DNA from: Blattabacterium cuenoti
GTDB lineage: Bacteria > Bacteroidota > Bacteroidia > Flavobacteriales > Blattabacteriaceae
Reading direction: 5' to 3'
Assembly (NCBI RefSeq): GCF_014251955.1
Contig: NZ_CP059203.1
Coordinates: 131,671 to 180,661, forward strand
Length of the DNA stretch: 48,991 nucleotides
Below the pieces are notes generated by a model. The model was not told the DNA's origin. It worked only from the letters and a program-made list of their open reading frames with translations, and did no database searches. The position numbers and the translations under genes were made by a program. How positions within the stretch are numbered: the first letter of the stretch is position 1; each line of letters starts with the position of its first letter. Positions 1 through 48,991 of this stretch are shown here, piece after piece.

Positions 1-44
1 ATATTAATTTGAACTTCAAAAATTATTAATTAAAATTATATTTT

Positions 45-452
45 ATGTTATATAGAATACAAACTATTTATTTACTTATGTCTATATTGATTTCTTCTTT
101 TTCTTTACATTTTTATCCTTCTTTACAACAGAAAAAAGAAATTCAATATCCATATTCATTTATTGATAAAGTTATTTTTATTTTTTTAATTGTATGTTTA
201 ATTTTATCTATTTGTAGTTTTCTCTCTTTTAAGATGAGAAAACTACAAATAGTTCTTAACTCTATAAATATAGTTTTCAATAGTGCTACTTTTATATTGA
301 TTCTTTTTTTTTCATTTTATCATAAATCCTTTCTTGTTTTCAGAAAAACGAATCTTTTTCTTATCTTATTTTCTGTATGTATTTTCTATTTTTCTAATAG
401 ATCCATAAAAAAAGATATAAAGTTAATTAATTCTATAAATAGAATAAGATAA
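45..452 (+). CDS. DUF4293-like small integral membrane protein
   Basis: This 135-residue protein has four hydrophobic stretches (about residues 5-22, 43-62, 73-92 and 100-117) and a basic tail, so it is probably a four-helix inner-membrane protein. The N-terminal pattern MLYRIQTIYLL resembles the DUF4293 family of Bacteroidetes, which starts with a similar 'RIQS-YL' motif. Its function is unknown. It lies 45 bases upstream of prfA on the same strand and may be cotranscribed with it. The ATG at 45 is the only sensible start. The family assignment is from memory of the N-terminal motif and topology and is only moderately sure. Confidence 0.7.
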   Translation: MLYRIQTIYLLMSILISSFSLHFYPSLQQKKEIQYPYSFIDKVIFIFLIVCLILSICSFLSFKMRKLQIVLNSINIVFNSATFILILFFSFYHKSFLVFRKTNLFLILFSVCIFYFSNRSIKKDIKLINSINRIR

Positions 453-497
453 ATAATTGAAGAGAAGAGAAGAACTTGAAACAATAATAAAATAAAA

Positions 498-1619
498 ATG
501 AAAAAAACTTCATTGATTAAAAAGTTTGAAGTTTTTGAAAAAGAATTTCATGAAATTTCAAATTCTATTATGCATACCAACATATTATCTAATCAATATA
601 AAATATTATTAAAAAAGTATAAAAAACTGGAAAAAATAGTTAATATTTATAATAGTTACAAAGAAAAGTTAATTTCTCTTCAAGAAGCAAATTCTATTTT
701 AGAGACCGACTCTGATCCTGAAATGAAGGAAATGGCTTATTTAGAAAAACATAAAATTTTAGAAGATTTATCTTTTCTTGAAAAGAAATCGCAAGATATT
801 CTTTTTCCTATTTTTTCTTCTTCTACTACAGATACAGAAGAAAAAAAAACAGAAGATTATAGAAATGCAATTGTAGAATTACGTTCCGGAACAGGAGGAG
901 ATGAAGCATGTCTTTTTGTAGAAGATATATTACGAATGTACGTTCTTTATTTCAAACAAGTAGGTTGGAAATATGAAATTATACATGCTCATAAAGGAAG
1001 TACTAATAAAGGATATAAAGAAATTATCTTAGATGTCAGGGGGAAAAATGAAAGAAAAGAAGTTTATGGAAATCTAAAATTTGAATCTGGAGTCCATAGA
1101 GTACAAAGAATTCCAAAAACAGAATCTCAAGGAAGAGTTCATACATCTGCTATTACAGTGGCAGTTTTACCTGAAGTAGAAGATATAGATGTCAATCTCA
1201 ATTGTTCTGATATAAAAAAAGAAACATTTCGATCTAGTGGAGCTGGAGGTCAACATGTTAATAAAACAGAATCTGCTGTCAGACTGACTCATATTCCAAG
1301 TAAAATAACAGTAGAATGTCAAGAAGGACGTTCACAACATAAAAACTTTGAAAAAGCAATGAATGTTTTACGATCACGTATTTACCAAAATGAAAAGGAA
1401 AAAAAATTAAAAGAACGATCCATAAAAAGAAAATGTTTGGTTTCTACAGGAGACCGTTCTGTAAAAATACGAACTTACAATTATCCTAAAAATAGAGTGA
1501 CAGATCATAGAATTCATAAATCTATTTATGATCTTGTCGGATTTATGAACGGAAATATTCAAAAAATGATTGATCTTTTAAAATTAGATTTAGATGAAAA
1601 TAATAAAATTCATAAATGA
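498..1619 (+). CDS. prfA: Peptide chain release factor 1 (RF1)
   Basis: RF1 recognises UAA and UAG stop codons in the ribosomal A site and triggers peptide release. At 373 residues it is close to the usual ~360. An N-terminal helical domain is followed by the PCRF core. The stop-codon reading tripeptide is of the RF1 PxT type (P206-K207-T208, in RIPKTESQGRVHTS), not the SPF of RF2. The catalytic GGQ loop is intact at residues 250-252 (GAGGQHVNKTES). It runs convergently towards accC, with 36 bases between the stop codons. Many genes here end in TAA or TAG, so this factor should be essential. Confidence 0.97.
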   Translation: MKKTSLIKKFEVFEKEFHEISNSIMHTNILSNQYKILLKKYKKLEKIVNIYNSYKEKLISLQEANSILETDSDPEMKEMAYLEKHKILEDLSFLEKKSQDILFPIFSSSTTDTEEKKTEDYRNAIVELRSGTGGDEACLFVEDILRMYVLYFKQVGWKYEIIHAHKGSTNKGYKEIILDVRGKNERKEVYGNLKFESGVHRVQRIPKTESQGRVHTSAITVAVLPEVEDIDVNLNCSDIKKETFRSSGAGGQHVNKTESAVRLTHIPSKITVECQEGRSQHKNFEKAMNVLRSRIYQNEKEKKLKERSIKRKCLVSTGDRSVKIRTYNYPKNRVTDHRIHKSIYDLVGFMNGNIQKMIDLLKLDLDENNKIHK

Positions 1620-1655
1620 TTGATTCTATGTTTACAGATTTTTTATAAAATAAAT

Positions 1656-3026
1656 CTAATTAGATTTTTTAGAATTATAAAAATGAAATGTAAATGTATC
1701 TAAAAAATTTGTATGATATTCTCCTTTCAAAAAATCATCATTTTGCATGATCTGTTTATGAAAAGGAATGGTCGTACGAATTCCTTCGATAATAAATTCA
1801 TCTAATGAACGACGCATTTTTTCAATAGTTTCTTTTCTAGTTTTTGCTGTAGTAATAATTTTTGCAATCATAGAATCATAATAATGTGTAACCCTGTATC
1901 CAGCATAAATATGTGTATCTATACGGACTCCTCTTCCTCCTGGAAAATGCATTTGAGTTATTTTTCCGGGCATGGAACGAAAATTTTTATCAGGTTCTTC
2001 TGCATTAATTCTACATTCTATTGAATGCATTTTTGGGTAATAATTCTTTCCAGAAAGTTTTTTTCCACTAGCTAAAAAAATTTGTTCTTGTATAAGATCT
2101 AACCCTGTTATTTCTTCCGTTATAGGATGTTCTACTTGAATTCTAGGATTCATCTCCATAAAATAAAAATTCTTATTTTTATCTACTAAAAATTCTACAG
2201 TTCCTACTCCTTCATAATGAATAAATTCAGCTGCTTTTACGGCTGTTTCTCCCATTTTTTTTCTTAAAGATGGAGTTAAAAATGGAGAAGGGGCTTCTTC
2301 CACAAGTTTTTGATTTCTTCTTTGAATAGAACAATCTCTTTCGGATAAATGACATATTTTTCCATATTGATCTCCAATTATTTGTATTTCTATATGTCTT
2401 GGATTAAAAATTAATTTTTCTATATACATTTCCTTTTTTCCAAAACATGCTAAAGACTCTTGTTTAGCTTTTTCCCAAGAATTTTTTAAACAATTTTTAT
2501 CTAAAACAGATCGTATTCCTTTTCCTCCACCTCCAGAAACAGATTTAATTATAATGGGATATCCTATTTTTTCTGCAGTATTTTCTATTTCCTTATAAGA
2601 AGAAGATTCATCAAAAAAAGAATCAGATCCAGGTAAACAAGAAATTCCAGCTTTTTTCATAGTATTTTTAGCTGAAATTTTGTTTCCTATTTGAATCATA
2701 TGATTGGGAAGTGGCCCTATAAACTTGATTCCATGTTTTTTGCACATAGATGAAAAATATGGATTTTCAGATAAAAATCCATATCCAGGATGAATAGCAT
2801 CTGCATTTGTGATTTCAGCTGCAGATATTAAATTTGGAACATTTAAATACGATTGATATGGAGAAGGAGGCCCTATACATACTGCTTCATCCGCAAAATA
2901 AACATGAAGACTCTTTTTATCTGCTGTAGAATAAACAGCTACCGTTTTTATTCCCATTTCTTTAGCTGTTCGTAGAATACGTAAAGCTATTTCTCCTCTA
3001 TTAGCAATTAATATTTTTTTAAACAT
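1656..3026 (-). CDS. accC: Acetyl-CoA carboxylase, biotin carboxylase subunit
   Basis: AccC carboxylates the biotin carried on AccB, using ATP and bicarbonate, in the first step of fatty acid synthesis. The 456-residue length is normal. An N-terminal Rossmann-like domain (IANRGEIALRI, residues 7-17) is followed by an ATP-grasp domain with the glycine-rich loop SGGGGKGIR (164-172) and the active-site strand MEMNPRIQVEH (290-300), then the C-terminal biotin carboxylase domain. It is the last gene of an rpmF-accB-accC unit on the minus strand, with 72 bases between accB and accC. accD lies far away at 46936-47775 and accA is not in the window. Confidence 0.97.
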   Translation of the reverse strand: MFKKILIANRGEIALRILRTAKEMGIKTVAVYSTADKKSLHVYFADEAVCIGPPSPYQSYLNVPNLISAAEITNADAIHPGYGFLSENPYFSSMCKKHGIKFIGPLPNHMIQIGNKISAKNTMKKAGISCLPGSDSFFDESSSYKEIENTAEKIGYPIIIKSVSGGGGKGIRSVLDKNCLKNSWEKAKQESLACFGKKEMYIEKLIFNPRHIEIQIIGDQYGKICHLSERDCSIQRRNQKLVEEAPSPFLTPSLRKKMGETAVKAAEFIHYEGVGTVEFLVDKNKNFYFMEMNPRIQVEHPITEEITGLDLIQEQIFLASGKKLSGKNYYPKMHSIECRINAEEPDKNFRSMPGKITQMHFPGGRGVRIDTHIYAGYRVTHYYDSMIAKIITTAKTRKETIEKMRRSLDEFIIEGIRTTIPFHKQIMQNDDFLKGEYHTNFLDTFTFHFYNSKKSN

Positions 3027-3098
3027 AATTTTTAAACAAAAATTGTTTTTTGTATTTTATGAAATGAAAATTCAACAATTGTTATACTACTAACTTAA

Positions 3099-3563
3099 CT
3101 ATAATAGAGGATTTAATAGAAATAAAGGTTGATCATAATCAACTGGAGAAGCGTTTTCAACAAGAATTTTAACGATTTCCCCATCTACTTCAGATTCTAT
3201 CTCATTGAATAATTTCATTGCTTCTATAACACAAACTTTTGTTCCTTTTTTGATTTTATCCCCTATTTTAACAAAAGTCTCTTGATCTGGATGAGGTTTA
3301 CGATAAAATGTTCCAATCATAGGAGATTTAATTGTTAAATACTCATCTGATTCCTTTTGATTTTTTTTATTATTATAAAATCTATCTGAAAAATCAGAAA
3401 TAGAAGGATGAATTTTATTTTTCTCATTTAAAGATGAGATTGGATTCAAAAATTTTTTTTGATTTTTTACCTGAATTTTAGTATTTCCTATTTGTATTTT
3501 GATTTCATGAATGTCAGATCCAGAAATAAATTCTATAAGGGATTGAATATCTTTTAAATTCAT
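3099..3563 (-). CDS. accB: Acetyl-CoA carboxylase, biotin carboxyl carrier protein
   Basis: AccB carries biotin between AccC and the carboxyltransferase AccA/AccD. From the ATG at 3563 it has 154 residues. The C-terminal biotinyl domain contains the motif VIEAMKLFNEI, with the modified lysine at residue 117. A poorly conserved lysine- and asparagine-rich linker (about residues 35-75) joins it to the N-terminal domain. An upstream in-frame TTG at 3575 would add four residues, but the ATG is the natural start (MNLKDIQSLIEF). It follows rpmF by about 20 bases and precedes accC, which is the usual flavobacterial order. Confidence 0.95.
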   Translation of the reverse strand: MNLKDIQSLIEFISGSDIHEIKIQIGNTKIQVKNQKKFLNPISSLNEKNKIHPSISDFSDRFYNNKKNQKESDEYLTIKSPMIGTFYRKPHPDQETFVKIGDKIKKGTKVCVIEAMKLFNEIESEVDGEIVKILVENASPVDYDQPLFLLNPLL

Positions 3564-3584
3564 AAGAAAACCCAATCAAATGGA

Positions 3585-3770
3585 TTATTTTTTTTTGAAT
3601 AAAATTTTTCCTCTATAACAAAGTTCATCGTCATTATTCCAATAAGCATGATGATATAAATGTTTTTCTTTGGTTAAAGAACATTTTATTAATAAAGGTT
3701 CTTTTATTTTCAAATGAGTCCTTCTTTTATTTTTTCTAGATTTAGATTGTCTTCTTTTAGGATGTGCCAT
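3585..3770 (-). CDS. rpmF: 50S ribosomal protein L32
   Basis: This 61-residue basic protein begins with the L32 signature MAHPKRRQSKSRKNKRRTH and belongs to the large ribosomal subunit. Only two cysteines are present and they do not form the CxxC...CxxC zinc ribbon, so this is the zinc-independent form usual in Bacteroidetes. It is the first gene of the rpmF-accB-accC unit. Coupling of rpmF to fatty acid genes is common across bacteria. proS diverges from it with a 98-base gap. Confidence 0.96.
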   Translation of the reverse strand: MAHPKRRQSKSRKNKRRTHLKIKEPLLIKCSLTKEKHLYHHAYWNNDDELCYRGKILFKKK

Positions 3771-3868
3771 GTGATTTATTATTTTTTTTAAAAATTAAAA
3801 TTTTATTCTCTATAATGCCAAAAATAATTTTTTTATCTTTATTTTTTGTATGAACTTTTTATTTTTTT

Positions 3869-5362
3869 ATGATTCGTCAATTCACTAAACGGAATAAGGA
3901 TTATTCTAAATGGTATAATGAAATTGTCATTAAATCTGGGTTAGCAGAATTTTCCGGAGTTCGTGGTTTTATGATTATTAAACCATATGGGATTTCTATA
4001 TGGGAAATCATAAAAACAAAATTAGATAAAATGTTTAAAGAAACAGGACATAAAAATGTTTATTTTCCTTTACTAATTCCTAAATCTTTTTTTTCAAAAG
4101 AAAAACAACATATTAAAAGTTTTTCCAAAGAATGTGCAGTAGTTACGCATTGCAAATTGATAAAAAAAGAAAAAAATAAAAAAGAATTGGTGATAGATCC
4201 ACAATCTAAATTACAAGAGGAATTAATTATACGACCTACTTCTGAAAGTATTATATGGAAAACTTATAAACGTTGGATTCAATCTTATAGAGATCTTCCG
4301 ATTCTTTTAAATCAATGGGGAAATGCTGTTAGATGGGAAATGCGAACTCGTTTATTTTTAAGAACTTCTGAATTTTTATGGCAAGAAGGACATACAGCTC
4401 ATTCTACTAAAAATGAAGCGATAGAAGAAACGAAAAAAATATTAAATATTTACACCCGTTTTTTAGAAAATTTTATGGCTATTCCTGTTTTACAAGGGGT
4501 TAAACCCTATATGGACAAATTTTCTGGATCTGAAACCACATATTGTCTTGAAGCTCTTATGCAAGATGGAAAAGCTTTGCAAATAGGAACTTCTCATTTT
4601 CTTGGTCAAAACTTCTCAAAAGCTTTTGATGTTAAATTTACCAATATTAATGGAAAAAAAGAACATGTGTGGTCCACATCTTGGGGAATTTCTACAAGAT
4701 TAATAGGAGGATTAATTATGTCGCATTCTGACGATCGTGGGTTAGTTATTCCTCCAAAAATAGCTCCTATTCAAACTGTTATAATTCCTATCTACAAAAA
4801 CAGAAAAGAATTAAATCAAATTAGTGAAATTACAGAAAAAATTAAAAATATACTTGAAAAACAAGGAATCAGTGTTCAATATGATGACAGAGATATTTTT
4901 ACTCCTGGTTGGAAATTTAATGAATACGAAATGAAAGGAATTCCCATAAGAATTAGTATTGGATCATATGAAATAAAACATGAAAAAGCAGAAGTTTTTA
5001 GAAGAGATACATACGAAAAAATGGATGTTTCTTGGAATTGTTTAAAAAAATTTATTCCAGAACTCCTTGAAAAAATACAAAATAATATTTATCAAAAAGC
5101 TTTACAAAGAACAAATAAAGGGACTCTAACATTAGATCATTATGATGATTTTAAAAAAAAAATCAATGAAACTGGAGGTTTTATTCTCGCTCATTGGGAT
5201 GGAACAATAAATACAGTGAAAAAAATTCAAGAAGAAACAGAAGCAACTATACGTTGCATTCCAATTCACATTCAAAACAATGTGAATGTGAAAGAAACAG
5301 GAAAATGTATTTATTCTGGAAAAACTTCTAATCAACGTGTGATTTTTGCAAAATCTTACTAA
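3869..5362 (+). CDS. proS: Prolyl-tRNA synthetase (archaeal/eukaryal-type ProS)
   Basis: This class II synthetase charges tRNA-Pro with proline. At 497 residues, without the ~180-residue editing insertion of E. coli-type enzymes, it belongs to the shorter archaeal/eukaryal-like ProS class. Visible motifs include IIRPTSESIIWKTYKRW and RWEMRTRLFLRTSEFLWQEGHTAH, then the anticodon-binding domain, and a C-terminal extension that ends in tyrosine as is typical of this class. The C-terminal zinc site looks incomplete (GKCIYSGK has one cysteine where some homologues have two). It runs convergently with pyrD, 32 bases apart. Confidence 0.95.
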   Translation: MIRQFTKRNKDYSKWYNEIVIKSGLAEFSGVRGFMIIKPYGISIWEIIKTKLDKMFKETGHKNVYFPLLIPKSFFSKEKQHIKSFSKECAVVTHCKLIKKEKNKKELVIDPQSKLQEELIIRPTSESIIWKTYKRWIQSYRDLPILLNQWGNAVRWEMRTRLFLRTSEFLWQEGHTAHSTKNEAIEETKKILNIYTRFLENFMAIPVLQGVKPYMDKFSGSETTYCLEALMQDGKALQIGTSHFLGQNFSKAFDVKFTNINGKKEHVWSTSWGISTRLIGGLIMSHSDDRGLVIPPKIAPIQTVIIPIYKNRKELNQISEITEKIKNILEKQGISVQYDDRDIFTPGWKFNEYEMKGIPIRISIGSYEIKHEKAEVFRRDTYEKMDVSWNCLKKFIPELLEKIQNNIYQKALQRTNKGTLTLDHYDDFKKKINETGGFILAHWDGTINTVKKIQEETEATIRCIPIHIQNNVNVKETGKCIYSGKTSNQRVIFAKSY

Positions 5363-5394
5363 ACTTTTGTAGTAGTATGAATAATATGAATAAA

Positions 5395-6339
5395 TTAAAT
5401 CACGTTTAATTGCCCTTTGAAATTTTCTATAGAAAAATAGTTTTTTTTTCGTAAAATGGAAATAAATTCTTTTTTCAGTCTATCAAACACTTGAATCCCT
5501 TCTTGAAAAAACTGTGTTCCTACTTGAACAGCAGAAGCTCCACATAAGATATGTTCAAAAACATCTTTTCCGGAACAAATACCCCCACATCCAATTATAG
5601 AAATATCTTTTCTAAGATAAATGTAAAACTTACGAATATTAGCTAATGCAAATGGTTTTATAATACTTCCTCCTATTCCTCCAAATCCTTTTTTTGGATG
5701 GATGACTGTTGTTTCATGATTTATATCAATAAAAAGACCATTTGGTAAACTATTAATGCAAGTCACAAAACAAATAGGGAATTGATTTAAAATAAAAGCC
5801 ATTTTTTTTATATGAAAATCTTCAAAATAAGGAGGTAATTTGACTCCTAAAGGTTTTTTATAAAATTTAAATAAATTATCTAGAAAATCAGAAGTTTTAT
5901 AAAAATCATATCCTAATAATCCTTGATCTTTTTTTTCAATAAGATTTGGACAAGATAAGTTTAATTCTATCGCATTAATATTTGGAGAAAGATTTGCTTT
6001 ACGGATAAGTTGATAATTTTCTTCTATAGAAAGTCCTGATATAGACAAAAAAAAAGGTTTTTTAGGTTTTTTTTTTTCTAAAAAATTTAAATAAAAATCT
6101 ATACCAAGATTTGGTAATCCCATAGAATTAATACTCCCCATATTCCATTTAAAATATCTTGGTTCCAAATTTCCTTCTCTTGGAATCATTGTACAGCTTT
6201 TTGTGACCACTGCTCCAGAAGAACTCATCATAATTTCAGAAAGTTCTTTTTCCGTACAACAAAGAACCCCTGATGCGTTCATAATGCAAGAGGTGAGTTT
6301 GATTCCATTAATATTAGAAGAAATATCTATTTTTTTCAT
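5395..6339 (-). CDS. pyrD: Dihydroorotate dehydrogenase, class 1A type
   Basis: This FMN enzyme oxidises dihydroorotate to orotate in pyrimidine synthesis. The 314-residue length and the blocks NASGVLCCTE, GSINSMGLPNLGIDFYL and LNLSCPN match cytosolic class 1A enzymes (Lactococcus lactis PyrDA, trypanosomatids), which use fumarate as electron acceptor. The catalytic base Cys sits at residue 130, the same number as in L. lactis. There is no N-terminal membrane helix as in the quinone-linked class 2. The next pathway gene, the pyrEF fusion, starts 85 bases away in the opposite direction, so the two probably share a divergent promoter region. Class is inferred from motifs only. Confidence 0.92.
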   Translation of the reverse strand: MKKIDISSNINGIKLTSCIMNASGVLCCTEKELSEIMMSSSGAVVTKSCTMIPREGNLEPRYFKWNMGSINSMGLPNLGIDFYLNFLEKKKPKKPFFLSISGLSIEENYQLIRKANLSPNINAIELNLSCPNLIEKKDQGLLGYDFYKTSDFLDNLFKFYKKPLGVKLPPYFEDFHIKKMAFILNQFPICFVTCINSLPNGLFIDINHETTVIHPKKGFGGIGGSIIKPFALANIRKFYIYLRKDISIIGCGGICSGKDVFEHILCGASAVQVGTQFFQEGIQVFDRLKKEFISILRKKNYFSIENFKGQLNVI

Positions 6340-6424
6340 ATTCTAAATAGAAATTGTTAATAAATATACGAATTCCAAAAGGATAAAATTTTTAACTTTA
6401 CAAATACAGGTTTTTTATGATGCT

Positions 6425-7789
6425 ATGGAAGAAAAAGAACAGTTTTTTTTAAAAATTTACAATTTAGGAATTATTAAGTTTGGTGATTTTACTTTAAAAA
6501 GTGGAATAATTTCTCCTATATATATCGATTTTCGTCCAATTGCTTCTAGACCAGATTTATTGATTAAATTATCTGATTTACTTCTTCATGAAGTCCCATA
6601 TCATACATTTGAACTAATTTGTGGAGTTCCATATGCCGCTTTACCTATAGCAACTACTTTATCGTTAAGATCAAATATTCCTTTGATCATTAAAAGAAAA
6701 GAAAATAAAGGTTATGGAACAAAACGAATGATAGAAGGTATTTACAAAAAAGGACAAAATTGTCTTCTTATAGAAGATGTGATTACTAGTGGAGATAGTT
6801 TATTAAAAACTATCATAGATATTGAAAAAGAAGGATTGATCATAAAAAATATTCTATCTATTCTTGATCGTGAACAAGGTGGAATCGAAAATATAAAAAA
6901 AAAAGGATATCACATACGAACTCTGTTTTGTATCGGAGAAGTTTTAAAAATGCTAGAGAAAAAACATCTTTTAAAAAAAAAAGAAATACATATCATTCAA
7001 TTTTTTCAAAAAAATAATTTTAAAAACTTCCAAGAAAAACGTATTTCTTATGAAGAAAAAAAAGAAAAAATTTCTCATCCTATAGGAAAAAAACTTCTTG
7101 ATATAACATTAAAAAAAAAAACTAATTTAATCGTTTCAGCAGATTTAATCTATACGACACACATTTTAAAATTGGTAAATTCTATTGGAGATAAAATTTG
7201 TGGATTGAAACTTCATGTAGATATTATTAATGATTTTTCTCTTTCATTCATAACATCTCTTAAAAAGATTTCTATAGAAAAGAAATTTTTATTATTTGAA
7301 GATAGAAAATTCTGTGACGTTGGTCCAACAAATTCCCTTCAACTACATCATGGGATACACAAAATTTCTTCATGGGCGGATATTATTACTGTACATGTCA
7401 TTGCGGGAAGTGCAAGTATACAAAATTTGAATGTTCCTTCTAATATGGGATTAATTACTGTATCTGAAATGTCTTCTTATGGAAGATTATTTGATGATAA
7501 TTATATCAGAAAAGCATTAAATATTTCTTTAAAAAATACAAAAGTAATTGGAACTGTGGCGCAAAGAAAAGTCGATGATCGATTATTATTGTTTACTCCT
7601 GGAATCCATTTTTCTGAATCAAAAAAAAATAATAAAGGAAATATATACATTCATCCTAACCAAGCTTTTGAGAAAAATAAAAGCGATTTTATCATAGTTG
7701 GAAAAGCAATTTATCAATCAAATAATCCAAAAATAGCAGCAGAAAAATATAGAAATGCAGGATGGAAAGCTTATGAAAAAGGACTTTAA
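6425..7789 (+). CDS. pyrE-pyrF: Fused orotate phosphoribosyltransferase / OMP decarboxylase (UMP synthase)
   Basis: This 454-residue protein joins the last two steps of UMP synthesis. The N-terminal ~200 residues are OPRTase, with the PRPP loop LLIEDVITSGDSLLKTI (about 114-130). A lysine-rich linker (about 178-215) leads to the decarboxylase. The decarboxylase carries a binding lysine at 262 (KLHVDII) and the tetrad D293-x-K295-x-x-D298 in FEDRKFCDVG. That motif and the following GI-KISSWADI stretch closely resemble the C-terminal half of eukaryotic UMP synthase rather than E. coli or B. subtilis PyrF. Domain order (OPRT then OMPDC) is that of animals and plants. An 11-A run at 7111-7121 is kept in frame. 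Confidence 0.93.
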   Translation: MEEKEQFFLKIYNLGIIKFGDFTLKSGIISPIYIDFRPIASRPDLLIKLSDLLLHEVPYHTFELICGVPYAALPIATTLSLRSNIPLIIKRKENKGYGTKRMIEGIYKKGQNCLLIEDVITSGDSLLKTIIDIEKEGLIIKNILSILDREQGGIENIKKKGYHIRTLFCIGEVLKMLEKKHLLKKKEIHIIQFFQKNNFKNFQEKRISYEEKKEKISHPIGKKLLDITLKKKTNLIVSADLIYTTHILKLVNSIGDKICGLKLHVDIINDFSLSFITSLKKISIEKKFLLFEDRKFCDVGPTNSLQLHHGIHKISSWADIITVHVIAGSASIQNLNVPSNMGLITVSEMSSYGRLFDDNYIRKALNISLKNTKVIGTVAQRKVDDRLLLFTPGIHFSESKKNNKGNIYIHPNQAFEKNKSDFIIVGKAIYQSNNPKIAAEKYRNAGWKAYEKGL

Positions 7790-7980
7790 AAAAAACAGAT
7801 ATTATTCAATTAAAAAAAATACATCAAAGTTTTTTTTTGAGAAAAAATTAATGATACTGATTGTATTTTTGTTTAATTTGTTGTATAGATAGAACTTTGT
7901 ATTTTTTTTATCTTTATCATCAAAAAAAACTCTCATGTTATAAATTGAGTGAAAAAAAAATTTTTGAATAAATTTTGAAT

Positions 7981-8565
7981 ATGGAATGGATCAATTCATT
8001 AATCAGTTGTTTTATGATTCTTTTTAGCATTATAGATATACTAGGAAATGCTCCTATTATTATGGGATTCAAATCCAAAGGAAACATCATAGAAACTAAA
8101 AAAGTAATAGTGACTTCTCTTGTAATTTTTTTATCTTTTTTATTCTTAGGACAACCTATGCTAAAAATTATTGGAGTTGATATTAACTCCTTTTCTGTTG
8201 CAGGATCTATCGTATTGTTTCTAATAGGATTAGAAATGATATTAGGAATAGATATTCATAAAGTAACAGAAAACGCACAAACTTCCATTGTTCCAATAGC
8301 TTTTCCACTGATAGCTGGACCAGGATCTTTAACTACTTTAATTTCATTAAGAACAACTTATAATGTCTATATCATTCTTTTATCTCTTATTCTCAACATG
8401 ATAGTCGTTTATTTTGTGATAGATAGATGTGATTTTATAGCAAAAAAAATAGGAAATAACGGTTTGGATGTGTTAAAAAAAATATTTGGAATTATTTTAT
8501 TGGCATTTGCCGTAAAAATTTTTGGAGCTAATGCAGGTCAATTATTCCAACAACAAGGATTATAA
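7981..8565 (+). CDS. MarC family integral membrane protein
   Basis: This 194-residue hydrophobic protein has about six predicted membrane helices and matches the MarC/UPF0056 family. Recognisable parts are the early LFSIIDILGNAPI segment and VPIAFPLIAGPGSLTTLI in the middle. The role of the family is uncertain; it was once linked to multiple antibiotic resistance, but this was not upheld. The ATG at 7981 is preferred over the in-frame TTG at 7975. The 191 bases between pyrEF and this gene hold nothing I can identify. It converges on rnpA. Confidence 0.87.
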   Translation: MEWINSLISCFMILFSIIDILGNAPIIMGFKSKGNIIETKKVIVTSLVIFLSFLFLGQPMLKIIGVDINSFSVAGSIVLFLIGLEMILGIDIHKVTENAQTSIVPIAFPLIAGPGSLTTLISLRTTYNVYIILLSLILNMIVVYFVIDRCDFIAKKIGNNGLDVLKKIFGIILLAFAVKIFGANAGQLFQQQGL

Positions 8566-8609
8566 TAAAATAATGATCTAATAAAAAAAAATAAAGTAGA
8601 AGATTATTA

Positions 8610-9007
8610 TTATTTCAATTCTGTTTCTGTCATTTTTTCTTCTAGTATTTCATAAAATATTTTTTTTATAGATTGATTTATATCTTGAAATTTTGGTAAA
8701 AAAATTCCTATATAAACAAAAAGAATCTGATAAATTTTATTGATATGGATATATTCCATTTTCCTTTCTAAAATAGATTTGTTTAAAAAAAATGAAGCTC
8801 TTAATAAACGTTTTATTCTATTTCTATGAACAGCTTTTTTAAACTTTTTTTTTTAACTAAAGTTCCAATTAAATTTATTTTTTTTATTCCTTTAAAATTC
8901 GTTTTTTTTTCATCAGATAAAAGCACAAAAGCGGAAATAGGAAATTCTGAAAAATACTGACCGTATTTAATTATTGTTGTATAATACACATCTTTTTTAT
9001 TTTTCAT
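8610..9007 (-). CDS. rnpA: Ribonuclease P protein component, frame broken at a poly-A run
   Basis: RnpA is the protein subunit of RNase P, which matures tRNA 5' ends. The frame from the ATG at 9007 gives ...[12 protein letters not shown] and then runs off to a stop at 8813 after 64 residues. At 8845-8854 the coding strand has ten A. One extra A restores [17 protein letters not shown], the family RNR signature, and the frame then stays open to a TAA at 8610-8612, giving about 132 residues, a normal length. The sequence after the break is well conserved, so this is either a homopolymer sequencing error, a gene rescued by polymerase slippage, or a very recent loss. The start lies 11 bases inside the end of fbp. 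Confidence 0.88.
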
Positions 9008-9998
9008 TCTTAATAAATTCTTCTAATTTAGATACCATTTCTACCGGACCACAAATAAACGGGGTTCTCTGATGTAAATTGATTGGTTTTATATCTAAAA
9101 TACGTTTTTTCCCATCAGATGCTTTTCCACCAGCTTGTTCTGTTAAAAATGCTATAGGATTACATTCGTAAAGCAATCTCAATTTTCCACAAGGAAAATG
9201 AACTGTTTTAGGATAAATGTATATTCCTCCTTGTATCATGTTTCTATGAAAATCTCCTACTAAAGATCCAATATATCGTGCTGTATAAGGATAAGGACGC
9301 CTTTTCTCTTGACAATATCTTATATAATTTCTAATTCCTTCAGGAAATCTAGCATAATTTCCTTCATTTATAGAATAAATTTTTTCCCTTTTAGGAAAAT
9401 GAAGATTAGGATGGGATAAATAAAAAGTTCCAACAGAAGGATCCAAAGTAAATCCATGGACTCCATTTCCTGTAGTATATACTAAAATTGTAGAAGATCC
9501 ATAAATAATATATCCTGCAAGAATTTGTTTATTTCCTTTTTGCAAAAAATCTTCTATTGTTAACTCCATTTGAATAGGAGTCTTTCTAATGTAAACTGAA
9601 AATATAGTCCCTATCGGAATATTTACATCTATATTAGAAGATCCATCAAGTGGATCTATTAAAACAACATATTTATTTTGAAATATATTCTCTTTTTCTC
9701 CTTTTATAACTATAAAATCTTTACTTTCTTCCGAAGCTATTCCACAAACCACATTTCTACTTTTAAATGACTCAATGAAAGCTCTATGTGCAAAATGATC
9801 CAATTTTTGTTGGGGTTCTCCTTGTATATTCGTAAAACCAGAACTACCTATAATCTCTTCTGTCAATCCTGCTTTATTGATTTCCTTATTAATAGATTTA
9901 GAAGCTAACTTAATAGAACTAAATAATCGTAATAAGGCCTCTGTGGAATATAAAAATTTATCCCTATTTTCTATAATAAATTCTCCTAATGTATACAT
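8997..9998 (-). CDS. fbp: Fructose-1,6-bisphosphatase, class I
   Basis: This enzyme hydrolyses fructose-1,6-bisphosphate to fructose-6-phosphate, the committed step of gluconeogenesis. From the ATG at 9998 it has 333 residues, typical for class I. Diagnostic parts are the metal site [20 protein letters not shown], the SEES-like stretch IASEESKDF and the sugar phosphate region [22 protein letters not shown]. An upstream in-frame TTG at 10013 would add five residues and is less likely. It overlaps the start of rnpA by 11 bases on the same strand, so the two are probably cotranscribed. Together with fbaA (47780-48850) it suggests sugar phosphates are made from triose phosphates. Confidence 0.95.
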
Positions 9999-10226
9999 GA
10001 TGATGTAAATCAATAATAATAAAAAAAAATAAATAATAAATCCAACATATTGTGTATGAAATCATAAAAAACAAAACAATTGTTATGTTTCCTTTTCTTA
10101 TTCTTATTCTTTCTTCTGTCTGATAAGAAGATAAAAAATCAAAATTTTTTGTAGTCAATAAAAACTAAATCAATCGCACATTATGAATTTTATATATTTT
10201 TAATAATTTTATCATCTTATTAATTG

Positions 10227-10994
10227 ATGAAAATCATACAAATATTATTAATATTATTATGGAGAGCATGGTTTTTTATAATAAATATTTTTTTAATTCC
10301 ACTATGGGCTGGCGCATCTATTCCATTTCTTTTTAAAGAAAAATATTATCCAATCGCATATTGGTTTCACCAAATGTGGGCTAGAAGTAATTTGTTTCTC
10401 ATGGGTTTATGGTATGTATTAGAAAAAGATGAAGAAGTATTAGATAAAAATAAACAATACGTGATTATTAGTAATCATACTTCTATTATGGATATTATGT
10501 TGATTTACTCTTTAATGAAAAATCATCCTTTAGTTTTTGTAGGAAAAGCAGAATTAGCCAAACTTCCTTTTTTCGGATTTGTTTATAAAAAAAGTAATAT
10601 ATTAATCAATAGAAATAGTTTATCCAGTTGCATTCAAGTATTTAAAAAAATACAGGAAAAAGTAGATTCTGGAAAAAGTGTTTGTATTTTTCCAGAAGGT
10701 GGTGTTCCTAATCCATCTATTTTTTTAGGTCATTTTAAAAGTGGAGCATTTTTTATTGCTATAAAAAAAAAAATATCTATTATTCCATTTACTATAGCTG
10801 ATATCAAAACAAAATTTCCTAGTTATTCTTTCATAAAAGGGTCTCCTGGAAAAATAAGAATTAAACAACATTATTCTATTTCAACAAAAAATTTATCTTT
10901 AAAAGATAAAAATCTTTTAAAAGAAAAATGTTTCAATTTAATTAAAAATCAATTGAAAAAATTTGAACGTGAAAAAATAAAAATAAATCAATAA
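10227..10994 (+). CDS. plsC: 1-acyl-sn-glycerol-3-phosphate acyltransferase
   Basis: PlsC adds the second acyl chain to lysophosphatidic acid, making phosphatidic acid for membrane lipids. The 255-residue protein has an N-terminal membrane helix (about residues 5-30), the catalytic NHxxxxD box NHTSIMD (residues 83-89) and the FPEGG box (155-159). The ATG at 10227 is preferred to a TTG directly before it. An 11-A run at 10763-10773 is in frame. The stop TAA shares one base with the ATG of rnhA (TAATG), so translation of the two is probably coupled. The 228 bases upstream contain no gene I recognise. Confidence 0.93.
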   Translation: MKIIQILLILLWRAWFFIINIFLIPLWAGASIPFLFKEKYYPIAYWFHQMWARSNLFLMGLWYVLEKDEEVLDKNKQYVIISNHTSIMDIMLIYSLMKNHPLVFVGKAELAKLPFFGFVYKKSNILINRNSLSSCIQVFKKIQEKVDSGKSVCIFPEGGVPNPSIFLGHFKSGAFFIAIKKKISIIPFTIADIKTKFPSYSFIKGSPGKIRIKQHYSISTKNLSLKDKNLLKEKCFNLIKNQLKKFEREKIKINQ

Positions 10995-11488
10995 TGATTT
11001 TTTATCATAAGAAGAAAAAAACAATTCATATTTACACTGACGGATCTTCTAAAGGAAATCCTGGTCCTGGTGGATATGCCATTTTTATAGAAATGGTTGG
11101 AACTTCTTATAGAAAAGTGATTTCTGAAGGATTTCGATATACTACTAATAACAGAATGGAACTCTTAGCAGTAATAGTTGGATTAGAAAAAGTTACAAAA
11201 AAAAAACAAGATATAATTGTATTTACAGACTCTAAATATATAGTAAATCCTATTCAAAACAATTGGATTTCCAAATGGAAAAAAAATAATTTTTATAAAA
11301 AAAAAAATGTAGATTTATGGACTAGATTTTTGGAAATATTTTCCAAACATTTTATTATATTTCAATGGATTAAATCTCATAACAATCACTATATTAATGA
11401 TTATTGTGATCAGTTATCTGTGATAGCTTCAAAAAATAAAAATCTAAAAATAGATTATGTATATGAACAACAAAAAAATATCAACTAG
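10994..11488 (+). CDS. rnhA: Ribonuclease HI
   Basis: RNase HI cuts the RNA strand of RNA:DNA hybrids, removing R-loops and primers. The 164-residue protein has the usual acidic active site: D16 in IYTDGSSKGNPGPGGYAI, E56 in NNRMEL and D79 in FTDSKY, with a C-terminal HNNHYINDYCDQLS region providing the last acidic residue. It starts within the stop codon of plsC (TAATG). A 10-A run at 11197-11206 is in frame. It converges on an RNA methyltransferase gene, with a short TAGTAGTAG-rich spacer of 43 bases. Confidence 0.95.
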   Translation: MIFYHKKKKTIHIYTDGSSKGNPGPGGYAIFIEMVGTSYRKVISEGFRYTTNNRMELLAVIVGLEKVTKKKQDIIVFTDSKYIVNPIQNNWISKWKKNNFYKKKNVDLWTRFLEIFSKHFIIFQWIKSHNNHYINDYCDQLSVIASKNKNLKIDYVYEQQKNIN

Positions 11489-11531
11489 TAGTAGTTTTTT
11501 TTCATACTAATAGTAGTTTAGTAGAAGAGGA

Positions 11532-12320
11532 TTATTGAGTTGTTCTTTGTCTAATAACTTCATAAATAATAATAGACATGGCATGACTGACATTCAAAGA
11601 ATCTATATGACCAAACATAGGAATAGTTATAATTTTATGAGCTTTTTTTAACCAAAAATCCGATACTCCTTTGTTTTCAGAACCTAAAATAATTGCTAAA
11701 TTCGAAGAAAATTGGGTTGTATATAATTTGATGGATTTTTTTTGATGAAATCCTGCAACTACGATTTCTATTTTTTTTTCTTTTAACCAAGAAAAAATTG
11801 ATTTTGGTTCTTCTATAAAAATTTTTGTTGTAAAAATACTTCCTAAACTAGACCTAATTACATTAGAATTAAAAATATATGTTTTTATATTGCATAATAT
11901 AATAAAATGAACTCCTGCAGCCTCTGCTATTCTTAAGATAGCTCCTAAATTTCCAGGTTTTTCTATTCCATCTAATATAATAATAAATGGATGATTAGGA
12001 ATTTTTATCATATTTTTCAATTTTTTTTCAGTAGAATGATTTTTAAATAAAGCAACAATCCCACCTGTATTTTTTCTATAAACTAATTTTTTAAATATTC
12101 TTTTGCTGATGAAAAAAACAACATTTCTAAACGATTTAATTATATTGTATTGATGAAATATTTTTTTATATATAAATATTTTTATAGGAAGGTATTTCCC
12201 TTTTACAGCCATTTCAAATTCTTTAACTCCTTCTACAAGGAACGTTTCCATAGAATTAGTTTTATAAATTTTTATAAAATTTTTAATGGCTATATTTCGT
12301 AAACTATATATTTTTTTCAT
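11532..12320 (-). CDS. SpoU/TrmH-family RNA 2'-O-ribose methyltransferase
   Basis: This 262-residue protein belongs to the SPOUT class and would methylate ribose 2'-OH in tRNA or rRNA using S-adenosylmethionine. An N-terminal substrate-binding domain (about residues 1-100) precedes the catalytic knot domain. Motif 1 is LDGIEKPGNLGAILRIAEAAG, motif 2 is ILGSENKGVSDFW, and motif 3 is the C-terminal PMFGHIDSLNVSHAMSIIIYE. The exact target (for example 23S G2251 by RlmB, or another site) cannot be told from the sequence. It diverges from the dCMP deaminase gene, with their starts only 5 bases apart. Confidence 0.9.
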   Translation of the reverse strand: MKKIYSLRNIAIKNFIKIYKTNSMETFLVEGVKEFEMAVKGKYLPIKIFIYKKIFHQYNIIKSFRNVVFFISKRIFKKLVYRKNTGGIVALFKNHSTEKKLKNMIKIPNHPFIIILDGIEKPGNLGAILRIAEAAGVHFIILCNIKTYIFNSNVIRSSLGSIFTTKIFIEEPKSIFSWLKEKKIEIVVAGFHQKKSIKLYTTQFSSNLAIILGSENKGVSDFWLKKAHKIITIPMFGHIDSLNVSHAMSIIIYEVIRQRTTQ

Positions 12321-12325
12321 TTTTA

Positions 12326-12768
12326 ATGAAAATATTTGATATGATGAATTATAATAATCATATTTGTCAATATGATAGAGATTATATGAACATAGCCATG
12401 GTATGGTCTCAATTTTCTTATTGTAAAAAAAAAAAGTAGGGGCTATTATAGTTAAAAATCATCGTATTATATCTGATGGATATAACGGAACTCCAAGTGG
12501 ATTTGATAATATATGTGAAGATAAAAACGGAGAAACAAAATGGTATGTTTTACATGCAGAAGCAAATGCCATATTAAAAATGGCCTCCTCTTCAAAATCT
12601 TGCAAAGGAGCTTCTTTATACATAACACATGCTCCCTGTAAAGAATGTAGTAAATTAATTCATCAATCTAAAATTAAAAGAGTTGTATATTTATATACAA
12701 CAACAAAAAATGATGGATTGAATTTTTTGAAAAAATCTAAAATAGTTATAGAACAACTCATTTTTTAA
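12326..12768 (+). CDS. Deoxycytidylate (dCMP) deaminase, frame broken at a poly-A run
   Basis: This gene encodes a ComEB-type dCMP deaminase, which makes dUMP, the substrate of ThyA. From the ATG at 12326 the frame reads QYDRDYMNIAMVWSQFSYCKKKK and then hits TAG. The coding strand has eleven A at 12425-12435. One more A restores VGAIIVKNHRIISDGYNGTPSG and continues without a stop to 12768. The zinc residues are intact: HAEANAI and PCKEC. The restored product is about 147 residues, a normal length. An in-frame ATG at 12580 would give only the last 62 residues, without HAE. A clean terminator follows the stop codon, so the gene looks alive apart from this base. Confidence 0.87.
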
Positions 12769-12793
12769 TGAGTTAAAATAACTCAGTTTTTTT
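12769..12793 (+). terminator. Rho-independent terminator after dCMP deaminase
   Basis: Directly after the TAA stop, TGAGTTA (12769-12775) pairs perfectly with TAACTCA (12779-12785) around an AAA loop, followed by G and seven T. This is a textbook intrinsic terminator, though with an A+T-rich stem. The preceding AACTCA at 12755-12760 can also pair with TGAGTT at 12769-12774, so two alternative hairpins overlap. It isolates the tRNA-Leu gene downstream from the deaminase transcript. Confidence 0.75.
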
Positions 12794-12899
12794 GATTTTA
12801 ATGATTATTTATTGAATTGAATTTCAAACAAAAAAAATATATTTTTTTTCAGTTTTTCATTATTCAAAAATGGACCAATTAACTTCTTTTTTGAAAAGA

Positions 12900-12981
12900 A
12901 CCCAGGTGGCGAAATAGGTATACGCGCTGAACTCAAAATTCAGTGATTTTTATCATGCGGGTTCGAATCCCGCTCTGGGTA
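12900..12981 (+). tRNA. tRNA-Leu (anticodon CAA)
   Basis: The sequence folds as a class II tRNA. The acceptor stem is ACCCAGG (12900-12906) with TCTGGGT (12974-12980). The D arm is GCG...CGC. The anticodon stem is CTGAA/TTCAG with loop CTCAAAA, giving anticodon CAA, which reads UUG. A long variable arm (TGA-TTTT-TATCA region) marks it as Leu or Ser, and the T arm is GCGGG-TTCGAAT-CCCGC. Position 12981 is the discriminator base A, as leucine tRNAs require. CCA is not encoded and must be added. Confidence 0.95.
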
Positions 12982-13079
12982 TTTTTTTTATGAAAAAAAT
13001 ATAATTAAAATAAAAAATATCTTTGGAAAAGCGGCAAAATCTCTTATGGATTAGAGAAAATTTTCTCTCCATCTATTTA

Positions 13080-13360
13080 TTATAATAATAATCCATCTAT
13101 AGAAGAAACATTCTCGTTTTTTGGATCCACTTTTAAATACGTAGTTTCTCCATTTAAGATCATATCTTTTTTAGATAGACATCCTTTTATTATTTGAATT
13201 TTCTTCTTTCTTTCATTTTTTTCATCAATGAATCCATTTTTTATTCCAATATTTGCCTTTTCAATTTCATATGGATTTCCTAAACTAAACGGATTTTATC
13301 TCCTTTTGTAGAGACATACATTTTTGCATAAGATTCTCTATCTATTTTTTTCATTTTCAT
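13080..13360 (-). pseudogene. ureC: Urease alpha subunit remnant (ureC), internally deleted
   Basis: Reading the minus strand from the ATG at 13360 gives MKMKKIDRESYAKMYVSTKG followed by DKIRL, the start of urease alpha. It then meets a stop next to a repeated GTTTA. In the following frame, LGNPYEIEKANIGIKNGFI resembles the segment near residue 130 of UreC (family form: KADIGIKDGRI). It continues without a gap into KKDMILN and LKVDPKNENV, which match the last ~80 residues (family form: KKDM-FND-PxIxVDPETYxV). A stop lies at 13080-13082. The nickel site and whole catalytic barrel, some 350 or more residues, are gone. I infer a large in-gene deletion plus frameshifts. The fragment cannot be an active urease. 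Confidence 0.85.
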
Positions 13361-13365
13361 CTCGC

Positions 13366-13615
13366 ATTTTTTTTTTTTTCCTTAAAATCCATAAATTTAA
13401 TGTAACTTCTTTTGTTTCTCCTGGATCAAAACGAACAGACCTTCCTGAAGGAAATATCTAAGTTTAGAGTTCCATTTCTATAAAAATGAAGTGAAGTGCA
13501 AGATTGGTTTCATGAAAAACAGAATTGGAAACCACTCTTTCTATAAGAAGATCTACCAGGGGATAAAACAATATCATATCCTATCTATAATAATATCGTA
13601 TTCTCCTGGAATCAT
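13366..13615 (-). pseudogene. ureB: Urease beta subunit remnant (ureB)
   Basis: On the minus strand from 13615 the sequence begins MIPGEYDIII, matching the conserved start of the urease beta domain (MIPGE). Pieces in shifting frames follow: IVLSPGRSS, then SLHFYRNGTLNLDI (family form SHFHFxExNxxLxFD), then FPSGRSVRFDPGETKEVTLN (family form IPxGTxVRFEPGExKxVxL). At least two frameshifts and several stops interrupt it. It lies just upstream of the ureC remnant in the usual beta-alpha order. I could not find any gamma-subunit (ureA) sequence between it and the amidase gene at 13678, nor accessory genes ureD, E, F or G in the window. Confidence 0.82.
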
Positions 13616-13677
13616 AGAATTTTTATTATTTTTTTTTGTTTTTTCTATTCTTTCAAAGAATTATATTTATTATATAA

Positions 13678-14565
13678 TTGAACTATAAATTGAATCTCAA
13701 TTGTAAATTCATATACATTTTTATAATAATTCTGTTTTCATCTTGTAATAAAGATTTTTACAAAAAAAAAAATTACACTTATTATGATGCAGTAGCTTAT
13801 CCTTTTATTATTGATAATAGACATTCTTCAAAAAATTTCAATAAAAGAATTCGTTTTTTAGTTTTACATTATACTGCAGAAAATTTTGAATCCTCTATAA
13901 AGACTTTAACAGAAAAAGAAAAAAAAGTGAGTTCTCATTATCTAATTCCAGAGACTCCTATAAATGGGGAAAGAAAAATATTTTTATTAGTTAGTGAAAA
14001 TTTAAGTGCTTGGCATGCTGGAAAGAGTTATTGGCAAAATAGAACAAATTTAAATGATACTTCTATTGGGATTGAAATGGTCTATTTAGGATATAGATAT
14101 GAAAATGGGCTTCATAAACGACGAATATGGATTCCGTTTACAAATTATCAAATTAATATTTTGATTCATCTAGCGAATGATATTATTCATAGATATGATA
14201 TTCAACCAACAGCTATTGTTGGACATTCTGATATTTCTCCTGGAAGAAAAATGGATCCTGGTCCATTATTTCCTTGGAATAAGTTAGCGAATCATGGAAT
14301 TGGAGCTTGGTTTGATAAAGAAAAAGTTGAAAAAATAAAAAAAAGAATTCATAATAAGAACATTAATATTTTATCTATGCAAAAAAAACTAAAAAAATAT
14401 GGATATAAAATTAAAGAAACTGGAAAACTTGATATTCAAACAAAAAAAGTTTTATCTGCTTTTCAAATACATTTTAGACCAAATAATTATTCTGGAGAAC
14501 CAGACGAAGAAACAATCGCTATATTAAATAATTTAATAGAAAAATACTTTTTTTTAAAAAAATAA
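13678..14565 (+). CDS. N-acetylmuramoyl-L-alanine amidase, probable lipoprotein with peptidoglycan-binding domain
   Basis: This amidase_2 enzyme of the AmiD type cuts the amide bond between muramic acid and L-alanine, probably for wall recycling. Zinc ligands are visible in VLHYTAE, VGHSDISPGRKMDPGP and the AWHAG stretch. A C-terminal peptidoglycan-binding domain (about residues 235-280) carries MQKKLKKYGYKIKETGKLD. The N-terminus has a hydrophobic segment ending in LFSSC (Cys23), a likely lipobox, so it should sit on a membrane facing the periplasm. There is no ATG before the conserved domain: the frame opens with TTG at 13678, directly after a stop. Its upstream side is the decayed urease locus, so the natural start may have been disturbed. 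Confidence 0.88.
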   Translation: MNYKLNLNCKFIYIFIIILFSSCNKDFYKKKNYTYYDAVAYPFIIDNRHSSKNFNKRIRFLVLHYTAENFESSIKTLTEKEKKVSSHYLIPETPINGERKIFLLVSENLSAWHAGKSYWQNRTNLNDTSIGIEMVYLGYRYENGLHKRRIWIPFTNYQINILIHLANDIIHRYDIQPTAIVGHSDISPGRKMDPGPLFPWNKLANHGIGAWFDKEKVEKIKKRIHNKNINILSMQKKLKKYGYKIKETGKLDIQTKKVLSAFQIHFRPNNYSGEPDEETIAILNNLIEKYFFLKK

Positions 14566-14693
14566 AATATATTGTTTATTCCATAATAAAAAACATAATA
14601 AAAAGAACACTTCCTCTATAAATTATCATTATTTTTGTGTCCTCATTTATCTTTAATGGTGGTAAAATTTTTAAAAAAAAATTAATCTAAAAA

Positions 14694-17141
14694 ATGCAAG
14701 TTTTAAAATTTGGGGGAAGTTCCGTCGCTCATTCTGATTCCATAAAACGTATTTGTTCTTTCTTAGAGAAGAAACCAAAAGGAAGGTATGCTATCGTTGT
14801 CTCTGCATTAGGAAATATTACCGATCAATTAATTCAATGTGGTCAATTAGCTTCTGAAAGGAAAAACATTTATAAAAATATTCTAGAAGAAATAGAAATT
14901 CGTCATCTTAATATTATAAGAGAGTTGTTTCCAATAACTGATCAAAGTTATTTAATCAGTTGGATAAAAAAAAATATTAATGATTTAGAAAGTTTATGTG
15001 ATGGAATTTTTCAAGTGGAAGAACTTTCAAAACGTTCTTTAGATAAAATAATGAGTTTTGGAGAACTTAGTTCTTCTTTTCTTATTGCAGAAAAATTAAA
15101 ACAGTCTGGATTAGATGCTATTTGTAAAGACAGTAGAGATTTAATTATCACCGATTCTCAATTTGGATGTGCACAAGTTGATTTTATTACTAGTAATCAT
15201 CATATTATTCAATTTTTTCGTGAAAAAACATCAAAATATATTGTTTTACCGGGTTTCATAGGTTCTACTTTAGAAAATGAAACAACGACTCTAGGAAGAG
15301 GGGGGTCTGATTATACTGCATCTATTTTAGCTGCGGCAATATCTGCCAATATACTTGAAATTTGGACAGATGTAAGTGGAATGATGACAGCTAATCCAAA
15401 AATAGTCAATCAATCTTTTCCTATTAAAGAAATTTCTTATGAGGAGGCAATGGAATTATCCCATTTTGGAGCAAAAGTTATTTATCCCCCAACGATACAA
15501 CCTGCTATGAAAAAACACATTCCCATACAAATTAAAAATACTTTCTCTCCTTTAGATCCGGGAACCTTAATTTATGTAAGAAAAAAAACAAATATCAGTC
15601 AACCTGTTACAGGTATTTCTGGAATTCAGAACTTAGCTTTATTAACTCTTGAAGGAAGTGGAATGGTCGGGGTCCCAGGTTATTCCAAACGTTTATTTGA
15701 AGCTTTGTCACGTGAAAAAATAAATGTAATTTTTATCACACAAAGTTCTTCAGAACATTCAATTACTACAGGAATACATGAAATGGACATTATCAAAGCA
15801 AAAATTGTAATAGATAGTGAATTTGCTCAAGAAATACATCAAAAATGTATTGATCCATTAAAAATAGAAAAAGATCTTTGTATTATTGCCGTAGTAGGAG
15901 ATAACATGAAAAATCTTCATGGAACAAGTGGAAAAATGTTTTCTTCTTTAGGAAGAAATAGTATTAATGTTAGAGCTATAGCACAAGGCTCTACGGAAAA
16001 AAATATATCAGCAGTTATTCAGAAATACGATTTTAAAAAAGCTTTAAATACTTTACATGAAGTCTTTTTTGAAAGTCCTCCAAAGCAAATTAATCTTTTC
16101 ATTTGTGGAGTTGGAAAAGTAGGAAGTAAATTACTTGAACAAATTGACCAACAAAAGAATTATTTACTTGAAGAATTAAAACTTCAAGTTAGAGTGATTG
16201 GATTAGCCAATAGTAAAAAAATGTATTTTAACGAAAATGGAATCAATTTATGTCAATATATTGATCATTTAAATAAAAATGGTCACAAAATGAATATTTC
16301 CGATTTTATGGAAAAAGTATGGAAATTTAATCTAAGAAATAGTTTATTTGTAGATAATACAGCGAGTGAAAAAATGGCTATGACTTATGAAAAATTCTTG
16401 AAAAATGGAATTGGTGTTATTACTTGTAATAAAATAGCTTGTTCTTCTGATTATGATCATTATAAAAAATTAAAAACTCTTTCTAGACATTTTAAAGCTC
16501 CATTTTTTTTTGAAACAAATGTAGGAGCAAGTCTTCCTGTGATTAGCACTCTTAATGATCTTATAAATAGTGGAGATAAAATTAATAAGATAGAAGCTGT
16601 ATTATCTGGAAGTTTAAATTTCATTTTTAATCATTTTATTGGAAAAAAATCCTTTTTAGAAGTGGTCAAAGAAGCACAACATAAAGGATATACAGAACCG
16701 GATCCTAGAATAGATTTGATTGGATTAGATGTAATGCGAAAAATATTGATTTTAGCAAGAGAATGTGGAGCCCCTTTAGAATTATTTGATATTCAACAAC
16801 AATCATTTCTTCCTCCAAGTTGCTCAAATGCAATTTCTATAGAAAATTTTTATCAAGAATTACATCAACACAGAGATTATTTTTTCAATATAAGAAAAAA
16901 AGCAGAAAAAGAAAAAAAACGCTTGCGTTTCATAGCTCGTTATGAAAAGAGAATTGCTTCTGTAGGTTTAGAATCGGTTCAACAAAACCACCCATTTTAT
17001 CAATTGGAAGGAAAAGATAATATGGTTTTATATAATACATATCGTTATTCTGAACAACCTCTGATTATAAAAGGTGCTGGAGCTGGATCAGAAGTAACTG
17101 CATCTGGAGTATTTTCTGATATTATTAAAGCGACTAAGTAA
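14694..17141 (+). CDS. thrA: Bifunctional aspartokinase / homoserine dehydrogenase
   Basis: ThrA performs the first and third steps from aspartate towards threonine and methionine. The 815-residue length fits the fused enzyme. The kinase half has KFGGSS (5-10) and GRGGSDYTAS (201-210). A pair of ACT domains lies at about 310-455, where threonine feedback normally acts. The dehydrogenase half has the NAD(P) loop GVGKVGSKLL (472-481), the TNVGASLPVI region and LSGSLNFIFN. It leads the thrA-thrB-thrC operon; thrB begins 5 bases after its stop. asd, needed for the step between the two activities, is not in the window. Confidence 0.97.
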   Translation: MQVLKFGGSSVAHSDSIKRICSFLEKKPKGRYAIVVSALGNITDQLIQCGQLASERKNIYKNILEEIEIRHLNIIRELFPITDQSYLISWIKKNINDLESLCDGIFQVEELSKRSLDKIMSFGELSSSFLIAEKLKQSGLDAICKDSRDLIITDSQFGCAQVDFITSNHHIIQFFREKTSKYIVLPGFIGSTLENETTTLGRGGSDYTASILAAAISANILEIWTDVSGMMTANPKIVNQSFPIKEISYEEAMELSHFGAKVIYPPTIQPAMKKHIPIQIKNTFSPLDPGTLIYVRKKTNISQPVTGISGIQNLALLTLEGSGMVGVPGYSKRLFEALSREKINVIFITQSSSEHSITTGIHEMDIIKAKIVIDSEFAQEIHQKCIDPLKIEKDLCIIAVVGDNMKNLHGTSGKMFSSLGRNSINVRAIAQGSTEKNISAVIQKYDFKKALNTLHEVFFESPPKQINLFICGVGKVGSKLLEQIDQQKNYLLEELKLQVRVIGLANSKKMYFNENGINLCQYIDHLNKNGHKMNISDFMEKVWKFNLRNSLFVDNTASEKMAMTYEKFLKNGIGVITCNKIACSSDYDHYKKLKTLSRHFKAPFFFETNVGASLPVISTLNDLINSGDKINKIEAVLSGSLNFIFNHFIGKKSFLEVVKEAQHKGYTEPDPRIDLIGLDVMRKILILARECGAPLELFDIQQQSFLPPSCSNAISIENFYQELHQHRDYFFNIRKKAEKEKKRLRFIARYEKRIASVGLESVQQNHPFYQLEGKDNMVLYNTYRYSEQPLIIKGAGAGSEVTASGVFSDIIKATK

Positions 17142-17146
17142 AAATT

Positions 17147-18115
17147 ATGAATATGAAGGGGATTAAAATTTTTTCACCAGCCACTGTCGCGAATTTATCT
17201 TGTGGTTTTGATGTTATTGGATTAGCTTTAGAAATTCCAGTAGATGAAATTTTCTTATACAAATCAAATAATCCAGGAATACGTATCAATAAAATAATAC
17301 ATGGAACTTCTTTTTCATTACCTAATGATCCAAAAAAAAACGTTGTTTTTGTTGCTTTACAGTCTTTATTAAAAAAGTATCAACAACAACAAAAATTTGA
17401 TAGAGAAAAAAAAATAGGATTTGAAATAGAATTAATTAAAAATATACATCCAGGCAGTGGAATAGGTTCTAGTGCGGCTAGTGCTGCTGGGATTGTTTTT
17501 GGAGCTAATATTTTATTAGGAAAACCATTTAGTACAATGCAATTGATTCGTTTTGCTATGGAAGGAGAACGTTTAGCAAGTGGAACTGCTCATGCGGATA
17601 ATGTTGCTCCTGCTATTATGGGAGGAGTAACATTAGTAAGAAGTTATAAACCATTAGATATTACACGATTACATACTCCTAATGAATTATGGATTAGTAT
17701 TATCCATCCTCAAATTGAAATAAAAACATCGGATGCTAGAGAAATATTAAAACAAAAAATATTGATGACGGATGCAATACGACAGTGGGGAAATATTGGA
17801 GCATTAGTTGCAGGATTATATCAAGAAAATTATGAATTGATTAGTAGATCTCTAGAAGATGTTATTGTAGAACCGATTCGTGCTATGTTGATTCCAGCTT
17901 TTTATGAATTAAAAATAAGATGTAAAGAAATAGGGGCTTTAGGTGGAGGAATATCTGGATCTGGGCCTTCTGTTTTTATGTTAAGCAAAGGAAATCATAC
18001 TGCAAAAGCAGTTACTCAGGTCATGAATCATGTTTATTCTCCATTAAAAGTTGATTATAAAACTTATACTTCTCCTATCAATAAACAAGGAGTAAAATGG
18101 GATGAAATTTTTTAA
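17147..18115 (+). CDS. thrB: Homoserine kinase
   Basis: ThrB phosphorylates homoserine for threonine synthesis. It is a GHMP-family kinase of 322 residues with the ATP loop HPGSGIGSSAASA (101-113), the N-terminal PATVANLSCGFDVIGLAL and the C-terminal GGGISGSGPSVFML motif. It starts 5 bases after thrA, and an alternative ATG two codons later (17153) is possible. It is followed by thrC after 60 bases on the same strand, so the three genes form one operon in pathway order. Confidence 0.97.
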   Translation: MNMKGIKIFSPATVANLSCGFDVIGLALEIPVDEIFLYKSNNPGIRINKIIHGTSFSLPNDPKKNVVFVALQSLLKKYQQQQKFDREKKIGFEIELIKNIHPGSGIGSSAASAAGIVFGANILLGKPFSTMQLIRFAMEGERLASGTAHADNVAPAIMGGVTLVRSYKPLDITRLHTPNELWISIIHPQIEIKTSDAREILKQKILMTDAIRQWGNIGALVAGLYQENYELISRSLEDVIVEPIRAMLIPAFYELKIRCKEIGALGGGISGSGPSVFMLSKGNHTAKAVTQVMNHVYSPLKVDYKTYTSPINKQGVKWDEIF

Positions 18116-18175
18116 TGATTCAATTAAAATAAAAAATAAGAAAAAAACATTCAATAAAAAAAGAAAATTTTTTTT

Positions 18176-19507
18176 ATGTTATATCACAGTTTAGAAAACC
18201 ATAAAAAACTCGTTTCTTTTGAACACGCGGTTTTAAAAGGATTAGCTCCAGATGGTAGTTTATATTTTCCAGAAAAAATTCCTATACTAAAACGTAAGTT
18301 TATTCAAAATTTGATAAAATATGATATCTATACCCTTGCAATGGAAATCATCGCTCCTTATCTTGGAAAAGATATTCCTGAAGAATCTATTTATAGTATC
18401 ATTTATAATACTTTAAATTTTTCTTTTCCACTACAAAGAATTCATGAAAATATCTATGTTTTAGAACTTTTTCATGGACCTACTTTATCGTTCAAAGACG
18501 TAGGAGCAAAATTTATGGCAGAATGTTTAAGTTATTTTTCTAAAAAAATAGAAAAACAAGTGACTGTTTTGGTAGCAACCTCTGGAGATACTGGAGGAGC
18601 TGTAGCAAAAGGATTTCACAAAAAATCTGGAATAGAAGTTATTATATTATATCCATATAAAGGAGTAAGTTCTCTACAAGAAAAACAGATTACTTCTTTA
18701 GGAGATAATATATACGCTTTAGAAATAAAAGGAGATTTTGATGATTGCCAAAATATGGTAAAAAAAGCTTTTTTGGACAAAGAAATTCTGAAAAAATATA
18801 TATTGACTTCTGCAAATTCTATTAACATAGCAAGATGGCTTCCTCAAATGTTTTATTATTTTTTAGCTTATAGACAAATAGAAGAGGAAAATAAAGAATT
18901 AATTTTTTCAGTTCCTAGTGGAAATTTTGGAAATATTTGTGCAGGAATGATGTCTGAAAAAATGGGATTACCTGTAAAGTATTTTATAGCTTCTACAAAT
19001 AAAAATGATACAATTCCTAGGTTTTTAAAGACTGAAAAATATCATCCCATTTCAGTTCAAAGAACAATATCAAATGCAATGGATATATCCAATCCAAGTA
19101 ATTTTTCTCGTATATGGTATTTATATAAAAAAAATATGTTTCAATTACGTAAAAAATTATCCTCTTATAGATTTACAGATGAGGAAACGCTAGCTATTAT
19201 AGAAATGGTTTGGAAAGAACACAAATATATCTTAGAACCGCATGGAGCCATTGGATATTTAGGTCTTAGACAGTATTTGAAAAAAATAAAGGATCCTTTT
19301 TTAGGAACTATGGCAGTTTTTTTAGAAACGGCTCATCCTATTAAATTTATAGATCATCTACCACTTTTTTTACGAGAAGAGATTTCTGTTCCTGAACAAG
19401 GAAAAATACTTTTAAGTTCAAATTCAAAAAAAATAAAAACAATTCAAATACCCAATGATTATAATATTTTAAAAAACTGGTTAATAGAAAGACAAAGACA
19501 TCAATAA
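18176..19507 (+). CDS. thrC: Threonine synthase
   Basis: ThrC converts phosphohomoserine to threonine with pyridoxal phosphate. The 443-residue protein has the PLP lysine at K107 in PTLSFKDVGAKF, a phosphate-binding TSGDTGGAVAKGF loop and VPSGNFGNICAGMM. It is the last gene of the thr operon and converges on thyA, with a perfect A+T-rich hairpin between them. Retention of the whole thr operon suggests threonine is supplied to the host, as in other nutritional symbionts. Confidence 0.97.
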   Translation: MLYHSLENHKKLVSFEHAVLKGLAPDGSLYFPEKIPILKRKFIQNLIKYDIYTLAMEIIAPYLGKDIPEESIYSIIYNTLNFSFPLQRIHENIYVLELFHGPTLSFKDVGAKFMAECLSYFSKKIEKQVTVLVATSGDTGGAVAKGFHKKSGIEVIILYPYKGVSSLQEKQITSLGDNIYALEIKGDFDDCQNMVKKAFLDKEILKKYILTSANSINIARWLPQMFYYFLAYRQIEEENKELIFSVPSGNFGNICAGMMSEKMGLPVKYFIASTNKNDTIPRFLKTEKYHPISVQRTISNAMDISNPSNFSRIWYLYKKNMFQLRKKLSSYRFTDEETLAIIEMVWKEHKYILEPHGAIGYLGLRQYLKKIKDPFLGTMAVFLETAHPIKFIDHLPLFLREEISVPEQGKILLSSNSKKIKTIQIPNDYNILKNWLIERQRHQ

Positions 19508-19511
19508 AATA

Positions 19512-19539
19512 AAATAATTTTTTTTTCAAAAAATTATTT
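19512..19539. terminator. Candidate bidirectional terminator between thrC and thyA
   Basis: AAATAATTTTTT (19512-19523) pairs perfectly over 12 bases with AAAAAATTATTT (19528-19539), with a four-base TTTC loop. It lies in the 30-base gap between the convergent thrC and thyA stops and reaches the thyA stop codon. With T-rich and A-rich arms, it could serve both directions. The stem is pure A+T, so its strength is uncertain. Confidence 0.5.
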
Positions 19540-20335
19540 AAATAGCAATATCTCCTTTAATGTGAGGAAAGGGATTGTAATTTTTTAATTCAAAGTCTTC
19601 AAAACGAAATTCAAAAATATTTTTTACTGAAGGATTTAAAATCATCTTAGGTAAGGATCTTGGGCCCCGTTGCATTTGTAATTTAACTTGTTCTATATGA
19701 TTATTATAGATATGCGCATCTCCTATAGTATGAATTAATTCTCTCGCTTTCAAATTGAGTACTTGAGATATCATTGTAAGTAATAAGGCATAAGAAGCAA
19801 TATTAAAAGGTAATCCAAGAAAGATATCTGCACTTCTTTGATACAATTGTAACGATAATTGTTTTTTTTCAAATACATAAAATTGAAAAAGCAAATGACA
19901 AGGTGGTAATCTCATATCTTGAATCATTCCTACATTCCAAGAAGAAACAATTAAACGTCGTGAATGTGGATTCAACTTGATTTCTTGTAAAACATTCTCT
20001 ATTTGATCTATAAAAGAACCATTATAAGTAGGCCATTTTCTCCATTGAAATCCATAAATAGGTCCCAGGTCTCCATTTTCATTTGCCCATTCATTCCAAA
20101 TAGATACTCTATTTTTTTTTAAATAACGTATATTCGTATTTCCTTTCAAAAACCATAACAACTCATAAATAATAGACCTGATACTTAATTTTTTAGTAGT
20201 TAAAAGAGGAAATCCTTTTTCTAAATCAAATCTCATTTGATATCCAAATATACTTCTTGTCCCTATCCCAGTACGATCCATTTTTTTTATTCCATTTTTT
20301 AATACGTATTTTAATAAACTTAAATATTGTATCAT
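19538..20335 (-). CDS. thyA: Thymidylate synthase
   Basis: ThyA methylates dUMP to dTMP using methylene-tetrahydrofolate, the only de novo route to thymine for DNA when no ThyX is present. The 265 residues match the E. coli length of 264. The catalytic cysteine is C146 in [12 protein letters not shown], and the dUMP-binding [18 protein letters not shown] is intact. It is single on its strand, converging on thrC. Its substrate supply may depend on the dCMP deaminase at 12326-12768, whose reading frame is broken. Confidence 0.97.
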
Positions 20336-20406
20336 AAAATCTTAATTTTTCATAAGAAAATTTTTTCTTAGAAGTATTTTTGTATTTAAAAAAATAAACA
20401 ATAACT

Positions 20407-21342
20407 ATGAATCAAAAAGTACTCTTCTTTTCTACAAGAAGCGGATTAAAACTCTCAGAGAGTATAGCTGATCATTATGGTAATTTTTTAGGAAAAATTC
20501 GTTTTTTGGAATTTAGTGATGGAGAATATACTCCTTGTTTTGAACAATCTGTTCGTGGATCACGAGTATTTTTGATTGGATCTACTTTTCCTCCAGTGGA
20601 CAATTTAATGGAATTACTTTTAATGTGTGATGCAGCTCGTAGAGCTTCTGCTCAGAATATAACACTTGTAATTCCATATTTTGGATGGGCAAGACAGGAT
20701 CACAAAGATAGACCTAGAACTCCTATTGCATCAAAATTGGTAGCTAATCTTATGGTTGCATCAGGTGCAACCCGAGTGATGACTATGGATTTACATGCAG
20801 ATCAAATTCAAGGATTTTTCGATATTCCTGTAGATCATTTATATGCATCTAGAATCTTTATTGATTATATTAAAAAATTGAACATGGATCAATTAACTAT
20901 TGCTTCTCCAGACATGGGAGGAGCAAAAAGAGCTAGGAGTTATGCCGGGTATTTAGGAACAGACGTTGTCATTTGTTATAAGGAGAGAAAAAAAGCAAAT
21001 GAAATAGAGTTTATGAATCTTATTGGAAATGTCAAAGAAAAAAATATCATACTTATAGATGATATGGTGGACACAGCTGGAACTTTAACAGAAGCAGCTA
21101 ATTTAATCAAAAAACAAGGAGCTAAAAGTGTGCGTGCAATAGCAACTCATCCAGTATTATCTGGAAATTCATATGAAAAAATAAAAAAATCAGTTCTTGA
21201 AGAATTGGTTGTAACTGATACTATTCCTATCAAAAAAACTGACAATAATAAAATTAAAGTTTTATCTTGTGCATCTCTATTTGCAGAAGTTATGCAATCT
21301 GTACACAATGATGAATCAATAAGCAGTAAATTTATAATTTAA
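20407..21342 (+). CDS. prs: Ribose-phosphate pyrophosphokinase
   Basis: Prs makes PRPP from ribose-5-phosphate and ATP. PRPP feeds the purine genes (purF), the pyrE half of pyrEF, and histidine and tryptophan synthesis. The 311-residue protein has the ATP region WARQDHKDRPRTPI (94-107), the metal site TMDLHADQIQGFFDIPVDHL (126-145) and the PRPP loop IDDMVDTAGTL (217-227). It is followed by rplY after 51 bases on the same strand, an order seen often in bacteria. Confidence 0.97.
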   Translation: MNQKVLFFSTRSGLKLSESIADHYGNFLGKIRFLEFSDGEYTPCFEQSVRGSRVFLIGSTFPPVDNLMELLLMCDAARRASAQNITLVIPYFGWARQDHKDRPRTPIASKLVANLMVASGATRVMTMDLHADQIQGFFDIPVDHLYASRIFIDYIKKLNMDQLTIASPDMGGAKRARSYAGYLGTDVVICYKERKKANEIEFMNLIGNVKEKNIILIDDMVDTAGTLTEAANLIKKQGAKSVRAIATHPVLSGNSYEKIKKSVLEELVVTDTIPIKKTDNNKIKVLSCASLFAEVMQSVHNDESISSKFII

Positions 21343-21393
21343 TTTTCCAAAAAAATAATCAAAAATATATTACTAAACTAACAAAATATACAT

Positions 21394-22029
21394 ATGATGC
21401 ATCAATATGTCAATATATATGGAAAAAAAAGAAGAATAGGAAAAAAAGCGATACACACTATTCGACTTTCTGGAGGAATTCCTTGTGTTTTATATGGAAA
21501 AAATGTAAATATTCCATTTTGGACTTCATTAGAAAAAAATCTAAAAAAATTGGTCTATACATCGGAAGTCTGTTGGGTTTCTATTCAAATAGAAGGATAT
21601 GATAAAAATATCAATGCAGTTCAAAAAGAAATTCAATTTGATCCTATTAGTGAAAAAATATTACATGTTGATTTTTGTCAAATAGAAGAATCTAAACCGA
21701 TCACATTGGAAATACCTGTAAAAACTTTTGGAAGACCTATTGGTGTTTCTAAAGGAGGAGAATATCATTCTCCGATTAGAACCCTAAAAGTGAAAGCTAT
21801 TCCTTCTTATTTTCCAAAATATATAAATTTAGATATCAGTAAATTAGATATAGGAGATAAAATAAAAGTTAAAGATTTGTCTCTTACAAAAGAGTATACC
21901 ATTTTACATCCTTTAAATACTCTTTTAGCAAGAGTGAACTCATCTCGTGCAATTATTAAAGAAAAAGAAACTCAAGAAGAAAAAGAAATTAAAACTCAAG
22001 AAAAAGAAAATAGAAAAATAAAGAAATAA
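21394..22029 (+). CDS. rplY: 50S ribosomal protein L25, long CTC form
   Basis: This 5S-rRNA-binding protein has an N-terminal L25 domain (YGKKRRIGKKAIHTIRLSGG and VLYGK) and a C-terminal beta-rich TL5/CTC domain with PKYINLDISKLDIGDKIKV. The total of 211 residues fits the two-domain form common in Bacteroidetes. The last ~20 residues are a lysine- and glutamate-rich tail (two EKE-type repeats), probably disordered. Two adjacent ATG codons (21394 and 21397) could both start it. It follows prs. Confidence 0.94.
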   Translation: MMHQYVNIYGKKRRIGKKAIHTIRLSGGIPCVLYGKNVNIPFWTSLEKNLKKLVYTSEVCWVSIQIEGYDKNINAVQKEIQFDPISEKILHVDFCQIEESKPITLEIPVKTFGRPIGVSKGGEYHSPIRTLKVKAIPSYFPKYINLDISKLDIGDKIKVKDLSLTKEYTILHPLNTLLARVNSSRAIIKEKETQEEKEIKTQEKENRKIKK

Positions 22030-22060
22030 TATTCTTATAATAATCAAAAATAAAAATAAG

Positions 22061-22525
22061 ATGAAAGATCTTACTTGTTTTTGTTTAGAAGATATAAATT
22101 TTATGAAAATAGCTTTAGAAGAAGCTTTTTCCGCTTTTCATCAAAATGAAGTTCCCATAGGAGCTGCTATCATATACGAAAATACAGTTATAGCTAGAGC
22201 TCATAATTTGACTGAAACATTCAGAGATATAACTGCACATGCAGAAATGTTGGTGATTAATTTAGCATCTAATTATTTAGGAAAAAAGTATATACGAGAA
22301 TGCACTTTATATGTTACTGTAGAACCATGTATTATGTGTGCAGGAGCATTATTTTGGTCTCAAATTGGAAGAGTCGTATGTGGGACAAATAATTATAAAA
22401 GAGGATTTTTATATACAGGGATAAAATTGCATCCTAGAACTCAATTTTTATCTGGAATTATGAAAAAAAAATGTAGAAATCTTATGCATCAGTTTTTTCT
22501 TTTAAAAAGAAAAAATCATCCATAA
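22061..22525 (+). CDS. tadA: tRNA-specific adenosine deaminase
   Basis: TadA turns adenosine 34 of tRNA-Arg(ACG) into inosine so that one tRNA reads CGU, CGC and CGA. The 154-residue zinc deaminase has H60-A-E62 (HAEML) and P-C90-xx-C93 (PCIMCAGAL). The C-terminal RRVVCGTNN-like segment (RVVCGTNNYKRG) distinguishes TadA from cytidine deaminases. It follows rplY by 31 bases and converges on the DedA gene. Confidence 0.94.
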   Translation: MKDLTCFCLEDINFMKIALEEAFSAFHQNEVPIGAAIIYENTVIARAHNLTETFRDITAHAEMLVINLASNYLGKKYIRECTLYVTVEPCIMCAGALFWSQIGRVVCGTNNYKRGFLYTGIKLHPRTQFLSGIMKKKCRNLMHQFFLLKRKNHP

Positions 22526-22541
22526 AACATACAAATTATGA

Positions 22542-23183
22542 TCAAGATTTTTTGCTTATTTTTAATTTAATGAAAATAGGTAAAGTTGTAGTCAATATAA
22601 TCAGTAAAATGATCCATTCCAGATGATTTTTTAATTCAGGAAAAGTTTTATCTAGATAATGTCCAGCTAGCATGATAGAAAAAGTCCAAGACAATGCTCC
22701 AATAATATTGTAAATCATAAATTTTTTAAAATCAACACGAATAGCTCCTGCGACTATAGGAGCAAAAGTTCGAAACATTGGAAGAAAACGGCTTATGATC
22801 AGTGCAGTGGTTTTATATTTATTATAAAATAATTTTGCGATAATCAGATGTTTTTTTTTAAAGAAAAAAGAATCTTTTTTTCTGTATAATAAATTTCCAG
22901 ATTTATATCCTAACCAGTATCCTTGCATATTTCCAAGAATAGCAACACATGCAACAATTAAAATAATTACAAAAAATGGAACATTATAAAAATTTTTACA
23001 TAAATCTTTTCCGAAGATTCCAGCAGTGAATAGTAAAGAATCTCCGGGTAAGAAAAAACCTATAAAAAAGCCTGTTTCTGCAAAAACAATTGCTAAAAGA
23101 ATAAATAACGCTGTGTTCCCAAAATAGAAAAAAATCCATCTAGGATTAAACAAATGCTGAAAAAAATCCCAAAAATCTGACAT
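22542..23183 (-). CDS. DedA-family membrane protein
   Basis: DedA proteins are inner-membrane proteins linked to lipid carrier flipping (undecaprenyl phosphate or phospholipid) and membrane potential. The 213-residue protein from the ATG at 23183 has five to six helices and the family motifs ETGFFIGFFLPGDSLLFTAG, GYWLGYKSGN and RFLPMFRTFAPIVAGAIRV. An in-frame ATG at 23264 would add 27 residues that look like upstream sequence, so the later start (MSDFWDFFQHLF) is preferred. The substrate here is unknown. Confidence 0.9.
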   Translation of the reverse strand: MSDFWDFFQHLFNPRWIFFYFGNTALFILLAIVFAETGFFIGFFLPGDSLLFTAGIFGKDLCKNFYNVPFFVIILIVACVAILGNMQGYWLGYKSGNLLYRKKDSFFFKKKHLIIAKLFYNKYKTTALIISRFLPMFRTFAPIVAGAIRVDFKKFMIYNIIGALSWTFSIMLAGHYLDKTFPELKNHLEWIILLIILTTTLPIFIKLKISKKS

Positions 23184-23285
23184 TTTATTATATTGTGTCC
23201 GAATATGATATTCTAACAAAAGGTAAAAGTAAAATAAATGCTTAAAATATTTATTTTTACACAAAAAAAATTATTTATCATCAAT

Positions 23286-23405
23286 ATGGAGTATTTTTTC
23301 AAGTTTATTAACATCTTAGGATGGAATGCTAATATTTTTTTCATAATAATATTTTTCATGATTTTAATTTTTTTATTGTACCAAATATTTCATTTTATTG
23401 ATTAA
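23286..23405 (+). CDS. Possible 39-residue single-helix membrane protein
   Basis: An ORF from the ATG at 23286 to the TAA at 23405 encodes MEYFFKFINILGWNANIFF and a following strongly hydrophobic helix, ending LYQIFHFID. It sits 39 bases before aroB on the same strand and looks upstream-coupled. Small flavobacterial proteins with a tryptophan-asparagine turn and one helix (DUF6341-like) are found in similar settings, but the resemblance is weak. A+T-rich DNA readily makes hydrophobic ORFs by chance, so this call is tentative. Confidence 0.35.
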   Translation: MEYFFKFINILGWNANIFFIIIFFMILIFLLYQIFHFID

Positions 23406-23444
23406 TAATTTTAATCAATTTATTTTGTTATTACTTTAGCGAGT

Positions 23445-24548
23445 ATGGATGATCATCATAATAGAAAAATTCTCTTTAATGAAGAGTCTTATAAAAAATT
23501 AAAAAATTATTTATTTGATAATCAAATAGATATAGGAAATTTATTTATTTTAGTAGATAATTGTACCAATAAACATTGTCTTCCAATTCTTTTCTCTCAT
23601 TTGAATTTTTTAAAAAAATCTAAGATTATAAAAATTCAATCAGGAGAAAAAGAAAAAAATATTTCTACATGCATTCAGATATGGAAGAATCTGGAAATTT
23701 TTAAGGCAAATAGAAAAAGTTTAATTATTAATTTGGGAGGAGGGGTCATCACAGATATTGGTGGGTTCGTTGCTTCTGTTTTTAAAAGAGGAATTCGTTT
23801 TATAAATATTCCTACAACATTATTGGGAATGGTAGACGCTTCTATAGGATGCAAAACAGGAGTCAATTTAGAATCTATTAAAAATGAAATAGGTTCATTT
23901 TATTGTCCAGATCTTTTGATTATAGATCCTCATTATTTAAAAACTCTTCCTAAAAAGGAAATTATTTCAGGAATGTCAGAAATGTTCAAACATGGATTAA
24001 TAGCAGATAAAAACTTTTGGATAAATATGAAAAAATATTATTATCAAATGGATAATAAAAAAAAAAACGAAAATCAATGGAATCATTTAATATATCAATC
24101 TATATTGATAAAAAATAAAATCGTGAAAAAAGATCCAAAAGAAAAAGGATTAAGAAAAACACTTAATTTTGGGCACACTATAGGTCATGCTTTAGAGAGT
24201 TATTTTATGAATGATTCTTCTCAAGAAAAACTTTTACATGGTCTAGCTATATCTATAGGAATGATATGCGAATCTTGGATATCATATAAAATAAATGGAT
24301 TATCAATAGATGATTATGAAGAAATTAAATCTATACTTTCTGTATTATTATATCCCAATCCAATAGAAAAAATTTCTAATTTAGAAATTGATATTGATAA
24401 AATATTCTTAATTATGGAACATGATAAAAAAAATGAAAAAAATAAAATTCAATTTTCTTTATTAAAGAAAATAGGAATTTGTTCTTACAATTGTCAAGTT
24501 CCTTATTCCTTAATCAAGGAAAGTATTTTACAAATACAAAAATTGTAA
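23445..24548 (+). CDS. aroB: 3-dehydroquinate synthase
   Basis: AroB closes the ring in the second step of the shikimate pathway to aromatic amino acids. The 367-residue protein has the NAD site NLGGGVITDIGGFVAS (96-111), IPTTLLGMVDASIGCKTGVN (122-141) and zinc ligands in SEMFKHGLI (E179), the HTIGHALE region (H244/H248) and LLHGLAIS (H265). It is preceded by a tiny membrane ORF. The 168 bases to gyrA contain a TAGTAGTAGT stretch and a TAGATATATATCTA palindrome but no gene. Confidence 0.96.
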   Translation: MDDHHNRKILFNEESYKKLKNYLFDNQIDIGNLFILVDNCTNKHCLPILFSHLNFLKKSKIIKIQSGEKEKNISTCIQIWKNLEIFKANRKSLIINLGGGVITDIGGFVASVFKRGIRFINIPTTLLGMVDASIGCKTGVNLESIKNEIGSFYCPDLLIIDPHYLKTLPKKEIISGMSEMFKHGLIADKNFWINMKKYYYQMDNKKKNENQWNHLIYQSILIKNKIVKKDPKEKGLRKTLNFGHTIGHALESYFMNDSSQEKLLHGLAISIGMICESWISYKINGLSIDDYEEIKSILSVLLYPNPIEKISNLEIDIDKIFLIMEHDKKNEKNKIQFSLLKKIGICSYNCQVPYSLIKESILQIQKL

Positions 24549-24716
24549 TTGTTTTTGATTCCATTTATTATAAAAAAAAATATGTATTTTCACATATCTT
24601 TTCATAATTCATAGTAGTAGTGTGTTATGAGTTTTTTTTCTATTTCTAATATTAGATACTGCTGCTAACTCTCTATATGCTAGATATATATCTATATTAT
24701 ATAATAAAAAAATCAA

Positions 24717-27179
24717 ATGAATGAAGGAAAAAAAGAAAAATTAATTCCTATTAATATTGAAGATGAAATGAAATCATCTTACATAGATTATTCTATGTCT
24801 GTTATTGTATCCAGAGCTCTTCCTGATGCTAGGGATGGATTAAAACCTGTCCATAGAAGAGTTTTGTATGGGATGTATCAATTAGGAATCTTTTCTAATA
24901 ATCCTTATAAAAAGTCAGCTCGTATTGTTGGAGAAGTGTTGGGAAAATATCATCCACATGGAGATATTTCTGTTTATGAGACTATGGTTCGTATGGCACA
25001 AAAATGGACGTTTCGTTATCCATTAATAGATGGACAAGGGAATTTTGGATCTTTAGATTCAGATCCTCCTGCTGCAATGCGTTACACAGAAGTCAGAATG
25101 AAAAAAATATCTGAAGAGATGTTATTGGATATAAAAAAAGAAACGGTAGATATGCAACTTAATTTTGATGATTCCTTAGAAGAACCTGCTGTATTACCTA
25201 CACGAATTCCTAATTTGTTGATAAATGGTTCTTCTGGAATTGCAGTTGGAATGGCTACTAATATTCCTCCTCATAATTTAAAAGAAACTATCAAAGCAAT
25301 TTGTGCTTATATTGATAATAATAATATATCTGTAGAACAGATAATGGAATCTATTAAAGCCCCAGATTTTCCTACAGGAGGAATTATTTACGGATATGAT
25401 GGAGTTAAAAAAGCATTTCATACAGGAAGAGGACGTATTATTTTACGTGCAAAAGTTCATTTAGAAGAAATTCAAGAAAGACAATGTATTGTTGTCGATG
25501 AAATTCCTTATCAAGTGAATAAATCAGAGATGATTACTAAAACAGTTGAATTAATGAAAGAAGGAAAAATGGAAGGAATTTATCAAATTCGTGATGAATC
25601 GGATAGAAAAGGATTACGTATAGTATATATTCTTAAACAGAATACGAATCCAAATATACTTCTAAATAATTTATTCAAATATACTTCTTTGCAAACTTAT
25701 TTTAATGTTAATAACATAGCATTAGTTAAAGGGAAACCTGTTCAATTAAATATAAAAGATCTCATTCAACATTTTGTATCTCATAGACATGATGTAATTA
25801 TTCGTCGTACTAAACATGAATTGAAAAAATACAAAAATCGTGTTCATACTTTGACAGGATTTTTAACAATATTAGATCATTTAGATAAAATGATTGAATT
25901 AATCAAAGAATCTAAAGATCATAATGAAGCTTGTGACAAATTGATTGAAATATTTCAATTATCTAAAATACAGTCTAAATCTATTTTAGATATGCGATTG
26001 CAAAGTCTTACATCTTTAGAGCTTGATAAAATTAAAAAAGAATATGAAGAACTAGTTAAAAAGATAGAATTTTTAAAAAATGTTTTAATCCACCATTCTA
26101 TAAGAATGGAAATTATTAAAAAAGAACTTTTAGATATAAAAAAAAAATATCAAGATGAACGTCGTACAGAAATAGATTATTTGGGATATGAAGCGAGTAT
26201 AGAAGATTTTATTGAGAATGAACAAGTTGTTCTTACCATTTCCCATGCGGGATATATAAAAAGAACTTCTTTGTCTGAATACAAACGTCAAGGAAGAGGA
26301 GGGATAGGAAATAGAGGAGCTAGTGCTAGGGAATACGATTTTTTCAAACATCTTCTCATAGCTACAAATCATCAGTATTTACTTTTTTTTACAGAAAAGG
26401 GAAAATGTTTTTGGCTAAGAGTTTATGAAGTTCCAGAAGGATCTAAAATTTCTAAAGGAAGAGCGATACAAAATATAATTCATCTTCAACAAGATGATAA
26501 AGTAAATGCTTATATTCTTTCTGGAGATATTACAAATAAAAACTATGTTAAAGATCATTATGTTATGATGGTGACTCAAAAAGGTATTATTAAAAAAACA
26601 TCTTTGGAAAACTATTCACGTCCCAGAAAATATGGAATTAATGCCATTATCATTCGTAAAGGAGATTCCTTATTAGAAGCGATTTTAATCCAAGGAGATA
26701 GTCATGTTTTTATCGCTTTAAAAAGTGGAAGAATCATTCGTTTTTCAGAAAAAAAAGTTCGTTCTACCGGAAGAACTTCTTCTGGAGTAATAGGTATCAA
26801 TTTTACAAATCCAAAAGATACTGTGATTGGAATGATATGTGTTGAAAAAAATGAAAAAGGACATTTATTGGTAGTCTCTGAAAAAGGATTTGGAAAAAGA
26901 TCAAATCTTAAAGATTATCGTATTACTAATCGTGGAGGAAAAGGAATAAAAACAATAAATATTACTAAAAAAACAGGGAATCTAATTTCTATCAAACATG
27001 TGACAGATGAAGATGATCTCATGATTATTAAAAAATCAGGAATCATCATTCGTATATCTGTATCAGATATACGAGTGATGGGGAGAGCAACTCAAGGAGT
27101 TCGATTAATTAATATCAAAAAAAATGATGAAATAGCGGATGTTGCAAAAGTTTATAAAAAACCTATTGCGACTCATTAA
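24717..27179 (+). CDS. gyrA: DNA gyrase subunit A
   Basis: GyrA is the breakage-rejoining subunit of gyrase, which introduces negative supercoils. The 820-residue protein has the N-terminal topoisomerase IV-like domain with catalytic Tyr123 ([10 protein letters not shown]), followed by the C-terminal beta-propeller with the GyrA box-like QGRGGIG. In the quinolone region the sequence is [12 protein letters not shown], so Ile84 and Glu88 replace the usual Ser83 and Asp87 (E. coli numbers). Its 3' end overlaps the 3' end of the convergent protease gene by 17 bases. Confidence that it is GyrA rather than ParC is high from length and the GyrA box. Confidence 0.95.
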
Positions 27180-29274
27180 AATCTCGTAAAATATTTATAC
27201 TTTCTGCTATATGTAAATCTTTTAATAAATTTTTTTTCCATTTTTTTTCTTCCAAACTATCAGATTTGGAAATAATTCTGTAGGAAGGATGAAGAATTCG
27301 CAATCCATATTCATTTAAGTAATTTTTCAAAATTTGAAAATTTTCGTTTCTTTTTTTTGCTTTTAAATTTTCATAAAAAAATTCTTTCCAATTGAGAGGA
27401 ACAGATTTTTTCTTTAGAAGTTGGGATTCTATCCGTTTTGTAATTTTATCAGCATTTATTAAAAAATTATGATTTTTTTTCAAACGATTTATGCTTTTTA
27501 ACTTTATTTTTTCCAAGTTTACTTTTCCTTTCCAAATTTGATAAGAAATAGGATATACATTATCCCATGACATAGGATTTTGTTGATCTTTTTCCATTTT
27601 TTTGAAAAAACGACTATTGCTTGGAATAACTATGTCTGAATTGACTCCTTTTAACTGAGTAGAACTTCCATTGATACGATAAAACTTATTTATGGTCATT
27701 TTTAATGTTCCCAATTCCCTAAAAAAGGGAAATTTGTTTAATGACAACAAAATTTGGACAGTTCCTTTTCCATATGTTTGAAAACTTCCAACAATAATTC
27801 CTCTTTTATAATCAGATATAGCAGCAGCAAGAATTTCTGAAGCAGAAGCGGATAACTCATTGACAAGAAGAACTAGGGGGCCTTCCCAAAGAACTGAATG
27901 GATGTTATTTTTTAATATCTTTTTTTTACCAAAAGGTAACCCTACTTGTACAATTGGAACTTTTCCTAAAAATAAACTAGCTATTTCTACTGCAGATTCT
28001 AAAGATCCTCCTCCATTATTTCTTATATCTAGAATAATTCCTTGAATCTTTTCTTTTTTGAGTTCTTGAATGATTTTTTTTATATCTTGAGCTGCATTTT
28101 TTCCTTTTTTATTTTCAGGATTAAAATAAAATTCTGGTAAATAGATTAATCCATATTTTTTATCCTTATTTTTATTATCCAATATTGTCACGCTTTTTGC
28201 GAATATTTCTTTGTTTTCAATAACATCTCTAATAAGAATAACATCTTCTAATGATCCATTTTTTTTTTGAATTGTTAATTTTACTTTGCTTCCTTTTTTC
28301 CCTCTTATAAGACGAATAGAATTTTCCAACAACATTCCTATAATATTTTTGGATTCTGAATTTGGATATTTTGCTACTTGAATAATTTTATCTCCTATTT
28401 CTATTTTCTTACTTTTCCATGCTGGACCACCTACTATGAGTTTAACAATGGTCGCATATCCTTTATGATCTTGTAATTCTACTCCTATTCCTTCTGTTTG
28501 TCCAGAGATATATAAATCAAAATTCTCTTTTTCTTTAGAAGAAAAATAATTAGTATGAGGATCATATTGCGAAATGATAGTATTTACGTACATAGAAAAC
28601 CAATCTGATTTTTTTTTCATTTTTAATTTTCTAAAAGATTCCTGAATAGTTTCTTCAACTTTTTTTCTGCATTCTTGTTCTTTTTTTAGGAATAATTTTT
28701 TCCAAGTATTTGAATTTTTTAAAATGTTTTTTTGTTGATTTTGATTTATCGTTGTTCCTATTTCTATCAGAGTCAAATATTTTAGATATTTTCTCCATTC
28801 TTCATACCATTCTTTTTTGTTTTTAGGATAAAAAGGCTTCAGTTCTCCAGGAATAAATATTTCTTTTTTATTAAAATCAAAAGGTTTTTTTAATATTGTT
28901 AAACACAAATTTTCCCCTTCTTCTATTCTTTGATAAAAACGTTTCATTGTGATGTTAAAAAAAGTTGGATCTCCATTGATCCAATCATCATCTAGTTTTT
29001 CTCTATAAAAAGAAATATCATCCATATCTTTTTGTAAAAAGAAACGTTTTTGACGGTCTAAATTTTCAAAATATTTTCTATATACTTTTTTTGAAAAATC
29101 ATTATTGACTTGAACAGGATTAGGATATAAAAAATAAAGTGTTTGATATATTTTTTTTAATATAAAACGATGTGTTTTTTGTTCACTTTTTGGAGAACAA
29201 AAACTCAATAAAAAAGTAAGAATAAAACCAATTACTATATATTTTAAACTTCTGAATTTAAAATCTGAAATCAT
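27163..29274 (-). CDS. prc: C-terminal processing (tail-specific) protease
   Basis: This S41 protease degrades or trims exported proteins from their C-termini. From the ATG at 29274 it has 703 residues. An N-terminal membrane segment ending LLSFCSPK suggests a lipoprotein or membrane anchor. A PDZ domain (about 257-345) carries [15 protein letters not shown]. The catalytic domain has [16 protein letters not shown] (serine) and TYGKGTVQ (lysine, about residue 503), followed by the long C-terminal DUF3340 region of Prc-type enzymes. An upstream start at 29358 would run into surE and is unlikely. It overlaps gyrA by 17 bases at the 3' end. Confidence 0.92.
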
Positions 29275-29329
29275 ATTATTTTTTATTATTATATAAATAT
29301 AATTTTTATCATTAGTACAAAGAAAAAAA

Positions 29330-30133
29330 ATGAAAACAAAACCAATTATTCTAGTCACAAACGATGATGGAATAATAGCTCCTGGGATTCGAGCTCTTAT
29401 TCATGCTATGAATTCTTTAGGAGATGTATATGTCGTTGCTCCAAATAAACCTCAATCTGGAATAGGACATGCGATAACTATGGATGCTGTTTTGTATTGT
29501 GATTCCGTAAAAATTGATAATGGAATTCAAAAAGAATGGAAATGTTCAGGAACTCCTGTGGATTGCGTCAAATTAGCCATTAATCAAATTCTTCCAAAAA
29601 AACCTGATATTTGTGTATCAGGAATTAATCATGGATCGAATTCTTCTATAAATATTATGTATTCTGGAACAATTTCTGCAGTTATAGAAGCTGGAATAGA
29701 AGGAATTCCATCAGTGGGGTTTTCACTTTTAGATTTTGATTGGAACGCAAATTTTGAACATTCAAAAGAATATGTATGTCAAATTGTAAAGAAAATTCTT
29801 CATAATCCTACTCCAAAAAAAATTATTAGTCTTAATGTTAATATTCCAAAATTGAGAAAAGAACAAATCAAAGGAATTAAAATATGTAGACAAGCAGAAG
29901 CTAAATGGAAAGAAAGTTTTGATCGTCGTTATAATCCAAAAGGAAGATCTTATTATTGGTTAGTAGGAGATTTTGTTCATTTTGATAAAAAATTAGAAGA
30001 TACTGATGAGTGGGCATTAAAAAATGGATATATTTCTATTGTACCTATTAAATTTGATTTAACAGATTACACTCTATTAAATATTTTAAAATCATGGAAT
30101 TTTATATTGTTTTATCTCGTTTTGTATTCTTAA
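29330..30133 (+). CDS. surE: 5'/3'-nucleotidase SurE
   Basis: SurE dephosphorylates nucleoside monophosphates and is associated with stationary-phase survival. The 267-residue protein has the metal site LVTNDDGIIAPGIRAL (with D12 and D13), VAPNKPQSGIGHAIT and the family motif SGINHGSNSSINIMYSGT. The C-terminal ~15 residues are hydrophobic and not part of the family core. It diverges from the protease gene across a gap of about 55 bases. The 233 bases after it hold A+T-rich sequence and a GTAGTAGTAGTA repeat at 30279-30290. Confidence 0.94.
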   Translation: MKTKPIILVTNDDGIIAPGIRALIHAMNSLGDVYVVAPNKPQSGIGHAITMDAVLYCDSVKIDNGIQKEWKCSGTPVDCVKLAINQILPKKPDICVSGINHGSNSSINIMYSGTISAVIEAGIEGIPSVGFSLLDFDWNANFEHSKEYVCQIVKKILHNPTPKKIISLNVNIPKLRKEQIKGIKICRQAEAKWKESFDRRYNPKGRSYYWLVGDFVHFDKKLEDTDEWALKNGYISIVPIKFDLTDYTLLNILKSWNFILFYLVLYS

Positions 30134-30366
30134 TTCAAAAAAAATTCTTTGATTGGATAAAAAATAATCGATATTATACATAGAAGAAAATTGCAATGTT
30201 ACTACTATATATTTTTTTATATATATTCTGTGTACTTAGTTTAGTGTTGCATCACAACATTATTTTAAACTATTGGGAGTAGTAGTAGTAATGATGAAAT
30301 ATGAACATGAATCAATAATAAAAATAAAAATAAGAATAAATAAAAATAATAATAAATCATGATATT

Positions 30367-31344
30367 GTGTCATCTCTTTTAGAAGAAGCTACTTTGAATC
30401 CAAAAAAATTTCAAGATTTTTTTGGACAACATGATGTTTTAGAAAATTTAAAAATTTTTATTCAGGCAACTAAAAAAAGAAAAGAGGCCTTAGATCATAT
30501 TTTATTTCATGGACCTCCAGGATTGGGAAAAACAACTTTAGCTCATATTGTAGCTAATGAATTATGTGTTAATATTACTGTAACTTCAGGTTCAGTTTTG
30601 GATAAACCTGGAGATTTAGCAGGATTATTGATTCATATGAACTCAAATGATGTTTTATTTATTGATGAAATCCATCGTCTTTCTTCAATAGTTGAAGAAT
30701 ATCTATATTCAGCAATGGAAAATTATAAGATAGATATTATAATAGATTCTGGATCTAATGCTAGATCTTTACAAATTGATTTATCTCCTTTTACTTTAAT
30801 AGGATCAACAACAAGATCTGGATTATTAACAGCTCCGATGCGTTCCAGATTTGGAATAAATTGCCGTCTTACCTATTATCAAAAAGAATTATTAAAACAT
30901 ATTGTACAGAGAAGTGCAAAAATATTAAATATTCCAATCACGGAAGAGGCTTCTTATGAAATAGCGAATAGAAGTCGTGGAACTCCACGTGTTGCGAATT
31001 TTTTACTTCGTAGAGTTCGTGATTTTGCTCAAATAAAAGGAAACGGAATTATAGATATTAACATTTGTGATTTAGGATTAAAAGCTTTGAATGTGGATAA
31101 ACATGGATTAGACGAAATGGATAATAGAATATTGACATATATTATTGATCATTTTAAAGGAGGCCCTGTAGGAATCAATACGATAGCAACAGCTGTTAGT
31201 GAAAATTCAGAAACTATAGAAGAAGTTTATGAACCTTTTCTTATTCAAGAAGGATATTTAATAAGAACACCTAGAGGAAGAAAAACAACAATGTTAGCTT
31301 ATAAACATATTAAACAAAATTTTTCTAAAAAAATAGAAAAATAA
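30367..31344 (+). CDS. ruvB: Holliday junction branch migration ATPase RuvB
   Basis: RuvB is the AAA+ motor that drives branch migration with RuvA. The 325-residue protein has Walker A GPPGLGKTT (49-57), Walker B VLFIDEIH (96-103), the sensor STTRSGLLTAPMRSRFG and the C-terminal winged helix (PRGRKTTMLAYKH). There is no in-frame ATG: the start is GTG at 30367, since the frame is closed by TAA at 30337 and the family N-terminus (LNPKKFQDFFGQ) begins about 10 residues in. It is followed by purA after 57 bases. Confidence 0.95.
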   Translation: MSSLLEEATLNPKKFQDFFGQHDVLENLKIFIQATKKRKEALDHILFHGPPGLGKTTLAHIVANELCVNITVTSGSVLDKPGDLAGLLIHMNSNDVLFIDEIHRLSSIVEEYLYSAMENYKIDIIIDSGSNARSLQIDLSPFTLIGSTTRSGLLTAPMRSRFGINCRLTYYQKELLKHIVQRSAKILNIPITEEASYEIANRSRGTPRVANFLLRRVRDFAQIKGNGIIDINICDLGLKALNVDKHGLDEMDNRILTYIIDHFKGGPVGINTIATAVSENSETIEEVYEPFLIQEGYLIRTPRGRKTTMLAYKHIKQNFSKKIEK

Positions 31345-31401
31345 TGAAAAAATGTCATATATTTTTATGATTATCATCAAATAAATAATAAAAGAAATAT
31401 T

Positions 31402-32700
31402 ATGCCTTCAAATGTAATTGTCGGCCTCCAATGGGGTGACGAGGGAAAAGGAAAAATCACAGACTTACTTTCTAAGAATTCGGATTATGTAATCCGTTAT
31501 CAGGGGGGGAACAATTCAGGTCATTCTATTCATATTAATAAAAAACATTTAATACTTCATCTAATTCCATCTGGAGTTGTATATCCGTATATTAAATGTA
31601 TTATTGGTCCAGGAGTGGTAATTGATCCGAAATATCTATTGATAGAAATAAAAAAAATAGAATCTATAGGGATAAATACATCTAAAGTGTTTTTAGCAAA
31701 ACGTGCGCATATCACTATGCCTTATCATCGTTTGTTAGATAAATACAAAGAGGAATCTTTAGGAGATCAATCTATTGGAACAACACATTGTGGAATTGGT
31801 CCTACTTATGAAGATAAAATAGCAAGGGTTGGAATTCGTGTATTAGATTTCTTAAATCTAAAAATTTTTCATAAAAAATTAAAAGATAATCTTGATTACA
31901 AAAATCAAATTATAACAAAAATATATAAAAGAGAACCTCTTTCTTTTGAATCTATATATGAAGAATATATAGAATATGCTAAATCCCTTTTACCTAGAAT
32001 TATTGATTCTGTTCATGAGATTCATGATGCTTTTCAGAAAGAAAAAAAAATTCTATTTGAAGGAGCTCAAGCAATGCTTTTAGATATCAATTATGGAACA
32101 TATCCATATGTAACTCCTTCTTCTACTTCTACAGGAGGAGTCTGTATAGGATCCGGAATTCCTCCTATTTTTTTGAAAAATTTTATTGGAATAGCAAAAG
32201 CTTATTGTACGCGTGTAGGATATGGGCCTTTTCCTACAGAAATTAAGAGTCATATCAGTGATATGATTCGTCAAAAAGGAAATGAATATGGAGCGACTAC
32301 AAAACGTCCAAGACGATGTGGATGGTTGGATCTTTTATCTTTGAAATATTCTTGTATGATTAATGGAATTAATTATTTAATAATTACAAAACTAGATGTT
32401 TTAAGCGAATTAAAATTTATAAAAGTGTGTATAGGATACAAAAGCAATGGAAAAGAAATACAATATTTTCCAGCCAATATAGTAGAAGAAGATATAGAAA
32501 TAATTTATGTAGATTTTCCAGGTTGGAAAAAAGATATTTCACATATTAAAGAATATGAAGATTTACCAAAAAATTGCAAAAAATATATTACCTTTATTGA
32601 GAATTTTCTAAATTTAGAAATTTTATTAATTTCTATTGGATCTGAAAGAAATCAAAATATTATAAAAAATAAATCTTCCTTTTTTAAAATTTTTTCCTAA
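31402..32700 (+). CDS. purA: Adenylosuccinate synthase
   Basis: PurA joins IMP and aspartate with GTP, the first step from IMP to AMP. The 432-residue protein has GLQWGDEGKGKI (catalytic D13), GGNNSGHSI (H41), the IMP-binding THCGIGPTYEDK and the GTP site TKLDVL. It begins the purine block; purB, the next enzyme of this branch, starts 13 bases later. Order of pathway genes and short gaps suggest cotranscription. Confidence 0.97.
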   Translation: MPSNVIVGLQWGDEGKGKITDLLSKNSDYVIRYQGGNNSGHSIHINKKHLILHLIPSGVVYPYIKCIIGPGVVIDPKYLLIEIKKIESIGINTSKVFLAKRAHITMPYHRLLDKYKEESLGDQSIGTTHCGIGPTYEDKIARVGIRVLDFLNLKIFHKKLKDNLDYKNQIITKIYKREPLSFESIYEEYIEYAKSLLPRIIDSVHEIHDAFQKEKKILFEGAQAMLLDINYGTYPYVTPSSTSTGGVCIGSGIPPIFLKNFIGIAKAYCTRVGYGPFPTEIKSHISDMIRQKGNEYGATTKRPRRCGWLDLLSLKYSCMINGINYLIITKLDVLSELKFIKVCIGYKSNGKEIQYFPANIVEEDIEIIYVDFPGWKKDISHIKEYEDLPKNCKKYITFIENFLNLEILLISIGSERNQNIIKNKSSFFKIFS

Positions 32701-32713
32701 AAAAAATCTTTTT

Positions 32714-34150
32714 GTGAAAGAATATCAAAATCCTTTAGTAGAAAGATATAGCAGTAAAGAAATGTTGTATAATTTTTCTCCTAAAAAAAAATTTACTACT
32801 TGGAGAACCCTTTGGTTAGCTTTAGCAGAAGGACAAAAAGAATTAGGGTTAAATATCAATGAAGAACAAATCAATGATTTAAAAAAACATTTACATGATA
32901 TAGATTGGGAAAGAGTTTCTTTTTATGAAAAAAAATTCCGTCATGATGTTATGGCGCATTTATATGCTTTTGGAGAAAAAGCCATTTTAGCTAAACCGAT
33001 TCTTCATTTAGGAGCAACAAGCGCTTTTCTAGTAGACAATACAGATCTTATTTTAATTCGTGATGGATTAGAAATGATCTTGAATAAATTGATTCATATT
33101 TTATTTCGTCTTAGAAATTTTACTTTAGAATATCATAATCTACCTACATTAGCCTTTACTCATTATCAACCAGCTCAATTAACTACTGTAGGAAAACGTT
33201 CATCTTTATGGATGAACAGTTTACTTTTAGATGTAGAAGAATTAGAATTTAGATTAAAAAATATTTGTTTTCGAGGAGTCAAAGGAACTGTGGGAACAGC
33301 TGCTAGTTTTAAAGAATTATTTAATGGAGATTTACAAAAAGTAAAAAATTTGGAGAAAAAATTATCCAATAAATTTGGATTCAAAAAGATTTTCTCTGTT
33401 ACAGGTCAAACTTATGACAGAAAAGTAGATACACAAATCTTAAATCTATTATCCAATATTTCTCAATCTTCTCATAAATTCAGTAATGATTTACGTCTTT
33501 TACAAAATTTAAAAGAAATAGAAGAGCCATTTGAAAAAGAACAAATTGGATCCAGTGCAATGGCTTATAAAAAAAATCCGATTCTTAGTGAACGGATAGC
33601 GTCTTTAGCAAAATATGTGATTTCATTATCAAATAGTTCAGCAATGGTTGCAGCAACTCAATGGTTAGAAAGAACTTTAGATGATTCAGCAAATAGAAGA
33701 TTAGTTATTCCACAATCTTTTTTAGCAACAGATGCTATCTTAATGATTTGGAATAACATATTAGAAAATATTGTTGTGTATCCTAAAATGATTAAAAAAC
33801 ATATAGATCAAGAACTTCCGTTTTTAGTTACGGAATCAATTATTGTCGAAAGCGTAAAAAAGGGATCGAATAGACAAGAAATTCATGAAAGAATACGAAT
33901 TCATTCTATGAATACAAATGAAAAAATAAAATTGGAAGGAAAAGAAAATGATTTTATTAAACGTATTTTAGACGATAAAAAAATACCAATTGATGAAAAA
34001 AAAATGAATCAAATACTTGATCATAAAAAATTTATAGGATTTTCTTCAGAACAAGCTTTAGAATTTATTGATAAACAAATAAATCCAGTGTTGGATAAAT
34101 TTCATCATTTTATTGATGAATCGAATAACAACATGGATCTTAAAGTTTAG
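32714..34150 (+). CDS. purB: Adenylosuccinate lyase, metazoan-like type
   Basis: PurB performs two fumarate-releasing steps: SAICAR to AICAR, and adenylosuccinate to AMP. It starts with GTG at 32714. The 478-residue protein has the fumarase-family signature GSSAMAYKKNP (279-289) and the catalytic THYQPAQ (149-155). Across its whole length it follows animal ADSL closely (for example LGATSAFLVDNTDLILIRD, FRGVKGTVGT and QWLERTLDDSANRR) rather than the shorter E. coli-type PurB that starts 'LTAISPIDGRY', which I expect in free-living flavobacteria. That suggests a distinct origin. Confidence 0.95.
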   Translation: MKEYQNPLVERYSSKEMLYNFSPKKKFTTWRTLWLALAEGQKELGLNINEEQINDLKKHLHDIDWERVSFYEKKFRHDVMAHLYAFGEKAILAKPILHLGATSAFLVDNTDLILIRDGLEMILNKLIHILFRLRNFTLEYHNLPTLAFTHYQPAQLTTVGKRSSLWMNSLLLDVEELEFRLKNICFRGVKGTVGTAASFKELFNGDLQKVKNLEKKLSNKFGFKKIFSVTGQTYDRKVDTQILNLLSNISQSSHKFSNDLRLLQNLKEIEEPFEKEQIGSSAMAYKKNPILSERIASLAKYVISLSNSSAMVAATQWLERTLDDSANRRLVIPQSFLATDAILMIWNNILENIVVYPKMIKKHIDQELPFLVTESIIVESVKKGSNRQEIHERIRIHSMNTNEKIKLEGKENDFIKRILDDKKIPIDEKKMNQILDHKKFIGFSSEQALEFIDKQINPVLDKFHHFIDESNNNMDLKV

Positions 34151-34209
34151 ATAATTTATATATTATATATATATTCTATTCTTTTTTGATCATTTATAGA
34201 AATGAAGAA

Positions 34210-37200
34210 ATGAATTTAAGGATTTATATACAGAAAAAAGTTCCTTTTGATATTTATTCTAGAAAATTATCTAGGGAATTGAAAGAAATGAAGATCTCAT
34301 TATCTAAAGTAGTTGTTTATCAAACATATGATATTTTTCATATCAAAAAAGAAATTTTTTTAGATAGTTTGTATAAAATTTTTGTAGATCCTGTCACAGA
34401 TTTTTTATGTAAAAAAATACATCTAAAAAATCCACATTTTTTTATAGAATATCTACCAGGAAAATATGACAGACGTGCAGATGCAGCTATGCAATGCCTA
34501 AAAATTATAGACCCTCTATCTCCCGTTTTTATAAAGACAGGTCAGTTAATCAAATTAATAGGAATGACTCATGAGGAGGATTTTTATAAAATTAAAAAAT
34601 ATTGTATTAATCCCATTCTTTGTCAAGAAAAAAATATTCATGAGAAAATAATTTCTTATCCTTTTTTTATTACTTGCTCTTGCTGTAATAAAAAAAATAG
34701 GACTAGTAGCAAAAGAAATAAAGAGAAAAAAAATCATTCCAAAATTATAGATGGTTTTATTCATTCTACTTATGAAGAAATAAAAAATATTCATCATACA
34801 TGGGGTTTTTCTATAGAATTGAGTGATTTACTTTTCATAAAACAATACTTTATTAAAGAAAACCGTGATCCAACAGAAATAGAATTACGTATTTTAGATG
34901 CTTATTGGTCTGATCACTGTCGTCATACTACATTTTTTACGAAATTAGTCGATATAACTTTCTATGGAAAATTAAAAAAAACATATCAGAATATTTTTAA
35001 TGAATATTTAAGAAATCGTAATTTAATAGGAAAATCAAAATATCCTATCAGTTTAATGGATTTATCTAGTCTTCCATCTCAAATTCTTTCTAAAAAAGGA
35101 ATATTAGAAGAAAATTATGTTTTATCTAAAGAACATAATGCTTGTGTTATTATGGTTGATGTGGATATTATTAACAACAATAATAATAGAAAAAAAAAGG
35201 AAAAATGGTATTTATTATTTAAAAATGAAACACATAATTTTCCTACGGAAATTGATCCTTTTGGAGGAGCTTCCACTTGTATAGGTGGAGCGATTAGAGA
35301 TCCTTTATCTGGAAGAGCTTTTGTTTATCAATCTATTAGATTAAGCGGGGCGGCAGATCCAACTATTCCAAAAACCTTAAATGGAAAATTACCACAACGT
35401 AAAATATGTTGTGAAGCAGCTTATGGGTATAGTTCTTATGGAAATCAAGTCGGAGTGGCAACAACTCATATTCATGAAATATACCACGAAGGATACAGAG
35501 CTAAAAGAATGGAAGTAGGAATGGTAATTGGAGCTGTTTCAGTTGATGCTGTTAAACAAAAAAATCCAAAAAAAGGAGATGTCATTTTGTTAGTGGGAGG
35601 ATTAACAGGAAGAGATGGAATAGGAGGAGCAACATCCTCTTCTAAAGAAGAAGATCAATATAATTCAAAAAAAAATCAATTGAACAATCATCATAATATT
35701 CAAGGAAATCCAATTATAGAAAGACAACTACAAAGATTTTTTAGAAAAAAAAAAGTTGTATCCTTGATAAAAAAATGCAATGATTTTGGTGCAGGAGGAG
35801 CTGCAGTCGCTATTGGAGAATTGAGTGATAGTTTAATTCTTGATTTAGATAAAATTCCAATTAAACAAAATGATTTAAAAGCTATAGAAATAGCATTATC
35901 AGAATCTCAAGAACGTATGGCCGTTGTATTAAACCCTTCTGATGTAAAAACATTTATAAATTTGGCTCGTGAAGAAAATCTTATCTCAGTTCCCATAGCT
36001 AAAGTAACTGATAACAAACGAATAATCCTATATCATCAGAAAAAAGAACTTTTTAATTTAAAAAGTTCTTTTTTAAACACAGGAGGATCTAATAAAAAAA
36101 AAGTTGTTCATGTTAGTTCTCCTAATTCTATTTCTCCTTTTAAAAAATCAAAAAATATTTTTTTCAGTAAAAAAACATTTTTAAACACTCTTTCTTTATT
36201 AAATATTGCATCTCAAAAAAGCCTTGTAGAAATGTTTGATAGTACTGTAGGAGGAACTACAGTATTAATGCCTTTTGGAGGAAAATATCAGATGACCCCT
36301 TCTGAAGGAAGTGTTCAAAAAATACCTGTATTACATGGAAAGACAACTACGGTTAGTTTAGCTTCTTGGGGGTTTCATCCAGATATCTCTATTTGGAGTC
36401 CTCTTCATGGAGGGGTTTATGCTATTGTAGAATGTATTTCTAAAATTGTTTCTATGGGAGGGCATTATAAAAAAACTTATTTAAGTTTTCAAGAATATTA
36501 TCAAAAATTAGGAAATGATCCAAAAAATTGGGGCAAACCATTTTCTGCTTTATTAGGGGCTTACCATGCACAGATGGAATTCGGAATCGCATCTATTGGA
36601 GGAAAAGATAGTATGTCTGGAACGTATAAAAATATACATGTTCCTCCAACATTAATAGCTTTTGGGGTCACAACAAGTTCATGTTTGAATATCATATCCC
36701 CTGAATTGAAAAAAATAGGAAATAAAATCTATTTGTATCATCATAGTTTTCTGGATGATAATGAGATGCCAGATTTTGATTCTATGAAAGAAGCATATAA
36801 TCAAATTTATGAAGGAATTTGTTCTGGTAAAATTGTTTCTGTAAAAACTGTAAAAGATGGAGGAATATCCGTTGCTATTGCAAAAATGGCTTTTGGAAAT
36901 CGTTTAGGGGTTTCTATCAATTGTAAAAATCATTTGTTTGAAATGAGTATAGGATCATTAATAATAGAATCCTCATCTTTTCTTTCAAAAAATTTTATTT
37001 TAATAGGAGAAGTTGTTTCAACTAAAAATTTAAATTTTAACGGAATACAGATTGATATAGATGAAGCGATAGAGATTTGGATGAAACCTTTATCTACTAT
37101 TTTTTCCGTTAGAAAAAATAAACATAAAAAAATCATTTTACAAAAAAATAGACCAGTAGAAAAATTCTTAGAAGATCCATCAAAAAAAAAAATAAAATGG

Positions 37201-38016
37201 AAATCTTCTAAAAAAAAAGTAGGAGTTCCACGTGTATTTATTCCAATATTTCCTGGAACAAATAGTGAATTTGAATCCATTCATGCATTTGAAAAAGAAG
37301 GAGCAATAGTAAAAACTTATGTATTTAGAAATTTAAGTAATAAAGAGATTATTGAATCTTTATATCAAATGGAAAAACAGATAAAATCTGTACAAATATT
37401 TATGTTATGTGGAGGATTTAGTGCTGGAGATGAACCTGATGGATCTGCAAAATTTATTACGTCTATATTACATAATCAAAACATAAAAGATGCTGTTTCT
37501 CAATTTATTGATCATGATGGGTTAATTTTAGGAATTTGTAACGGATTTCAGGCTTTAATCAAATCAGGATTATTACCTTATGGAAAAATAACATTACGTA
37601 ACTCTAAATCTCCTACATTGACTTATAATGAAATAGGAAAACATATATCACAATGTGTTCATATAAAAGTGATTTCTGATCAATCTCCATGGTTAAATGG
37701 AATGAAAAATAAAATATATACACTTCCAGTATCTCATGGGGAAGGTAGATTTTATGCAAGTGAAAAAATAATTAATGTTTTATTCAAAACAAATCAAATT
37801 GCAACACAATATGTCGATTTACAAGGAAATCCTACTTTAGAAAGTTCATATAATCCTAATGGATCTTCTGGGGCAATAGAAGGAGTCTTAAGTAAAGATG
37901 GAAGAATTTATGGAAGAATGACACATCCAGAACGTTACGGTCATGGATTATTAAAAAATATCCCAAATATTAATGAACATTCTATTTTTAGAAATGCTGT
38001 ACAATATTTTTTATAA
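34210..38016 (+). CDS. purL: Phosphoribosylformylglycinamidine synthase, single-chain
   Basis: PurL makes FGAM from FGAR, glutamine and ATP. From the ATG at 34210 it has 1268 residues and includes an N-terminal PurS-like part, two AIR-synthase-type halves (LLFKNETHNFPTEIDPFGGA; FGAGGAAVAIGELSD; STVGGTTVLMPFGG; SIGGKDSMSG) and a C-terminal glutamine amidotransferase with Cys1110 in LGICNGFQA and SHGEGRF. A TTG at 34186 could add eight residues but the ATG is preferred. A 10-A run at 35745-35754 is kept in frame. It is the longest gene in the window. Confidence 0.96.
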   Translation: MNLRIYIQKKVPFDIYSRKLSRELKEMKISLSKVVVYQTYDIFHIKKEIFLDSLYKIFVDPVTDFLCKKIHLKNPHFFIEYLPGKYDRRADAAMQCLKIIDPLSPVFIKTGQLIKLIGMTHEEDFYKIKKYCINPILCQEKNIHEKIISYPFFITCSCCNKKNRTSSKRNKEKKNHSKIIDGFIHSTYEEIKNIHHTWGFSIELSDLLFIKQYFIKENRDPTEIELRILDAYWSDHCRHTTFFTKLVDITFYGKLKKTYQNIFNEYLRNRNLIGKSKYPISLMDLSSLPSQILSKKGILEENYVLSKEHNACVIMVDVDIINNNNNRKKKEKWYLLFKNETHNFPTEIDPFGGASTCIGGAIRDPLSGRAFVYQSIRLSGAADPTIPKTLNGKLPQRKICCEAAYGYSSYGNQVGVATTHIHEIYHEGYRAKRMEVGMVIGAVSVDAVKQKNPKKGDVILLVGGLTGRDGIGGATSSSKEEDQYNSKKNQLNNHHNIQGNPIIERQLQRFFRKKKVVSLIKKCNDFGAGGAAVAIGELSDSLILDLDKIPIKQNDLKAIEIALSESQERMAVVLNPSDVKTFINLAREENLISVPIAKVTDNKRIILYHQKKELFNLKSSFLNTGGSNKKKVVHVSSPNSISPFKKSKNIFFSKKTFLNTLSLLNIASQKSLVEMFDSTVGGTTVLMPFGGKYQMTPSEGSVQKIPVLHGKTTTVSLASWGFHPDISIWSPLHGGVYAIVECISKIVSMGGHYKKTYLSFQEYYQKLGNDPKNWGKPFSALLGAYHAQMEFGIASIGGKDSMSGTYKNIHVPPTLIAFGVTTSSCLNIISPELKKIGNKIYLYHHSFLDDNEMPDFDSMKEAYNQIYEGICSGKIVSVKTVKDGGISVAIAKMAFGNRLGVSINCKNHLFEMSIGSLIIESSSFLSKNFILIGEVVSTKNLNFNGIQIDIDEAIEIWMKPLSTIFSVRKNKHKKIILQKNRPVEKFLEDPSKKKIKWKSSKKKVGVPRVFIPIFPGTNSEFESIHAFEKEGAIVKTYVFRNLSNKEIIESLYQMEKQIKSVQIFMLCGGFSAGDEPDGSAKFITSILHNQNIKDAVSQFIDHDGLILGICNGFQALIKSGLLPYGKITLRNSKSPTLTYNEIGKHISQCVHIKVISDQSPWLNGMKNKIYTLPVSHGEGRFYASEKIINVLFKTNQIATQYVDLQGNPTLESSYNPNGSSGAIEGVLSKDGRIYGRMTHPERYGHGLLKNIPNINEHSIFRNAVQYFL

Positions 38017-38034
38017 GATAAAATTAAAATCAAT

Positions 38035-38526
38035 ATGAAAATTGCCATATTTTGTGGAAGCGTATCAGATAAGTTAATTATGCAAGCATCAGCTAGAATC
38101 CTAGATAAATTTAATATAAGTTACAAAACTTATGTGATTTCAGCACATAGATTACCAGATATTTTATCAAAAACTATCAAAAAAATAGAATCTATAGAAA
38201 AAGGAGTAGAATTAATTATTGCAGGGGCTGGTTTATCCGCTCATTTACCAGGATTCATCGCTTCAAAAACGGTTTTACCGGTTATAGGAGTTCCAATTCA
38301 TCATCAAAAAAACGGATTGTTAGGGGGAATAGATGCTCTTTTTTCTATAGTACAAATGCCTAAAGATGTTCCTGTTGCTACAGTAGGGATAAATAATGCA
38401 TATAACGCTGCTTTATTAGCTATTCATATTTTATCCATAAAATATCAAGATATAAAAAAATCATTGATAAAATTTAGAATGGATGTAAAAGAAAAATTAG
38501 TTAATGAAATCGATCAATATTTATAA
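38035..38526 (+). CDS. purE: N5-carboxyaminoimidazole ribonucleotide mutase
   Basis: PurE makes CAIR, the substrate of PurC. The 163-residue protein has the GSVSD start, the active-site histidine H38 (VISAHRLPD) and AGAGLSAHLPGFIASKT. Class I enzymes act on N5-CAIR made by PurK, which is not in this window; class II enzymes use AIR and CO2 directly. I did not try to decide the class beyond the general bacterial look. It lies 18 bases after purL and 16 before purC. Confidence 0.94.
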   Translation: MKIAIFCGSVSDKLIMQASARILDKFNISYKTYVISAHRLPDILSKTIKKIESIEKGVELIIAGAGLSAHLPGFIASKTVLPVIGVPIHHQKNGLLGGIDALFSIVQMPKDVPVATVGINNAYNAALLAIHILSIKYQDIKKSLIKFRMDVKEKLVNEIDQYL

Positions 38527-38542
38527 TAAAAATAAGTTGATT

Positions 38543-39280
38543 ATGAATAATAAAATAACTAAAAAAAAGTTTTTATTAGAAGGAAAAACAAAAAAAATCT
38601 ATTCTACAGAGAATCCCTATGAAATTATCCTTCACTACAAAGATAATATAACGACTTTTGATGGATTAAAAAAAGAATTATTACAGGATAAAGGAATTTT
38701 AAATAATGAAATAACAACACTTATCTTTAAGTTTCTTAATTCTTGTGGAATTAAAACTCATTTTATTCGTAAAATCAATAATAGAGAACAATTGTGTGTT
38801 AAAGTGGATATGATTCCATTGGAGTTTGTAGTTCGTAATATTATTTCTGGAAGTATGTCTAAACGTTTAGGAGTAAAAGAAGGAACTCATACAAAGAATA
38901 ATAATACGATTCTTGAGATTTTTTATAAAAACGATGCATTAAATGACCCATTAATTAATGATCATCATGCCGTTTTTTTAGGAGTTATTTCTTATGAAGA
39001 ATTAAATACGATTAATAAAATTATATTAAATATTAATAATATTCTGAAAAAATATTTTTTAGAAAAAAATATTTTTTTAGTAGATTTTAAAATAGAATTT
39101 GGAAAAAATGAAAAAAATCAAATTTTACTTTCTGATGAAATCAGCCCTGATACTTGCCGTTTTTGGGATAAAAAAACAATGAAAAAACTTGATAAAGATT
39201 TATTTAGAATAGGGGTGGTTAGTGAAGAAGTTGTTCTTGATACTTATATGGAAGTATTAAAAAGGTTAAATGTTGGTTAA
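38543..39280 (+). CDS. purC: SAICAR synthetase
   Basis: PurC joins CAIR with aspartate. From the ATG at 38543 it has 245 residues with LLEGKTKKIYSTENP, the substrate region VVRNIISGSMSKRLG and LLSDEISPDTCRFWD. A longer version from 38504 would overlap purE and lacks family similarity, so the downstream start is preferred. It is followed by purF after a 134-base gap that shows no ORF of note. Confidence 0.95.
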   Translation: MNNKITKKKFLLEGKTKKIYSTENPYEIILHYKDNITTFDGLKKELLQDKGILNNEITTLIFKFLNSCGIKTHFIRKINNREQLCVKVDMIPLEFVVRNIISGSMSKRLGVKEGTHTKNNNTILEIFYKNDALNDPLINDHHAVFLGVISYEELNTINKIILNINNILKKYFLEKNIFLVDFKIEFGKNEKNQILLSDEISPDTCRFWDKKTMKKLDKDLFRIGVVSEEVVLDTYMEVLKRLNVG

Positions 39281-39414
39281 TCTAATTAAATAAATTATTC
39301 TTATGGGAAGAAGAAAAAGATATTCTTTTTACAGAAAAAAAAGTATCCCCTATTTTCATCAATAAGAGTAGTCTAGTCATAATACATAATAAGAAGAACT
39401 AAGAATAAAATATT

Positions 39415-40830
39415 ATGATTTATTCTGATAAATTTCATGAGGAATGCGGTGTTTTTGGTATTTATTCTCCTCAGAAAATAGATACTTTTTCTTTAATTCA
39501 ATTTGGATTATTTGCATTACAACACCGGGGGCAGGAAGCTTGTGGATTTTCTGTTTTACGAGATGGATTTATCTTATCCCATAAAAGTGAAGGTCTTGTT
39601 TTAGATTCTTTTCGAGAAATTGCAAATTCTCAATGTTATCATGGAAATGCTGTTATTGGGCATACACGTTATTCTACAGAAGGAGGACAGAGTAAAAAAA
39701 ATATTCAACCATTCTTTGGAGAAGATTCTCATGGAAGAAGTACTATTTCTATAGTACATAATGGGAATTTAATTAATGCTAAAACAATTCGAAAAAATTT
39801 AGAATCAAAAGGAATCACTTTTATTTCCGAATATTCGGATTCCGAAGTGATTTTGCGTTTAATCCAAAAATATTTACATGAATATGATAATATACTCGAA
39901 ATGGCTATTCAAAAAACAACTCTTGATATTCAAGGAGCCTATTCTGTTATAGTTCTTATGAATAATAAAATTGCGGCATTTAGAGATCCAAATGGAATTC
40001 GTCCTTTATGTTATGGAATGCTCAATGAAAAAACTTATATATTTAGTTCAGAAACTTGTGGAATAGATTCTGTAGGGGGTTATTATATAAGAGATCTTTT
40101 TCCAGGAGAAATGGCTATCGTAGATCAAAAAAAGTCAATACGATTTTCTCTACTTACAAAAAAAAAATACACAAAAAGAAGAAGAAGAACATGTTCTTTT
40201 GAGTATATTTATTTTTCTCGTCCTGATTCTTTAATTGAAAATATGAATGTTTATGAATTACGTGAAAAAAGTGGAGAAAAACTTTATGAACAATATCCAG
40301 TAGAAGCAGATGTCGTTATTGGGGTTCCAGATTCTGGAGTTCCAGCATCTATTGGATTTTCCAAAGCCTCTGGAATTCCTTTCAAACCAATATTAGTTAA
40401 AAACAAATATATTGGAAGATCTTTTATTCTACCGAAACAAGAAATACGTGAACGTATAGTCAATCTAAAATTAAATCCTATATTAGATGAAATTAAGGGG
40501 AAACGTATTGTTATTGTTGATGATTCCATTGTTCGTGGAACTACGAGTCGTAGGTTAGTTTCTATATTAAGAAAAGCAGGAGCTAGAGAAATTCATTTTA
40601 GAAGTGCTTCTCCACCTATTATCGCTCCGTGTTTTTTAGGTGTAGATACACCAAGTAAAAAAGATTTGATTTCACATAATATGAATAAGGAAAAAATAGC
40701 TGAAATTTTAGATGTAGATAGTTTAGAATTTTTAAATATGAAAAATCTAATCGAGATACTTGGAAGTAAAAATTACTGTTTTGGTTGTTTTACTGGAAAT
40801 TATCCTGTTGTTCATAAAAAAAATGATTGA
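39415..40830 (+). CDS. purF: Amidophosphoribosyltransferase, iron-sulfur type
   Basis: PurF starts purine synthesis from PRPP and glutamine. The 471-residue protein has a ten-residue propeptide followed by the nucleophile Cys11 (EECGVFGI), the PRPP loop IVDDSIVRGTTSRR, and four cysteines in the positions of the B. subtilis-type 4Fe-4S cluster: C260 (TCSFEYIYF), C406 (PCFLGVDT), C455 and C458 (YCFGCFTGNYP). The cluster would make the enzyme oxygen-sensitive. The step is normally feedback-inhibited by AMP and GMP. Confidence 0.96.
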   Translation: MIYSDKFHEECGVFGIYSPQKIDTFSLIQFGLFALQHRGQEACGFSVLRDGFILSHKSEGLVLDSFREIANSQCYHGNAVIGHTRYSTEGGQSKKNIQPFFGEDSHGRSTISIVHNGNLINAKTIRKNLESKGITFISEYSDSEVILRLIQKYLHEYDNILEMAIQKTTLDIQGAYSVIVLMNNKIAAFRDPNGIRPLCYGMLNEKTYIFSSETCGIDSVGGYYIRDLFPGEMAIVDQKKSIRFSLLTKKKYTKRRRRTCSFEYIYFSRPDSLIENMNVYELREKSGEKLYEQYPVEADVVIGVPDSGVPASIGFSKASGIPFKPILVKNKYIGRSFILPKQEIRERIVNLKLNPILDEIKGKRIVIVDDSIVRGTTSRRLVSILRKAGAREIHFRSASPPIIAPCFLGVDTPSKKDLISHNMNKEKIAEILDVDSLEFLNMKNLIEILGSKNYCFGCFTGNYPVVHKKND

Positions 40831-40900
40831 TTTTGTATCTATCTATCTTATTCTTTTGTCAATTCTTCTTTTCCAAAACCAATAATAATTGGAATAAATA

Positions 40901-41893
40901 ATGAAAGAAAATTATCGTACTAAAATTAACAATATTTTAAAAGAAACTTATACTCATAAAGTAATTAGTTCATTGGATCATTTTTCTGCTTTTTATAAAA
41001 TGTCTGAATGTGTTGGATATAATAAAAAATATAAAGAGCCTATTTTGGTTTCTGGTGTTGATGGTGTAGGAACTAAACTACGTTTAGCCATTAATTATAA
41101 AAAATATGATATTATTGGAAAAGATTGTTTTGCCATGTGTGCAAATGATGTTTTGTGTCATGGAGCAAAACCTTTATTTTTTTTAGACTATTTGGCTTGC
41201 GGAAAACTTGATTCTAATATTGCAGAAAAAATTCTACAAGGAATAGCTTCATATTGTAAGAAAACAACTACATGTCTTATTGGAGGAGAAACTGCAGAAA
41301 TGCCTGGTATTTATCAATTTAACGATTATGATATTGCTGGTTTTTGTGTAGGAATTGTAGATAAAGAGAACATTATAGATGGGAAAAAGAGAATTCAGGA
41401 AGATGATGTTTTAATTGGACTTCCTTCTTCAGGAGTCCATAGTAATGGATTTTCTTTAATTAGAAATATTTTTTGTGAAGAAGATTTTGCAAAAGATTTT
41501 CAAAAAAAACCGTTTTATGAGACTCTTTTAATTCCAACTAGAATTTATCATTTTCCTATTCATATTTTATTAGAAAAATTTTTGATACATGGATTAGCTC
41601 ATATAACTGGAGGAGGAATAAACGAAAATTTATTACGAATTCTTCCAGAAAATTTTTCAGCTGTGGTAGAAAGAAACAAGATACCGATTCAGCCTGTTTT
41701 TAATTTTATTCAAAAAATAGGAAATTTGTCAGATAAAATCATGTGGAATACTTTTAATATGGGAGTAGGAATGATTATAATAGTTTCTGTTCAAGATCAA
41801 TCTTCTGTCTTGCATAAATTATGTGTTTTAGGAGAAGATCCTTTTGTTTTTGGTCATATTGTAAAAGGAAATAAAAAAGTACTTTTGACATAA
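40901..41893 (+). CDS. purM: Phosphoribosylformylglycinamidine cyclo-ligase (AIR synthetase)
   Basis: PurM closes the imidazole ring to give AIR. The 330-residue protein has SGVDGVGTKLRLA, the ATP motif CANDVLCHGAKPLFFLDY, LIGGETAEMPGIY and the C-terminal HITGGGINENLLRILP. Length and motifs are normal. The lead of about 70 bases after purF contains no feature. purN follows after 19 bases on the same strand. Confidence 0.96.
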   Translation: MKENYRTKINNILKETYTHKVISSLDHFSAFYKMSECVGYNKKYKEPILVSGVDGVGTKLRLAINYKKYDIIGKDCFAMCANDVLCHGAKPLFFLDYLACGKLDSNIAEKILQGIASYCKKTTTCLIGGETAEMPGIYQFNDYDIAGFCVGIVDKENIIDGKKRIQEDDVLIGLPSSGVHSNGFSLIRNIFCEEDFAKDFQKKPFYETLLIPTRIYHFPIHILLEKFLIHGLAHITGGGINENLLRILPENFSAVVERNKIPIQPVFNFIQKIGNLSDKIMWNTFNMGVGMIIIVSVQDQSSVLHKLCVLGEDPFVFGHIVKGNKKVLLT

Positions 41894-41912
41894 AAAAAAT
41901 ATTTTCAATTTC

Positions 41913-42482
41913 ATGAAAAAACTAGCTATTTTAGTTTCTGGAAGAGGAACAAATATGCAGCATATTTTTCAAGCTATTTCCAATGGAAAGCTTTCTAATT
42001 TTAAAGTAGATTTAGTCATTTCTGATAGACAATGCATAGCTATTCAATATGCGGAGGCGTTAAAAGAAAATATTCAGACTATTTCTTTAGAAAAAGTAAA
42101 AAAAAGATTTTTATCTAAAGAAATTCATAATTTTTTATTGGAAAAGATTCCAGATATTATAGTTCTTTCAGGATTCCTATCCATACTTGATGCAGAATTT
42201 TGTGAAAAATGGAACGGTAAAATTATCAATATTCATCCCTCTCTTTTACCTAAATATGGAGGAAAAGGAATGTATGGAATGAGAGTCCATCAAGAAGTTA
42301 TCAAGAATAAAGAAAAAATATCCGGGGCGACAGTTCATTATGTCACAAAATCTATTGATTCAGGAAATATCATTTTAAAAAAATCATGTAGAATTTCTTC
42401 ACAAGAAACTCCTATTTCTTTATCTAAAAAAATATCTATCATAGAAGAAGAGATCCTTATTAAATCTCTTAATTCCTTTTAA
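41913..42482 (+). CDS. purN: Phosphoribosylglycinamide formyltransferase
   Basis: PurN transfers a formyl group from 10-formyl-tetrahydrofolate to GAR. The 189-residue protein has LVSGRGTNMQ near the start and the catalytic set N106, H108 (INIHPSLLPKYGGKG) and D149 (SIDSGNI). It depends on folate like purH and thyA in this window. It follows purM and precedes purH after 84 bases. Confidence 0.95.
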   Translation: MKKLAILVSGRGTNMQHIFQAISNGKLSNFKVDLVISDRQCIAIQYAEALKENIQTISLEKVKKRFLSKEIHNFLLEKIPDIIVLSGFLSILDAEFCEKWNGKIINIHPSLLPKYGGKGMYGMRVHQEVIKNKEKISGATVHYVTKSIDSGNIILKKSCRISSQETPISLSKKISIIEEEILIKSLNSF

Positions 42483-42566
42483 CGGTTTTTTTTCATATAA
42501 AAAATAAATTTTCTACTTTTTTACACAATAATTAAATATATTTAAATAATCAATTTCAATATTATA

Positions 42567-44084
42567 ATGAAAAAAGCATTGATTAGTGTTTATGAAAAAG
42601 ATGGAAAATTATTTGATTTTGTCAACTTTCTAAATAGAAAAGGATATCAAATTATTTCTACTGGTGGTACTTTTCAATATTTGAAAAAACATGGAATAAA
42701 TCATGTTCTAAAAATATCAGAGATAACATCTTTTCCTGAGATTTTAGATGGAAGAATCAAAACTATTCATCCTAATATTTATGGAGGAATTTTGGCCAAT
42801 CGTTTTATTGAAGAACATATGAATTCTATTCTTTTTCACAATATTTCTCCCATTGATATTGTATTGGTTAATTTTTATCCTTTTTTTGAAAAAATACATT
42901 TAAAATCTTTTAATTCATTGATTGAATTTATAGATATAGGGGGCCCTTCTATGCTTCGTGCAGCCGCAAAAAATTTTTTACATGTTACGGCAATTACAGA
43001 TAAAAATGATTATATTTTAGTAAAAAATGAAATAGAATATAATGGAATGACTTCATTAAAATTGAGAAAAAAATTAGCTGGGAAAGTGTTTAATCTCACT
43101 TCTGCATATGATTCTGCTATTTCTCAATATCTTCTTGAAGAAGATTTTCCTACCTATTTCCATTCTTCTTATAAAAAAAAAATGAATCTCCGTTATGGAG
43201 AAAATCCTCATCAACAAGCAGCATATTATGTTAGTACGATTCATCAAGGTGCAATGCGAAATTTTCATCAATTACATGGAAAAGAACTTTCATTTAATAA
43301 TTTACGAGATATGGATATCGCTTGGAAAGTTGTATCACAATTCTCTGAACCAGCTTGTTGTACAGTAAAACATTCTACCCCTTGTGGGGTCGCATTAGGA
43401 AAGAATATAATTGAAGCATTTCAAAAAACTTATTATGCCGATGATATTTCTTTTTTTGGAGGAATAATGGCAGTGAATGTTCCAATTACAAAAGAATTAG
43501 CAAATGAGATAAAAAACATTTTTTTAGAAGTAATTTTGTCTCCTAGTTATGAAACAGATGTTTTAAATATTTTAAAAATAAAAAAAAATATGAGAGTTAT
43601 CAGAATAAATGAGCCAATTTCTGATACATTAGAATATGTTAAAATAGATGGGGGGGTCTTAGTCCAACAAGTGGATCGTTTTTTGTCTAAGAATTATAAA
43701 ATAGTTACCAAGAAAAAATTTTCTGATAAAGAACTTATGTCTTTATTTTTTGCTCAAAAAGTAGTTAAATACGTAAAATCCAATGCAATTGTTGTCGCAA
43801 AAGGAACACAAACTTTAGGAATTTCCGGGGGGCAAACAAATAGAATTTGGGCAGCTCGTCAAGCTATAGAGAGAGCTTTAGAAAAAAGTAAAAGAGATTT
43901 AGTGCTTGTTTCTGATGCTTTTTTCCCTTTTAGAGATGTAGTCGATGAAGCGGCTCGTTCTGGTGGGGGAATTCGTGCGATCATTCAACCAGGAGGTTCT
44001 ATACGTGATGAAGAATCTGTAAAAGCTTGTGATGAATATGGAATAGCTATGGCTTTCACAGGAAAAAGACATTTTAAACATTAA
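42567..44084 (+). CDS. purH: Bifunctional AICAR transformylase / IMP cyclohydrolase
   Basis: PurH performs the last two steps to IMP. The 505-residue protein has an N-terminal MGS-like cyclohydrolase (STGGTFQYLKKHGI and GRIKTIHPNIYGGILA) and a C-terminal transformylase with the KHSTPCGVALG motif, LRYGENPHQQAAYY, and the closing SDAFFPFRD and FTGKRHFKH. Length is normal. purD follows after 23 bases. Confidence 0.96.
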   Translation: MKKALISVYEKDGKLFDFVNFLNRKGYQIISTGGTFQYLKKHGINHVLKISEITSFPEILDGRIKTIHPNIYGGILANRFIEEHMNSILFHNISPIDIVLVNFYPFFEKIHLKSFNSLIEFIDIGGPSMLRAAAKNFLHVTAITDKNDYILVKNEIEYNGMTSLKLRKKLAGKVFNLTSAYDSAISQYLLEEDFPTYFHSSYKKKMNLRYGENPHQQAAYYVSTIHQGAMRNFHQLHGKELSFNNLRDMDIAWKVVSQFSEPACCTVKHSTPCGVALGKNIIEAFQKTYYADDISFFGGIMAVNVPITKELANEIKNIFLEVILSPSYETDVLNILKIKKNMRVIRINEPISDTLEYVKIDGGVLVQQVDRFLSKNYKIVTKKKFSDKELMSLFFAQKVVKYVKSNAIVVAKGTQTLGISGGQTNRIWAARQAIERALEKSKRDLVLVSDAFFPFRDVVDEAARSGGGIRAIIQPGGSIRDEESVKACDEYGIAMAFTGKRHFKH

Positions 44085-44107
44085 TTAAAAATAAAACATG
44101 ATAATGC

Positions 44108-45349
44108 ATGAAAGTTTTAATTCTTGGAAGCGGAGGACGTGAACACGCTATTGGTAAAAAATTATTGAAAGATTTATATTCTATTGATCTTTATTTTTAT
44201 CCTGGAAATGGAGGTACAGATCAAATAGGAAAAAATATTGAAAAAATTCAGACTCCATCAGAATTATGTTTTTTTGCAAAAAAATCTGCAATAGATTTAA
44301 CTATTGTAGGTTCTGAAGTTTTTCTATTGGAAAAAATTGTAGATATTTTTCAAAATTTTGGATTAAAAATAATAGGACCACATTATCTTGCATCTAGACT
44401 TGAAGGAGACCGTGTTTTTGCTAAATATTTTATGAATAAATATGGAGTACGTACTCCTAAATACGAAATTTTTTCTTGCTATCAAAAAGCTATGGATTTT
44501 TTAGAAAAAACTACTTATTCCGTAGCTATTAAAACTAGAGGAATTGCTGCAGGAAAAGGGGTTTTGTTAGTCAAGAATAAAAATGAAGCCAAAAAGGCTT
44601 TGAATTCTATCATGAAAGATAAAAAATTTGGTAAATCTGGAAATCAAGTAATCATAGAAGAATTCTTGCAAGGAAATGAAGCTTCTATTATATCTATATT
44701 TAATGGAAAAAATATTATTCCTTTTTTATCTTCTAAAGATTATAAAAAAATAGGAGAAAAAGAAACAGGGTTGAATACAGGAGGAATGGGAACAATTGTC
44801 CCTAATCCACATATGACAAATGATGTCTGGATAGATTTTAAGAAAAATATATTAGAACCAACTTTGGAAGGATTATTTTTGGAAAAATTAACTTTTTTTG
44901 GATTTATTTATTTTGGATTAATGATTACTTCGAATGGGGTTTATTTATTAGAATATAATACTCGTTTAGGAGATCCTGAAATTCAAACTTTATTTCCATT
45001 AATGAAAAGTAATTTTCTTCAGATAATACAATCTTCCCTTTTTCAACAAAAAGACATCATCAATATACACTGGAAAAAATTGTGTTCTTGTTGTGTTGTT
45101 TTGTCTTCAAAAGGATATCCAGAAAAATACGAAAGTGGAAAAATTATAGAGGGACTTCATTCCTTAAAAGAACCTTTTTATATTGCTGGAGCAAAAAAAG
45201 AAAAGGGAAAATGGATAACGTCAAGTGGACGTGTTCTCAATATAATAGGAGTAGGAAAATCTATTGATGAAGCAAGAAAAATAGCTTATGATAAAGTAAA
45301 AAAAATTCATTTTGAAAATTTATATTTTAGAAAAGATATTGGTTTATAA
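44108..45349 (+). CDS. purD: Phosphoribosylamine-glycine ligase (GAR synthetase)
   Basis: PurD attaches glycine to phosphoribosylamine. It is an ATP-grasp protein of 413 residues with LGSGGREHAIG at the N-terminus, the ATP-binding VAIKTRGIAAGKGVLLV, the family signature NTGGMGTIVP and the metal-binding YNTRLGDPEIQ. The ATG at 44104 is out of frame, so 44108 is the start. guaA follows after 33 bases. Confidence 0.96.
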   Translation: MKVLILGSGGREHAIGKKLLKDLYSIDLYFYPGNGGTDQIGKNIEKIQTPSELCFFAKKSAIDLTIVGSEVFLLEKIVDIFQNFGLKIIGPHYLASRLEGDRVFAKYFMNKYGVRTPKYEIFSCYQKAMDFLEKTTYSVAIKTRGIAAGKGVLLVKNKNEAKKALNSIMKDKKFGKSGNQVIIEEFLQGNEASIISIFNGKNIIPFLSSKDYKKIGEKETGLNTGGMGTIVPNPHMTNDVWIDFKKNILEPTLEGLFLEKLTFFGFIYFGLMITSNGVYLLEYNTRLGDPEIQTLFPLMKSNFLQIIQSSLFQQKDIINIHWKKLCSCCVVLSSKGYPEKYESGKIIEGLHSLKEPFYIAGAKKEKGKWITSSGRVLNIIGVGKSIDEARKIAYDKVKKIHFENLYFRKDIGL

Positions 45350-45382
45350 TTAGTTATTTAAAAACTCATCTAAAAAATTTTA

Positions 45383-46927
45383 ATGAAAAAAGATTCTATT
45401 CTCATATTAGATTTTGGTTCGCAATATAGCCAAATGATAGTAAGAAGAATTCGAGAAATAGGCGTATATGCAATATTATGTTCTTATGATATTTCGATTC
45501 ATAATATTTTATCAAAAAAACCAAAAGGAATCCTTTTATCAGGAAGTCCCTTTTCTGTTTATGACAAAAACTCTCCTTTAATATCTAAAGAAATATTCCA
45601 ATTAAATATTCCTATATTTGGAATTTGTTATGGAATGCAACTGATTTCTTTTCTTTTTGGAGGAAAAATAGAAAAATCAAAATACAGAGAATATGGAAAA
45701 TCCTATTTTATTATAGATCATTTCAAAAACGATTTATTATTTGGAATTCCTAAAAGATCAGTTGTTTGGATGAGTCATTTTGATGAAATAAAAGATTTAC
45801 CAAAAGAATTCAAAGCGATAGGTCATACTTCATCTTGTTCTATTGCAGCTATAATTCATAAAACTAAAGATATTTATGCAGTACAATTTCATCCAGAAGT
45901 AGATAATACAAAATTTGGAATCTCTATGTTAAAGAATTTTATTCTTCATATTTGTAAATGTAATCCAAATTGGAAATTAAATAAGTTTGTACAAAATACT
46001 GTCAAAAAAATAAAAAAACGTGTATCTAATAAAAAAGTTATTCTAGGATTTTCAGGAGGTGTGGACTCTTTTGTATCAGCTTATATCATTCATAAAGCCA
46101 TTGGAAATGCTTTGAATTGTATTTTCGTTGATACAGGATTTCTTCTAAAAAAAGAAAAAGAAAAAATATTTTCTCATTGTCAAAAAATGAATTTTTCTAT
46201 TAAAATAATAGATGCAAAAAAACGTTTTTTATCTATTTTAACTGGAATTGTGGATCCTGAAAAAAAAAGAAAAATTATAGGAAATGAATTTGCATCCATT
46301 TTTCAAATGGAATCAGAAAAAATTAAAAATGTAGAATTTTTAGCACAAGGAACTATATATTCAGATGTTATTGAGTCCTCAATTTCTTCAAAATTAAGAA
46401 AAAATTTTTTTATTAAATCTCATCATAATGTAGGAGGATTACCTCAATTAAAAAAATTGAAACTTATTGAACCGTTAAAAGAATTATTTAAAGATGAAGT
46501 TAGAAAAATAGGGATAGAATTAGGAATTCCAAAAAAAATTTTATATAGTCATCCATTTCCTGGACCTGGGTTAAGCATTCGCATTCTTGGAGAAGTCAAT
46601 AAAAAAAAGATTTCTATTCTCAAAGAATCGGAAAGTATTCTTTCACAAGAGTTAAAAAAATCAAATCTTTATGATTTTGTTAATCAAGCATTTATTATAT
46701 TATTGCCAGTAAAATCCGTAGGAATAAAAGGAGATAAACGAACATACGAATATACAGCTGTATTACGTGTTATAAAAACAGAAGATTTTATGACGGCTAC
46801 TTTTTCACGTTTGCCTTACGATTTTTTAGAAAAAATTTCTAATAGAATTATTAATGAAGTTGATGGAATTAACCGTTTGGTATATGACATCACATCCAAA
46901 CCTCCAGCTACTATTGAATGGGAATAA
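45383..46927 (+). CDS. guaA: GMP synthase (glutamine-hydrolysing)
   Basis: GuaA converts XMP to GMP. The 514-residue protein has an N-terminal class I amidotransferase with the triad C82 (GICYGMQ), H170 and E172 (FHPEVD), the PP-loop SGGVDS (224-229) and the C-terminal dimerisation domain (HPFPGPGLSIRILGE and TSKPPATIEWE). guaB, which makes XMP from IMP, is not in the window. It is the last gene of the purine block and converges on accD, 8 bases apart. Confidence 0.97.
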   Translation: MKKDSILILDFGSQYSQMIVRRIREIGVYAILCSYDISIHNILSKKPKGILLSGSPFSVYDKNSPLISKEIFQLNIPIFGICYGMQLISFLFGGKIEKSKYREYGKSYFIIDHFKNDLLFGIPKRSVVWMSHFDEIKDLPKEFKAIGHTSSCSIAAIIHKTKDIYAVQFHPEVDNTKFGISMLKNFILHICKCNPNWKLNKFVQNTVKKIKKRVSNKKVILGFSGGVDSFVSAYIIHKAIGNALNCIFVDTGFLLKKEKEKIFSHCQKMNFSIKIIDAKKRFLSILTGIVDPEKKRKIIGNEFASIFQMESEKIKNVEFLAQGTIYSDVIESSISSKLRKNFFIKSHHNVGGLPQLKKLKLIEPLKELFKDEVRKIGIELGIPKKILYSHPFPGPGLSIRILGEVNKKKISILKESESILSQELKKSNLYDFVNQAFIILLPVKSVGIKGDKRTYEYTAVLRVIKTEDFMTATFSRLPYDFLEKISNRIINEVDGINRLVYDITSKPPATIEWE

Positions 46928-46935
46928 TTTTTTTT

Positions 46936-47775
46936 TTATATCATCATAGAAATAAGATTGGATATATTTTTTTTTAATTCCGTTCTAGAAGAAATTAAAT
47001 CTATAAAACCATGTTCCAAAAGAAATTCTGCAGTTTGAAACCCCTTAGGAAGATCTTTTCCTATAGTTTCTTTAATCACTCTAGGTCCAGCAAATCCTAT
47101 AAGAGCACCTGGTTCTGCTATGTTAATATCTCCAAGTAAAGCATAAGAAGCTGTCACTCCTCCTGTAGTAGGATCTGTAAGAACGGATATATAAGGAATT
47201 CTTGCATCACGTAATTGAGTAAATCTAGCTATAGTTTTTGCCATTTGCATTAGAGAAAAGGCAGATTCCATAATCCTAGCTCCACCAGATTTAGATATTA
47301 ATACATATGGAAATTTTTTTTCAATACAGTATTTTATTGCTCTAGATATTTTTTCACCTACTACAGATCCCATAGATCCTCCTATAAATGAAAAATCCAT
47401 ACAGGAAATCACTAAATTTATTCCTTTCATTTTTCCCACTCCAGTTCTGATCGCATCATATAAATTAGTTTTTTTTATTGCTTCTTGAATTCTGTCTGTA
47501 TATTTTTTACAATCTATCCATTTGACAGGATCCTGACTCGTCATTTTAACATTCATTTCTAAAAATTTTCCATGATCAAAAAGAATTTCAAAATATTCTT
47601 TGCTATGAACTCTGACATGATACCCATCTTCTGGACTTACATAAGCATTTTTTTTTAATTCTTCTGTATCTATAATTTTTCCACTAGGTGTTCTATACCA
47701 AAGACCTTTTGGTAAATTTTTTCTATCTTCTATAGGGGTTAGAATATTTTTTTTTTTTCTTAAAAACCAAGCCAT
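46936..47775 (-). CDS. accD: Acetyl-CoA carboxylase, carboxyltransferase beta subunit
   Basis: AccD, with AccA, moves CO2 from biotin to acetyl-CoA. The 279-residue protein has [38 protein letters not shown] and [15 protein letters not shown]. The four-cysteine zinc ribbon usual in proteobacterial AccD is absent: the region reads [18 protein letters not shown]. This loss is, to my knowledge, common in Bacteroidetes. Its partners accB and accC are about 44 kb away at the other end of the window. It lies 4 bases downstream of fbaA. Confidence 0.96.
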
Positions 47776-47779
47776 GGTT

Positions 47780-48850
47780 TCATAAAGTATTAATGTTATT
47801 CATTAATTCAAAATATTTTTTAAGAAAAATCTTAAATGATTTTTCTCCTTCTCTAAGCCATGTTCTAGGATCATAATATTTTTTGTTTGGAAGATATTTT
47901 CCTTCTGGATTCCCTATTTGTTTTTCTAAATATTTTTTATATTTGTTCATATAATCTCTAACTCCACATGTAAAAGCATATTGTAAATCGGTATCTACAT
48001 TCATTTTAATTACCCCATAACCAATCGCTTCTTGAATTTCTCTTTTGGAAGATCCTGATCCTCCATGAAAAACCAAAAAAACTGGTTTTTCTCTAGTATG
48101 AAATTTATTTTGTATATATTTTTGAGTTTTTTGTAATATTTCAGGACGTAAAATAACATTTCCTGGTCTATAAACTCCGTGAACATTTCCAAATGAAGCA
48201 GCAATAATGAAAAAATTATTATTTATTTTGATTAATTTTTCATAAGCATATGAAACTTCTTTTGGCTGAGTATAAAGTTTATTATTTTCTATATTGGAAT
48301 TATCTATTCCGTCTTCTTCTCCTCCCGTAACACCAAGTTCTATTTCAAGAGTCATTTGAATCTTATTCATTCTTTCAAAATATTTTTCGCAAATTCTAAT
48401 ATTTTCTTCTAAAGATTCTTGAGAAAAATCTAACATATGTGAACTAAACAATGTTTTTCCGAAATGTTTATAATGTATTTCGTTAGCATTTAATAGTCCA
48501 TCTATCCATGGTAAATTGTTTTTGGAACAATGATCTGTATGAAGAATAACAGTTGATTTATAAGCTTTCGCTAATTCATGAACATGTTTAGCGAAAGCTA
48601 TTGAACCTTTTATTGCTGCTACTTGTTCTCGGTTTTTTAATCCTTTTCCTGCGTAAAATAGAGCTCCACCATTGGATAACTGAATGATGACAGGAGAATT
48701 GACTTCTGCAGCGACTTCCAATACTGCATTTATAGTATTAGATCCAATAACATTGACAGCAGGGATAGCAAAAATATTTTCCTTAGCGTATTCAAATATT
48801 TCTTTTACAAGATTTCCAGTTGCTACTCCATAAGGGAATTTTTGAGACAT
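47780..48850 (-). CDS. fbaA: Fructose-bisphosphate aldolase, class II
   Basis: This zinc aldolase splits or forms fructose-1,6-bisphosphate. The 356-residue protein has zinc and catalytic residues in ILHTDHCSK (D106, H107), [10 protein letters not shown] and [14 protein letters not shown], and glycine-rich substrate motifs [15 protein letters not shown] and IKMNVDTD. It forms a unit with accD on the minus strand, 4 bases apart. With fbp elsewhere in the window it allows hexose phosphate formation. The last 141 bases of the window upstream of it hold no gene I recognise. Confidence 0.96.
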
Positions 48851-48991
48851 ATATTTTTTTTATTTAATTTAAGGATAAACAAATATGAAAAAGAAAATAA
48901 GAAAAAAGAATCTTCCTATGAAAGATCAATCAAATAAGATAAGATGTCTGTAATTTTTATATTTATTTAAACTAATACTAAATCCTAATCA

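Follow-up and report, generated by a model that had tools for sequence, protein, structure and literature searches.

Urease is described as a key part of the bargain between cockroaches and Blattabacterium, and two papers, in the portions available to us, call it universal in the genus and present in every strain (PMC9603385, PMC8878154), seven Blattabacterium genomes being compared in one of these statements. In published models, again as far as the available portions go, it is urea hydrolysis by the symbiont that makes the nitrogen of uric acid usable again (PMC3287516, PMC8878154). For strain Bge, the accessible text reports ureAB and ureC, the absence of all accessory genes and urease activity in extracts, and the cycle is described there as a complete urea cycle (PMC2768785). 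Nutritional genes have been lost in a lineage-specific way, according to the parts consulted, in the Blattabacterium of Mastotermes and Cryptocercus, which are without argininosuccinate lyase and other steps and in which urease is described as kept (PMC8878154, PMC9603385). A break in nitrogen recycling confined to one lineage is likewise found in Blochmannia vafer, a urease-encoding ant symbiont without glutamine synthetase, which according to the text available has kept urease and lost ammonia assimilation (PMC3017870, PMC4389277).

In this study, a dead urease was confirmed in one Blattabacterium cuenoti genome, alone among the 49 Blattabacterium genomes searched. The strain shares with Bge, so far as that report was accessible, the same two genes, the same fusion and the same lack of ureD, ureF and ureG, but while urease activity was measured in Bge, neither gene is whole in this strain and the stretch for the active site has been deleted. 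In contrast to the strains of Mastotermes and Cryptocercus, urease is lost and argH is kept, and unlike in B. vafer, it is urease that has gone, while ammonia assimilation through glutamate dehydrogenase persists. Since urease has been stated to be universal, this strain is an exception; no urease loss is reported for Blattabacterium in the portions of the literature found, and the 67-strain tables of Kinjo et al. 2021 may list it.

The window, that is, the whole stretch of 48,991 nucleotides analysed, covers positions 131671-180661 of a single-contig genome of 639,415 bp. Between tRNA-Leu(CAA) and an amidase gene, decayed remnants of ureAB (the fused gamma/beta subunit gene) and then of ureC lie on the minus strand at about 13005-13633. 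The first-pass annotation had read this locus as a urease reduced to fragments of ureB and ureC on the minus strand, which proved right, and had placed it at 13080-13615, the correct locus for a remnant that is slightly longer. The features are as follows.

12900..12981, plus strand: tRNA-Leu (CAA), from ARAGORN and Rfam; left neighbour of ureC, the same in loci L001-L004
13005..13232, minus strand: ureC 3' piece, about codons 500-568, from tblastn and alignment
13233..13259, minus strand: ureC middle piece, about codons 85-96, from BLASTN (E=4e-10) and alignment
13258..13354, minus strand: ureC 5' piece, codons 1 to about 34, from alignment with 7 intact relatives and tblastn
13372..13633, minus strand: ureAB fusion remnant, from BLASTN to the sister genome G037, alignment with 8 intact relatives and tblastn
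13678..14565, plus strand: N-acetylmuramoyl-L-alanine amidase gene, intact, from Pfam; right neighbour of the remnant

The remnant sits beside tRNA-Leu(CAA) and upstream of the aspartokinase/homoserine dehydrogenase gene, as Blattabacterium urease does. Compared by BLASTN with the intact locus of the sister genome, a single 4.4-kb subject, the minus strand gave three collinear matches: tRNA plus ureC 3' end (E=2e-83), ureB plus ureC 5' end (E=9e-56), and the middle piece of ureC (E=4e-10). When the sister proteins were searched against this strain's own genome by tblastn, UreC was recovered at residues 497-568 (E=2.6e-22, 3 stops) and 1-24 (E=2.3e-5), and UreAB at residues 147-191 (E=7.2e-9, 2 stops). 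Segment boundaries were taken from BLAST and segment alignments, a global alignment having given scattered chance matches in mid-ureC; 18 loci of relatives were fetched, of which 8 were aligned for ureB and 7 for ureC, L078 being in the ureB alignment only.

The gamma part of ureAB is missing altogether, and the beta part, which begins MIPGEY (13615), is damaged by a 7-base insertion, deletions of about 33 and about 23 bases, single-base shifts and stops; the earlier reading of a broken beta subunit from MIPGEY thus stands for the beta part, the gene concerned being a ureAB fusion without its gamma part. The ureC remnant starts at 13354 and its frame hits a stop after 24 residues, the gene remaining recognisable to about codon 34, further than the approximately 20 residues first proposed. 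The following piece, first assigned to the vicinity of residue 130, in fact corresponds to residues 85-96 or so in the numbering of the sister protein, and the 3' piece, which carries a 27-base insertion, stops and further small indels, holds about 65-70 C-terminal residues rather than about 80. Overall, about 450 of the 568 codons of ureC have been deleted (approximately codons 35-84 and 97-499), and each joint coincides with a short direct repeat in the intact gene (TGAAA; AATGGA), the pattern that would be expected from deletion between short repeats. The motifs that hold the nickel centre lie at residues 137-364 of the sister UreC, a protein alignable nearly full length to solved ureases, and they fall inside the part deleted here, so that the catalytic centre is gone, as had been claimed. 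Neither a whole ureAB fusion frame (gamma plus beta) nor a whole ureC frame with nickel-centre motifs is present in the remnant. A product from the remnant was rejected as well, as no ORF of at least 80 aa occurs within 12985-13677 and stops interrupt all three minus-strand frames.

As in a pseudogene, the frames are disrupted here and the orthologues are whole in near relatives. Comparison of the same locus, which had been recommended at first pass, showed ureAB and ureC at full length in 18/18 loci examined closely, the sister included, the intact arrangement being a fused ureAB frame of 204-225 codons and, after it, a ureC frame of 566-581 codons. Across the genus, ureC gave one match in each of the 48 other genomes, always in an open frame of 568-599 aa free of stops, which agrees with the earlier statement that urease is normally kept in Blattabacterium. 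In this strain's own genome (639,415 bp, single contig) the Urease_alpha family gave no match, and tblastn with UreC and UreAB at E up to 1 returned the remnants only, so that no second copy was found. A urease at work on a plasmid or other replicon missing from the assembly is a very improbable escape from this result: the assembly is one contig with a completeness rated at 92.91%, and some relatives have two contigs, but the one ureC match of each of the 48 relatives is on a contig of about chromosome size that also bears the threonine locus, so a replacement copy must first have moved, and no such copy was seen. The accessory genes, also proposed as a check, are uninformative about the loss in this strain, since ureD, ureF and ureG are absent from 49/49 Blattabacterium genomes; their absence was therefore rejected as a sign of loss. 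Taken together, we are highly confident that ureAB and ureC survive only as inactive remnants lacking the catalytic centre, with no further copy in the assembly searched, and that the symbiont is likely unable to split urea to ammonia.

Decay of the whole region was rejected, because this genome has 36 of the window's 39 sister ORFs (at least 90 aa) in intact form; the other three are ureAB, ureC and a deaminase-like frame that is interrupted at a run of A. That urease damage is an artefact of assembly or sequencing has only the slightest probability: two other window frames are broken at runs of A, the usual site of base-calling errors, yet homopolymer errors cannot yield several separate large deletions together with substitutions spread evenly over codon positions, and the sound flanking genes (36 of 39) speak against it. 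As for these two frames, the gene at 12326-12765, presumably deaminase-like in function, changes frame at a run of 11 A and is whole in the sister, and its break may reflect decay or a base-calling error, or the frame may be rescued by slippage. At 8628-8998, a minus-strand frame is broken near a run of A, and a 126-aa frame of genome G026 matches it in two reading frames; by its motif, the broken frame resembles rnpA.

The nearest relative is the sister genome G037, with 92% identity over 3.4 kb at the threonine locus. A FastTree phylogeny of this locus, built from loci of 30/49 genomes plus two named loci, joined this genome to G037 (support 0.967) and that pair to G026 (1.000). Urease is intact in both G037 and G026, thus the loss is private to this lineage and followed the split from the sister. 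Private substitutions, polarised with G026 as the one outgroup over about 490 aligned sites, numbered 14/20/16 at codon positions 1/2/3 of the remnant (163/164/162 sites), against 3/1/14 in the sister urease in the same comparison and 358/170/817 in 35 intact window genes of this lineage (13,494 sites per codon position). The pattern was unchanged when columns near gaps (within 3, 6 or 10 bases) were left out, with Fisher p from 9e-5 (no columns dropped) to 0.0025 for remnant versus intact genes and from 0.0018 to 0.0069 for remnant versus sister. The codon-position bias in substitutions has thus been lost, as in a pseudogene, from which we infer that selection on urease ceased early on the private branch. 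In addition, the remnant rate at positions 1+2 (0.10) is not below the lineage rate at four-fold sites (0.07), which suggests that the gene has probably been drifting freely for most or all of that branch. The loss had been called recent in the first-pass annotation; it is recent relative to the genus, since it came after the split from the sister, and not within the private branch, where it is not very fresh.

Gene loss in this genome extends beyond urease. In a comparison of a further 180 kb with 180 kb of the sister, 137/150 sister ORFs were intact, and 7 of the 13 non-intact ORFs make up a complete trp operon in the sister (trpA, B, F, C, D, G and E, names being those of the best NCBIfam matches, some below curated cut-offs). 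Within the window plus the 180 kb, the trp operon is missing here between conserved flanks, a short trpE scrap alone being left at G000:C1 ~231212-231352 (L115:10212-10352). Among the other six ORFs, three seem to differ by the choice of start codon, two sit at the end of a compared stretch and one is a long frame much shorter here. The reverse comparison found frames here that the sister lacks, which indicates that both lineages are shedding genes.

The mechanism of the loss is ordinary, namely pseudogene decay in a shrinking symbiont genome; the loss itself is surprising because urease is said to anchor the symbiosis. It is quite possible, at somewhat under even odds in our judgement, that the loss is real and of little nutritional weight, the genes having gone by drift in a symbiont whose nitrogen needs were already covered by host amino acids and ammonia, without any change in the host. 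The private gene losses in both this genome and its sister fit such drift, as do the retained glutamate dehydrogenase and the massive parallel gene loss reported for the genus in the available portion of one paper (PMC8878154). However, ureC is kept in 48/48 other genomes, including the 511-kb genome G015, so its loss is no common outcome of drift, and it is kept even where the PF00491 (arginase/agmatinase-family) enzyme is lacking (G015, G023 and G029) or where no whole argH is recognisable (14 genomes). It is also possible, at odds well short of even, that this strain is a natural urease knockout in which the ancient nitrogen-recycling bargain has been rewritten: urea nitrogen would be recycled by gut microbes or the host, the supply of tryptophan would have been dropped too, and a symbiont enzyme would still make urea that the symbiont has no means to use. 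The earlier proposal of a changed nutritional contract is a reasonable inference from gene content, and the missing trp operon points the same way; any consequences for the host are likewise predictions.

In our main reading, the course of events would start with the end of selection for urea hydrolysis early on the private branch, after which deletions between short direct repeats and small indels would have shortened the frames. Urea from the PF00491 enzyme, or made by the host from uric acid, would then leave unused, and glutamate dehydrogenase would need ammonia from elsewhere, the simplest sources being ammonia or amino acids of the host, or gut microbes. The PF00491 enzyme is kept here with no stops and was found in 46/49 genomes, thus a joint loss of arginase and urease was rejected, the reverse case being that of the three genomes named above, which have ureC without this enzyme. 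Glutamate dehydrogenase is kept with no stops, as in 49/49 genomes, and its private substitutions (9/5/32) indicate ordinary codon constraint. For the PF00491 enzyme, private substitutions at positions 1/2/3 were 13/2/11 here and 10/5/23 in the sister, and as position 1 has changed as much as position 3, constraint may be somewhat relaxed here too; the prediction of continued urea production would then be weaker. With a urea-releasing enzyme and glutamate dehydrogenase kept and urease gone, the symbiont is predicted to have no further use for urea.

The PF00491 enzyme, usually called arginase in Blattabacterium, passed the NCBIfam agmatinase model (215 bits, cut-off 174) and stayed below the cut-off of the arginase model (111 bits, cut-off 228), and it comes after an arginine-decarboxylase-like gene, itself below curated cut-offs (L107:15-2193; G000:C1 ~595514-597692). 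The agmatinase score and this neighbour hint that the enzyme serves a putrescine route instead of a urea cycle, and as arginase or as agmatinase, the enzyme would release urea. The argH gene was over the cut-off in 35/49 genomes, this one included; of the remainder, G012 has it in two pieces and 13 genomes gave only a weak match to a related lyase, all 14 keeping ureC.

A urease-less strain with an intact sister offers a natural comparison for the value of urea recycling by the symbiont, in which uric-acid storage, ammonia excretion and gut ureolysis could be compared between the hosts of both strains. Such a strain would also mean that the symbiosis can, in some hosts, do without urease.

On the right of the remnant, the amidase gene (13678-14565) has a TTG start, an N-terminus that by eye is lipoprotein-like, and matches to Pfam Amidase_2 (2.4e-26) and PG_binding_1 (5.5e-9). 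It was found in 1/49 Blattabacterium genomes, namely the urease-less one. Insertion of this gene as the cause of the break in ureAB was considered improbable, since remains of its 3' end occupy the corresponding site in the sister (L066) and in G018 (L068), two clear cases among the 18 loci compared; these remains make it look like an ancestral gene with a single survivor. Among the best 120 of 7357 matches, its best named ones were AspAUS03 (Flavobacteriales), Rickettsiella and Coxiella-type symbionts, at 57-62% identity.
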